Shown piece after piece: positions 1 to 45,221 of a stretch of 45,221 nucleotides of DNA (positions are counted from its first letter, which is position 1; every line of letters begins with the position of its first letter). The DNA is taken from contig JABXIS010000035.1 of NCBI GenBank assembly GCA_013372975.1, positions 1 to 45,221 on the forward strand, in the 5' to 3' direction. Origin of the DNA: Alphaproteobacteria bacterium (lineage in GTDB: Bacteria; Pseudomonadota; Alphaproteobacteria; Sphingomonadales; Kordiimonadaceae). The notes beneath the pieces are model-generated. The model saw only the letters and a list, made by a program, of their open reading frames with translations. It did no database searches and had not been told where the DNA came from. A program made the position numbers and the translations under genes.

Positions 1-63
1 GATCCGGATTCGCCTTTCGCGGCGCTTGCGGGCCTCAAGGAATCCCTTGAGAAAAAGAAGTAA
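1..63 (+). CDS. C-terminal end of a helicase-like protein (partial)
   Basis: Frame 1 is open from the window edge to a TAA at 61-63 and gives a 20-residue tail ending in a lysine run (SPFAALAGLKESLEKKK). The gene immediately downstream encodes an S4 RNA-binding protein. In many alphaproteobacteria that gene directly follows a large DEAD/DEAH-type helicase whose C-terminus has a similar SPFAAL motif. The helicase assignment is therefore an inference from a short tail plus gene order. No catalytic motif lies inside the window. Confidence 0.5.
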   Translation, partial: DPDSPFAALAGLKESLEKKK

Positions 64-73
64 GATTTAAAGA

Positions 74-466
74 ATGAGTGAAACGGGCGATAAAATCAGG
101 CTGGACCTCTGGCTCTGGTACGCCCGTTTCTTCAAAACACGCTCTCTCGCCAGCAAGATCTGCAAGGCGCACAAGGTGCGTATCAATGGCGAACACTCCA
201 AAAAAGCATCGGCAACCATCAAGCCCGGGGATGTACTGACGTTTCCGCAGGCGGCCCATGTGCGTGTGGTGAAGGTTCTGGCGTGCGGCGAACGCAGGGG
301 TCCTGCCCCCGAGGCCCAGGCGCTCTATGAAGACCTGTCGCCCATCGAAGAACAGGTGAAAGCCAAAAAGGAAGAGGCGAAAACCGCCCCGGCGCTTCGG
401 GAAGCGGGCGCGGGCCGCCCCACCAAAGCCGAACGCCGCGCCATCGACAAGCTTATGGATCGCTAA
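74..466 (+). CDS. S4-domain RNA-binding protein (HslR/Hsp15-like)
   Basis: This 130-aa protein opens with the S4 RNA-binding fold. The motif RLDLWLWYARFFKTRSLA at residues 9-26 is followed by KVRINGEHSKKASATIKPGD at about 36-55, the usual layout of Hsp15-type proteins. E. coli Hsp15 binds 50S subunits carrying a stalled nascent chain, so a ribosome-rescue or rRNA-binding role is likely here. The C-terminal 40 residues are charged and probably disordered. The start lies 10 bp after the upstream helicase stop, so the two are probably co-transcribed and coupled. The Shine-Dalgarno is weak, which fits coupling. Confidence 0.86.
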   Translation: MSETGDKIRLDLWLWYARFFKTRSLASKICKAHKVRINGEHSKKASATIKPGDVLTFPQAAHVRVVKVLACGERRGPAPEAQALYEDLSPIEEQVKAKKEEAKTAPALREAGAGRPTKAERRAIDKLMDR

Positions 467-472
467 CTTTCC

Positions 473-928
473 TTATCGATACAGCACTACATTTTCGTGA
501 AACCAGCGAAGGCCACAGCTCATTTCTTGAGACGAGAGGCTGATGGTTGTTTTGTTGACTGTTCCCTTGCGAGGTCCCACCTCGCGCACAAATATGAAAC
601 TCCCTGGTGCGGTGCCTTCATACACTCCTTCGCCGATTTTATGGGATAGCTGAGATTTAAAGTTCCCCAGGAAATCAAAGGGGCCATAAGTGCCGCTAAT
701 GGAAATCCCCGAGCATTCGGCAATTGTGAGACGAAAACTCGATGAATCTATGCCGTGAGTGATCTCAAGGTTCGTGACTGGGCGATCGATGTGAATAAAC
801 ACCCCGCCAAACTTGATGCCACTATCGGCATAGACTTGGCTGTAGGTGTCTTCCTCCGACCAATCACATGCGGACAAGCCGAGGCATAACAAAAATGCTG
901 CTGTGCATGAACAAAGGTTTCGATTCAT
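473..928 (-). CDS. Putative lipoprotein of unknown function
   Basis: This 151-aa product starts with a lipoprotein signal: a hydrophobic stretch ends in the lipobox LSAC with the lipidated cysteine at residue 21. The next residue is Asp, which in E. coli would favour retention in the inner membrane. The mature part has several beta-rich segments and extra cysteines but no domain I recognise. It converges on the S4 gene with 6 bp between the stops and is transcribed away from fdxA. No operon partner is visible. It could be a lineage-specific surface protein. Confidence 0.7.
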   Translation of the reverse strand: MNRNLCSCTAAFLLCLGLSACDWSEEDTYSQVYADSGIKFGGVFIHIDRPVTNLEITHGIDSSSFRLTIAECSGISISGTYGPFDFLGNFKSQLSHKIGEGVYEGTAPGSFIFVREVGPRKGTVNKTTISLSSQEMSCGLRWFHENVVLYR

Positions 929-1155
929 GAGTGCCCCCTTCTTTTATGAACATTGGTGTTACATAATAACATTAATGTGTCCAGTCATACGTTTGGGCCG
1001 CTAGGCAAGCAAAGCCTTCGTGTTTGTTAAGAATCGCTTGCATATAAAGGCGTTGCGCGCCGCCGCGTGTTTGGGCATAAAGCGATTCAAGGAATATATG
1101 CACGGTCGCCTTCCAGCCCGGCCGGATGCAAACAGGCATTATCAAGGAGACACTC

Positions 1156-1491
1156 ATGACCTACGTTGTCACTGAGGCATGCATCAAATGTAAATATATG
1201 GACTGTGTGGAAGTCTGCCCGGTGGATTGTTTCTATGAGGGTGAGAACTTCCTCGTGATCAATCCGAACGAATGTATTGATTGTGGTGTGTGCGAACCTG
1301 AGTGTCCTGCTGAAGCGATCCTGCCGGATACCGAGGATGGCCTCGAGGAATGGCTTGAGATCAACACCAAATATTCGGAAGAGTGGCCCAACATTACGGT
1401 GAAAGGCGAAACACCTGCTGATGCCGATGATTGGAAGGGCAAAGAGGGCAAAAAAGAGCTCCTGTCCGAGAATCCAGGCAAGGGCGACTGA
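1156..1491 (+). CDS. fdxA: Seven-iron ferredoxin FdxA
   Basis: This 111-aa ferredoxin has both cluster-binding motifs. The first is [14 protein letters not shown] near residues 8-21 and the second is [12 protein letters not shown] near 39-50. It therefore carries one 3Fe-4S and one 4Fe-4S cluster and acts as a soluble cytoplasmic electron carrier. The start at 1156 was chosen because an AAGGAG box sits at 1144-1149 and because the family begins TYVVTE; the frame stays open further upstream to 1126 but lacks an RBS there. The acidic C-terminal tail is normal for the family. A strong terminator follows at 1545, so it is probably monocistronic. Confidence 0.95.
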
Positions 1492-1544
1492 TTTTAGCGC
1501 CTGATTTGGCTGCGCTTTATTGCTTTTGCAGCAAAGGTTTAAGA

Positions 1545-1577
1545 AGGCTCGACCTTGTGGTCGGGCCTGATTTTTTG
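1545..1577 (+). terminator. Rho-independent terminator after fdxA
   Basis: A 10-bp stem (AGGCTCGACC paired with GGTCGGGCCT, one G-U pair) with a TTGT loop is followed by GA and six T residues. It lies about 55 bp after the fdxA stop. Confidence 0.82.
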
Positions 1578-1628
1578 GTCAGGATCGCCTGAAAACAAGC
1601 AATAGAGCCAAATAGCCCCATCTTTCTG

Positions 1629-1658
1629 CTGTCATATTTGTGAAATTTATGGTATAAG
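1629..1658 (+). promoter_or_regulatory. Candidate promoter in the carD upstream region
   Basis: CTGTCA at 1629-1634 and TATAAG at 1653-1658 are separated by 18 bp and lie in an AT-rich stretch. This is the best sigma-70-like pair I see in the 437-bp gap between fdxA and carD. It would give a leader of about 260 nt. It is a pattern match only. Confidence 0.33.
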
Positions 1659-1841
1659 ATGGTGATTGACGCGGATTTCAGGGCGCCGAGCCCTTGACCG
1701 TGTGGTGGCTGGAACCGCCTAAAATTGAATAGCTTATTAAAGCCTGTATGCGCTCCTGGAGCTGGGGCAGCATCGGTTTTTTTTGGCCCTGCGCAATGGT
1801 GACGCAATTATATTGCCCGCCCTGTCGCCCCGACTGCCTCC

Positions 1842-1889
1842 CATCAGGCAGATCATGCCCGAGGGGTACAGTGGTGATGTTGCCTGATG
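1842..1889 (+). repeat. Inverted repeat in the carD leader
   Basis: CATCAGGCA at 1842-1850 and TGCCTGATG at 1881-1889 are exact 9-bp complements separated by 30 bases, just upstream of the carD Shine-Dalgarno region. The arms could form a stem in the leader RNA or bind a dimeric regulator. No T-run follows, so it is not a simple terminator. Confidence 0.4.
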
Positions 1890-1928
1890 CGGTTGGCCAG
1901 CAAATGTAAAGAAGGACAAAGGACCACT

Positions 1929-2429
1929 ATGGCTAAATCCACCAAACATCCTTATGCAGTTGGCGATTACATCGTATACCCGAAGCACGGCGTTGGCCGT
2001 ATCACCGAGCTTGAAGTCCAGGAAATCGCTGGTTTGAGCCTGGAGCTTTACGTTATCCGTTTTGAAAAAGAACGCATGACGCTTCGTGTGCCAACGACTA
2101 AGGCTGAAGCTAGCGGCATGCGCCGCCTGTCTTCCGACGCGACGCTGAAGGAAGCCTTCACCACGCTTAAGGGCAAGGCGCGCATCAAGCGCACCATGTG
2201 GAGCCGTCGTGCGCAGGAATATGAAGCAAAGATCAACTCCGGTGATCTTGTTTCCATCGCCGAAGTGGTGCGGGACCTGCACCGCGGCGCTGACCAGCCA
2301 GAGCAATCTTACAGCGAGCGTCAGATTTACGAATCAGCGCTTGGCCGTCTGGCACGTGAGCTTGCCGCCGTTGAGGATATCGACGAAGCGGCTGCTATGG
2401 TGAAGCTTGAGAAAGAGCTCGCCGCCTAA
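1929..2429 (+). CDS. carD: CarD-family transcriptional regulator
   Basis: This 166-aa protein has the CarD/TRCF RNA-polymerase-interacting domain at the N-terminus, with the signature GDYIVYPKHGVGRI near residues 11-24. A helical DNA-binding C-terminal part follows. CarD proteins bind the polymerase beta subunit and stabilise open complexes, notably at rRNA promoters. The start at 1929 follows a purine-rich GAAGGACAAAGGA region; an in-frame ATG at 1887 has no such support and would add residues absent from the family. The gene has a long leader with an inverted repeat and ends at a strong terminator, so it is probably a single-gene unit. Confidence 0.92.
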   Translation: MAKSTKHPYAVGDYIVYPKHGVGRITELEVQEIAGLSLELYVIRFEKERMTLRVPTTKAEASGMRRLSSDATLKEAFTTLKGKARIKRTMWSRRAQEYEAKINSGDLVSIAEVVRDLHRGADQPEQSYSERQIYESALGRLARELAAVEDIDEAAAMVKLEKELAA

Positions 2430-2452
2430 ACAGGCAAAAAAACAAGAATTTG

Positions 2453-2487
2453 AAGCCCGTTCCTGGCAATCAGGGGCGGGCTTTTTC
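2453..2487 (+). terminator. Rho-independent terminator after carD
   Basis: A 13-bp stem starting AAGCCCG and ending CGGGCTT, with two wobble pairs and a GCAAT loop, runs directly into a T-tract at 2482-2486. Confidence 0.87.
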
Positions 2488-2583
2488 GTTCTGCGTGAAC
2501 ACAATGCTGTGACCTGGCGAGGCGGAATCGATGATCTGTAAAAAAGTTGCTGCAATTTGAAAAAAAGGGGGTCATAATGCGCT

Positions 2584-2604
2584 ACATTAATCAGATACAT
2601 TAAT
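2584..2604 (+). repeat. Tandem ACATTAAT boxes upstream of rpoH
   Basis: ACATTAAT occurs at 2584-2591 and again at 2597-2604, a 13-bp period, ending 17 bp before the rpoH start. They lie in the 5' leader or the promoter and could be a regulatory site. A related palindrome, ACATTAATGT, is at 969-978 between the lipoprotein gene and fdxA. No function can be assigned from sequence alone. Confidence 0.3.
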
Positions 2605-2621
2605 TTCTTGGGAGGGGAATG

Positions 2622-3503
2622 ATGAGTCGTGGTAACTGGGCAAGCGGTGATGACCGGAAGCTAATTCGTTTTGCCATGAAAGTCCCGATGCTGGACCGGG
2701 AAGAGGAAGGCGAGCTTGCCCTCTCCTGGCAGCAAGAACGCGATGAACGCGCCCTCAAGACATTGACAGAAGCCCACCTGCGCCTTGCCGTGGCAACTGC
2801 CAGCAAATACCGTCACTATGGCCTGCCGGTTGCGGACCTGATCCAGGAAGGCACTGTAGGCCTGATGGAAGCCGCCTACCGTTTTGAGCCCGAGCGGGAT
2901 GTCCGTTTTTCCACTTATGCCAACTGGTGGGTGCGGGCGGCCGTGCAAGACTATGTTCTCAGAAACTGGTCGATCGTGCGCACGGGCACCACGAGCGCAC
3001 ACAAGGCTCTGTTCTTTAACCTGAAGCGCCTCAAGGCCAAAATGAGGGTTGATCCTGATCGCCCTCTTTCCATGCTTTCCCGCAACCAGATTGCCGACGA
3101 GATGGGCGTAAGGCTGCGTGATGTGGAGGCGATGGAAGGTCGCTTGTCTGGTGTGGATCGGTCTCTCAATGCCCCTGTCGCAGACGAATCGGCACAGGAG
3201 TGGCAGGATCTTCTGGTCAGCGAAGCGCCGCGGCCTGATCAGGTTTATATGAAAGAAGTGGACGGTGCCAAGAAGGCCGCACTCATTCAAAAAGCCATGG
3301 GTAGCCTGACAGAGCGTGAAAGCTTCATTATCCGCGAGCGCCAGCTTCGCGAGGATGGCGTAACATTGGCCGTGCTTGGCAGCCAGCTCGGGATTTCGAA
3401 AGAACGGGTGCGTCAGCTGGAAGCGCAGGCTCTTTCCAAGCTCAAGCAGGCACTGATTGCAGATGTAGGTGATCCCATGCTGGCGGGCCTGGCAAACGGC
3501 TAG
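2622..3503 (+). CDS. rpoH: RNA polymerase sigma-32 factor (RpoH type)
   Basis: This 293-aa sigma factor has region 2 with DLIQEGTVGLMEAAYRFEP and the -10-recognition stretch FSTYANWWVRAAVQDYVLRN. It also has the RpoH-specific box HKALFFNLKR and a region 4 helix-turn-helix ending in SKERVRQLEAQALSKL. It should direct polymerase to heat-shock promoters. Many alphaproteobacteria carry two RpoH paralogues, and I cannot tell which one this is. The start at 2622 (second of two adjacent ATGs) is best spaced, 6 bp from GGAGG at 2611-2615. A strong terminator follows, so the gene stands alone. Confidence 0.91.
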   Translation: MSRGNWASGDDRKLIRFAMKVPMLDREEEGELALSWQQERDERALKTLTEAHLRLAVATASKYRHYGLPVADLIQEGTVGLMEAAYRFEPERDVRFSTYANWWVRAAVQDYVLRNWSIVRTGTTSAHKALFFNLKRLKAKMRVDPDRPLSMLSRNQIADEMGVRLRDVEAMEGRLSGVDRSLNAPVADESAQEWQDLLVSEAPRPDQVYMKEVDGAKKAALIQKAMGSLTERESFIIRERQLREDGVTLAVLGSQLGISKERVRQLEAQALSKLKQALIADVGDPMLAGLANG

Positions 3504-3526
3504 AAACGAGTGCCGAAAAGAAAATG

Positions 3527-3551
3527 AAGGGGCTTTGAGCCCCTTTTTTAT
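3527..3551 (+). terminator. Rho-independent terminator after rpoH
   Basis: AAGGGGCT pairs with AGCCCCTT across a TTG loop and runs into a T-tract. The structure is compact and lies 24 bp after the rpoH stop. The oppositely oriented gene ending at 3563 is just beyond it, so it may also insulate that convergent unit. Confidence 0.87.
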
Positions 3552-3562
3552 TGGGTCATGTT

Positions 3563-4369
3563 TTACTGAGATTTTGCAGGCTGGCTTTTGAGCCTGATCT
3601 GGCCGGGCCCTTGCACCAGAAGCCTTGGGCCTGCCTTATAGTCGATCCAGCCACGCACCTCAACGAACTGACCTTCAAACGCCAATGGGTCGATATCCTG
3701 CTTCCTGAAATGGGTCTCCGCCGTTGAAGGGATCTCAACGGTAAAATCCCGCCGCCAGTCTGCGCCAAAATTCAAATATATAGTGGAGCCAACGCGCTGT
3801 GCGCTCAGAACGGTGCCTTGTACAATATTGAACCAGCCCGTTTGAACATCACTGTCCGCAGGCACAGGTTGCAGATTCCTGAGTGCCCACAAGCCGGCAC
3901 GAACCGCGCGCGCCTCATCCTCGGCAGCATAGAGCATATCAAGGCCGCGCCGTCGCGTAGGGCGCGGAAACACAAAAACATGTCCTTTGGCGACCATTGC
4001 GTGCTGCAGCCAGCTGCCATCTGGCATGATGACGTGCGCTACCTGCTCGCCCTGGCTGTTGAATTCCTTGCCCTCACAAAATAGGTGGAGCGTTTGGCCT
4101 TTCGTGGCAGCAATCAGGGCTGCTTTTGCCTCCTCGGCGTATGGCCAGCTCTTGTAAGGGTCGCCTTTCTTCCAAAGTTCGGGTGCTTTCACAAGCGCCA
4201 GCTTCACGATCGTACCTTCAGGTGTAGCGAACCGTGCGCCGCCGATGGCCCCAACTGCCGTGGTTTCACCGCAAGATTTCAAGCCGCTTGTGTCTAGGCT
4301 TGCTGCCTGCGTTTGCAAATGGGCAAAAACCGCCAAGAGAACAGATAAGGTAAAACGGTATGCTGGCAT
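3563..4369 (-). CDS. Exported SNase-like protein with a degenerate active site
   Basis: This 268-aa protein has an N-terminal signal peptide of about 22 residues ending near QTQA. A staphylococcal-nuclease-like (thermonuclease) region follows at about 40-160, recognisable from VKLALVKAPE and the later MVAKGHVFVFPR segment. The usual catalytic residues look lost. The Asp-Gly-Asp calcium-binding start is absent, the Arg of the VRL motif is Lys, the Asp before APE is Lys, and the YGR arginine position reads QGE. It may therefore bind rather than cut nucleic acid. The C-terminal 100 residues form a second beta-rich unit often seen in alphaproteobacterial thermonuclease-family proteins. It lies downstream of a histidine kinase in the same orientation, 62 bp apart. 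Confidence 0.77.
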   Translation of the reverse strand: MPAYRFTLSVLLAVFAHLQTQAASLDTSGLKSCGETTAVGAIGGARFATPEGTIVKLALVKAPELWKKGDPYKSWPYAEEAKAALIAATKGQTLHLFCEGKEFNSQGEQVAHVIMPDGSWLQHAMVAKGHVFVFPRPTRRRGLDMLYAAEDEARAVRAGLWALRNLQPVPADSDVQTGWFNIVQGTVLSAQRVGSTIYLNFGADWRRDFTVEIPSTAETHFRKQDIDPLAFEGQFVEVRGWIDYKAGPRLLVQGPGQIRLKSQPAKSQ

Positions 4370-4431
4370 GGAATTGCCCTCCCTGCCGCATCCTAACCAG
4401 CAAAACGCCTGCTTTACAAGGAAGACAGCGC

Positions 4432-5979
4432 TCAGGGTGTCGGCGGATTGGATTTGCTTTGGTAAAGCGGGAAATCAAGTCTGACAGCAGTGCCCGCTCC
4501 GGGGGTGGAGGAGATATCAAAGCGACCGCCAAGAAGTTCCATGAACCGGCTCACGAGCGGAAGACCCAGCCCTGTGCCTGTGTGGCTGCGCGCATATTCA
4601 CCTTGCACCTGGCCGAATAGAGACAATGCTGTTTTGAGTTCCGCCTCTGACATGCCGACGCCGGTGTCACGAATAACCAGGCAATAGCGGTCCCCCCTTA
4701 TGGTGCCACGCAAAGAAATCCGCCCGCCTGCTGGCGTGAATTTGACAGCGTTCGAAAGAATATTGATCAACACCTGCCGCATGATACGTTCATCGCTGTA
4801 TAGCGAGCCGGCCTCGCATTCTAGCGCCAGCTCCAGATTTTTCTCGTTTGCTTGTGACTGGATGATTTTGACACTGCCGTCGATCACGTGGCGCAAATCG
4901 ACCTTTTCGGCATAGATGTCAAACCGTCCGGCTTCCAGTTTCGAAATATCAAGAATATCGTTGATGATGGATAAGAGGTGCTCGCCAGCTTCCTTGATCA
5001 GCGACAGGTATTCCTTGTTTTTCGTACCTTCAACCTTCCCGTAAAGTTCAAGAGAAATCAGTTCAGTAAAGCCAAGAATGGCATTGAGCGGGGTGCGAAT
5101 TTCATGGCTTGTAGAGGCAAGGAACGCTGACTTCGCGTGATTGGCATCTTTCAGTTCATCCACAAGCCTGTTGGCCTGATGGACAAATCTGACCATGGCA
5201 ACAATCACCAGCCCAAGCAGGATAAGTGCGGGCAAGATCAACTTGCGGATCATTTTTGATCCTGGGGCCGCTGTTTCCCAGCTCACATAGGCAGCTGTCT
5301 TGCCATCAAGTCCGGTGAGTGGCAACAAAGCATCTGATACCGGTTTGTCTTTGAAGAGCTTTAAACCCTCAATTGCAGTCTGATGCCCAATTTCGGCCAA
5401 TACTTCAGGTGGTAGGCGCGACAGGAAAACAATGATGGGATGCCGGTTCTCGATCACTTGTTGTGGGAATTCCCTAATGCCAGCGGCTTGAACCACACTG
5501 GCGCCAAAAGCAATCAATTCACCTTCAACCACCATCAGCCCGGAAGTGCTGTGTGGAACCTCCACTTCCGGAGTGGGGTAATTTCTTGCCAGTTCTGCAA
5601 GCCCGGCGTCCAGAAAGGCATGAGGCGGGGAAGAGATGCCGACGAAATTGGAATACAAAAGGCTGCCATCACGCCTTATGGCAATGACACCCTGAATATT
5701 TTTGATGCCGTTGACGGACTCGCCAATAGTGGCGTCAATCCATTCAACATTCTCTTCTACTGAGAGATTCTCGACCGCTTCGTCCCACCAGGCATTGTCT
5801 TCAGCCAAGACCGCGAGAGACTGGTGAACGCGAATGAAATTCTGCTCGACAACCTTTGCTTCGGATTCAATCGTCGCTTCGTCCTGAAGCTTGGCCGCAA
5901 CAAAAACCACCGCGATGAACGCGGCGACACTTGCGGCAACGGCGACGAAAACCGGCGTGACAAGGCGATGAAACTTCAC
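4432..5979 (-). CDS. Membrane sensor histidine kinase with CHASE4-like sensor domain
   Basis: This 515-aa kinase has a transmembrane helix at about 9-30 and a periplasmic region to about 245 that resembles CHASE4 (NAWWDEAVEN near 62-71). A second membrane helix lies near 247-264, then HisKA with SHEIRTPLNAILGF (phospho-acceptor His about 292). The HATPase domain shows the N-box NILSNAVKFTP, DTGVGM and GTGLGLPL. It should autophosphorylate in response to an extracytoplasmic signal. No response regulator gene is adjacent, so it is an orphan whose partner must be encoded elsewhere. There is no HAMP domain. The next upstream feature is the tRNA at the island border. Confidence 0.92.
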   Translation of the reverse strand: MKFHRLVTPVFVAVAASVAAFIAVVFVAAKLQDEATIESEAKVVEQNFIRVHQSLAVLAEDNAWWDEAVENLSVEENVEWIDATIGESVNGIKNIQGVIAIRRDGSLLYSNFVGISSPPHAFLDAGLAELARNYPTPEVEVPHSTSGLMVVEGELIAFGASVVQAAGIREFPQQVIENRHPIIVFLSRLPPEVLAEIGHQTAIEGLKLFKDKPVSDALLPLTGLDGKTAAYVSWETAAPGSKMIRKLILPALILLGLVIVAMVRFVHQANRLVDELKDANHAKSAFLASTSHEIRTPLNAILGFTELISLELYGKVEGTKNKEYLSLIKEAGEHLLSIINDILDISKLEAGRFDIYAEKVDLRHVIDGSVKIIQSQANEKNLELALECEAGSLYSDERIMRQVLINILSNAVKFTPAGGRISLRGTIRGDRYCLVIRDTGVGMSEAELKTALSLFGQVQGEYARSHTGTGLGLPLVSRFMELLGGRFDISSTPGAGTAVRLDFPLYQSKSNPPTP

Positions 5980-6142
5980 AGCAGACCCTTCAGTGAACCC
6001 AGTCTATGAGACGCTGAATTGGTTAATATTGCGTAAGAAGATAACAGAAAACCACAATTTTCCTGAGGATTTCTCACGATAGCAAGCAGGCGGTTGACGC
6101 TCCAAATCTTTGCAGGTAAACCCGAGCTTTCAAGTTGGTTGC

Positions 6143-6219
6143 GGCCCCGTAGCTCAGCTGGATAGAGCACCAGATTCCTAATCTGGGGGCCACAGGTTCG
6201 AATCCTGTCGGGGTCACCA
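6143..6219 (+). tRNA. tRNA-Arg(CCT)
   Basis: This is a full 77-nt cloverleaf. The acceptor arm GGCCCCG (6143-6149) pairs with CGGGGTC (6209-6215), followed by discriminator A and an encoded CCA. The anticodon stem CCAGA/TCTGG encloses the loop TTCCTAA, giving anticodon CCT, which reads AGG. The T-arm has GGTTCGAATCC. The 3' 49 bases serve as the left attachment site of the island, so integration preserved the whole gene. Confidence 0.97.
6171..6219 (+). repeat. Left attachment site (49-bp direct repeat, tRNA 3' end)
   Basis: Positions 6171-6219 match 18938-18986 base for base, from CAGATTCC through the encoded CCA. The flanking bases differ on both sides. It covers the anticodon arm to the 3' end, the usual crossover region for tRNA-directed tyrosine integrases. 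Confidence 0.92.
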
Positions 6220-6266
6220 ATGAATTCAATGGGTTAGGAGTGTTCGAATTTCCTGCCCATTTTTCA

Positions 6267-6286
6267 TGTCCGCACTATGTCCGCAA
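6267..6286 (+). repeat. Left integrase arm-type site candidate
   Basis: TGTCCGCACTATGTCCGCAA occurs here and, identically and in the same orientation, at 18781-18800 near the other end of the island. Each copy contains two TGTCCGCA units 11 bp apart, about one helical turn. Paired repeats inside both ends of an island are typical of integrase or excisionase arm-binding sites. The role is inferred. Confidence 0.6.
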
Positions 6287-6338
6287 AATTACCTGTTTGA
6301 TGTAAGTTGATACTGGGCAGAGGAAAGCGGGCTGAAGC

Positions 6339-6755
6339 TCAGTCTCTACTCAATATTTCAAGTTTCCATCCATCTTCATTTATAACGATCACAGCTCCGT
6401 AACGGTAGCTGAGTGGGGCCTGAAACCAGTACCGCTGGATTTTCTCAAGTTCACCCGGAATATCAGCCTCACGACGCTTGATCTCGACTATCAAAAGGTT
6501 CCGATCGTGTGTTCCCCGTTCGTGGATGATGATGTCGGGTCTCATGCGGTTCATGTCTGGCTTGGCCACATCTACGTCGCAGTGATAGTCTGAGAAAACT
6601 TCACCGATCTCGTTCGCCAAATGGTGGTTAATGTTCCATTCGGTTTGGTTTGTGGCTGAGGTGAACCTGAAAAGATCGGCTTGGTTGGTGAAAAGCTGAT
6701 TTATCGCTTGTTCGAGCTTTGATTGAATATCATTTTGTGACACTTGGGGTTCCAT
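6339..6755 (-). CDS. Small PD-(D/E)XK nuclease-like protein
   Basis: This 138-aa protein contains RPDIIIHERG near residues 72-81 and LLIVEIKRR near 87-95. These place Asp74, Glu91 and Lys93 in the spacing of a PD-(D/E)XK nuclease core, with possible earlier acidic residues at Glu39 or Glu49. It is about the size of a bare nuclease domain. It is the last gene of the five-gene cargo operon, 26 bp after the methyltransferase stop, without a strong ribosome binding site of its own. Together with the methyltransferase it could be the cutting half of a restriction-modification pair. Alternatively it could be a helper endonuclease of the HerA/NurA complex. Substrate unknown. Confidence 0.8.
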   Translation of the reverse strand: MEPQVSQNDIQSKLEQAINQLFTNQADLFRFTSATNQTEWNINHHLANEIGEVFSDYHCDVDVAKPDMNRMRPDIIIHERGTHDRNLLIVEIKRREADIPGELEKIQRYWFQAPLSYRYGAVIVINEDGWKLEILSRD

Positions 6756-6781
6756 CGAACAAACGTGTTAAGGGTATTAGC

Positions 6782-7906
6782 TCATCTGGTTAGGACAATA
6801 TCAACTTCGCCCTTTTCAGTGGATTTGTTGCCGTGTAGCTCGGTTTGAGTTCGTTTTTGGAAAGGTTTGTCTGTAATCTCAACTTTGTGATTGGGGAAAC
6901 ACTCGGTTAGGACGTTCAGTGTGGTTTCGAAGGTGTATTGGCGCTTATCCGTTCTAACGTAAACTGTACTTTCATCTGCCATCAGTTTTGAGCATTTCCC
7001 AAAAACATCCTCGAGAAGCAGCCGGTACTTTTCTCTATTTACGAACCGCCCTTTGTTAGGTTCTTGAATGGTTTTTGGTTGGTCAGGTCCCCCAAGGAGC
7101 CAAAGGCGTAACCACTGATCGGCATGATAATCAGTAACATCGCAGTAGGGAGGGGACGTGAATAGCAGTGAGAATTTCACACCGGTCTTTTCAGATTTTC
7201 CGACCAATCGTTCGAGTTCAACTGTACTGTCACCAAAAATTACACGGCTTTCGAATACTCTTGGCTGCCCCTTCATGTAGCGCCAATCAATCTTTCTGGT
7301 AATTAGTTCTCTTGGATCTAATTCCGGAGGGCTTGAAAAACCATTCTCTTGCCACCACCTCACAGAATAGTCGGGGCCCATAGCTTTGGTCATCCTCATC
7401 TGGTTGGAAAGCCCTTCGCCGATCTTTCCATGCAGGTAGACCAATATGATGGACATAAGCGTTGCATCTGCCGCGTTGTGTTTCCAATTTAGATTGCGGC
7501 GGGCTGAAATCAGGAACTTGAGAACGGCGTCACAATAACACATTCGGAAGAAGCGCGGCATTTTCCGCATTGCTTCACCATAATACCGCTTTTTTTCATC
7601 TATTTCCTTAAGCCGAGATAGCACAGCAGCTTTTGCTGCAGGCTCAAGTTTGACGGCACCATACAACCAGCCAACTGGATTGATCTCTATTCCTAAGCTA
7701 TGCCTGCCTAACACTCCCCCGGCATAGATACTGGAGCCTCTACCGGCGAACGGATCTAGAATCAAGTCGCCCTGTTTCGAGTATTTTTTCACTACGTCAA
7801 AGGCAAAATCTACTGGAAACATCGCATAATAGGGGCCGAAGCGTGCCCATCTAGCCTCCGGTGTGGTAAATCGTGTAAGGTCGATATTCTCGGCGGGGAC
7901 AGACAC
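6782..7906 (-). CDS. DNA methyltransferase (amino-methyltransferase, motif I before motif IV)
   Basis: This 374-aa protein carries the S-adenosylmethionine motif DPFAGRGSS at about 51-59 and the catalytic TSPPY at about 250-254. It should methylate an exocyclic amino group of adenine or cytosine in DNA. The FxGxG motif precedes SPPY, whereas the beta-class enzymes most common in this family have the reverse order. The roughly 190 residues between the motifs probably hold the target-recognition part. The start is GTG at 7906, whose G is shared with the TAG stop of the NurA-like gene, so translation is tightly coupled. It probably marks host DNA as self for the associated nucleases. Confidence 0.92.
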   Translation of the reverse strand: MSVPAENIDLTRFTTPEARWARFGPYYAMFPVDFAFDVVKKYSKQGDLILDPFAGRGSSIYAGGVLGRHSLGIEINPVGWLYGAVKLEPAAKAAVLSRLKEIDEKKRYYGEAMRKMPRFFRMCYCDAVLKFLISARRNLNWKHNAADATLMSIILVYLHGKIGEGLSNQMRMTKAMGPDYSVRWWQENGFSSPPELDPRELITRKIDWRYMKGQPRVFESRVIFGDSTVELERLVGKSEKTGVKFSLLFTSPPYCDVTDYHADQWLRLWLLGGPDQPKTIQEPNKGRFVNREKYRLLLEDVFGKCSKLMADESTVYVRTDKRQYTFETTLNVLTECFPNHKVEITDKPFQKRTQTELHGNKSTEKGEVDIVLTR

Positions 7907-9276
7907 TAGCTTCGTTCCCTGATTTCTTTGGATATGTTGTCAAAAATTGGTTTGCCCAGATTGAGTGGAATTGCAGCTTCCGAATGTGCAGATGCAAGAG
8001 GCATCGCTGAATTTCCATATCTAGTTGATACCAATTCGTCCAATAGGTTTAGACAATCTTTTAATCTGGGAAATTGCTCTGGGAAAGCCGTTTCTACGTT
8101 AGATTGATATTCGTTGAATGAAGCAACTGATGCAACTACGCGAAGTCCATGTTTCGTTTTGTATAGAAACTTTCTCCCAAATGCCGTGTCTTTTAGGTAG
8201 ATAAATTGGGGGTCATCATTCAGCACGATGTTCTTACAGATATATTTATTGGTTGGCAGAAAGACAGAGTGACTTGGAAAGTTGCCACTCGCCCCGTCTT
8301 TCTTGGTGTCTAACTCTGCAAAGTGATTTACGAAATTACCAGAGCGTTCAATACCCAAAATTAGCAATTGGCAAGACGCCTGTTTTTTTGCTTCAGCATT
8401 AATGCGTGCAAGCTCCACCCTAAAACTTTTTGCTAGCCAAGAAGGCGCACTAAAAACAGTTAAAGAGCCTTCTATGAAAAAAGCGAGTTCTCGGAAAAGA
8501 CGATAGCCATCTTCTCTTTGCTCTAGCGTCCTTAGAATGTGGATAAGCCTAAGTTTCTTCAAAGCCTCTTTGATCTGGCCAAACATTTCCCCGCTGGTTC
8601 CCGAAGGGTTCATGAGTTCATGTAATCGGAGCGCATCGGTTGAATAGAGTTTACCGTTACAATGGTCGCATTGGTATTCGCCGAAGTCGAGTTTTAGGTC
8701 CGCGTCGCATGTGTCGTGCGGGCATTTAGGCAGGCGTGTCTTTTCTGAGGAAGCTATCCTGATGCGAAGCATTTCCTCGTAGGTTGCTAAAAGTGTTTCT
8801 CCACCATCTGATATACGTTGACTGGAAAATTCCTCGTATAGAGTCCGTCTCAGTGAAGATTCGGCTGAGACTTCTCCGTCTAATACGGCGTTGCAGCCCA
8901 CGAAGACACTATCTAGCGAGCTAGCAGACTCTGTTTTGCGGAACTCTCTGGGATCAATAAACTCCTGCTTTTCGAGTTGTCGGATTTTATCGATTAGAAT
9001 TATGACCGATGAAACAGTAACGTAGCCTATTTCGGAGCCAGGAAAGCCCGTTTCAATTTTGGAGACACTGTAATCTCCATCAATGGCAATCAATAAGGAA
9101 GGTACCCAATTGGAGTCGTCTAAATCGCTTGAACCGATCGCGACGGTATCCCAAGAGATCGGTTCCTCATTGTGTCTAACCTTGATCCTTTCTTGAATAT
9201 TTTTGATGCGTTCGTTGGACAAGATGCGTCGAAGGGGTTCATATGAAACACCTGGAGTATGAGAGAACTCAGACAT
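7906..9276 (-). CDS. NurA-like nuclease with an inserted zinc ribbon
   Basis: This 456-aa protein has the NurA-type opening LLIAIDGDYSV (Asp about 66) followed by a beta strand segment, and C-terminal segments QLLILGIERSG and GRKFLYKTKHGLRVV that fit the rest of a NurA fold. Between them is a zinc ribbon with cysteines at about 185, 190, 203 and 206, followed by KLYSTDALRLHE. NurA enzymes are manganese-dependent 5'-3' nucleases that work in complex with HerA ATPases. The gene overlaps the upstream HerA-type gene by 8 bp and the downstream methyltransferase by 1 bp, which supports one complex. The NurA assignment rests on motif layout and neighbour. Confidence 0.84.
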   Translation of the reverse strand: MSEFSHTPGVSYEPLRRILSNERIKNIQERIKVRHNEEPISWDTVAIGSSDLDDSNWVPSLLIAIDGDYSVSKIETGFPGSEIGYVTVSSVIILIDKIRQLEKQEFIDPREFRKTESASSLDSVFVGCNAVLDGEVSAESSLRRTLYEEFSSQRISDGGETLLATYEEMLRIRIASSEKTRLPKCPHDTCDADLKLDFGEYQCDHCNGKLYSTDALRLHELMNPSGTSGEMFGQIKEALKKLRLIHILRTLEQREDGYRLFRELAFFIEGSLTVFSAPSWLAKSFRVELARINAEAKKQASCQLLILGIERSGNFVNHFAELDTKKDGASGNFPSHSVFLPTNKYICKNIVLNDDPQFIYLKDTAFGRKFLYKTKHGLRVVASVASFNEYQSNVETAFPEQFPRLKDCLNLLDELVSTRYGNSAMPLASAHSEAAIPLNLGKPIFDNISKEIRERS

Positions 9277-11476
9277 TGGTTTTTGCCTCTACATTGAACC
9301 TGTCGACCTGAACTGGAACAACGAATGGACTGCTAAGAGTCTTAACACGCAAGAATCCTTTGTCTTGGGCTCTTCTGATAGAGGGTTCGAAATCTGCAAA
9401 ATCATAAAACTTGCAAAGCTCTTTTGTTTCATCCGAGTTGTTTAAGTGCGCAATGAACCAGTTCGCAGTGTTCTTAAGGATATTGCGTTGAATGCTGCTA
9501 ACCTCTTGTGTGGCGTATACGAGTCCAATCTTATACTTTCCACCTTCCTTGGCGGTACGAACCCAGACATCACTTAGGTCTAGGTCGCGGCCACTCGGAA
9601 GAATGTTGTGAGCTTCTTCAACGTAGACAAGAATGTCCTTTGGCCGTTGGCCACTTCTAAAAGATTGTTGGTTACCGTGAAATATCGCACTCATGATTCT
9701 TCGAGCCGAAGCCTTGTTCAAAACCTCGTCTCCGCTAGACTGGTCGACGATTACCAGCTTCCCTTTCAGCAGATGCTCATATATCTCTGCAGCGTAGTCA
9801 GCTTCCGAATCTGGCGCATGCTGTGGTTCGACCCTGCCGATCAAGTTGCTACCTTTGGAGCGCGAAAACATTTCCAAGAGGCGCTCTAGGTCGGGATCAA
9901 GGAAGGCTTGACCAGAATCTGACGTTGAAGCGTATTCAGCGTTATAGTCAGCAAAAGCTTGTGTTTTTAAGAAATAGAAGAGGCCTTCAAACGCGCCTGT
10001 CAGGGCTTCCCAGCCGACCCCGTCTTTCCGAAGGTTTGCGGCTGCCTGCTTTATGAAAGTTTCTTTTCTCTTGTCAGTCAACTCAATGGTGGACATCAGA
10101 TTTTGGAGGGTCTTGCTAAATAGATAGCGGTCCTTTGTAAGTTTTATTCTTGGTCGGAGATTTTGTGGAGGTTTAAGACCAGCCTTGAAAAGAAGGGCTC
10201 TGTACGCAAGCGTTCTGCGAAGAAACCGTTTTAATTCTTCCCAGAACTCCCCTTCAGTATCAAAATCTTCTTTCTGCGGCTCGTCAAATGTGACTTGGCG
10301 GAAGTTATCGAAATATTGTGCGGTTTCGGATGCAAGAGCATTATCGATAATGTTCTTGCCAACTTGTAGCATGCCATCTGAGTAGAAATTGAGGCGCATC
10401 AATCGCCGTTTTTGATCTTGCGGGTCCACAGAGTGCGGGTGCAGGCCATAGATAACAACTTCATTTTCGCGGAACGAGTTGGGGTTGTCAGAGCCAGAGT
10501 TTTTGTACATCTCCTCCCAAATATTTTTGAGCGCCCTAGGATTTTCTCGACCGTCTGAATCCTGGGTGTTTTCGTTAGCATATTCGCCATTTGGGTCAAA
10601 AATAACCTGGCCTATTCGCACAGGCTTGGTGTCGGAATCATCGTTAGATCGAGCGCGAAGCTCGTACACAGACTTAGCTATGACCTTTGTGGTGTTAGAT
10701 TTCCCGGTTCGCGTCATTCCAAATAACGCAGTTTTCTGAGCCAAGAGGTCGGTCGGATATAGAAATGTCGTAACATCTTCGGTGCCTTGATGGCTGCGGT
10801 TTGTAGATGCGTATCTTACCGTTCCAAAGGGGACGCTTTTTGCGCTGCCATACTCTTCAATATGTTCCTGGAGGCTTGCAGGATCTGCGTAGTTGACTAT
10901 CGTTTTGAGGGCATCGCTGTTTGGTTTGTAAACTTTGAAGCCTCGATTGGAATAGAAATTGGATAAGTCTGTGCCAAATTTAAGGGAAAGCCTGTCTTGA
11001 GAATTAGAAGCATTCTTTTCCAAAAAGAATGTGCCGATGACTCTGCACGCAACGCCAGCGTACCCAAAAACATCTCTTGTTTTGCCGTCCATAGCTTCTT
11101 TTGCATCCCAGTGGATGCCGGTTTCGCCGCTTACTCTTTGCGCAGTTTCCACCCTAACTCGTTCAGCGTCTCGATCCTGCGGCAATGATGTTGCGTCCAT
11201 GACCCTTAGAAGGATCATGCTGGAGTCTTCTTCTCGAAAGTCTATTTTGTCATTCGCTTGCTTCCTGGTGGCAATTAGGAAACACATATTCGGTATGCCC
11301 CCCACTTTCATCCTATAGAAATCGTGGACCAGTATCTTTGCATGCTCATAGTTGAGAGAAAACATATCCCCTACATATTGCTCTGGCTGAATTAGACCGC
11401 TAAAAATCCGCCCAGCTTCGATTTCATACTGCTCTTGACTGTGCTGGTTGACGGTGTTTTCGAAAGCGTTACTCAT
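9269..11476 (-). CDS. HerA-type hexameric DNA-translocating ATPase
   Basis: This 735-aa ATPase has a beta-rich N-terminal region of about 230 residues (HAS-barrel-like). A Walker A GMTRTGKS follows at about 253-260, then DPNGEY near 294-299, and Walker B ILVYVEEAH near 615-623. The trailing motif VRTAKEGGKYKIGLVYATQE contains the expected arginine finger and sensor region of HerA/FtsK-like motors. It likely pumps DNA into or past the NurA-like nuclease. About 300 residues between Walker A and B are longer than in archaeal HerA and may bind partners. It overlaps the upstream PIN gene by 4 bp (ATGA) and the NurA-like gene by 8 bp. Confidence 0.93.
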   Translation of the reverse strand: MSNAFENTVNQHSQEQYEIEAGRIFSGLIQPEQYVGDMFSLNYEHAKILVHDFYRMKVGGIPNMCFLIATRKQANDKIDFREEDSSMILLRVMDATSLPQDRDAERVRVETAQRVSGETGIHWDAKEAMDGKTRDVFGYAGVACRVIGTFFLEKNASNSQDRLSLKFGTDLSNFYSNRGFKVYKPNSDALKTIVNYADPASLQEHIEEYGSAKSVPFGTVRYASTNRSHQGTEDVTTFLYPTDLLAQKTALFGMTRTGKSNTTKVIAKSVYELRARSNDDSDTKPVRIGQVIFDPNGEYANENTQDSDGRENPRALKNIWEEMYKNSGSDNPNSFRENEVVIYGLHPHSVDPQDQKRRLMRLNFYSDGMLQVGKNIIDNALASETAQYFDNFRQVTFDEPQKEDFDTEGEFWEELKRFLRRTLAYRALLFKAGLKPPQNLRPRIKLTKDRYLFSKTLQNLMSTIELTDKRKETFIKQAAANLRKDGVGWEALTGAFEGLFYFLKTQAFADYNAEYASTSDSGQAFLDPDLERLLEMFSRSKGSNLIGRVEPQHAPDSEADYAAEIYEHLLKGKLVIVDQSSGDEVLNKASARRIMSAIFHGNQQSFRSGQRPKDILVYVEEAHNILPSGRDLDLSDVWVRTAKEGGKYKIGLVYATQEVSSIQRNILKNTANWFIAHLNNSDETKELCKFYDFADFEPSIRRAQDKGFLRVKTLSSPFVVPVQVDRFNVEAKTNV

Positions 11477-12489
11477 TCGGCATCTCTCTTTTTGGAAGCT
11501 GAGATATATTCATCTACGATTTGATCAAAACTCATCGGCTTTAAAGCATCGGAGACTATGCTTTTTGAGTCTGGTGGAGCGGAATATTCGCCGAGAGACA
11601 GGTCGTCCTCATCTGCTAGGCGAACGTTGCGAATCTCATCGATGGCGACCTGGGAGGTGTTTTGCTGCAGGTTCTTGTTAGCGAGTTCAAGAAAGCGGTC
11701 GGCTTGATATATTTGAACGCGTTGTCCAGTAAGGTTGGAGAACTCTTTTAGCAATTCAGGCCGCGGGCTAATTGTCCGGCCCTTAAACTTGTACCACCAG
11801 TCTTCTTTAAGATCGTCAGTCACGAAAATAAGAGGTTTCTTCGAGACTTTGGTGTATTCAACTACTTGTTTCCATACGATTAGGTCACCGTACAATGATC
11901 GATTGTCCCGGTCTTTCTTGTCTTTTTGATCCATATAGCCGGGTGGAACTTTTTCCTCGTACCGGCGCTTTCCTTCTTTGAAGGCAGCCTCCAGTTCCGT
12001 GGGTGCAAAATCGTCTCCAACCTTCCCTTGTAACAGCAATGTTATGCGATCGAGAATTGGATCTGTGTCTAGATAATTGGGGTGATCTTTCTCAATTCGA
12101 TCAAGATCTCGGCTTATAGCTGCAAAGGCAGATTCAATTTGCGTTTTTAGCTCGTCCGCATGCAAATATGGGTGCTTCTTAAATCCATTAAGTTTGTTTT
12201 CTATTTCATTCCTTTTGCTTTGAAGCGTAGCCCTTATTTCTTGGTAAGCTTCCATTTGTGCATTGATCACAGTTAACCGGTTCTTGTGATACTCAAATGC
12301 AGCTTGATAGCTTATCCATAGCCTATCTGAGACCTTCTCCAACAGTTTGAAAAATGCCTGTCGAGTAGAGGGGGAATACCGATACAGGTTGAGGAGCACG
12401 TTCGCGTCAAAACTAAAAACGCCAGTTTCCCAATGTCGTTTGGTCGAAGCTTGGCTTGGCGGGTAATACTCTCTGAATTGGTTCTTCAA
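11473..12489 (-). CDS. PIN-like domain protein, first gene of the cargo operon
   Basis: This 338-aa protein opens with a PIN-like nuclease core. VFSFDANVLLNLYR holds Asp28, AAFEYHKNR holds Glu66, YGDLIVW holds Asp202 and IFVTDDLKEDWW holds Asp225-226, so a full acidic set is present. It resembles the PIN_8 group (PF18476) found near ATPases in defence islands. Its likely activity is cutting RNA or structured DNA. A helical segment at about 75-145 looks like a coiled coil. The start is TTG at 12489, supported by GAGGA 7 bp upstream. Its TGA stop overlaps the ATG of the HerA-type gene. An effector role triggered by the complex is an inference. Confidence 0.88.
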   Translation of the reverse strand: MKNQFREYYPPSQASTKRHWETGVFSFDANVLLNLYRYSPSTRQAFFKLLEKVSDRLWISYQAAFEYHKNRLTVINAQMEAYQEIRATLQSKRNEIENKLNGFKKHPYLHADELKTQIESAFAAISRDLDRIEKDHPNYLDTDPILDRITLLLQGKVGDDFAPTELEAAFKEGKRRYEEKVPPGYMDQKDKKDRDNRSLYGDLIVWKQVVEYTKVSKKPLIFVTDDLKEDWWYKFKGRTISPRPELLKEFSNLTGQRVQIYQADRFLELANKNLQQNTSQVAIDEIRNVRLADEDDLSLGEYSAPPDSKSIVSDALKPMSFDQIVDEYISASKKRDAE

Positions 12490-12496
12490 AGTGTTT

Positions 12497-12501
12497 TCCT
12501 C
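12497..12501 (-). promoter_or_regulatory. Ribosome binding site fixing the TTG start of the PIN gene
   Basis: On the minus strand GAGGA ends 7 bp before the TTG at 12489-12487. There is no ATG nearby in frame, and the next residues already lead into the conserved PIN core. A weak start codon on the first gene could hold expression of the whole operon low. Confidence 0.6.
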
Positions 12502-12678
12502 GGGAAACTTTTTGAGTAGGGCCGACGATACAAATCTACGATTGAAACCTTATGCCGCATAAGTTTTCTTTTGCAACCAACAATGAAAATTTTGCAGGTC
12601 GTATTCTCAAAAGACATCACGCATCGTTAACAAAAAACCATTAAAAATTCTCGCAATGGTAGAGGGGCTGTGAGCCAT

Positions 12679-12855
12679 TGATTCGGGTGAATGCCCTGAT
12701 TTGCCTGAATTTAGAGGTGCTAATTGACTGATCAAGACAGCCTTTATTTTTTCGTATATCGAGAAAAAGTTGCTTTTGTCGAATCAGTTGCCTATGATTC
12801 TTATTGACATTGTATATGGTTAGAGAATTTTGCAGCGAATCATTTTACTGATTCG
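12679..12855. repeat. Repeated CGAATCA/TGATTCG boxes (candidate operators)
   Basis: TGATTCG is at 12679-12685. CGAATCA at 12780-12786 faces TGATTC at 12795-12800. CGAATCA at 12836-12842 faces TGATTCG at 12849-12855 as an exact 7-bp inverted repeat with a 6-base centre. The middle pair sits in the spacer and -10 of the predicted rightward promoter and the last pair just downstream of its start. That arrangement suits a repressor. The binding protein is unknown. Confidence 0.5.
12770..12798 (+). promoter_or_regulatory. Candidate sigma-70 promoter for the membrane module
   Basis: TTGCTT at 12770-12775 and TATGAT at 12793-12798 are separated by exactly 17 bp. Transcription would start near 12805 and leave a leader of about 190 nt before the gene at 12998. 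Inverted CGAATCA/TGATTC boxes overlap the spacer and -10, which suggests repression. A TTGACA at 12804-12809 has no matching -10. Confidence 0.5.
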
Positions 12856-12997
12856 TGAAATGTTGAGCTCAGTTTTCAAAACCGTGATTAAAAGTTTCTT
12901 GTTGCATAGAGTACTAATGTTCCGCTTAATGCTGCGTCCTTAAGTGTAGGCAAGAAATTTTAAATATCGCACGGTTATCCTGTGTGGAGATAGATAA

Positions 12998-13267
12998 ATG
13001 AGTGAAATGGCAATAGACGTATTGACGCTTATCTTTGGATTTATGGCGCTCTTCTTTGCCGCTACGTTGCTCAGGGCTGTGTATTTTTCTCTGACCCGCG
13101 AAGCGGTTGTCACGGCACGTTACTCTCAGTTTATCCGAGGATTCTGGTCCAATATGCTGGGGTTGAACTTGCCTGACCTCAATGGTGATATGCACGATGG
13201 CATCATTTGGAAAAAGGGATCTAAGAAACCTATTCCTAGTGCAAAGGCAGCCCACCCACTTCAGTAA
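12998..13267 (+). CDS. Small membrane protein, first gene of the divergent module
   Basis: This 89-aa protein has one clear membrane helix at about residues 6-28, then a basic and polar tail that should lie in the cytoplasm. I do not recognise the family. The start is supported by GGAGA 8 bp upstream. It is 26 bp ahead of a 446-aa membrane protein, and both follow the same candidate promoter, so they are probably co-expressed. Inside a defence-type island such a pair could be a membrane effector with its partner or inhibitor, but nothing in this short sequence proves that. Confidence 0.65.
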   Translation: MSEMAIDVLTLIFGFMALFFAATLLRAVYFSLTREAVVTARYSQFIRGFWSNMLGLNLPDLNGDMHDGIIWKKGSKKPIPSAKAAHPLQ

Positions 13268-13293
13268 ATTAGTGGCCTAGTCCGGGGGGAGCT

Positions 13294-14634
13294 ATGTCGT
13301 TAAAGACCTATTACGGGTGGATTCCGACCATCGGAGGGCGCCTGTTATTCAGCGAAATCGGAACAAAAACTAACCCTAGGTCTCGAGCTTTTAATAAAAG
13401 CGATAGAGACCAAGCCTTGGTCTTTGTTGAGCAGATCAAGAAGACGTCGGACGAATTGTTTCCCTTCACATTTCTCCTCCCGCTCTGGAATTTTATTGCA
13501 TCATTGCTAAATTATCCCTTGAGATGGCTGAAGTGGAGGGAATTTCCTGTATATGAACGTTGGACTGTTCGCCTGATAGCAGGAAAGGTGTCGAAAACCG
13601 GCAATGATGTTAGTTTTCACGGCGTGGTTTTGGTGTTTCCTAAATACGACTACCCGAGAAAGCTTGCCCACCAGATGTTTGACAGCCATCAAGTTCTAAG
13701 GCGAGAAAACTTCAAAAGGATATATCGCAGGGCTGATTGGCGATATTTTTTCCGTCTACAAAAGAATGGGGTGGTTAGGCTGCAGGAACGCTTTGCACCA
13801 GACTTTCAGGCCGTTCTTTCAAGCGATGTCGATGAAGAGCATCGGAGGGCATCAATTTCGAAGCAGGCTTTCTACTTCCTCAGAGATGCGTGCCATACTC
13901 ATAGACATCACGATCCAAATAATGATCAGCATACTACCATACATGACAAGGATAACTCAAAATGGCCACGTGAGGTGTTGCGGTTACTGTATCGCGCAAC
14001 AACAAAACACTCACGAGCGGGAGCTAGCCGCGAAGACCTAAGGCAGGCACTCGGCATCTTGGCTTATACAAGGTCATTTAAAAAAATAGCAGAAGCCGAT
14101 CCTGCAATTGGTCCAGACTTTTCTGGATATGAAGGCATAGATGGTCAGCAAATCGCTGATTCAATAAATATAAGAATTGCAGATATTGTTGAACTAGATA
14201 GAGAAAAAGACGCGGCAAGTTTAAAATGGCTCGGACCTTGGATTGCGTCCCTTTCTTTAATGATAGGATTTGTCGCACTTGGTACCTTTTTGATTAACCT
14301 CTGGGCTAATCCAGCGATAACAGGAGGCACGGTGGCCCCTGAGCACTTGAATGCACTTCAGTCGTATCAGCCAACACCTTGGCTGCTGACAATCTCGAAA
14401 TATCTTGCTGAAAATTTCGTTATTGTTGCTACAGGTTGGTTGCTCTTTTTGATGGCGTTTGTGGGAAAGATACGCTCGAGAATCTTGCGGTTTTTTCAAG
14501 TTCAAGATCTCTTTAAGGCTACTCTTGGGCTTTATGGCTTGCCAAAGATTCTCATGAACTCCTTTCTGATTTTGGCTGCGAGTTCAATAATTTATTTTGT
14601 GGTTCCTCATATGATACGGGTGTTTACTGGGTAG
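13294..14634 (+). CDS. Multi-pass membrane protein of unknown function with a His-rich motif
   Basis: This 446-aa protein has a large N-terminal part of about 300 residues with one possible hydrophobic hairpin near 55-75. It ends in three likely membrane helices near 308-330, 370-388 and 418-440. A motif CHTHRHHDPNND lies near 204-215, followed by TTIHD; the histidines and aspartates could bind a metal. After it, a helical stretch includes ALGILAYTRSF. I do not recognise the family. The start has a strong GGGGGA box. Its neighbours suggest a defence role, for instance a membrane-acting effector, but a housekeeping role for the island is also possible. Confidence 0.8.
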   Translation: MSLKTYYGWIPTIGGRLLFSEIGTKTNPRSRAFNKSDRDQALVFVEQIKKTSDELFPFTFLLPLWNFIASLLNYPLRWLKWREFPVYERWTVRLIAGKVSKTGNDVSFHGVVLVFPKYDYPRKLAHQMFDSHQVLRRENFKRIYRRADWRYFFRLQKNGVVRLQERFAPDFQAVLSSDVDEEHRRASISKQAFYFLRDACHTHRHHDPNNDQHTTIHDKDNSKWPREVLRLLYRATTKHSRAGASREDLRQALGILAYTRSFKKIAEADPAIGPDFSGYEGIDGQQIADSINIRIADIVELDREKDAASLKWLGPWIASLSLMIGFVALGTFLINLWANPAITGGTVAPEHLNALQSYQPTPWLLTISKYLAENFVIVATGWLLFLMAFVGKIRSRILRFFQVQDLFKATLGLYGLPKILMNSFLILAASSIIYFVVPHMIRVFTG

Positions 14635-14646
14635 TGAAGCCTGGGT

Positions 14647-14682
14647 GGAGACACTATTCATCACAGAAGATACGATGTCTCC
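14647..14682 (+). repeat. Inverted repeat after the membrane module
   Basis: GGAGACA at 14647-14653 and TGTCTCC at 14676-14682 are exact complements just after the stop of the 446-aa gene. No T-run follows, so a terminator role is doubtful. Confidence 0.3.
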
Positions 14683-14840
14683 GACGTCTTGCCAAAAATC
14701 TCAACCAGACAAAAATAGACACTTTTATCCTTTTCTCATGATTGGGATTTTGTGGATGCAAAAATCTACCTTCCGCAACGGTCTTGAGGGGAGCGACCCC
14801 TAGAGATCGGACCCGCCCCCCCGCGCTATATTGAAGTGGT

Positions 14841-14886
14841 GCGTAGCATCCGTAGCAGCACCCAATAGGGTGCTACGGTGTTACGC
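14841..14886. repeat. Long bulged hairpin beside the primase-helicase gene
   Basis: The sequence folds around CACCC-AATA-GGGTG (centre about 14864), with outer arms CCGTAGC and GCTACGG and further pairing of GCGTA with TTACGC. CGTAGCA also occurs twice in a row at 14842 and 14851. It directly abuts the stop of the replication gene and follows a C-rich tract at about 14814-14822. It lacks a T-tract on the minus strand, so an origin or single-strand structure is as likely as a terminator. Confidence 0.45.
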
Positions 14887-14887
14887 C

Positions 14888-16792
14888 CTACAATAGCCAG
14901 ACGTGATCTTCGTAGACTTGGATGATGCCCTTTCCCATCAGATCATTTTTGATGCGGCTCCAAGCGGTCCGTCTACTGTCGCCCTCTCCAAGTATGGACG
15001 CTTTGTCCAGGCGTTCGCGCCATTCTTTTAAGCTAACCGCCAGTACGCCATTTGGGACTTCCGGAACTGGCGGAGTGACGCCTGAGCGATCGATCAAAGA
15101 CTTTAATACATCTAAGGCGAGTTTTTGCTTATTTGAGATGGGCTGCGCCTTCTTGACTTTTGTATCGCTTGATACGGCCACTACTGTTTGCTTTGGAGAG
15201 CCGTCGGCAAATTCACCGAACCGGTGAAATTGAAGGGTGAATGCCCCAAGGTCCTCGGTGGGAATATCCTTGGCAGCTTCGATTTCAGCGACATGAATTT
15301 CCTTTGATTTAGATATCTTTATCACTAGGTCAGCAGCACCTAGCAGGGCAGAAGAGCCACGCATACCGTAGTCGCTATTCTTGCCTGCATGATGGACCAC
15401 GAGAACATGTGCCCCGGTTTCTGTCTGAAGCTTTTTACAGCCATCGATGAATTGGCCCATGTCTTCTGCAGAGTTTTCGTTGCCTCCGTTGAACGTACGA
15501 GCAAGTGTATCGATCACGATTAGCGAAGGTTTGTATCCCAGAGCCTTGCATTCATCTCTGGCAAGTGCGATGAGAGTTTCAACCTGGTCCTGCTCTCCCC
15601 TTATCCGCGGCGCGCCATCAACAAGAGCGAATGGAACATCATTGAAGCATTCACTATGAAAGCTGCGCCAGCCTTCCAAGCGCAATCTGAATCCGCGGGC
15701 TCCTTCGCCTGCCACATACACTACGCCACCTTGGTTGACCCGGCGATCGCGGTACTTGAGGCCCAGTGCAACGCGCACCGACAGATCAAGCGTGAAGAAA
15801 GTCTTACCGGCTTTGGGTTGTCCGTATACGACTGACAGGTCGCCAAGGTACAGGAGGTTTTCAATTACGTACTTTGGAGCACCTGTCAGGACAATGTTTT
15901 CGCCAATCTCAACTGTCCAAGGGTACGACCGAGAGGTCAGGGGTGTTGCCCTTTCGACTAAAGCGAAAAGGTCGGCTCTGGTGGCTCCTGCAGCAATCCA
16001 GTCGGCAACGTCCCCTTTGCGTGGCAAGTTAGGCAGCTGAACGATCTTGACGCCATTTGCGATGCGTAAGACGGAATTGGCGACTTGCTTGGCATGGTCT
16101 TCACCTGCCTTGTCGTTATCAGGAAAAATGACGACCTTCGCCCCCTTCAGGTGCTGAGCATGATGGTCGTGCCATTTTCTTGCGCCGCCTGCATTACAAG
16201 TTGCGACCAGGCCGAGTTGTTCAAGTGCATGGACACATTTTTCACCCTCGACAACATATATTGCTTCGCCGTCTTTGATGGCAGCTAAAACCTGTGGCAG
16301 CCGATACGGTGGCATTTCAATCCCACTGGTTCCTGAAACCCATTGACCCTTTTCATAGCGTGCTTGGCTGAAGGTTTTTCCACCATCTTCCTTATCCTGG
16401 CGCGTGACCTTTAAGACAGGTTGGCCTTCCCAGTTTTGGTAGATGTACTCTTGCAATTTCGCTTTCCGCGGTAACCGTTCATTCCCATGCTCATTTGAAG
16501 GAAGAAACCCATTTTGTTTCAGCCAGCATATTGCCTCAGCGTGGTTGCAGTTAAGCTTCCGGGAAACGAGGGCGGCAATGCCGCCCCCTTCATTGTTTTC
16601 ATAGTCAAACCAAACGCCCTTTTCAGGCTTAATTGATAGCGAACCGTTGGCGCCGTACCGAATGTCATTGGTGCGGCTTTTTTTTGGGTTTGGTTCACCC
16701 AGAAGGAGCTGCGATACGGCAAGGATGTCCAGATTATTCAATTCGTCTTTGCCCAGCGAAGCAGGTCCGTTGTTCAGGTCGAGAGGAAACAT
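14888..16792 (-). CDS. Toprim plus RecA-like primase-helicase (RepA-type replication protein)
   Basis: This 634-aa protein has an N-terminal primase-associated region with GSLSIKPEKGVWFDY, then a Toprim domain with VVEGEK near 180-185 and FPDND near 223-227. An AAA_25/RepA-like ATPase follows with Walker A GQPKAGKT at about 324-331, Walker B LIVIDT near 424-429 and VVHHAGK near 465. The C-terminus looks like a small winged-helix domain. Such fused proteins start and unwind replication of prophages, satellites and plasmids. It is the third gene after alpA in one direction, with an 18-bp gap to the zinc-ribbon gene. It suggests that the excised island can replicate. Confidence 0.92.
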   Translation of the reverse strand: MFPLDLNNGPASLGKDELNNLDILAVSQLLLGEPNPKKSRTNDIRYGANGSLSIKPEKGVWFDYENNEGGGIAALVSRKLNCNHAEAICWLKQNGFLPSNEHGNERLPRKAKLQEYIYQNWEGQPVLKVTRQDKEDGGKTFSQARYEKGQWVSGTSGIEMPPYRLPQVLAAIKDGEAIYVVEGEKCVHALEQLGLVATCNAGGARKWHDHHAQHLKGAKVVIFPDNDKAGEDHAKQVANSVLRIANGVKIVQLPNLPRKGDVADWIAAGATRADLFALVERATPLTSRSYPWTVEIGENIVLTGAPKYVIENLLYLGDLSVVYGQPKAGKTFFTLDLSVRVALGLKYRDRRVNQGGVVYVAGEGARGFRLRLEGWRSFHSECFNDVPFALVDGAPRIRGEQDQVETLIALARDECKALGYKPSLIVIDTLARTFNGGNENSAEDMGQFIDGCKKLQTETGAHVLVVHHAGKNSDYGMRGSSALLGAADLVIKISKSKEIHVAEIEAAKDIPTEDLGAFTLQFHRFGEFADGSPKQTVVAVSSDTKVKKAQPISNKQKLALDVLKSLIDRSGVTPPVPEVPNGVLAVSLKEWRERLDKASILGEGDSRRTAWSRIKNDLMGKGIIQVYEDHVWLL

Positions 16793-16810
16793 GGATCAGA
16801 AATCTCCAGC

Positions 16811-17224
16811 TTACGGGGTGAATGTCTCTGGGACTTCGGTTTCTTCAAGGCCTTCCGAACCCCACATCTCTTTGACCCGGGTCTGGTAGTGAATGGACGC
16901 AATCAGAGGAAAAAGGGCCTGCGAAATCTGGGCCTCATCAATCCAATATTTGCTGCCCAGCTCGAGGCCGATCTCAAGAATGGTGCTGATGTCGTCACTG
17001 GGGAGCTCTTGGCTGATGCTGCATGAACCAATGCAAGAGTTGCATGTGAGGGTTGGTTTGGTACGCCCTTTCGTAGGCGGACCATAATTTAACAGCCACA
17101 TGTCAGGATTCCTCGAGCCGCATTTGCAGCACTTCAGGGATTGCATAGGGAACCGGCTGGAGAAATCAAATTCGTTGGACCGGTAAGCTTCTGGAGAAGC
17201 AAAGATATCGAAATCGTTTGTCAT
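16811..17224 (-). CDS. Zinc-ribbon protein of unknown function
   Basis: This 137-aa protein has CCKCGS near residue 32 and CNSC near 61, a plausible four-cysteine zinc ribbon, and a helical acidic C-terminus. I do not recognise the family. An AAGGAA box lies 8 bp before the ATG. It sits between alpA and the primase-helicase with 18-bp gaps on both sides, so it should be made with them. A role in replication initiation, regulation or packaging of the island is possible. Confidence 0.72.
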   Translation of the reverse strand: MTNDFDIFASPEAYRSNEFDFSSRFPMQSLKCCKCGSRNPDMWLLNYGPPTKGRTKPTLTCNSCIGSCSISQELPSDDISTILEIGLELGSKYWIDEAQISQALFPLIASIHYQTRVKEMWGSEGLEETEVPETFTP

Positions 17225-17242
17225 GATTGGGATTCCTTCTGA

Positions 17243-17434
17243 TTACAGATTGATGTGCTGCTCGAGCCAGTCGTCGACGTCTGAAGGACGGTAAAAGACG
17301 AAATGACCAACACGTATGCGGGCAGGCCCGATGCGGCGGATATGCCAGCGGTCTAATGTGCGTGTGGAAATTCCCAGCAGGTTGGCCAGGTCAGCTTTGG
17401 TAAGGAGATCGGATAGTCGAGTTGAGGCATCCAT
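17243..17434 (-). CDS. AlpA/excisionase-family regulator
   Basis: This 63-aa protein is a single winged helix-turn-helix. LTKADLANLLGISTRTLDRWHIRRIGPARIRVG has the typical AlpA/MerR-like layout and the ending VFYRPSDVDDWLEQH fits the family. AlpA proteins in satellites and islands activate integrase or act as excisionase. It is the first gene of a leftward unit with the zinc-ribbon and primase-helicase genes. A plausible promoter lies at 17463-17491 and phased GTTAC repeats lie just beyond it. Confidence 0.9.
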   Translation of the reverse strand: MDASTRLSDLLTKADLANLLGISTRTLDRWHIRRIGPARIRVGHFVFYRPSDVDDWLEQHINL

Positions 17435-17462
17435 TTTGGGGCTCCGACTTGTTTAAAGGAGC

Positions 17463-17491
17463 CATATATAAAGCCGCACTATTTGCACCAA
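17463..17491 (-). promoter_or_regulatory. Candidate promoter for alpA
   Basis: On the minus strand TTGGTG (17491-17486) and TATATG (17468-17463) are 17 bp apart. Transcription would start about 20 bp before the alpA ATG. It is a pattern match. Confidence 0.45.
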
Positions 17492-17511
17492 ACAACAAGA
17501 AAAAAGAATCT

Positions 17512-17546
17512 GTTACCATCCGTTACTTAAATAAACCGTATGTTAC
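17512..17546 (+). repeat. Helically phased GTTAC repeats
   Basis: GTTAC starts at 17512, 17522 and 17542, so the copies are 10 and 20 bp apart and lie on one face of the helix. They sit upstream of the alpA promoter and about 90 bp from the end of the integrase gene. They may bind AlpA or another regulator. Confidence 0.42.
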
Positions 17547-17633
17547 ATCAATCATTTAGGTCGTTTCACCTTAGTGGTGTTGCAGTATTAATCATTGGTT
17601 GAATGGCGGGTGCGAATCACTCTTTCGGTAAAC

Positions 17634-18776
17634 TCAATTCTTGAATTGGCCAGCTATTGAGTTGGTGGCAGCACGAAGTGGATCGTCATAGAGGTGGGCG
17701 TAACGCGCTGTCGTTTGTGCTTGGCTGTGGCCGAGCAGGGCGCCGATGATGGGCAGTGAATGACCTGCAGAGACGAGCAGCGAAGCATATGTGTGCCGAA
17801 GGTCATGGATGCGTAGGTCGTGAAGGTTTGCCATCTTGCAGACCGACTGCCAGAAGCGCTTGATGTTCTTAATCGGTTGATCTGGTGCTGATCCCGGAAA
17901 AACAAAAATTGAATTGCCTGCAGCCTTCTCAATTTCCTTCAAAAGGACAACCGCAGCGTCCGACAGAGGAACTCGGTGAAGCTTCCTTTGTTTGGTGTGC
18001 GACGACGGCTTGGTCCACACGCCATTCTTCAAATCAACCTGATCCCATGTGGCATTCAGGACTTCACCCCGCCTGGCACCGGTCAAAAGCAATATACGAA
18101 CAACGTTTGCCATGTTCTGATTGCGGTGGTCCGCCAGCGCTTTGTGAAGTCGTTCCATCTCATCCGTTGTTAGATAGCGCTCGCGCTTTTCTTCAGGGTT
18201 CTTTTTCACCCCAATGCAGGGGTTGTCTTTGCGGTAGCCCCACTGGACCGAAAGGCTAAACATCTTTGAAAGAAGAGCGACAACGCGGTTGGCCCGAATG
18301 GGAGTGTCTTTGGTGATCGTACGGTGAAGCCGTGAAATGTCATTAAATGAAACGTCTTCAATCGCCATTTTGCCAATCACGGGCAGAACCAGTTTGTCGA
18401 GCATTGCGACCTCATCAGTGCGGCTGGCCTCGGTCTTGCCGACTGCATGTTCTTCGAGATAGCGGCTCGCCAATTCCCGGACTAGTGAGCGGCCAGATGC
18501 GGCTTGCCGCTCAGCCAGCGGATCGTTGCCTAGATCGATCTCTCGCCTCAGTCGCTGGGCCTCATCGCGGGCCTTTGCGGTCGACCATGTAGGAAACCTT
18601 CCAATGGTGATGCGCCGCTCTTTCTGCTTGAACCGATAGTTCAGGATGAACGACTTGACGCCCTTGGCTGTGATGCGAACGCCGAACATTGGGACAGCGG
18701 AATCGTACACGATCACATTGCCGCTTTCGGGTGTTTCTAGCTTTTGGATGATCCGGTCTGAGAGCTTCTGAGCCAT
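17634..18776 (-). CDS. int: Tyrosine-recombinase integrase of the island
   Basis: This 380-aa integrase has an N-terminal DUF4102-type arm-binding domain (FGVRITAKGVKSFILNYRF), a SAM-like core-binding domain at about 95-185 and a catalytic domain. The catalytic set is Arg235 (TGARRGE), His324 and Arg327 (HDLRH), His350 (LLGH) and Tyr359 (TARYAHL), all present, so it should be active. It belongs to the P4-like/tRNA-targeting group. It reads inward from the right end, 162 bp from the right repeat. A 20-bp arm-site candidate ends 5 bp before its ATG, so the protein may repress its own synthesis. Confidence 0.96.
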   Translation of the reverse strand: MAQKLSDRIIQKLETPESGNVIVYDSAVPMFGVRITAKGVKSFILNYRFKQKERRITIGRFPTWSTAKARDEAQRLRREIDLGNDPLAERQAASGRSLVRELASRYLEEHAVGKTEASRTDEVAMLDKLVLPVIGKMAIEDVSFNDISRLHRTITKDTPIRANRVVALLSKMFSLSVQWGYRKDNPCIGVKKNPEEKRERYLTTDEMERLHKALADHRNQNMANVVRILLLTGARRGEVLNATWDQVDLKNGVWTKPSSHTKQRKLHRVPLSDAAVVLLKEIEKAAGNSIFVFPGSAPDQPIKNIKRFWQSVCKMANLHDLRIHDLRHTYASLLVSAGHSLPIIGALLGHSQAQTTARYAHLYDDPLRAATNSIAGQFKN

Positions 18777-18780
18777 TCTG

Positions 18781-18800
18781 TGTCCGCACTATGTCCGCAA
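18781..18800 (+). repeat. Right integrase arm-type site candidate
   Basis: This is an exact copy of the 20-bp site at 6267-6286 with two TGTCCGCA units. It lies directly upstream of the integrase start, so binding could also block translation or transcription of int. Confidence 0.6.
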
Positions 18801-18937
18801 GTTGATGTCGAAAAGAGTGATTAGAATGACGATGAAATTACGCCTTTGTCAATACGATGTGTAGAAAAACATATATAAAACAGTTATTTATGTCCATGTC
18901 TGGCAATCACTGTCAATCTATGTCAAGCCCATGGAAA

Positions 18938-18986
18938 CAGATTCCTAATCTGGGGGCCACAGGTTCGAATCCTGTCGGGGTCACCA
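18938..18986 (+). repeat. Right attachment site (49-bp direct repeat)
   Basis: This is an exact repeat of 6171-6219. It holds only the anticodon arm to the CCA of the tRNA and lacks the D-arm and 5' acceptor strand, so it cannot be a working tRNA. It marks the right border of the island. Upstream, at 18777-18937, is AT-rich DNA with no gene. Confidence 0.92.
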
Positions 18987-19112
18987 TCAATCTGCCATTA
19001 CAGCGCAGGTGCTTTGTTTCAGCCATTGATGAAGATATCAGTCTGCGCCAATATTCTCTTGGTTCAATTGAGATAGCTCTTGTATGGCGTTTTGGCGGAA
19101 AGGATATGGAGC

Positions 19113-19433
19113 GTGGTAGATGCTGGCAAATCCTATAATCGCCTTCTTTTGTTGATCATGATCGGCGGCAGCTTTGCCTCGTGGGTGTTGGGGGTGTTGA
19201 CTGACAATTTCAACTTTGCTTTGGCAGGGATGTTTGTGACCATGATAGCGCTTCTCATTCTATCCAAAGTGAAGCGCTGTCCGAATTGTAATGTAGAATT
19301 TGGCTACCGAAGATTAAAATGGCTGCCCCAACTACCTATTAGGTCGTCGTTTGCAGACAAAAAATGCCACAAATGCGGAATCGTGTTTGCTGCTTACGCG
19401 AGGGAAAACAGCGATGCCGAGGGCCTGACTTGA
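19113..19433 (+). CDS. Small membrane protein with a C-terminal zinc ribbon
   Basis: This product of about 106 aa has two membrane helices near residues 9-27 and 34-50. A cytoplasmic-looking tail with CPNC and, 30 residues later, CHKC could bind zinc. The family is unknown to me. I chose the GTG at 19113 because GGAAAGGA ends 8 bp upstream; a TTG at 19080 and an ATG at 19158 are alternatives. It is the first gene outside the island, so it may have been moved or left by an earlier insertion. Confidence 0.52.
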   Translation: MVDAGKSYNRLLLLIMIGGSFASWVLGVLTDNFNFALAGMFVTMIALLILSKVKRCPNCNVEFGYRRLKWLPQLPIRSSFADKKCHKCGIVFAAYARENSDAEGLT

Positions 19434-19654
19434 TGAGTAAATGGCATCAAAGAAGCAACTGGCTTTTCCTAGCCTAAATACTGCTTATCATATTTGCTGA
19501 TGTCCTAGAATGGAGCGCGCCAGAAGTGGCTCTGGTTTTTGGACTTCTGTTTTTTTGCTGGTCAGAAAACCCTCTGAAATCGCCATCCCATTGTGTCTGC
19601 GCATTTGGCGAGATAGACTTGTTTGCTGTGGAGCATAGGTCAATGGGGGACATG

Positions 19655-20236
19655 ATGAACAAAAACACGATCAATTGGCGGAAAGCGTCAGTCGAGATTG
19701 CGGGCATTGTTTTTGCGGTCCTCCTGGCTTTGTGGCTTGAAGCCTGGCGCGACGATATGGAGTTGCAGGATCGTGCCGACGAAGCGCTCGAGCGGGTTCA
19801 TGCCGAAATCAGCCAGAACCGCATCGATATGATCGATTCCAACAAGCTGAACCTCAGAAACCTTGAAGCCCTCAGGAAGGCCATGCGGGAGGAGGGCAGC
19901 ACCATTGATACCCTTGGGCCTTACCTGCATATTTCTTCGGCATCGCTGAGCGATTCCTCCTGGACGTCTGCAAAGATGACCGAAGTTCTTGGCAAAATGC
20001 CAATGGAAACCATCGGGGAATTGGCTGCCCTCTATGAGACCCAGCAATATTTTACGGAATATGCCCGTTTCCTGATGAAGGAATATACGGAACTGACATC
20101 GGATATCCAGTTTGGCCCGGATCGGGAGAAAGCAGCGGTAAAATTTGCGCAGCATCTCGCCATCATGAATTCACTCGGGGAACAACTTGTCCAGACCTAT
20201 GACGATTTCCTGAAAGTTGAAGAGGCGGTTGAATAA
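19655..20236 (+). CDS. Membrane-anchored protein of unknown function
   Basis: This 193-aa protein has one N-terminal membrane helix (SVEIAGIVFAVLLALWLEAW, residues about 10-30) and a helical, charged extracytoplasmic or cytoplasmic domain. The start at 19655 follows GGGGGA; the frame is open further upstream but without coding character. It resembles a widespread group of small membrane proteins whose helix is followed by W.dd and a long helical domain, but no function is known to me. The 221 bp between it and the gene ending at 19433 hold nothing I recognise. Confidence 0.74.
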   Translation: MNKNTINWRKASVEIAGIVFAVLLALWLEAWRDDMELQDRADEALERVHAEISQNRIDMIDSNKLNLRNLEALRKAMREEGSTIDTLGPYLHISSASLSDSSWTSAKMTEVLGKMPMETIGELAALYETQQYFTEYARFLMKEYTELTSDIQFGPDREKAAVKFAQHLAIMNSLGEQLVQTYDDFLKVEEAVE

Positions 20237-20237
20237 T

Positions 20238-20261
20238 GGGCGGCAGCCTGTTGTGCCGCCC
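20238..20261 (+). terminator. Hairpin between convergent genes
   Basis: GGGCGGCA pairs exactly with TGCCGCCC across an 8-base loop, between two converging genes. No T-run follows on either strand, so termination is uncertain. Confidence 0.4.
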
Positions 20262-20277
20262 GACTAGATGTGTGCGC

Positions 20278-20823
20278 CTACTGGTTTGCAGCTTGTTGGC
20301 TGGTTAATCGTTTGATTGCTTCACCCTTAACGAAATTCACGGCAGGAGCCAGCTGATCAAGCCCGCTTTTTGGGTCTCCCGACGCGATTTCATGAAATGT
20401 TACCTTCGAGCCTTCACCCTCAGGTGTGATCGTGATGGTCCATACTACCTTTACGGCAATGTCCTGTAACGGACCAAAAGGAGCATCAAGGCGCAGCATT
20501 GATCCTTGCTTTACCTGCAGGACAGAACCATGAAAGACGGAACCACCAGACCAGTCCTCGCGCCAAAGGCCGCCTGCCTGCAGATCCAGGGACAGGTTGG
20601 CCGCGTCACCTGAGTATGTATGATCGGGATGCCACCAGTTGGCAGGGTTCACAAGTTTGTTCCACAGCTTTTCCGGGCTAAGGGCCGATGTGGCTTCATG
20701 CTTCAGCACATAACGGTCGGGATTTGCTTCGACGATGTCTGCTCTCGCACGGGTGCCATTGCCCACGAACGCAATGGAAATTGCAAACGCGACAAAAAGC
20801 CCGGTTCTGAATGAATGGATCAT
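20278..20823 (-). CDS. Exported SRPBCC/START-fold protein
   Basis: This 181-aa protein has a signal peptide (cleavage near ARAD, residue 28) followed by a domain with the SRPBCC pattern. That pattern includes SPEKLWNKLVNPANWWHPDHT, GGLWREDW, GSMLRLDAPFGPL and VTFHE. The fold binds hydrophobic ligands, but the ligand is unknown. Most SRPBCC proteins are cytoplasmic, so an export signal is somewhat unusual. It is the last gene of a leftward group led by a LytTR-type two-component system and lies 17 bp after the upstream exported protein. Confidence 0.8.
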   Translation of the reverse strand: MIHSFRTGLFVAFAISIAFVGNGTRARADIVEANPDRYVLKHEATSALSPEKLWNKLVNPANWWHPDHTYSGDAANLSLDLQAGGLWREDWSGGSVFHGSVLQVKQGSMLRLDAPFGPLQDIAVKVVWTITITPEGEGSKVTFHEIASGDPKSGLDQLAPAVNFVKGEAIKRLTSQQAANQ

Positions 20824-20840
20824 ATGTGTGTTCCCTGTGG

Positions 20841-21494
20841 TTAGGATGGCGGGTTTTCAGCGATCTGGCCCTTGCAGCTATTCATAACATCGCTTGGTGA
20901 AGCGGGCGATTCAACAAAGGAAATAAAATAGCCGTGGATGCCTGGATCACCAATGTGGGGCAGCCCTTTTTGCTGAGCGCCTTCTACGGCGCCAACGTCT
21001 TTGTCGGTGACATGTGGTGCATAGTGCATCAGGTGTGGCGGAATGCGCATGATCTGTTTCATGCTGCGGATATAGATATAATTATAGTGCGACATCATAT
21101 AGTTAACACCTATTGATTTGGGTGCACTATATTCGCCGTTTGCTGCACGTTCATGGAAATCCTGGCTGATATTCGCTGCCGTTTCACCCCTCATGGCCAT
21201 CAATGTACGGTGCTGGATAGCTGGAATGATGGTGCGTGCGCCTTCCGTGTCCAGGCACTGCGGGATGATGGCATTTGGGTGGTTTCGCTCCACAATGCAT
21301 GTGAAAGGGCCATTGCCTTCGATGGTTTTTTTGAAGCCTGTTTCAGTCAGCACATAAACGGATGATCCGGCGCGCAACTGCGCGGGTAGCGCGCTCAGTG
21401 CGACTGCTTCCTCACATGTTTGGGTGAGATAGTCGGCGTGTGCTGCACTCGCTGACAGGGCAAGGCTGGCAAAAGTGGCTGTCAGAAATTTCAT
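20841..21494 (-). CDS. Exported protein of unknown function
   Basis: This 217-aa protein has a clear signal peptide (cleavage after AHA, residue 20). The mature part has four cysteines that may form disulfides (TCEEAV, FTCIVE, PQCLD, NSCKG). I do not recognise a domain. Its ATG overlaps the stop of the 43-aa membrane protein gene (ATGA), and the SRPBCC gene follows 17 bp downstream. Both exported genes are thus likely co-expressed with the sensor kinase upstream. Confidence 0.77.
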   Translation of the reverse strand: MKFLTATFASLALSASAAHADYLTQTCEEAVALSALPAQLRAGSSVYVLTETGFKKTIEGNGPFTCIVERNHPNAIIPQCLDTEGARTIIPAIQHRTLMAMRGETAANISQDFHERAANGEYSAPKSIGVNYMMSHYNYIYIRSMKQIMRIPPHLMHYAPHVTDKDVGAVEGAQQKGLPHIGDPGIHGYFISFVESPASPSDVMNSCKGQIAENPPS

Positions 21495-21622
21495 TTTTCA
21501 TCCCCGCTTTTTAGTGACCAAATGACAATGGCGAAAAAAACGAGCACATGCAGCCCCGATTGAATGAGCAGCAAAGAAACTTTGCGGTCAGCGCGTTCAG
21601 TTAGATGCTGATCTCGTGACAC
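21491..21622 (-). CDS. Very small single-helix membrane protein in the sensor operon
   Basis: A 43-aa frame starts at a GTG inside the last codons of the histidine kinase gene and ends in a TGA that overlaps the ATG of the next gene. The product has a basic N-terminus, one helix (VSLLLIQSGLHVLVFFAIVIW) and a short charged tail. Overlaps at both ends argue that it is translated by coupling rather than being chance. There is no clear Shine-Dalgarno. It could modulate the kinase or the exported proteins. Confidence 0.56.
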   Translation of the reverse strand: MSRDQHLTERADRKVSLLLIQSGLHVLVFFAIVIWSLKSGDEK

Positions 21623-22751
21623 TGATTTGGGGAATGATGATACCGACCTTGGCGCCGCCACCGGTGTTCCGGGTCAAAGTCAGCAGGTCCTCGCGGCCAT
21701 AAATCAGGGCCAACCGTTTTTTGACATTTCGCAACCCGTTCCCTTCACCCGGATGGTGTGGGGCCCTACTGTTTTGGCTTTTAAGTCCCGGTCCGTTATC
21801 GGTCACGACAAGCTCCAGGTTGTTCGTAGAATCCGATGTTACAGACAAGGTTATTTCAACTGGCCAGCTCACTTTGTTCAAGGCGTGCTTGATTGCATTT
21901 TCGATGATGGGCTGCAGGATGAAAGTTGGCACCATATGGTTCCCTAAACCGTCACCACCGGTGCAGTTGAAGGTGAGCCTGTCACCATAGCGCGTTTCTT
22001 CCAGTTCAACATAGTCCTCGACAAAAGCGATCTCATCCGCGAGTGGCACCAGGTTTTTTTCTGATCGTTCAAGTGTTTTTCGCAACAAACCGCCCAACAT
22101 CTCAGTGGTGCGATAGGCCTTCTCTTTCTTTTCCGTTTCGATCAGCGCCCCGATGGAATTGAGGGCGTTAAACAGAAAGTGGGGATTGAGCTGCATCAGA
22201 AGAGCATCAAGGCGGGCGCGATCCAGCTCCTTGGCCAGCCGGGCGGTATGGCGCGCATTTTCGGCAATCTCAAAGGCCCGCGCTTTGGCATCTTCATAGA
22301 ATCTGAGTGCCAGGCATCCGACCAGCACAAATAAGAAGATTGATAGTCCAAGAGTTTGAAACCCTGGGGCTCTATCGCCAAAAATCCAGTCTTGCCAGGT
22401 GTCATAGTGAATAACCATTGGCATCACAAAAAGCATTACCAAAGGAACGGCGACGATCAGTGTGGCGGTTGTCAGTTTGTCACGCGTCGTATTGTTACGG
22501 CGTCGCACCAGAAGATAGACAGCAACAGACATCAAGGCCCAACTGTAGTAGTAGATAAGCATAGGCCCAAGAGTGCGAAACCATTGCACAGAGCTACCGC
22601 CCTTGACCGCAATGAAGGCTGTCGATGCTGCGACAAGCGCTATGCCTGTCCAGAGGAACAGGATCATCGCAACCCGCAACAAACCCTTCAACTTTGTGTT
22701 TGGAAGAGAAGCATTGGATGCATCATCGAGCGCGCTAGTGGTATCAACCAT
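21597..22751 (-). CDS. LytS/YehU-type membrane sensor histidine kinase
   Basis: This 384-aa protein has about four membrane helices in residues 24-149, then the His_kinase domain with QLNPHFLFNALNSIGALI (phospho-acceptor His191). The HATPase follows with LQPIIENAIKHAL and DNGPGL. It is the partner of the LytTR response regulator just upstream, whose end it overlaps by 8 bp. LytS-type kinases sense membrane or metabolic signals; the input here is unknown. Confidence 0.93.
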   Translation of the reverse strand: MVDTTSALDDASNASLPNTKLKGLLRVAMILFLWTGIALVAASTAFIAVKGGSSVQWFRTLGPMLIYYYSWALMSVAVYLLVRRRNNTTRDKLTTATLIVAVPLVMLFVMPMVIHYDTWQDWIFGDRAPGFQTLGLSIFLFVLVGCLALRFYEDAKARAFEIAENARHTARLAKELDRARLDALLMQLNPHFLFNALNSIGALIETEKKEKAYRTTEMLGGLLRKTLERSEKNLVPLADEIAFVEDYVELEETRYGDRLTFNCTGGDGLGNHMVPTFILQPIIENAIKHALNKVSWPVEITLSVTSDSTNNLELVVTDNGPGLKSQNSRAPHHPGEGNGLRNVKKRLALIYGREDLLTLTRNTGGGAKVGIIIPQISVTRSASN

Positions 22752-23580
22752 CGGATTTTTCTCTGTTGCTGGTAGACTGGGCCGAGCCTGTATTAGACCG
22801 GGCGTATTTCAACAGGAGCGGCAATAGCTGTGCCTTACTGCGTGTGAGAATAACCTCCTGCCCACCCGCCAGCCCTATCCTGTGCGCGCCGCTGCCTTTT
22901 CGGGCAACCGACCTGACCTTGGCCAGATTGATGATTGCCGACCGGTGCACTCGCTGGAAGAATGCGCCGTCCAGCCGGTCCGCAAATTTGCCGAGATTTT
23001 CGGCCATCATGAAAATCTGGCGGTTGGTATGGATGCGTACATACTGGTTGGCGGCCTCGATCCAGATGATGTCTTCTGGCTCCAGGCTCACAAGTTTTCC
23101 GCCGGTGTTGATGACAATGGCCTCCTGCCGGCCATGACTACCGGTATCCGAGAGGCTTGAGACCAGGCCCAACATTTTTTCTGCCATCTCGTATATCCGC
23201 TGTTGGCTGATCGCCTGCTTGGCCTTCTCAACCGCGGGAAAAAAACGGTCTTTTGCTATCGGCTTAAGAATATAATCGAGGGCATTCAGCTCGAAAGCCT
23301 TTACCGCATAGCGGTCGTAGGCCGTAACAAAAATAATATAAGGCACGTCGCGCCTGTGTATCAGTCTGCTGGCGAGCCCTATGCCGTTCATGACCGGCAT
23401 TTGAACGTCGAGCAATATCAGGTCAGGTTTGAGAGTTGTTATTTTGGCCAGCGCGTCCGCCCCGTCCGGGCTTTCGCCAACAAGTTCAAGCGCGGAATCC
23501 TTCCGAACCAGCGACGCCAGCAGTTCCCGCGCCAACGGTTCGTCGTCCACGATCAACGTTTTGATTTTGGGTGTGCTCAT
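22744..23580 (-). CDS. LytTR-family response regulator
   Basis: This 278-aa protein has a receiver domain with acidic pocket DDE at residues 12-14, phospho-acceptor Asp58 (LLDVQMP) and the conserved Lys near 107 (ILKP). A C-terminal LytTR DNA-binding domain follows, with IIWIEAANQYVRIHT and FQRVHRSAIINLAKV. The start at 23580 matches the family (PKIKTLIVDDEP); ATGs at 23595 and 23631 are also in frame. It should control promoters with paired direct repeats in response to the overlapping kinase. The leftward group behind it (kinase, 43-aa protein, two exported proteins) is a candidate target. Confidence 0.93.
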   Translation of the reverse strand: MSTPKIKTLIVDDEPLARELLASLVRKDSALELVGESPDGADALAKITTLKPDLILLDVQMPVMNGIGLASRLIHRRDVPYIIFVTAYDRYAVKAFELNALDYILKPIAKDRFFPAVEKAKQAISQQRIYEMAEKMLGLVSSLSDTGSHGRQEAIVINTGGKLVSLEPEDIIWIEAANQYVRIHTNRQIFMMAENLGKFADRLDGAFFQRVHRSAIINLAKVRSVARKGSGAHRIGLAGGQEVILTRSKAQLLPLLLKYARSNTGSAQSTSNREKSDG

Positions 23581-23709
23581 GCCGCTTGTATCCATAAACT
23601 TCCCGTTCAGGCTACAGGGCACAGCGGCCAAACAAAATTACTTATCGCCGACGTTCATCATTTTATGTGCCGTTCGCTCAGCTTTTGTGCCGTTCATGCC
23701 CTCTGCACA

Positions 23710-24573
23710 TCATCTAAAGTCTGGTTCTTCATCCCAATCAAAACCGGCGGGTGCGCCCTGTGATGGCAAATCCCGGAATTCAGGGGTGCGTTTTTCCAGG
23801 AAAGACTGCACCCCTTCCTTGCCGTCTTTCATGCTGGTGTGCAGCATCGTACGGCTTTCTGCCATGTGTGCATCCATCGGATGGGCGGCGCCCATCATGC
23901 GCCACAGAAGCTGGCGGTTCAGCGCAACTGACATGGCGCTGGTGCGTGCTGTGAAACTTTCCGCAATTTCCCGCGCCCGTGCCAACAAATTGTCTGGCGC
24001 AACAATTTCAGAGATCAGCCCGCCTGCAAGGGCCTCTTCGGCGCCAAAAACCTTGCCGGTGTAAGACCATTCGGCAGCTTTGGCGATGCCCACTAGGCGC
24101 GGCAGGAACCAGCTGGCGCAGCTTTCAAGGGTGATGCCGCGTTCGGCAAACACAAAGCCGAATTTTGCGAAGGGCGAAGCAATCCGTACATCCATGGGCA
24201 GCTGCATGGTCGTGCCCACACCAACGGATGCGCCATTTACCGCCGCAATCAAAGGCTTTTTCATGCGGAACATGCGCAAAACAACCTTGCCGCCTGTGTC
24301 GCGGTTTCGCTCCATTTCCGGTGAAGTCGGGTCGATGGTTTCATCGAGGCCGAAGACATTGCCGTCCGCCGATAGGTCCATGCCCGCACAAAAGGCCCGA
24401 CCGGCACCGGTGAAGATGATGGCGCGAACGGTATCGTCACTGTCTGCCTGTTCAAGTACATCTTCAAGTTCCTCGGCCATTGTGGGTGTGAAGGCATTCA
24501 TCGCCTCTGGCCGGTTCAGGGTTACGGTGGCAATGGCGCCGTCGCGGCCATATTGCAAGGTTTCGTAAGTCAT
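23710..24573 (-). CDS. Enoyl-CoA hydratase/isomerase family protein
   Basis: This 287-aa crotonase-fold enzyme shows VTLNRPEAMNAFT near residue 18, the oxyanion-hole segments GAGRAFCAGMDL and NGASVGVGTTMQLPMDVRIAS, and FAERGITLESCASWFLPRLVG. It should act on acyl-CoA, most likely in fatty acid or related acid breakdown, in the cytoplasm. The exact substrate cannot be read from sequence. It is divergent from the Mpo1-like gene, and the 143 bp between them contain palindromes that could be a shared operator. Confidence 0.91.
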   Translation of the reverse strand: MTYETLQYGRDGAIATVTLNRPEAMNAFTPTMAEELEDVLEQADSDDTVRAIIFTGAGRAFCAGMDLSADGNVFGLDETIDPTSPEMERNRDTGGKVVLRMFRMKKPLIAAVNGASVGVGTTMQLPMDVRIASPFAKFGFVFAERGITLESCASWFLPRLVGIAKAAEWSYTGKVFGAEEALAGGLISEIVAPDNLLARAREIAESFTARTSAMSVALNRQLLWRMMGAAHPMDAHMAESRTMLHTSMKDGKEGVQSFLEKRTPEFRDLPSQGAPAGFDWDEEPDFR

Positions 24574-24664
24574 TTGATATCTCCCCTCCGGTCATAAGCT
24601 AGCGTGGAAACCTGATGGGTAAAGCAAATGGCTTCCTGCCTTCAAGACCGACTTGATTTTCCAT

Positions 24665-24690
24665 ACTGATCAGTCCATTTTATTGATCAA
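24665..24690. promoter_or_regulatory. Twin TGATCA palindromes between two divergent lipid genes
   Basis: ACTGATCAGT at 24665-24674 and TTGATCAA at 24683-24690 are both perfect palindromes with centres 17 bp apart. They lie between a crotonase gene and an Mpo1-like gene. Spacing and symmetry suit a dimeric regulator such as a TetR protein. No regulator gene of that type is adjacent. Confidence 0.36.
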
Positions 24691-24716
24691 CATGCTTTCT
24701 GGGGAGGGAGTGGAAG

Positions 24717-25238
24717 ATGAAAAACTGGTTTCTGGAACAGCTCGCCATGTATTCGGCCTATCACCGCGATGGCCGCAATCAGGCAACACACCATATTGGC
24801 GTGCCCATGATCGTGTTTTCACTGTTGGTGATAACCAGCCCGGTTGTCTTGTTCACATTGGAGGTCGGCACTGTGTCGCTGGCCGCCGTGTTGATCACCG
24901 TCCTGCTGCTTTATTATCTCCTGAACGCGCCGCTGATCGGCACAATCGCTGTGCTTCTCTATGGGGCGCTTCTGTATGCGGCCAACTTGATGGCACTGGA
25001 GGGCAGCGCTTTCGCGCTCAAGTCTGGCGCAATGCTTTTTGTCATTGGCTGGATCATCCAGTTTACCGGCCATGTTTTTGAAGGCCGCAAGCCAGCGCTC
25101 TTTGACAATTTCACACAGGTTTTTATCGCTCCCGCTTTTCTGATCGCCGAAGTTTTATTCCTGATCGGTCTTGAAGGCGCGTTGAAAGCTGACGTGGAAG
25201 CCCGTGCCCAAAAATATATGCCAGTGGCAAAGACCTGA
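24717..25238 (+). CDS. DUF962/Mpo1-like membrane protein
   Basis: This 173-aa protein has the Mpo1/DUF962 signature: NQATHHIGVPMIVFS near residue 21, QFTGHVFEGRKPALFDN near 115, and PAFLIAEVLFL near 140, with four or five membrane helices. In yeast Mpo1 is an iron-dependent dioxygenase in alpha-oxidation of 2-hydroxy fatty acids, and the conserved histidines are kept here. The start has a strong GGGGAGGGAG region 7 bp upstream. A fatty-acid role also fits its divergent crotonase neighbour. Confidence 0.86.
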   Translation: MKNWFLEQLAMYSAYHRDGRNQATHHIGVPMIVFSLLVITSPVVLFTLEVGTVSLAAVLITVLLLYYLLNAPLIGTIAVLLYGALLYAANLMALEGSAFALKSGAMLFVIGWIIQFTGHVFEGRKPALFDNFTQVFIAPAFLIAEVLFLIGLEGALKADVEARAQKYMPVAKT

Positions 25239-25311
25239 CAGCCGATTGCTTGTGCACCTGGCGTTAATTGCTCATGATATCCGAAATTTCGTTTCATGAG
25301 ACAGAACAGCC

Positions 25312-26136
25312 ATGCATTTTGCCGCGCATACGCCCGAAGCACCGCTCGATAGCTATATACAGTCCATCTTCCATTTTAAGGGGTTTCAGCCAGACCATTC
25401 CATCGAACGGGTAGTGCCCGATGGCGGTATCTATCTGATTTTCGAACTGGATGGCTTCAAACGCCATATCTTCGACAATGAAACCCACAAGCCAATCCAC
25501 GATTTCACGCGCGTATGGCTTGCAGGCATGCATAAAAACTATATTGCGATATCCGCACACGAAGACAGTGAGATGTTTGTTGTGCAGTTCCATCCCGGCG
25601 GCGCGCATCCTTTCCTTTCGGTGCCAGTGTGTGACCTGAACGACAGGGTGGTGCCTGCAGAACAATTGTTCGGGGATAGCATCTTTGCCCTCAGGGAAAG
25701 TCTTCTCAGTGCCAACAGTGACGAAGCCATGTTTGCCTATGCTACTGAATATCTGATGGACCATGCCACCTTTGATGACGGCAGGGCCAGAAAGCTCGTT
25801 GAGCAAATGGTTGCGGCCATCAAAGACAACGCAGGCGCGCTTCTTCAGGAAATTGTCGAGACGTCGGGATATTCGCAGAAACAGGCCATTCATCACTTCA
25901 AGGCGCATGTGGGGCTTAATCCCAAGGCGTTTCAGCGTGTGGTCCGATTTGGTGAAATCCTGGCAGCCATCAAGGAAAAGAAAACAGTATCCTGGTCGCA
26001 GATAGCGGCAGACTGCGTTTATTATGACCAATCGCATTTTATTAGGGAATTCAAAGCCTTTTGCGGTTACAGCCCGCGCGATTTCCTCGAAGAACAGGAT
26101 GCCCATCCGGAAGTGAATTTCTTCCCGCTGGACTGA
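25312..26136 (+). CDS. AraC-family transcriptional regulator
   Basis: This 274-aa protein has an N-terminal sensing domain of about 150 residues of the DUF6597 kind, with VVPDGGIYLIFEL and MFVVQFHPGGAHPFL. The C-terminal AraC double helix-turn-helix includes DQSHFIREFKAFCGYSPRDF. It should bind DNA in response to a small ligand. Three unrelated small genes follow in the same direction. The DUF1761 gene at 26244 is a possible target, since regulators of this group often control adjacent small membrane proteins. Confidence 0.89.
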   Translation: MHFAAHTPEAPLDSYIQSIFHFKGFQPDHSIERVVPDGGIYLIFELDGFKRHIFDNETHKPIHDFTRVWLAGMHKNYIAISAHEDSEMFVVQFHPGGAHPFLSVPVCDLNDRVVPAEQLFGDSIFALRESLLSANSDEAMFAYATEYLMDHATFDDGRARKLVEQMVAAIKDNAGALLQEIVETSGYSQKQAIHHFKAHVGLNPKAFQRVVRFGEILAAIKEKKTVSWSQIAADCVYYDQSHFIREFKAFCGYSPRDFLEEQDAHPEVNFFPLD

Positions 26137-26243
26137 TCCAAGAAGCACAATTTGAGGAAAATGAGCCCGAGGTAAATTTTATACAATACGGCGCGGTTCG
26201 GGCGTGCCTACTGTTTATCCATGTCAACAACGGGAGAGACATC

Positions 26244-26657
26244 ATGGAAATGGGAGCGGCCTTTGCCGGTTTGAATTGGATTGCGGTTGTTGCCGCTGCT
26301 GCGGCCGCGTTTTTTGCTGGGGCCATTTGGTACGGCCCGCTTTTTGCCAAGGCGTGGATGGCGGGATTTGGCTTCAAGGAAGAAGAGCTGGAAGGCCGAC
26401 ATCATGGCAAAATCTTCGGGCTGACGTTTGTGCTGAATTTGGTGATGGCCTGGAACTTGGCCATGTTTTTGGGCCCTGAAGCCGACCTGATGTTTGGTGT
26501 GATGGCTGGCTTCTTTACAGGCTTCGGATTTGTAGCCCCGCTTATCGGTGTTTTTTACCTTTTTGAGGGGCGCTGCTTGAAACTGTTTTTCGTGAATGCC
26601 GGGTTTGCCGTGGTGTCCTTCACTTTGATGGGCGCCGTAGTAGCTGCCTTCAATTGA
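26244..26657 (+). CDS. DUF1761 membrane protein
   Basis: This 137-aa protein has four likely membrane helices, starting with LNWIAVVAAAAAAFFAGAIWYGPLFAKAW. The signature W..G.....G and later AGFFTGFGFVAPLIGVFYLFE mark the DUF1761 family. The function is unknown. The start at 26244 has CGGGAGAG upstream; the frame is open further back into the AraC gene, but with no RBS and in non-coding style. It lies about 107 bp after the AraC-type regulator. Confidence 0.86.
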   Translation: MEMGAAFAGLNWIAVVAAAAAAFFAGAIWYGPLFAKAWMAGFGFKEEELEGRHHGKIFGLTFVLNLVMAWNLAMFLGPEADLMFGVMAGFFTGFGFVAPLIGVFYLFEGRCLKLFFVNAGFAVVSFTLMGAVVAAFN

Positions 26658-26693
26658 TGGTTCCGTGTCACACAGCGAGGATAGAAAAATATC

Positions 26694-27224
26694 ATGGAAG
26701 AAAACCTGAAAGACAAAACCGGCAAGGACCTCAACGAATGGAAAACTATTTTGCAGGAAAGTGGCCTTCAAAAGCATGGTGAAATGCTGGCGCTCTTGAA
26801 AGGCACACATGGTGTAACCCATGGTTTTGCCAATTTCATTGCCCTTAAATACCGCGAAGCAGACGCTGGCTCTCAGGCCGATGATGATCTGGTTGCCGCC
26901 CAATATGCCAAAAAGGAAGCGCTGAAACCCATCTATGAAGCGTTACATGCTGCGCTTGTCAAATTCGGTTCGGATGTGGAAGTGGCACCCAAAAAAGCGG
27001 CAGTAAGTTTTCGGCGCAAGCGTCAGTTCGCCTTGGTGCAGCCCAGTACGAAAACGCGTGTTGATTTGGGATTGAAGTTCAATGATCGCCCGCATGAAGG
27101 TCGGCTCGAACCATCAGGGCCCTTTGGGTCCATGTGCACGCACCGTGTGCAGCTTACCGATGTGGCCGAGGTGGACGATGAACTGATTGCCCTGATCCGC
27201 GACGCTTATAATGAGGCTGGCTAG
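26694..27224 (+). CDS. DUF4287/DUF5655 domain protein
   Basis: This 176-aa protein has an N-terminal DUF4287 unit (GKDLNEWKTILQESGLQKHGEMLALLKGTHGVTHGFANFIA) and a C-terminal DUF5655 unit (VSFRRKRQFALVQPSTKTRVDLGLKF). The function is unknown; these proteins are small, soluble and often near membrane proteins of the DUF1761 kind. Its stop overlaps the stop of the convergent cardiolipin synthase by 3 bp. Confidence 0.86.
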   Translation: MEENLKDKTGKDLNEWKTILQESGLQKHGEMLALLKGTHGVTHGFANFIALKYREADAGSQADDDLVAAQYAKKEALKPIYEALHAALVKFGSDVEVAPKKAAVSFRRKRQFALVQPSTKTRVDLGLKFNDRPHEGRLEPSGPFGSMCTHRVQLTDVAEVDDELIALIRDAYNEAG

Positions 27225-28678
27225 AGATAGGGGCTCGCAAGCCAGAAGATGCGGCCAAAGATACGGCTGAGGCGTGACCGGGCGCGGAAATCTTCGCGCC
27301 CCATCCGGCGGGCGCTTTCGTAGCGCTCCGATACCCAGTCGGTCATTGTGGCGGCGAAGGCGGCGTCAAAACATTCCACATTGAACTCGAAGTTCAGCTT
27401 CAGGGACCGTGCGTCCCAGTTGGATGACCCGAACAATACCCAGGCATCATCCACAATCATCAATTTGGTATGGTCAAACGGCGGCTTGGAAAGATAGAGC
27501 CTGCAGCCATTTTCCACCAACTGCCGGGCCCCCGAAAGAGAAGAAAGTGTGAAAAAGGGCAGGTTGTTCTTTTCCGGCATCAGGATGTCAACCTGTACCC
27601 CCCTCAAGGCAGCTTGCTTGAGGGCAGCAACAAGAGCCGGTTCCGGTAGAAAATAGGGCGTGATGATCTGAACACGCTTGCGGGCACTTGCAAGGGCGCT
27701 TTCCAAGATCATGGCCGTTTTGTGATTCACTTCATCCGGGCCGTCAGGAATGGCTCGGGCGACAACACTGCCCTTGTCTGATGCCGTGCTTGGCAGCCAG
27801 ATGCTTTCCTCTAATTCCTCCTTGCAGGAATAGGTCCAGTCCTCCCGAAAAGCTTGCATCAGTTGGCCCACGATCGGGCCACCAAGTCTGAAATGAGTAT
27901 CCCGCACACGTGGGCGGCCATCAGAATGTTCAAGGTGATGTTTGCGGATATTCATGCCACCTGCGAAGCCGGTTTCCCCGTCTACCACCAAGAGTTTGCG
28001 GTGGGTACGCAGGTTGAAAAAGGCGAGGCGCCATGACAGCCGTGCCGGATTGAAAGTGGCGACAGGCACGCCTTTTCGCCTGAGCAGGTTTGAAACCGGC
28101 TTCAGGCCATAAAGGTTGCCAACAGCATCCACCAGCACACGCACCTCCACACCGCGGTCATGCGCCCGGGCAAGGGCTGCAATGAAACGTCGCCCCGCCT
28201 GATCGGCCTGAAAAATATAGGTGGTGAGCGCAACGGTTCGTTTGGCGCCATCGATTGCTGCGATCATGGCATCATATGCCTGTCTGCCACCTTCGAGCGG
28301 CTGGACCTGATTGCCGAGTGTGAGCGGCAGTTTTGTCACTCGTCCTGAAAGGCGGGAATGAGCACGCCACCGATTTGCAGCGTCTGTGATGCCATCGGTC
28401 AGCAAAGGCCCTTCCGGCTCTTCCATGTCGTCAGTACGAGGTTTCAGGCCCTGCCGTTCCCGAACACGCCTAGCGCGCCGCCTGATCCGATTGATACCGA
28501 ACAGGAAATACGACAATAGGCCCAGCATGGGAGCGATCCACACCAGCCCGATCCAGGTAATGGCAGATCTGACATCTTCTTTCGTGCGCAAAATATGGAT
28601 GCTGGCAAGCAGTTGGGCAATGAACACAAAGCCCACAATCAGCCAGCCGTTAGGCCACATTAATGCTTCCAGATCCAT
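27221..28678 (-). CDS. cls: Cardiolipin synthase (phospholipase D family)
   Basis: This 485-aa enzyme has two N-terminal membrane helices (WLIVGFVFIAQLLASIHIL and ITWIGLVWIAPMLGLLSYFLFG). Two HKD motifs follow, HRKLLVVDGETG near residue 218 and DHTKLMIVDDAW near 399, so both active-site halves are present. It should condense phosphatidylglycerol molecules into cardiolipin at the inner membrane. I chose the ATG at 28678 because GGGGA precedes it; 28711 is in frame and gives 496 aa, with no RBS. It is transcribed away from the ccm operon. Confidence 0.92.
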   Translation of the reverse strand: MDLEALMWPNGWLIVGFVFIAQLLASIHILRTKEDVRSAITWIGLVWIAPMLGLLSYFLFGINRIRRRARRVRERQGLKPRTDDMEEPEGPLLTDGITDAANRWRAHSRLSGRVTKLPLTLGNQVQPLEGGRQAYDAMIAAIDGAKRTVALTTYIFQADQAGRRFIAALARAHDRGVEVRVLVDAVGNLYGLKPVSNLLRRKGVPVATFNPARLSWRLAFFNLRTHRKLLVVDGETGFAGGMNIRKHHLEHSDGRPRVRDTHFRLGGPIVGQLMQAFREDWTYSCKEELEESIWLPSTASDKGSVVARAIPDGPDEVNHKTAMILESALASARKRVQIITPYFLPEPALVAALKQAALRGVQVDILMPEKNNLPFFTLSSLSGARQLVENGCRLYLSKPPFDHTKLMIVDDAWVLFGSSNWDARSLKLNFEFNVECFDAAFAATMTDWVSERYESARRMGREDFRARSRLSRIFGRIFWLASPYL

Positions 28679-28832
28679 AGGTCCCCACGCGTTTGGTCTT
28701 TGAAATACCATATAGGGTTCTGGGGCCCGGTGTGAAGTGTTGATGTGGCAGTTTCTTCACCCGCTAGGCTTTTGAAATTGCAGTGCGATTTCTTTTCTTG
28801 AGCAAGTGCGCGCGACCGGGTAGCGTGCGGCC

Positions 28833-29516
28833 ATGACCCAAGCATCATCATTTACCGCAGACGTTTGTCCCCTGAAGGCGGAGAAGCTCGCCTGTTTTCG
28901 GGGTGGCCGGCTGGTTTTTGAAGATGTTTCTTTCACACTTGATCCTGGACAACTTCTCTACCTTCGCGGCAGTAACGGCAGCGGCAAATCCACCCTGCTG
29001 CGGTTGATTGCCGGTTTCCTGAGGGTCCAGAAGGGCGTGTTGATGTATGGCGATGACGGCTGGTGGCGGGGTGATGCTGCGCTCAGTGAAGCTGTGATCT
29101 ATGCCGGGCATGATAATGCTTTGAAGCCGGTTCTTACGCTCAGGGACAATGCTACAGAGCTCGCGCGGCTGATGACGGGCCGATTGGTGCCGGATGAAAC
29201 GCTGGAAGCTGCGGCCGACATATTCGATATGGCGCATCTGCTGGATCAGCCGGTGCGCTATTTTTCCAGTGGCCAGCGGCACCGGTCAAACCTGATGCGC
29301 TTTGCCTATCTGAAACGGCCCTTGTGGTTGATGGACGAACCCACCGTCGGGCTGGACGCTGAAAACCGCGAGGCGCTCGCGGGCTTGATGAAAGACCACC
29401 TCGCGGCAGGTGGCATGATCATCGCCGCTACGCATGACCCAATCGGTGTGGAAGGCCAAATGCTGGACATGCGTGATTTTCAACCTGATTATGATCTTGA
29501 GGAGGGCTGGCTGTGA
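28833..29516 (+). CDS. ccmA: Haem exporter ATP-binding protein CcmA
   Basis: This 227-aa ABC ATPase has Walker A GSNGSGKST (residues about 46-54), signature FSSGQRHR and Walker B WLMDEP. It drives the CcmABCD complex that releases holo-CcmE from CcmC and CcmD on the periplasmic face of the inner membrane. It is the first gene of a nine-gene operon, with its stop overlapping ccmB by 4 bp. The upstream gene runs the other way, so the operon promoter must lie in 28712-28832. Confidence 0.94.
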   Translation: MTQASSFTADVCPLKAEKLACFRGGRLVFEDVSFTLDPGQLLYLRGSNGSGKSTLLRLIAGFLRVQKGVLMYGDDGWWRGDAALSEAVIYAGHDNALKPVLTLRDNATELARLMTGRLVPDETLEAAADIFDMAHLLDQPVRYFSSGQRHRSNLMRFAYLKRPLWLMDEPTVGLDAENREALAGLMKDHLAAGGMIIAATHDPIGVEGQMLDMRDFQPDYDLEEGWL

Positions 29517-30193
29517 CGGCATCTTCCTTCGGTATATTCACAGGGCTGGTGAAGCGCGATATCCGCCTTGCATGGTCGCAGGGCGGCACGGGTACAATGG
29601 CGCTCAGCTTTTTCCTGATTGCGGTTACGCTGTTCCCTTTTGGGGTAGGCCCAGAACCCAAGATCCTTGCGCGTATTGCACCTGGCGTCATCTGGGTAGT
29701 GGCCTTGCTTGCATGCCTTATCAGCCTCGATCGTCTGTATCAGGCGGACTTTGAAGATGGCAGCCTTGATGATCTGGCGCTTTCACCTCTGGGACTCTCG
29801 GGCGTGGCGCTGGCCAAGATTTGCGCGCATTGGGTGTCTACCGTTTTACCGCTGGTGGTGGCATCACCCCTTCTCGGGCTTTTGATGAACCTGCCAGCTG
29901 AAGCATATGGCACCATGGTGTTTTCGCTGCTTCTTGGCACGCCTGCCCTCAGTCTGATCGGCAGCATGGGGGCGGCGCTTACCGTTTCCGTGCGGCGGGG
30001 CGGGGTGCTGCTATCGCTTCTTGTATTGCCGCTTTATGTGCCAACACTCATTTTCGCGGTGGGGGCGGTGGACGCCAGCGCCAATATGGTGGATCCGGCC
30101 CAGCCGCTGGCACTTTTGGGCGCCGCGTCACTGCTTGCATTGGTCGTTGGGCCGTTTGCCAGCGCACAGGCCTTGAGATTGGCGCTTGAATAG
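29513..30193 (+). CDS. ccmB: Haem exporter permease CcmB
   Basis: This 226-aa protein has about six membrane helices. The motif DRLYQADFEDGSLDDLALSP near residue 70 is typical of CcmB. It is the permease half of the CcmAB ABC complex. The ATG overlaps the ccmA stop. A 59-bp gap with AGAGG precedes ccmC. Confidence 0.94.
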   Translation: MTASSFGIFTGLVKRDIRLAWSQGGTGTMALSFFLIAVTLFPFGVGPEPKILARIAPGVIWVVALLACLISLDRLYQADFEDGSLDDLALSPLGLSGVALAKICAHWVSTVLPLVVASPLLGLLMNLPAEAYGTMVFSLLLGTPALSLIGSMGAALTVSVRRGGVLLSLLVLPLYVPTLIFAVGAVDASANMVDPAQPLALLGAASLLALVVGPFASAQALRLALE

Positions 30194-30252
30194 CGGTCAT
30201 GAGGCATCAGGTCGCACTTGCCGTGGCGAGGCGTTCGATATAGGTAGAGGCC

Positions 30253-30975
30253 ATGCATAGATTCGCCAACCCAGCTCAGTTCAATCGCCTGGCAGACAGG
30301 ATTCTGCCTTGGGCCAAGTTTGTGCTTGCCGCAAGCCTCTTGTACGGGCTCTATCTGGCGTTCCTTGGTAGCCCACCTGACAGGCAGCAGGGCGAAAGTG
30401 TTCGCATCATGTATGTGCATGTGCCTGCAGCCTGGATGGCCATGTTCTGTTATATGGTTGTGGCGGGCGCCAGCTTCACCGAAATTGTGTGGCGCCATCC
30501 GCTCGCCTTGTTGGCGGGCAAGGCTGCAGCACCCATTGGCGCCACCTTCACGGCGCTGGCGCTGATCACGGGCGCCCTGTGGGGTAAACCCACGTGGGGC
30601 ACCTATTGGCAGTGGGACGGCAGGATGACATCCGTTCTGGTGCTGTTTTTCCTGTATCTCGGCTATATGGCCATCTGGCGCAGCATGGACGAAGAAGACA
30701 AGGCAGGTCGCGCGGCGTCCATTCTGGCTCTTGTGGGTGTGATCAATATCCCGATCATCAAATTTTCGGTGGAATGGTGGAACACCCTCCATCAGCCCGC
30801 CAGTGTACTCCGACTGGATGGCCCCACCATCGACAGCAGCATGTTATGGCCGCTTCTGTTGATGGCGCTGGCGTTTAAGGCCTATTTTGTGATTGTGTTC
30901 CTCTACCGCATGAAACTTGAAATCAACCGCCGCAAGCTCACTGTCTTGCGCATGAGCCAGGTGAACCGCAGATGA
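30253..30975 (+). CDS. ccmC: Haem-handling membrane protein CcmC
   Basis: This 240-aa protein has six membrane helices and the tryptophan-rich haem-binding motif WGTYWQWDGR near residue 116, with the flanking histidines MYVHVPAAW and WWNTLHQPASV. CcmC receives haem and passes it to CcmE. The start follows AGAGG. Its stop overlaps ccmD by 4 bp. Confidence 0.95.
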   Translation: MHRFANPAQFNRLADRILPWAKFVLAASLLYGLYLAFLGSPPDRQQGESVRIMYVHVPAAWMAMFCYMVVAGASFTEIVWRHPLALLAGKAAAPIGATFTALALITGALWGKPTWGTYWQWDGRMTSVLVLFFLYLGYMAIWRSMDEEDKAGRAASILALVGVINIPIIKFSVEWWNTLHQPASVLRLDGPTIDSSMLWPLLLMALAFKAYFVIVFLYRMKLEINRRKLTVLRMSQVNRR

Positions 30976-31151
30976 CCGATCTTTTCGATATGGGCAGTGT
31001 GGGCCCATTTGTGTGGGGTGCCTATGGCGCCACTTTTGTTGGCCTTGCTGGCCTCGCGGTTATCAGTCTTCGCGCAAACGCGCAGGCCGCAAAAGAGGTG
31101 GAGCGCATGCGCCCGAAGCGGCGGCGCAATAAGGCTGAGGAGGAAAACTGA
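30972..31151 (+). CDS. ccmD: Small haem exporter subunit CcmD
   Basis: A 59-aa frame begins at the ATG overlapping the ccmC stop and ends in a TGA that shares its A with the ccmE start. It has one membrane helix (FVWGAYGATFVGLAGLAVISL) and a very basic tail. Both features are those of CcmD, which stabilises CcmE in the CcmABCD complex. CcmD varies greatly in sequence, so position is the best evidence. Confidence 0.9.
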   Translation: MTDLFDMGSVGPFVWGAYGATFVGLAGLAVISLRANAQAAKEVERMRPKRRRNKAEEEN

Positions 31152-31630
31152 TGGCCGGCTTGCGTACACGCAAGAAACAGCGTCTTACCGTTATGATCTT
31201 GGCAGTTGCCGCGCTCGCGGTTGCAGCCTTCCTGATCGTGTTTGCAGGTCGCCAATCCGGCAGCTTCAATCTGTTCCTGCAGCCAAGCGAGGTGTTGCAG
31301 AGAAATGTACCGACGGGCCAGCGCTTCCGGCTTGGTGGATTGGTGGCGGCGGGTAGCCTTGTGCGCCAGGACGATGGCCTTACCTATAGCTTCAGTGTCA
31401 CAGACTGTGCGGCCGATATAAAAGTTCACTATAAGGGCATCATGCCCAGCCTTTTTCGTGAAGGGCAGGGCGTAGTGACCGAAGGTGCCCTGGATGGGAA
31501 CGGCGAGTTTTTGGCCGAAACCGTGCTTGCCAAACACGATGAAAATTATGCCCCGCCCGGCACCATGCCCAAAAACGAAGAAGCATGCGCCCATCCTGAG
31601 GCCCTGACACAGGGAGCAATGGGCAGATGA
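31151..31630 (+). CDS. ccmE: Periplasmic haem chaperone CcmE
   Basis: This 159-aa protein has an N-terminal membrane anchor (residues about 13-32) and an OB-fold domain. The haem-binding residues are present: His129 in LAKHDENYAP, with Tyr133 nearby, giving the HxxxY type. It carries haem covalently from CcmC to CcmF. It overlaps ccmF by 4 bp. Confidence 0.95.
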   Translation: MAGLRTRKKQRLTVMILAVAALAVAAFLIVFAGRQSGSFNLFLQPSEVLQRNVPTGQRFRLGGLVAAGSLVRQDDGLTYSFSVTDCAADIKVHYKGIMPSLFREGQGVVTEGALDGNGEFLAETVLAKHDENYAPPGTMPKNEEACAHPEALTQGAMGR

Positions 31631-33600
31631 TCGCTGAACTTGGCCATTTTGCCACCATCCTCGCGCTTGTGATGGCTGCCCTGGCCGCGACCGTACCCCA
31701 CATTGGTATCGCCAAAGGGGACAGTCGTTTGATGGCGGTAGCGGATAATGCGGCGATCGGCCAGTTTCTGATGGCGCTCATTGCCTTTGGCGCGCTGATG
31801 TACAGCTATCTGATTTCGGACTTTTCCGTGTATGCGGTGGCGGCCAATTCTCATAGCGCCAAACCGCTTCTCTATAAGATTGCTGGCGTGTGGGGGAACC
31901 ATGAAGGCAGCCTGATGTTGTGGGTGCTGATGCTGTCGCTTTTTGGCGCGGCCCTGTCGACAAAAGGCGGCAAACTACCGGCACGTTTTCGCACGCGCGT
32001 GATCGCGATCCAGAGTGCACTTGTATTCGGCTTCCTCTTGTTCACACTTTTCACAAGCAATCCCTTCCTGCGGCTTGACCCAGCACCTATCGAAGGCAAT
32101 GGCCTGAACCCTCTGCTTCAGGACCCGGGTCTGATGTTTCATCCACCCATGTTGTATCTGGGCTATGTGGGGCTTTCGGTTGCCTTTTCATTTGCTGTTG
32201 CGGCCCTGATTGAAGGCGAAGTGACGCCGCTATGGGCCCGCTGGGTAAGGCCCTGGACCCTGATCGCCTGGGTATTCCTCACTGGCGGGATCGCGCTTGG
32301 CTCCTGGTGGGCTTATTATGAACTGGGCTGGGGTGGTTGGTGGTTCTGGGACCCGGCCGAGAACGCCAGTTTCATGCCCTGGCTTGTGGCCACAGCCCTT
32401 TTGCATTCGGCCATTGTGGTGGAAAAGCGTGATGCACTGAAAAGCTGGACGATCCTGCTTTCCATTGTGGCTTTTTCTTTCAGTTTGCTGGGCACATTCC
32501 TTGTTCGGTCCGGTGTGATTACCAGTGTGCATGCCTTCGCCAACGACCCCGAACGCGGAGTCTTCATCCTGGCCTTTCTTGCGCTGGTGATTGGTGGCTC
32601 GCTTGCGCTTTATGCTTGGCGGGCACCGCGCCTGACGCCCGGTGGGCTGTTTGGCATGGTCAGCCGCGAGAGCGCCCTGGTGCTGAATAATGTACTATTG
32701 TCTACTTTCGCCGGTGTGGTGCTTGTAGGGACGCTTTATCCACTGGTTCTTGAGGCAGCAAATGCGGGCCAGATCAGCGTAGGCGCGCCGTTTTTTAATT
32801 ATGCGGCCGCAGTTCTGATGAGCCCTTTGATCATCGCCCTTGGCTTCGGCCCGTTGTTGGCATGGAAACGAGGGCGTCTGCCAAAAGCTGCCACCACTCT
32901 TCTGCCTGCGGCACTGGTCGCGATTGTCGTAGCGATTGCCATCTATTGGCAGGCAGCCGGCGGCGTGATTATGACAGCCTTTGGCCTTGGCCTCGCGGTT
33001 TGGCTTCTGGGCAGTGTGCTTCTCGAGGTGGCGGACCGCACCCAGCTTTTGAAAAAACCATCCGGCTTTGTCCGACGGGTTCGGTCATTGCCTCGCGCCA
33101 CCTGGGGCATGACTTTGGCGCACGCGGGCGTGGCCGTATTGCTTTTTGGCATAACCATCTCGGATACTTGGACAGTGGAAGAGTTGTTGGTCATGCAGCC
33201 GGGTGACGAAAAGCAGGTGGGTGATTATACCTTCCGTTTTGAAGGAGTGGCACCAGTGGCAGGGCCAAACTATACGTCTGTTGCCGGATACTTCACGGTG
33301 TTTGAGGACGGTGAGGAACTCACGCGTCTGATGCCTGAAGACAGGCTTTATACCGATCCTGTGATGAATACTACAGAGGCCGCAATCTACCCGCTGGTTT
33401 CAGGCGATCTATATGCCGTGATTGGCGAAGCTGCGGGCGGTGGGCGTTGGTCAGTCCGGCTGTATTTCAAGCCCTTTGTGTCTGGCCTGTGGCTGGGCTC
33501 TATCATGATGATGATTGGCGGCTTGCTTTCCCTGAGCGACAGGCGCCTGCGCATCGGCGCGCCTAGAAAACAGGCTGCGGCGCCAAGGGTGGAGGTTTAG
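31627..33600 (+). CDS. ccmF: Haem lyase subunit CcmF
   Basis: This 657-aa protein has about 14 membrane helices and the tryptophan-rich motif GGWWFWDPAENASFMPWL near residue 235. It transfers haem from CcmE to the CXXCH of apocytochrome c at the periplasmic face. The length is normal for the family. It overlaps ccmE by 4 bp and is 3 bp from ccmG. Confidence 0.96.
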   Translation: MIAELGHFATILALVMAALAATVPHIGIAKGDSRLMAVADNAAIGQFLMALIAFGALMYSYLISDFSVYAVAANSHSAKPLLYKIAGVWGNHEGSLMLWVLMLSLFGAALSTKGGKLPARFRTRVIAIQSALVFGFLLFTLFTSNPFLRLDPAPIEGNGLNPLLQDPGLMFHPPMLYLGYVGLSVAFSFAVAALIEGEVTPLWARWVRPWTLIAWVFLTGGIALGSWWAYYELGWGGWWFWDPAENASFMPWLVATALLHSAIVVEKRDALKSWTILLSIVAFSFSLLGTFLVRSGVITSVHAFANDPERGVFILAFLALVIGGSLALYAWRAPRLTPGGLFGMVSRESALVLNNVLLSTFAGVVLVGTLYPLVLEAANAGQISVGAPFFNYAAAVLMSPLIIALGFGPLLAWKRGRLPKAATTLLPAALVAIVVAIAIYWQAAGGVIMTAFGLGLAVWLLGSVLLEVADRTQLLKKPSGFVRRVRSLPRATWGMTLAHAGVAVLLFGITISDTWTVEELLVMQPGDEKQVGDYTFRFEGVAPVAGPNYTSVAGYFTVFEDGEELTRLMPEDRLYTDPVMNTTEAAIYPLVSGDLYAVIGEAAGGGRWSVRLYFKPFVSGLWLGSIMMMIGGLLSLSDRRLRIGAPRKQAAAPRVEV

Positions 33601-33603
33601 GCC

Positions 33604-34134
33604 ATGCAACGATTTCTACCCCTCATCATGGTTCTGGCCATGTTCTTGCTGTTTTACGTAATGATGACTGACGAAAACCGCAACCCGAACGAAATCCAGA
33701 GCGTGAAAATCGGCAAGCCTGTGCCGGATTTTACCTTGCCCGGACTTGAAGCTGGAGAAGCGGCGCTTTCGACAGCGGATCTCAAAACCGGCGAGCCCAT
33801 TCTGGTGAATTTTTTTGCAAGCTGGTGCGTGCCGTGCCGTGCTGAGCACGATAGCCTTATGGCGCTTAGCGAGAAACACGGCATCAGGATTATCGGGATT
33901 GCCTACAAGGATACACCGGATCGGGCACTCGGGTTCCTGGATGAACTGGGCAACCCGTTTGCCCGTACAGCGGCAGACCAGAGCGGCCGGATTGCGATCG
34001 ACTGGGGTGTAACCGGCGTGCCTGAAACATTTGTTGTCTCAGGTGACGGCACTATTACCTATCGCCATTGGGGCCCAATCGTTGGCGACGGCATGCAGGC
34101 GCAGGTTTTGCCCGCACTGGAGGCAGCCAAATGA
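33604..34134 (+). CDS. ccmG: Thiol-disulfide oxidoreductase CcmG/DsbE
   Basis: This 176-aa protein has an N-terminal membrane anchor and a thioredoxin domain with WCVPC at about 74-78 and the cis-Pro loop GVPETF. It keeps the haem-binding cysteines of apocytochrome c reduced in the periplasm. It overlaps ccmH by 4 bp. Confidence 0.94.
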   Translation: MQRFLPLIMVLAMFLLFYVMMTDENRNPNEIQSVKIGKPVPDFTLPGLEAGEAALSTADLKTGEPILVNFFASWCVPCRAEHDSLMALSEKHGIRIIGIAYKDTPDRALGFLDELGNPFARTAADQSGRIAIDWGVTGVPETFVVSGDGTITYRHWGPIVGDGMQAQVLPALEAAK

Positions 34135-34595
34135 TGCGCATGATTGGTACGTTTGTTCTGGCTGTTCTGATCTCGTTTGCTGCCTATTCGGTTGCGGTTG
34201 ATGAACAACCTTTGGAGGACCCGGCAAAGGAAGCGCTTGCGCGAGACCTGATGAAAGAAATCCGGTGCCTGGTGTGCCAGAACCAGTCGATTGAGGATTC
34301 AAATGCTGATCTGGCGCGGGACCTTCGGCAAGTGGTGCGCGAACGCATTGCGCTTGGCGACACTCCTGAAAACGTAAGGTCTTATCTGGTGGACCGATAT
34401 GGAGATTGGGTGCTTCTGGAACCGCCAGTCAAGAAAAGCACTTATCTTCTGTGGGGGTCTCCCTTCCTGTTTTTGGCCTTTATTGTGTTTATGATTGTGC
34501 GCTCGCGCAAGGCGCCTGTTGCTCCAATGCCCCTGAGCACCGAAGAGAAAGCCGCCCTTAAAAAGATACTGGAAGATGAGGAGAGCAAGGCATGA
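34131..34595 (+). CDS. ccmH: Apocytochrome reductase CcmH (CycL)
   Basis: This 154-aa protein has a signal/anchor, the redox motif RCLVCQNQSIEDSNADLARDLR (Cys pair near residues 46 and 49) and a C-terminal membrane helix. It forms the haem lyase with CcmF and CcmI. The start overlaps the ccmG stop. An earlier in-frame ATG at 34068 lies inside ccmG and is not used. Confidence 0.94.
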   Translation: MMRMIGTFVLAVLISFAAYSVAVDEQPLEDPAKEALARDLMKEIRCLVCQNQSIEDSNADLARDLRQVVRERIALGDTPENVRSYLVDRYGDWVLLEPPVKKSTYLLWGSPFLFLAFIVFMIVRSRKAPVAPMPLSTEEKAALKKILEDEESKA

Positions 34596-35680
34596 TCTGG
34601 CTGTTTCTTGTCTCTGTTGCGGCGATGGCTTTTGTCCTGATGACAGGTGGCAGGCAGGATTCCTTGGCTCCTGACCCGCTGGACCATTATAAAGCTCAGC
34701 TTGGTGAAATTGCCGAAGATGAAGCTCGTGGGATTATTGACCCAGAGTCTGCCAAAGCAGCCCGCCTTGAAGTGGAACGACGCATCCTGAAGGTGGCGAA
34801 AGGTACAAAGGTGCAGGCCGTTGTTGATGGCGACAAACGTCTGTCATGGCTTCTGGCAGGCCTGATGGTGCTGGCCGCCATTGGCCTGTATGCCTTCATG
34901 GGCAGGCCCGATCTGCCTGCGAAGCCTGGCGCGGTTATCACGGGGCGCGATATGCCGGTTCAGGAGGGTGGCCCGACCTATGGTGAGGCGATCAGCAAGG
35001 TACAGGCCCATTTGCGGGACAATCCGGAAGACCTCCAAGGCCTTGAAGTGCTGGCTAAATCTGCCCGTGCGGTTCGGGATTTTTCTGTTGCCGCCAATGC
35101 CTTTGCCGAATTGGCGCGGCTGCAGCCCGACGACCTATCCTGGCGCGTGCAACAATTTGAAGCCATGATGTCTATGGCCAGTGGGCAGATCACCCCCGCT
35201 GCGCGGCTCGTGCTTGGGCAGGTGCTTGGCAAGGCACCAGGGCACCCTGCGGGCCAATATTATGCCGGACTCGCACGCTTGCAGGATGGTGACACGGAAG
35301 GCGCAAAAGCGATCTGGTTGGCGTTGGCTGACAGGTCAGCACCCAATGCGCCCTGGATGTCAGTTCTGAATAATCAGCTTGCGCGCCTTGGCGTGCGGCC
35401 TCCGGCGCTTTCAGATGACCAGATGGCAGCGGTAAATGATATGAGCGAGGAAGATCGGTCTGCCTTCATTGCTTCCATGATGGAGCGACTGGCGAATCGC
35501 CTTGCCATGGCGCCTGATGATCCTGAAGGCTGGATCATGCTTGCGCGGTCTCATCTGTCTCTTGGCAACCGGGAAGAAGCAATTGGTGCGCTTGAAAGGG
35601 GTATTGCCCTCGTGAGTGAAGAAAATATAGCGCCGTTGCAGGCGTTCCTTGACAATTTGAACACCAATCCCGATCTTTAA
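34592..35680 (+). CDS. ccmI: Cytochrome c maturation chaperone CcmI
   Basis: This 362-aa protein has an N-terminal helix, a basic loop and a second helix near residue 88, then TPR-like repeats to the end (for example AISKVQAHLRDNPEDLQGLEVLAKSAR). CcmI holds the C-terminus of apocytochrome c for the lyase. It overlaps ccmH by 4 bp and ends the operon. The next 145 bp have no clear terminator. Confidence 0.92.
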   Translation: MIWLFLVSVAAMAFVLMTGGRQDSLAPDPLDHYKAQLGEIAEDEARGIIDPESAKAARLEVERRILKVAKGTKVQAVVDGDKRLSWLLAGLMVLAAIGLYAFMGRPDLPAKPGAVITGRDMPVQEGGPTYGEAISKVQAHLRDNPEDLQGLEVLAKSARAVRDFSVAANAFAELARLQPDDLSWRVQQFEAMMSMASGQITPAARLVLGQVLGKAPGHPAGQYYAGLARLQDGDTEGAKAIWLALADRSAPNAPWMSVLNNQLARLGVRPPALSDDQMAAVNDMSEEDRSAFIASMMERLANRLAMAPDDPEGWIMLARSHLSLGNREEAIGALERGIALVSEENIAPLQAFLDNLNTNPDL

Positions 35681-35825
35681 GACTCTGGTCAGAATTAGGC
35701 GCTATGCTGCGCGACGGTTGCTCTTACCGGGTTAACCGTAAACCAGATATCCGTTGGTCCGAAGAAGTCAGGGCTGTTTCACGACGCTAAAAAAGCTTTA
35801 CTGTTGAGATTGAGGTCAAAAGACC

Positions 35826-36179
35826 ATGGTCGACATCAACCCTAATGCTTCAGGGCTACAGGCCCAACTACAAGCCCAGCTTCAGGGCGGACGCAATGCG
35901 CGTGCGTCAAAGAACGGGCTGGACCTGACACCGCGCCCACAGGATATCATCGAAGAGCGGATCAAGGCTCGCCAAAGTGAAAGTGACAGGCAGGCGCCAA
36001 CTCAGGAGAGCGGCCGTTCCAATGATCTGTCGTCTTCTCGTGAACTTGAAGCAGCGCAGAGCCGCGTGAGCGAGCTGAGCAATAACAACCGTCGCGAAGC
36101 CCCCATTGGCCGGTTATCCACGCAGGAAACGGCCCGACGCGATGTGCCGCTTGGGCAGATCATCGATATACGGGTGTAG
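35826..36179 (+). CDS. Small disordered protein of unknown function
   Basis: This 117-aa product is rich in Gln, Arg, Ser and Asp, with no hydrophobic core. It starts with LQAQLQAQLQ repeats and ends PLGQIIDIRV. The family is unknown to me; small proteins of this kind in alphaproteobacteria sometimes lie near flagellar or motility genes, but no such neighbour is visible. It is probably largely unstructured. It has only a weak Shine-Dalgarno. Confidence 0.68.
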   Translation: MVDINPNASGLQAQLQAQLQGGRNARASKNGLDLTPRPQDIIEERIKARQSESDRQAPTQESGRSNDLSSSRELEAAQSRVSELSNNNRREAPIGRLSTQETARRDVPLGQIIDIRV

Positions 36180-36207
36180 ACCCAATTTTCTGGACAGATG
36201 ACGCAAG

Positions 36208-36231
36208 CGCCATAAACTTCTTTTTATGGCG
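36208..36231 (+). promoter_or_regulatory. Hairpin that contains the Nudix gene start codon
   Basis: CGCCATAAA at 36208-36216 pairs exactly with TTTATGGCG at 36223-36231 across CTTCTT. The ATG of the next gene (36226) is inside the second arm, and no Shine-Dalgarno is visible before it. The stem is AT-rich, so it may open with temperature or with a passing ribosome. Confidence 0.45.
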
Positions 36232-36750
36232 AACCCGAACGAACATCTGAAAAACTTCCACAGGAAAGTGCCTGAAGGCGACGAACGCGAACGGCTCGTG
36301 TGCCGAGATTGTGGTTTCATTGCTTATGAAAATCCGCGCATCATTGCTGGCGCAGTGGTGGAGCATGAAGGAAAAATCCTATTATGCCGCCGCGCGATTT
36401 ATCCGCAGAAAGGCAAATGGACGATCCCTGCTGGTTTTATGGAAATAGGTGAAACCCCGGCGGAAGGCGCTGCCCGCGAAGCCTATGAGGAAGCCACGGC
36501 ACAAATCGAAATCCGTGATCTGTTGGCTATTTATTCTGTTACCCATATTTCACAGGTGCATATGATGTTCAGGGCACGACTCAAGTCACCTGAGTTTTCC
36601 CCGGGCATAGAAAGCCTTGAAGTTGCGCTGTTTGACTGGGACGAAATACCCAGGGATGATCTGGCGTTTCCGAGCGTGCATTGGGTATTGAACCACTATC
36701 GGGAAGCCGAGGGAAAAAGCGGTTTTGCCCCCTTCACGAACCCCACTTGA
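36226..36750 (+). CDS. Nudix hydrolase
   Basis: This 174-aa enzyme has a two-cysteine motif CRDCGFIAYENPR (residues 26-38) and the Nudix box GFMEIGETPAEGAAREAYEEA (about 70-90). It belongs to the group with an N-terminal ribbon that hydrolyses nucleoside diphosphate derivatives such as NADH-like compounds, but the full four-cysteine ribbon of NudC is not present. The substrate is not clear. The start codon lies in a hairpin. It stands alone between an unrelated small gene and an FkbM methyltransferase gene. Confidence 0.9.
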   Translation: MANPNEHLKNFHRKVPEGDERERLVCRDCGFIAYENPRIIAGAVVEHEGKILLCRRAIYPQKGKWTIPAGFMEIGETPAEGAAREAYEEATAQIEIRDLLAIYSVTHISQVHMMFRARLKSPEFSPGIESLEVALFDWDEIPRDDLAFPSVHWVLNHYREAEGKSGFAPFTNPT

Positions 36751-36828
36751 TACTACAAATAATTGATTGTGAAGCCCGTCATGGTGGTATAGCGTCTGCG
36801 CGACAGGAAATTCATGTGATGGGGGTCC

Positions 36829-37611
36829 ATGATGATGCAGGAATTTTATGATCTCGCGCGCGCGAAAGATGTGGGTGTGGGTGTGCTGTTTGAAGATGTT
36901 GTCCAGAAAATTTACGAAGACTTGCTGAAGCCTGGCGATATTGCCGTGGATGTTGGCGCCAACTGGGGGGATCATTTGTTCCCCATGGCAAAAGCCGTCG
37001 GCCCGAATGGGCACGTGATTGCATTCGAACCTATCCCGTATCTTTATGAAAAACTGTGTACCAAGGCGCTGGATTGTGGTTTTCAGAACATCACGCTTCA
37101 TCAATATGCTGCATCTTTTGAATCAGGCGTTTCCAGCTTTGCCATGTTTGACAATCACAAGGCCTATAGCGGCCTGAAGAAACGGGATACGCCTTTCACG
37201 GATCATGAAGGTGGGCTTGTGGAAATTCAGGTGAAGAAGGCGCGTATCGACAGCAAGATGCCCTGGTTTCGCAAGATCAGCCTGATGAAGCTGGATATTG
37301 AAGGTGGAGAATATGATGCCTTGCGTGGTGCCAAACGAACCATGAAAAAGGATCGTCCGGTCATCATCTTTGAAAATGGTAGGGAAGGCCCTAGCCAACT
37401 GTATGGCTATACCAAAGAGGACTTCTACAGGCTGTTTGAAGACAAAAACTATGAGGTTTTTGTGATCAATGGTGACAGGTTCACACGCCAGATGTGGGAC
37501 GAACATATTCGCTGTTGGGAATTCGTTGCATATCCGCGCGAGAAAGCGGAACTGGCAAACCGGTTACCCCAATATTGCCGTGAAGTGCTGGCGGTCAGGC
37601 AAGCAGCCTGA
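36829..37611 (+). CDS. FkbM-family methyltransferase
   Basis: This 260-aa protein has the SAM-binding motif DVGANWGDHLFPMAKAVG near residue 42 and the FkbM segment LMKLDIEGGEYDALRGAK near 155. It should methylate an oxygen of a sugar or polyketide-like substrate. It has no signal peptide. Three ATGs lie in a row at 36829, 36832 and 36835 behind GGGGG; I list the first. It converges with yciB 1 bp away. Confidence 0.88.
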   Translation: MMMQEFYDLARAKDVGVGVLFEDVVQKIYEDLLKPGDIAVDVGANWGDHLFPMAKAVGPNGHVIAFEPIPYLYEKLCTKALDCGFQNITLHQYAASFESGVSSFAMFDNHKAYSGLKKRDTPFTDHEGGLVEIQVKKARIDSKMPWFRKISLMKLDIEGGEYDALRGAKRTMKKDRPVIIFENGREGPSQLYGYTKEDFYRLFEDKNYEVFVINGDRFTRQMWDEHIRCWEFVAYPREKAELANRLPQYCREVLAVRQAA

Positions 37612-37612
37612 C

Positions 37613-38248
37613 CTAATTGCGGTCTGTGTTTTCTTCCGTGGGCTCGTCAGGGGTCTCTTCTGGCATATGTTTCATCAGCATGGGCATATGCCCGAGGATG
37701 AACAGGAAGTTGATCGCCATATAGCCAAATGTTTTGAAGTTCACCCAGAACTCGGTGGTTTGGGTGCGCCAGATCAATTCATTCACAATAGCCATGGCAG
37801 CGAAAAAAATCGCATAGTTGCGGGAAAGAACGCGCCATGCGCTATCGGGCAGTTCAAACGCCATTTCCATGATCATCTTGATATAAAGTTGGCCCCGTAA
37901 AAGGCCGATCAGAATGGCAAGGGCAAAGAAGCTGTTCACGATTGTTAGCTTCATTTTCACGAAGGTCTCGTCCTGCAGGTACAGGGTCAGCCCGCCTAGC
38001 ACCATAACCACCACAAAGGTGAATTTATGCATGGCACTTACGTGCCCAAGCTTGATTTTGGAATAAATGGCAGCGGCAACAATGGCGATCATGAAAGCGC
38101 CGGTCGCAACAAAAACATCACCAGCCCGAAAGGCCAGGAAGAAGACCAGCAGGGGCCCGAAATCCAGAAGAAACTTGCGCCATCCGGTAACCTGCGGCTT
38201 TGAGATGTCTGTGGTTTCGTTTGCAGTTGTTGCTTTTTTGTCAGCCAT
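37613..38248 (-). CDS. yciB: Inner-membrane septation protein IspZ/YciB
   Basis: This 211-aa protein has five to six membrane helices and the family signatures FLLDFGPLLVFFLAF, TFVKMKLTIVNSFFA and ELIWRTQTTEFWVNFKTFG. YciB proteins take part in cell envelope integrity and septation. The start at 38248 gives the usual N-terminus; an ATG at 38275 would add nine unneeded residues. The C-terminal tail is acidic. Confidence 0.93.
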   Translation of the reverse strand: MADKKATTANETTDISKPQVTGWRKFLLDFGPLLVFFLAFRAGDVFVATGAFMIAIVAAAIYSKIKLGHVSAMHKFTFVVVMVLGGLTLYLQDETFVKMKLTIVNSFFALAILIGLLRGQLYIKMIMEMAFELPDSAWRVLSRNYAIFFAAMAIVNELIWRTQTTEFWVNFKTFGYMAINFLFILGHMPMLMKHMPEETPDEPTEENTDRN

Positions 38249-38353
38249 AGCGGGATAAATCGCTCTTCTTGTCATTTGTGATCACATTATGCGCTTGCCC
38301 TGCAAAAATCCGGCTGGCTAGATGGCTGCCTTATTCGTGCGGGGATTACCGTT

Positions 38354-39652
38354 ATGCTGCAGCTTTTCAAAGATCGCAACTTTCTCACCTTCTGGGTGGG
38401 GGAATTTATCTCTGTGGTGGGTGATCATATCAGCATGCTGGCTTTCCCGTGGCTGGTGTTGCAGCTTACTGGTAGCGAACTGATGATGGGGCTGGTGTTT
38501 GCAGCCCAGGGCCTGCCGCGCGCGATTTTGATGCTCGTGGGTGGCGCAATCGTCGACCGCACAAGCCCGCGTCGGGTGATGCTTTATACCAACCTCATCC
38601 GGATGGCACTTGTCTTTATTCTTGCCTACCTCCTTCACACAGGCGAGGTGCGGATCGAGCTGGTGTTCGGCCTTGCGCTGGCGTTCGGTGTGGCAGATGC
38701 CTTTTTCTATCCTGCGGGTACGTCAATCGTGCCCAGCCTTGTGGCTAAGGAGAACCTGAAAGAAGGCAACGCGTTGGTGCAAACCAATATGTGGCTTGGT
38801 GTGATCCTCGGGCCCCTGATTGGCGGTTTGGTCATTGCAGGTGAGGTAAATACAGTGTCCCACGCGCCAACAGGCCATGTGGTTGGGCTTGGCGATGATC
38901 AGGTAGGGCTAGCCCGTGCCTTTTTCATCGACGGCATGACGTTTGCGATATCTGCCCTGACATTGTTTTTCGTGAAAACACGGAACTATGAAAAAGAGGT
39001 AACTGGTGAAGGCACACGATCTATCTTCGCGGAAGTGAAGGAAGCAGTGACTTATGTCTGGTCTGTGCCAGCGCTTCGACTTGGATTTTTGGGCATAGCA
39101 ATTCTCGAATTTTTCTTTCAGACACCGATTTTTGTGGGCTTGCCCGCGCTCGCCGATCTGCGTTTTGAAGAAGGGGCGTATATCTACGGCCTTGAAATCG
39201 CGGCTTATGGCACTGGTGCGCTCATTGGCGCCTCCAGCGCTGGCTTGTTGAAGCCGCCCAAAGATGAAAATATCGTGCGCTTCATGTTCGCAATTTTTGC
39301 TTTCTCGGGCGCAACTATCGGGCTGATTGTGATCTACCCACCCTATTGGTGGGCAATGCTTGTATTTTTTATCGCGGGGTGCGGCGACAGTTTCATCTGG
39401 GTGCATTTCACCACACTTCTGCAAAAACGCACCCCTGAAGTGCTGATTGGCCGGGTGATGAGCATCCTGATGTTCATGTCTGTGGGGCTGCTGCCCATTG
39501 CTGCCATTATCATGGGGGTTGCATTTGAGATTAATCTGGAAGGCACGCTCATCGTAGCCAGTGTGGCCATCATTGTGGCCTGCGTGGCCGGGGCCTTGCA
39601 CCCCCATGCCCAGCGTTTTGAGGCCGCCGGTGGGGCGGAGTTACAGCCATAA
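38354..39652 (+). CDS. MFS transporter
   Basis: This 432-aa protein has about 12 membrane helices and starts with NFLTFWVGEFISVVGDHISMLAFPWLVLQLTGS, the layout of the enterobactin-exporter-like (DUF894/MFS_3) group. A typical MFS loop, DRTSPRRVMLYTNLIRM, lies between helices 2 and 3. It probably exports a small compound. The substrate is unknown. It lies 70 bp before the TrmH gene, which has a strong Shine-Dalgarno of its own. Confidence 0.89.
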   Translation: MLQLFKDRNFLTFWVGEFISVVGDHISMLAFPWLVLQLTGSELMMGLVFAAQGLPRAILMLVGGAIVDRTSPRRVMLYTNLIRMALVFILAYLLHTGEVRIELVFGLALAFGVADAFFYPAGTSIVPSLVAKENLKEGNALVQTNMWLGVILGPLIGGLVIAGEVNTVSHAPTGHVVGLGDDQVGLARAFFIDGMTFAISALTLFFVKTRNYEKEVTGEGTRSIFAEVKEAVTYVWSVPALRLGFLGIAILEFFFQTPIFVGLPALADLRFEEGAYIYGLEIAAYGTGALIGASSAGLLKPPKDENIVRFMFAIFAFSGATIGLIVIYPPYWWAMLVFFIAGCGDSFIWVHFTTLLQKRTPEVLIGRVMSILMFMSVGLLPIAAIIMGVAFEINLEGTLIVASVAIIVACVAGALHPHAQRFEAAGGAELQP

Positions 39653-39724
39653 TATGGATCGCCTTGAAATAGCCCATCGTGACAAGTATACCGCCAAGGG
39701 GTGATGTAGCGTGGAGGCAGCTTG

Positions 39725-40291
39725 ATGCGCGGCTATTTTGGTATTGGGATCGATGGGCCATCCAAGGAAGGCAATGTGGGCAACCTGGTGCGCACTGCCC
39801 ATTCCTTTGGCGCGTCCTTTGCCTTTGCCGTCAACCCGACGAAAATCTCGCATACGGGTGAACTGGTGACTGCCGATTTTGCCGACACCAGCAAAAGCGC
39901 GAGCCAGATCCCTTTTTATAACTATGAAACCGCCGTCGATGTGCATGTGCCGCAGGGTTGCCGTCTTGTGGGTATTGAGCTGTGTGATGAAGCGGTGGAC
40001 CTGCCCAGCTTCCGCCATCCCACGCAGGCGGTGTATGTTTTGGGCGGCGAGCGGACCAGCCTTTCAGAGGCCATGGCCGCCCGTTGTGATCTGATGATCA
40101 AAATCCCGACAAAGTTCAGCCTTAACGTAGCGACTGCAGGTGCTATAGTCATGTATGATCGGTTGCGCCTGTTGGGTGGTTTTGCTGACAGGCCTGTAAG
40201 CCCGGGCGGCAAACCGATTGAAAAGCCAGCGCATGTGCATGGGGGGCGTTTTAGCCGCCTTGAGCGCCGCGCGGCCAAACAAAAGACATAA
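39725..40291 (+). CDS. TrmH-family RNA 2'-O-methyltransferase
   Basis: This 188-aa SPOUT enzyme shows all three motifs: GNVGNLVRTAHSFGA, VYVLGGERTSLSE and IKIPTKFSLNVATAGAIVMYDRL. It should methylate a ribose 2'-OH in tRNA or rRNA. The ATG at 39725 is 7 bp after GGAGG; the preceding TTG is less likely. Confidence 0.91.
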   Translation: MRGYFGIGIDGPSKEGNVGNLVRTAHSFGASFAFAVNPTKISHTGELVTADFADTSKSASQIPFYNYETAVDVHVPQGCRLVGIELCDEAVDLPSFRHPTQAVYVLGGERTSLSEAMAARCDLMIKIPTKFSLNVATAGAIVMYDRLRLLGGFADRPVSPGGKPIEKPAHVHGGRFSRLERRAAKQKT

Positions 40292-40294
40292 CAA

Positions 40295-40322
40295 ATGCCC
40301 GGGGGCGCCAGGCCCCGGCATG
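40295..40322 (+). terminator. GC-rich hairpin after the TrmH gene
   Basis: ATGCCCGGGG and CCCCGGCAT form a strong stem with one bulge just after the stop. No T-run follows, so it is at best a weak terminator or an RNA-end protector. Confidence 0.32.
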
Positions 40323-40349
40323 AAACGAGACAAGACAAACAGGGACACT

Positions 40350-40871
40350 ATGAGACAACTTTTTGCCTTCACACTCACAATCATTCTTGCCGCGACACTG
40401 ACCACAGACGCGTGGGCGCAAGGGAAGCCGAGAAAGGTGTCAAGCCACCGCGATTGGGATGCGATGGTGGCGGGTTCCGGCTCGAACAAGGTTTGTTATG
40501 TGATCTCGGTTCCCAAGAAAACCTGGATCAGCCGCTCGGGTGCCAGCAGGGGCGATATTTATCTTACCGTAACCCACCGGCCCGCTTTTGGCGTGACCGA
40601 TGAAGTGAATGTGGTGGTGGGCTATCCTATCCGGCAGGGCAGCGAAGCGCGCCTTAGCGTAGACGGCAAGAAATCCTACCAGTTTTTCACTGAAGGCAGG
40701 GGCGCTTGGGCCTATGATCCAAAGGATGACCGCAGTGTTGTGGCGGCCATGAAGGCGGGGGCCAACATGGAAGTGCGGGCCACAAGCCAGCGCGGCACCA
40801 ATACGCGCGACACCTTCAGCCTGAGCGGTTTCACCGCCGCCTATAACGCTGCTACGCGAGCTTGCCGCTGA
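40350..40871 (+). CDS. IalB-family (invasion-associated locus B) periplasmic protein
   Basis: This 173-aa protein has a signal peptide (cleavage near DAWAQG, residue 22) and the IalB-like core: VCYVISVPKKTW, GDIYLTVTHRPAFGVTDEVNVVVGYPI, and a cysteine near the C-terminus. The family is common in free-living alphaproteobacteria and need not imply virulence. The start at 40350 follows AGGGAC; an in-frame ATG at 40218 lies inside the previous gene. Confidence 0.86.
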   Translation: MRQLFAFTLTIILAATLTTDAWAQGKPRKVSSHRDWDAMVAGSGSNKVCYVISVPKKTWISRSGASRGDIYLTVTHRPAFGVTDEVNVVVGYPIRQGSEARLSVDGKKSYQFFTEGRGAWAYDPKDDRSVVAAMKAGANMEVRATSQRGTNTRDTFSLSGFTAAYNAATRACR

Positions 40872-40903
40872 TCACATCTAATTTACAATCTTAAGCCTAA
40901 GTT

Positions 40904-40930
40904 GGGGTTGTCGCAAAAGGCAGCCCCTTT
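40904..40930 (+). terminator. Candidate terminator after the IalB gene
   Basis: GGGGTTG pairs with CAGCCCC (one wobble pair) and is followed by TTTATT. The T-run is short. Confidence 0.5.
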
Positions 40931-40957
40931 ATTGTTTCTGGCGGGGAGATTAGTTCA

Positions 40958-41803
40958 ATGATGAAAAAGATACTTTTCGCGACCGTGGCGTCACTCGGTT
41001 TGGCCGCGGAAGCGCAGGCGGACGAGGGCGTGAAGCTGTGCCATATCGCGAATGCCGGCTTTCTGGTGGAAGGCAAGGACAGTGCCGTGCTCTTTGATGC
41101 TGCACGGGTCACCGATGAATATGAGGGTGAATATGGGCTGCCATCGTCTGACCTGATGAAGGACCTGACGGCAGGCACTGGCCCATTTGCCAAGGTGAAG
41201 CTGGCGCTGGTGAGCCACAAGCACAATGATCATTTTGATGCGGGTGCCACACTTTCGCATATCCGCGCAGATGCCGACGTACATTATCTGATGCCACCCG
41301 AGGCCTATGAGATGCTGCTGGAGGCGGGCCTTGGGGAGGCTGAAAAATCCCGCGTTACCGCCGTGCTGCCACCATGGGAAGACGGTCCGCTTGAATATGA
41401 TATCGCCGGCGTGAAGGTTGAAGCTTATCGGGTGGATCATGGCCCTAACAGGCCGCAAAACATCGGCTTCCGCGTTACGCTGGATGGTGTCAGTTTTTTC
41501 CATACGGGTGATATCAGCGCGTCGGCCGAAAGCCTCAGGAAGGCGGGGCTTGATCAAACCCCGGTTGATGTGATGCTGATGGCTTTCTGGTATGGCCTGA
41601 ATGATCCGGCGCAATCAAAGGCGGTGATGGAAGCCTGGCAGGTGGGCACCATGGTGCCGATGCATCTGGCCCCCGGCGAACGCCAGTGGATGGACCAGTT
41701 TGGCGGCCGCGCCAAATTCCTGGATTGGATTCATGGCCAATGGCCCGGCAGTGTGCGGCTGACAGATGAAATGGCCTGCCACACGTTTGCTGCTAAAGGC
41801 TAA
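40958..41803 (+). CDS. Exported metallo-beta-lactamase-fold hydrolase
   Basis: This 281-aa protein has a signal peptide (cleavage near AQA, residue 21) and the metal motif HKHNDHFD (His87, His89, Asp91, His92) with later histidines VDHGPNRPQ, FHTGD and MHLAP. It resembles UlaG-like hydrolases, whose substrates vary. It converges with the nitrilase gene and overlaps it by 11 bp. Confidence 0.88.
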   Translation: MMKKILFATVASLGLAAEAQADEGVKLCHIANAGFLVEGKDSAVLFDAARVTDEYEGEYGLPSSDLMKDLTAGTGPFAKVKLALVSHKHNDHFDAGATLSHIRADADVHYLMPPEAYEMLLEAGLGEAEKSRVTAVLPPWEDGPLEYDIAGVKVEAYRVDHGPNRPQNIGFRVTLDGVSFFHTGDISASAESLRKAGLDQTPVDVMLMAFWYGLNDPAQSKAVMEAWQVGTMVPMHLAPGERQWMDQFGGRAKFLDWIHGQWPGSVRLTDEMACHTFAAKG

Positions 41804-42542
41804 CGGTTTTTCCCCGCCAGTCGTGACCAGATTGGCGGGCAATCACAAGGCACTCTTCTGTGCCCTTGGCTTGTGCGACCAGTGCGCCGCCAGGGGCCCA
41901 GATGCTGCTTTTCCCCACAGGTGTATAGGCCCCGCTTTTTGTGGCGAAGTTTGAAAACACGACTGTCATGTCATGGTTTTGGGCGTAGCCATGCAGGAGC
42001 GGTTCTTCGCGCGCCCACGCTGCTTCGTTGATCAATGCCCCAACAGCATAGACATCTGCGCCCGCCGCATGGGCCCCGGCAGCGTGGCTTGTATGGGTCA
42101 GGTCCGCACAGATGGCGCATCCAATGTGCCCGGCCGAATGCGGGATAACCTTGTGGTTGGTGCCGCACTGAAAATAGTCATTCTCGGCGCCGTGCAGATG
42201 TATTTTTGCATATATCTCTGGCTCATTACCGCCCAAAATGACCGCGGCCAGATAGGGTTTTCCGGCGGTTGCCTTTATGGGCGCGCCCACCAACACGCGC
42301 ATATTGTGATCGTGGGCAAGTTTCTGCAGTGGATCAAAAATCCTATCAGTTGGCGTTATCTGAAGCGCCTCGGCCAGATCCATTTCATAGCCTGTGAGGG
42401 ACAGTTCCGGGAACACCAGCAATTGTACGCCTTCCTTTGCCGCCAATTCCGTGGTGCGTTTGTGGGTTGCGAGGTTGGTTTCAATATCGCCCCGAAGGCT
42501 GGTGATCTGCGCGGCGGCAAATATCTTATTTTTCGAAGTCAT
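41793..42542 (-). CDS. Nitrilase-superfamily carbon-nitrogen hydrolase
   Basis: This 249-aa enzyme has the catalytic triad: Glu46 in FPELSLTGYE, Lys113 in YAKIHL and Cys145 in GCAICADLTH. It should cut a C-N bond of an amide or nitrile, substrate unknown. The start at 42542 was chosen because the fold begins there (KIFAAAQITSLRGDIETNL); the frame stays open further upstream. The gene overlaps the monooxygenase-like gene by 17 bp, so the two are coupled. Confidence 0.89.
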   Translation of the reverse strand: MTSKNKIFAAAQITSLRGDIETNLATHKRTTELAAKEGVQLLVFPELSLTGYEMDLAEALQITPTDRIFDPLQKLAHDHNMRVLVGAPIKATAGKPYLAAVILGGNEPEIYAKIHLHGAENDYFQCGTNHKVIPHSAGHIGCAICADLTHTSHAAGAHAAGADVYAVGALINEAAWAREEPLLHGYAQNHDMTVVFSNFATKSGAYTPVGKSSIWAPGGALVAQAKGTEECLVIARQSGHDWRGKTVSL

Positions 42543-42855
42543 AGGCCCGTTCAACCTTGGCGACACGTGTGGTGAAGCATGTGTACCATTTTTCCTTGCC
42601 GATCTTGCGCGCGGCAATATGTTCGGCGTCTTTCATCCAGGCCTTGATGCTGGCTTCATCGCGCCAGTAGGAAACTGTAAGGCCGCGCTCATCCGTGCGC
42701 AGGGCTTCCTCGCCGAGGAAGCCGTCCAGCGTTGCGGCTTTCTCAAGAAGTTCGGTTGCGAGCGCGCCGTAGGTATCCATTTCCACGCCGGTAAGACGAG
42801 CCGTGAAAATAACGGCGATATAAGGCGGTTTGGGGGTGTTGACGGGGAAATCCAT
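42526..42855 (-). CDS. Antibiotic-biosynthesis-monooxygenase-like protein
   Basis: This 109-aa protein has the dimeric alpha/beta barrel layout of the ABM family: YIAVIFTARLTG near residue 12, GFLGEEALRTDERGLTVSYWRDEASIKAWM in the middle, and HIAARKIGKEKWYTCFTTRVAKVERAYDF at the end. The true reaction is unknown; many members degrade haem or quinones or act as simple binders. It precedes and overlaps the nitrilase-type gene. Confidence 0.82.
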   Translation of the reverse strand: MDFPVNTPKPPYIAVIFTARLTGVEMDTYGALATELLEKAATLDGFLGEEALRTDERGLTVSYWRDEASIKAWMKDAEHIAARKIGKEKWYTCFTTRVAKVERAYDFEK

Positions 42856-42999
42856 CCATCTGGCTCCGCTGATGTTCCAAGGTGCGCATACTAGGACACA
42901 AGGGCCATGGCTTTACAACTCACAACTTCAGGCGTATAGGAAACCCACGGGTTCCGGTCGCCCGCCGCTCGCGCGCTCAATGCGTTGGTGAAGTACCGG

Positions 43000-43015
43000 A
43001 TTCATTGACATGAAT
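43000..43015. promoter_or_regulatory. Palindrome over a TTGACA box upstream of the MATE gene
   Basis: ATTCAT and ATGAAT flank TGAC, forming a 6-4-6 palindrome that covers TTGACA at 43005-43010. No good -10 follows at 16-18 bp. The palindrome could be an operator. The rest of the 234-bp gap (42856-43089) holds a short hairpin near 42940-42957 but no gene. Confidence 0.32.
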
Positions 43016-43089
43016 TTTCCATAGGCCTTTCCGCCGATGGCAATGCGAGCATCCATCCTGTTTCGAGAGGCCAGACAAAGGAAGATTCC

Positions 43090-44472
43090 GTGTCAAAAGA
43101 ACTCTCATCTCAAAACCCTTATCTGTCGGGGCCGCTTGGCGCCGTTTTTCTGAAAACCGCGCTGCCGATTATTATCGTGATGGGTATGAATGGCGCAGTG
43201 GCGATCATCGATGCCCTGTTTTTGGGTCTGTATGTTGGCCCTGAAGCCCTGGGTGCTGTTACCCTGATGTTCCCCGTGTTTATGTTGTTGGTGGCCTTGT
43301 CGACGCTTGTGTCGTCAGGCATGGCCAGCCAGGTCGCCCGCTATCTGGGTGCGGGCGATATTGATCGCGCGCAAGCTGTGTTTGTGGGCGCGCATGGGTT
43401 GGCGCTATTGGTGTGCGGTATCCTTGTCGGCAGTTTCGCCCTTGTGGGTGCCAAGATGGCGCAATTGTTCGCGGGCGGTGCCGGGCCCCTTGCCGATATG
43501 GGCCAAACCTATATCAGCATCATGATCCTCTTTTCCCCCATCATGTTCACGCTGTCGCTAAATTCCGACACCATGCGCAGTGAAGGCCATCTGGGGCTGA
43601 TGGCGGGCGTCAGCCTGTTGGTATCGCTGTTGAATATCCTGTTCAACTATGTGCTGATTGCAAAGCTTGAGCTTGGCGTGGCAGGCTCCGCCTATGGGAC
43701 CGTACTGGCGCAACTGGTGGCCTTTGCCTGTTTGCTGGTATACCGCTTTCGCGGCAAAACCGCGCTGCGGCCCCGTGCGTTCCTCAATCATGGCCTTCAC
43801 AGCCATTGGAAGCAGACGCTGGCGCTCGGTATTCCCCAGAGCCTGAATTTTCTAGGGGTGTCGCTTGTGTCGGCTGCGGTGCTGGCATCTCTTCAACTGG
43901 TGGAAAGCACCACTTATGCCGATACGGTATCGGCCTACGGTGTGATCACACGCATCACCACCTTTGTGATCCTGCCGCTTCTGGGGCTGTCGATGGCCAT
44001 GCAATCCATTGTTGGCAACAATTATGGTGCTGAAGAGTGGCACCGCTCAAATCGGGGGCTTGGCCTCGCTATCGCTGTGGCATTTATTTACTGCCTGTTG
44101 GTCGAGGTGGGGTTGATCCTGTTTGCCGAACGTATTGGTAGCTTGTTTGTGGATGATCAGGGCGTAATTGGCGAGATTGTCCGCATCATGCCTGTGATGA
44201 TGTCCCTGTTTGTGGTTGGCGGACCACTTCTTTTACTGAGCTATTATTTTCAGGCGATCGGGAAGGCCGCGCAGGCCGCCTTGTTGGGGCTTACCAAACC
44301 GTATCTGTTTGCCATGCCGCTCGTGTTCCTCTTGCCCAAAATGTTTGGGGAAGCAGGCATTTGGTGGGCTGGCCCCACGGCGGAACTTTGCCTTCTCACG
44401 CTGGCCGCTGTCACGCTCGTGAATATGAAGAGGCGGGCGGGCTTCCGATGGGGCTTGTTCCGGCAAGCTTAA
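43090..44472 (+). CDS. MATE-family efflux transporter
   Basis: This 460-aa protein has 12 membrane helices. The start is GTG at 43090 with AAGGAAG 8 bp upstream. The typical MATE segments are present: LPIIIVMGMNGAVAIIDALFLGLYVGPEALGAVTL near residue 25, and LGLSMAMQSIVGNNYGAEEW in the C-terminal half. It should export small cationic compounds with sodium or proton. A strong terminator follows. Confidence 0.92.
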   Translation: MSKELSSQNPYLSGPLGAVFLKTALPIIIVMGMNGAVAIIDALFLGLYVGPEALGAVTLMFPVFMLLVALSTLVSSGMASQVARYLGAGDIDRAQAVFVGAHGLALLVCGILVGSFALVGAKMAQLFAGGAGPLADMGQTYISIMILFSPIMFTLSLNSDTMRSEGHLGLMAGVSLLVSLLNILFNYVLIAKLELGVAGSAYGTVLAQLVAFACLLVYRFRGKTALRPRAFLNHGLHSHWKQTLALGIPQSLNFLGVSLVSAAVLASLQLVESTTYADTVSAYGVITRITTFVILPLLGLSMAMQSIVGNNYGAEEWHRSNRGLGLAIAVAFIYCLLVEVGLILFAERIGSLFVDDQGVIGEIVRIMPVMMSLFVVGGPLLLLSYYFQAIGKAAQAALLGLTKPYLFAMPLVFLLPKMFGEAGIWWAGPTAELCLLTLAAVTLVNMKRRAGFRWGLFRQA

Positions 44473-44479
44473 ATGCATT

Positions 44480-44516
44480 GGCGGAACCCGGAATTCCTGG
44501 GTTCCGCCTTTTCTTT
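44480..44516 (+). terminator. Rho-independent terminator after the MATE gene
   Basis: GGCGGAACCC pairs exactly with GGGTTCCGCC and runs into a T-rich tail (TTTTCTTT). It begins 8 bp after the stop. Confidence 0.87.
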
Positions 44517-44636
44517 ACAAAGCGGGGCTTCAGGCGTATAAGGCGCGCCAACATGTAACCCGCTGCCTGGTGGAACGCCGGCAGCCCGAAACGCCCTGGA
44601 CCGGTTTTGAAACCGCGAAAGGCAGGAGTTAAAGTG

Positions 44637-45221
44637 ATGCAGATCACCCCAAGCGGCCAAGAGCCGATCATTTCCCCACGTGTGCCTGCCCCAGAAGACA
44701 AGCTGAATATTCTTGGCCTTGACCGGGATGAGCTCAAAGCAGCGATCGCTGAAATCGGTGTGCCAGAGAAGCAAGTGCGCATGCGCACCACGCAGGTGTG
44801 GCACTGGCTGTATCACCGGGGTGTGGCGTCTTTTGACGATATGACCAACATCTCGAAAGATGTGCGGGCGAAACTGGCTGAGCATTTCACCATCAAACGT
44901 CCCGAGATCGTGGAAGCACAATATTCGAACGACGGCACGCGCAAATATCTGATCCGCTTCGCCGATGGCAATGAAGCCGAAGCTGTTTATATCCCCGAGG
45001 AAGACCGCGGTACGCTCTGTGTGTCCTCTCAGGTGGGCTGTACCCTCAACTGCCGTTTCTGTCACACCGGCACGATGAAACTTGTGCGCAACCTGACGGC
45101 AGCCGAGATTGTGGCCCAGATGATGATCGCGCGCGACGATTTGGGCGAGTGGGAAAACCCGACAGAAGGTCGCCGGGTTACCAATATCGTGATGATGGGC
45201 ATGGGCGAACCGCTCTATAAC
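44637..45221 (+). CDS. rlmN: 23S rRNA/tRNA A2503-type methyltransferase RlmN (partial, 3' end outside window)
   Basis: The first 195 residues of a radical-SAM enzyme are present. The N-terminal helical region has [19 protein letters not shown]. The substrate-binding loop has [14 protein letters not shown], and the iron-sulfur motif CTLNCRFC places cysteines at about 135, 139 and 142. RlmN methylates C2 of A2503 in 23S rRNA and A37 in some tRNAs. AGGAG lies 8 bp before the ATG at 44637; a GTG at 44634 is an alternative. The frame runs to the last base of the window, which is why the gene is incomplete. Confidence 0.96.

Follow-up and report, generated by a model that had tools for sequence, protein, structure and literature searches.

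The locus and the element that carries it

The stretch of DNA analyzed here (hereafter the window; 45,221 nucleotides) holds a five-gene operon carried by an integrative element of 12.8 kb that sits at the 3' end of a tRNA-Arg gene. The relevant features, from left to right, are:

6143..6219, + strand: tRNA-Arg (CCT), the attachment site (ARAGORN, Rfam), with one element end at its final 49 bp (6171-6219)
6339..6755, - strand: small PD-(D/E)XK-like protein, 138 aa (motif and sub-threshold matches)
6782..7906, - strand: permuted N6/N4 amino-methyltransferase, 374 aa (Pfam N6_N4_Mtase, 1.5e-12)
7906..9276, - strand: NurA nuclease of its own branch, 456 aa (Pfam NurA, 1.2e-16)
9269..11476, - strand: HerA/TdpA-type DNA-translocating ATPase, 735 aa (Pfam DUF87/HerA, 1.1e-9)
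11473..12489, - strand: PIN_8-type nuclease gene, 338 aa (Pfam PIN_8, 7e-70)
14888..16792, - strand: TOPRIM and AAA_25 primase/helicase, the element replication gene (domain matches)
17634..18776, - strand: tyrosine integrase of the element (phrog_1, 1e-74)
18938..18986, + strand: second 49-bp perfect direct repeat, the other element end (direct-repeat search)

A sequence-only reading of this DNA had described five leftward genes, three of whose junctions overlap (by 4, 8, and 1 bp) while one leaves a 26-bp gap, and an ORF check of the window bore this out with exact coordinates, all on the minus strand. Its motif calls stand for the PIN, HerA, NurA, and methyltransferase proteins, each of which scores above its Pfam family cut-off, whereas the PD-(D/E)XK call comes from a motif, RPDIII...LLIVEIKR (our own reading), and from sub-threshold matches to SduA_C (0.0087) and HSDR_N (0.01) in Pfam and to PD-Lambda-3_A (5e-5) in PADLOC. 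The repeats at 6171-6219 and 18938-18986 are identical and both lie outside the operon; a 25-bp piece of the repeat had two matches in the real DNA and none in 100 shuffles. The 49-bp tRNA end is present in members of the genus, where the element's right flank gave short, weak matches only, and a search of these relatives for an empty insertion site found no clean one. The tRNA was the sole match in an Rfam scan, and a promoter and terminator scan returned fewer sites than in shuffles and was uninformative.

A conserved unit of HerA, NurA, and methyltransferase

The HerA protein carries a Walker A motif, GMTRTGKSN (K259), and a Walker B motif, YVEEAH (E620, E621), and K259 is present in 87/87 aligned rows (column counts throughout cover ORFs within the length range only: 87 HerA, 81 NurA, and 72 methyltransferase rows, window included). 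Among all solved PDB chains, its best relative is TdpA (profile E 8e-31) of TdpABC (entries 8wet, 8wfd, and 8y1k). Tdp (TdpABC) is a phosphorothioation system of Thermus that acts against phages. The remaining HerA-like chains, presumably including Sir2-HerA and HerA-DUF4297 complexes, matched at 3e-16 or weaker, and archaeal HerA (4d2i) at 2e-13. The methyltransferase is permuted, with DPFAGRG from residue 51 and TSPPY at 250-254, the latter columns being kept in 72/72 rows; against the PDB, the AdoMet-binding part alone was matched. We take the SPPY motif to suggest N4-cytosine or N6-adenine methylation.

Gene order was compared across the 80 loci (of 482) most similar to the window's HerA, with flanks of up to 10 kb. 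The nurA gene lies downstream of herA in 78 of these, and the remainder end at a contig end; likewise, the methyltransferase is present in 74, and all six exceptions end at a contig end. One locus has the methyltransferase first, another has an ORF between herA and nurA, and of the 65 loci where the distance was measured, 41 have a 4-bp overlap between the NurA and methyltransferase genes. The conserved unit is three genes, HerA-NurA-methyltransferase. The five-part set, which had been proposed as one system, does not keep together: the PIN gene is upstream in 5/80 loci, and no PD-(D/E)XK homologue at E<=1e-3 occurs near any of the 80, an outcome that the proposal itself had named as refuting. 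Because the three genes recur together in distant phyla, their grouping in the operon is more than chance.

The HerA tree spans 26 phylum-level names, and the module was found in bacteria, archaea, plasmids, and temperate-phage and viral-contig records. Its distribution is sporadic; for example, the window's HerA is the only full-length match in 19 genus genomes, and NurA matches occur in 3 of 385 class genomes, the window's own included. The modification gene also varies. A D12/Dam-like methyltransferase lies directly upstream of HerA in five viral contigs (14 of the 21 viral-contig loci match only a short C-terminal HerA stretch and were left uncounted) and is convergent with the HerA-NurA pair in a Vibrio temperate-phage record, while an unpermuted PF01555-type methyltransferase stands upstream of the pair in five genomes from the order of one PIN-bearing locus, L017 (Pfam run on one). 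Three cyanobacterial plasmid copies have no adjoining methyltransferase, an observation counted against a restriction-modification reading.

The module's surroundings are rich in defence families. At 1e-10, a scan of 120 of the 196 listed flank proteins gave matches to 154 PADLOC families, relative to one family for 118 control proteins; these counts are of families, many of which may be matched by a single protein, and the control was drawn from other taxa. PDC-M62AB and a type II REase are among the systems lying immediately beside it. The type of integrase found in the window was matched within these flanks in 2/80 loci.

An altered NurA and two accessory nuclease-like proteins

The window's NurA keeps D66 (81/81 full-length rows) and H431, and E269 replaces the second catalytic Asp; this Glu was also counted against restriction-modification. 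A Cys-bearing insert lies near residues 185-206, with C203 in 81/81 rows, whereas each of its three further Cys is found in 18-47 rows. The NurA profile meets TdpB collinearly over three stretches at an E of 0.23, which is weak, non-significant alone, and outranked by a chance zinc-finger match at 0.11; the stretch from first to second motif is ~77 residues longer than in TdpB. A family NurA HMM missed all five canonical NurAs that PF09376 finds in three genomes with the HerA-NurA-methyltransferase system, and a profile-profile comparison of the two gave 26% probability (E 7e-4). As judged by these comparisons, the operon-type NurA is related to canonical NurA, yet another family. A single-protein NurA search of genome contigs found no relative, whereas the HerA alignment search did work, and nine distant rows were left out of the NurA tree.

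In the PIN protein, D28, E66, D202, and D226, presumably the catalytic residues, are identical in 6/6 aligned rows; its profile found nothing useful among solved structures. Among the close PIN loci, PIN and the E269-type NurA are retained as a pair even where HerA has been swapped. The second catalytic Asp is Glu in all four close PIN-bearing loci with a complete NurA (L015 and L029, where NurA is partial, were checked apart), and this branch carries D269E, K311R, G361L, Y365A/S, and other changes, all at positions conserved in the remaining NurAs. A search for the PIN-type NurA in 395 genomes of L017's order returned six matches, of which only L017's own was PIN-type; the other five all have D269 and belong to the variant with an upstream methyltransferase. 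Since PIN and NurA are kept together through HerA exchange and NurA has changed Asp to Glu, PIN may be the partner nuclease and thus more than the extra effector of the earlier idea. When 289 genomes of the class were searched for the PD-(D/E)XK protein, just the genome of the window gave a match, and the protein is an accessory local add-on, not conserved with the core. Although it had been supposed to be the first cutter, it need not be; the likely nuclease is NurA.

Proposed mechanism and comparison with known systems

The operon core is probably an undescribed, mobile-island-borne variant of restriction-modification. Gene order, conservation, motifs, homology, and context are what the analysis shows directly, whereas activity, self/non-self readout, and protection are inferred. 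The methyltransferase would mark host DNA at some sequence, and HerA, probably a hexameric ring, would engage DNA at its ends, or DNA that lacks the mark, and drive it into a dimer of NurA for cleavage, by analogy with archaeal HerA-NurA and Tdp. The self mark would block loading, passage, or cutting. PIN would be a branch-specific addition working with the modified NurA, and the PD-(D/E)XK protein a local add-on. The original picture of a tightly packed, unnamed, defence-like set therefore survives without its five-gene unity, and its proposal of self-marking by the methyltransferase and breakdown of unmarked DNA by HerA-NurA is probable, given conservation and context. More tentatively, TdpA/NurA-type pairs might form a general restriction arm that reads the adjoining modification gene (two amino-methyltransferase arrangements, Dam-like, or phosphorothioate); in the PIN branch, where the NurA site is altered, PIN might take over or share cutting, so that whatever DNA or RNA the ring captures would be handed to a second nuclease of another kind.

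Other roles for the trio are conceivable. It could serve DNA donation, with HerA pumping DNA out, NurA trimming it, and the methyltransferase marking or protecting it, as proposed for TdtA of ICEth1. We consider this unlikely, given the module's presence in temperate-phage and viral-contig records and archaea, its defence-rich flanks (family counts; control from other taxa), and the anti-phage role of Tdp, its closest solved relative. The ICEth1 report does describe tdtA mutants with no detectable transjugants and nurA mutants down 4-5 orders, on an element of the same build as the window's, but there the order is NurA-HerA-methylase (PMC5365140). Quite improbable is upkeep of the element, in which HerA-NurA would process ends of the element or its rivals (replication, excision, competition), the methyltransferase would mark the element, and host protection would be a side effect; the carriers (an integrative element, plasmids, temperate-phage records) suit it, but the fixed unit is the trio and not the trio plus integrase, as the rarity of the window's integrase type in the flanks indicates. 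Ordinary double-strand-break repair, suggested by NurA and DUF87 family membership, is very improbable and was dropped in view of the separate NurA family (its profile missing the five canonical NurAs), the near-constant methyltransferase, and the sporadic occurrence.

If the restriction-modification reading is true, this would be a new restriction type, with cutting driven by a HerA ring instead of an SF2 helicase, and the PIN branch would be a natural experiment on effector exchange. The three-gene set is constant in bacteria and archaea. Its operon matches no whole PADLOC system (for the methyltransferase, among the best 25 of 47 families listed), and no paper naming the set was found in the sources searched, in agreement with the initial remark that the five-part set could not be matched to a named system. 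The broad definition of restriction-modification, methyltransferase and nuclease encoded together, describes it. DISARM and BREX were rejected, with no DrmABC, PglZ, or BrxC among the operon matches listed (methyltransferase, best 25 of 47). MADS shares methylation and a HerA match to mad8 (6e-13), but was rejected with mad8 as the sole mad protein among the matches listed (same methyltransferase limit). Sir2-HerA (Nezha) and HerA-DUF4297 defence complexes likewise join a HerA-type ATPase to an effector enzyme, but the effector is another and the pair has no methyltransferase (PMC12948488).

Archaeal and Deinococcus HerA-NurA resemble the operon in that a motor feeds a nuclease dimer, with an essential Asp in NurA, Asp49 in T. 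kodakarensis (PMC12977600, PMC9960219); they differ in their separate NurA family, and the word "methyltransferase" is absent from PMC9960219. ICEth1 of Thermus thermophilus HB27, compared by description, is a 14.8-kb element at a tRNA 3' end with 47-bp direct repeats, an integrase, and a tdtA operon encoding NurA-like, HerA-like (TdtA), and PF01555 methylase proteins (PMC5365140). The window likewise carries HerA, NurA, and a PF01555 methylase on a tRNA-inserted element, kinship to TdtA being by description only. Besides gene order, ICEth1 differs in its type IIG enzyme, Tth111II, in that no PIN is mentioned in the description used, and in having been studied as DNA transfer; this donation role of a Thermus HerA/NurA/N4-N6 methylase set was counted against restriction-modification (PMC5365140).

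TdpABC shares with the operon a TdpA-type HerA motor and the combination of a modification gene with motor and nuclease, and its TdpB may correspond to NurA, given the weak match with collinear motifs. Unlike Tdp, which modifies by phosphorothioation, the window operon has a predicted DNA methyltransferase and the added PIN and PD-(D/E)XK proteins, and, as to a TdpC phosphorothioation enzyme, no sulfur-transfer family was among the matches of the scanned operon and element proteins. Taken as a whole, these comparisons would join archaeal end resection, Tdp phosphorothioation defence, and DNA donation in Thermus as uses of a single type of machine, and they make testable the question of whether one motor-nuclease reads different DNA marks.

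Layout and conserved core of the operon

The five leftward genes at 6339-12489, encoding a PIN protein, HerA, NurA, a DNA methyltransferase (MTase) and a PD-(D/E)XK-like protein, are arranged as the sequence-only reading had described: three of the junctions overlap, by 4, 8 and 1 bp, and the remaining one is a 26-bp gap. Four of the five products fall above cut-off in curated Pfam families, and the 138-aa fifth is called PD-(D/E)XK-like from its motif and weak Pfam and PADLOC matches only. The only plasmid relative found for this last protein (L168:5001-5462, 25% identity) lies about 0.9 kb from the Qat defence genes qatC and qatD on a Pukyongiella conjugative plasmid.

A pattern-based scan of 84,980 species genomes with the HerA alignment returned 482 relatives, of which the best 80 were kept; neighbouring genes are a fair test here, since the loci were picked by HerA alone. 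Among these best 80 of 482, tblastn placed nurA downstream of herA at 78 and found an MTase at 74. In the six exceptions (L015, L019, L029, L052, L072 and L083) the sequence breaks off within herA or nurA, or fewer than 100 bases past them. Of 75 herA-nurA pairs measured, 73 overlap or are separated by no more than 15 bp, and a 4-bp overlap joins nurA to the MTase gene in 41 of 65; the MTase comes first at L066, and a 281-aa ORF separates HerA from NurA at L047. Tight linkage of outer neighbours (at most 60 bp, at least 70 aa) was seen upstream at 23 of the 70 loci that leave room on that side and downstream at 14 of 65, the core genes of L066 itself being counted in. The minimal unit is three genes, HerA-NurA-MTase: these keep together, as had been proposed for all five, but PIN precedes HerA in just 5 of the 80 loci.

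The operon proteins match PADLOC models singly, and no whole PADLOC system was recovered. We also found no paper naming the HerA-NurA-MTase set among open-licence full-text papers, and a text search showed the word "NurA" to be absent from the two comparative studies of HerA capture and BREX. Iyer's 2004 work on the FtsK-HerA superfamily may mention such operons.

Mobility, neighbours and the exchangeable methyltransferase

The five genes are carried by an integrative element, whose main features are as follows.

6171-6219 and 18938-18986: direct repeat, the last 49 bp of the tRNA-Arg gene and an identical copy
6267-6286 and 18781-18800: 20-bp perfect repeat TGTCCGCACTATGTCCGCAA, one near either element end
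12998-13267 and 13294-14634, + strand: two divergent ORFs of no clear family

The DNA between the 49-bp repeats also codes for a tyrosine integrase and a TOPRIM/AAA_25 primase, and holds a 137-aa ORF that belongs to no family besides the two divergent ORFs, which have hydrophobic stretches; the 20-bp repeats are possibly integrase arm sites. The nine 1-kb rows of 6001-15000 have a G+C of 0.40-0.47, and the remaining rows one of 0.49-0.58. The 89-aa ORF (12998-13267) has one hydrophobic stretch, near its N-terminus, and the 446-aa protein (13294-14634) has three, all in the last third, its sole PADLOC match being weak and CorA-like (0.006).

The HerA tree spans 26 phylum-level names, archaea included, many of them metagenome assemblies. 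Within the class of the window, 3 of 385 genomes give a NurA match, its own included, and in the phylum sample of 398 only its own genome does, while among 19 genomes of the genus no other holds a full-length HerA (two give short, weak matches). We read this breadth, set against rarity in the home lineage, as horizontal spread. In Deferribacter, herA is split in two, with a TnpA/TnpB element in between (L008:4102-7900).

Comparison of 120 of the 196 listed flank proteins with PADLOC at 1e-10 matched 154 families, against 1 for a control set of 118 proteins drawn at arbitrary positions from ten genomes in the phylum of the window; these are families rather than proteins, a single protein can match many, the control comes from other taxa, and methyltransferase models are the majority among the 25 of 154 families listed. 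Individual loci give clear cases: PDC-M62AB directly follows the MTase at L013, with a homologous pair at L017, and the downstream genes at L021 are for a methylase and a type II REase. Six of ten neighbours scanned singly were without a PADLOC match at 1e-4.

The modification gene itself is exchangeable: HerA-NurA is also found beside D12 or unpermuted PF01555 MTases. A D12 adenine methyltransferase gene adjoins or overlaps the HerA start in five of seven close viral-contig loci, with gaps of 2 (L093), -11 (L094), -32 (L096), 2 (L097) and 4 (L098). At L095, cut on its upstream side, the D12 gene is 2 kb off on the opposite strand; L092, cut partway through nurA, is a member of the main family; and in a Vibrio temperate-phage record the D12 gene is convergent to NurA. 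In five further genomes (L163-L167), from the taxonomic order to which L017 belongs, an MTase stands upstream of HerA-NurA, and at L166 it is an unpermuted PF01555 protein. Large co-directional genes follow in all five, including those for an AAA/RecF-like ATPase and an HNH protein at L163 and L166, and this variant resembles a bigger, compound defence operon. An adjacent MTase is absent beside the pair on three cyanobacterial plasmids; on one, from Nostoc, an AbiTii-family gene follows HerA-NurA (L007:9213-10271).

The PIN branch and altered NurA

PIN_8-like genes are frequent elsewhere (62 plasmid records). The five that precede HerA belong to two Chryseobacterium, one Flavobacterium, one Cytophagales and one Micromonospora, with whole-protein identity to the window of 59-61% in the first three groups and 26% in the distant Micromonospora. 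At NurA position 269 (window numbering), 76 of 81 rows carry Asp, one Ser and four Glu. The Glu269 rows are the window, L013, L014 and L017, all with PIN; they share one residue at positions 68, 126, 240, 311, 343, 353 and 361, where at least 85% of other rows have another, and form one NurA clade with support of 100/100. The NurA of L029, also a PIN locus, ends before 269 and has the clade's V126 but not its D68. L015 gives no PIN match and has D269, though its HerA is close to that of L013, and L075 (Micromonospora) has PIN, no Glu269 and a NurA outside the clade.

Between L013 and L017 the MTases are 95% identical, PIN 83%, NurA 68% and HerA just 60%, with homologous genes after the MTase in both, a contrast that points to recombination within the operon. 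In the HerA tree, L017 and L029 are separate from the pair L013 and L014; the window groups with that pair on a long branch, a placement that the tool calls unsure. From these identities and the HerA tree, covering few lineages, we infer that HerA was swapped and that PIN and the altered NurA were retained, and that these two proteins may work together. Glu269 is no proof of lost NurA activity, because Glu can act as a metal ligand. In the viral-contig copy L094 (8097-9038 and 11980-13362), NurA S269, Y318, F345 and Q431 replace conserved residues and a Schlafen AlbA_2 gene lies directly upstream of the D12 methyltransferase, perhaps another effector exchange.

Mechanism and relation to known machines

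Most likely, the MTase would mark self DNA, the ring motor HerA would pump unmarked or end-exposed DNA into NurA, and NurA would cut what is delivered, the self mark halting the process. For HerA-NurA of T. kodakarensis, ATP-driven transport to a nuclease dimer is reported, with Asp49 required (PMC12977600). The main rival reading is that the HerA/NurA/methylase set may instead serve DNA donation, by analogy with Thermus ICEth1: this element, likewise inserted at a tRNA gene and flanked by 47-bp repeats, carries genes described as of these three kinds, and its TdtA and NurA are required for donation (PMC5365140). Presence in phage records and beside defence genes favours restriction over donation, although one machine may do both.

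The NurAs of this system form a family apart from canonical NurAs. The family profile misses five of five canonical NurAs taken from three genomes holding the HerA-NurA-MTase system, and PF09376 detects both kinds in two of the three; profile comparison sets position 269 on an Asp and H431 on a His that are invariant in those canonical NurAs (E 7e-4, probability 26%). When the NurA profile is compared with solved structures, nothing reaches significance: TdpB, the NurA-like partner in Thermus TdpABC, ranks second (E 0.23) behind a zinc-finger protein (0.11), in a weak match whose three collinear stretches take in the start as well as the DG-LA and AH motifs. For the HerA profile, archaeal HerA (4d2i) scores 2e-13 and TdpA is best at 8e-31, making the motor of TdpABC, an anti-phage phosphorothioation system, the nearest solved relative of this HerA.
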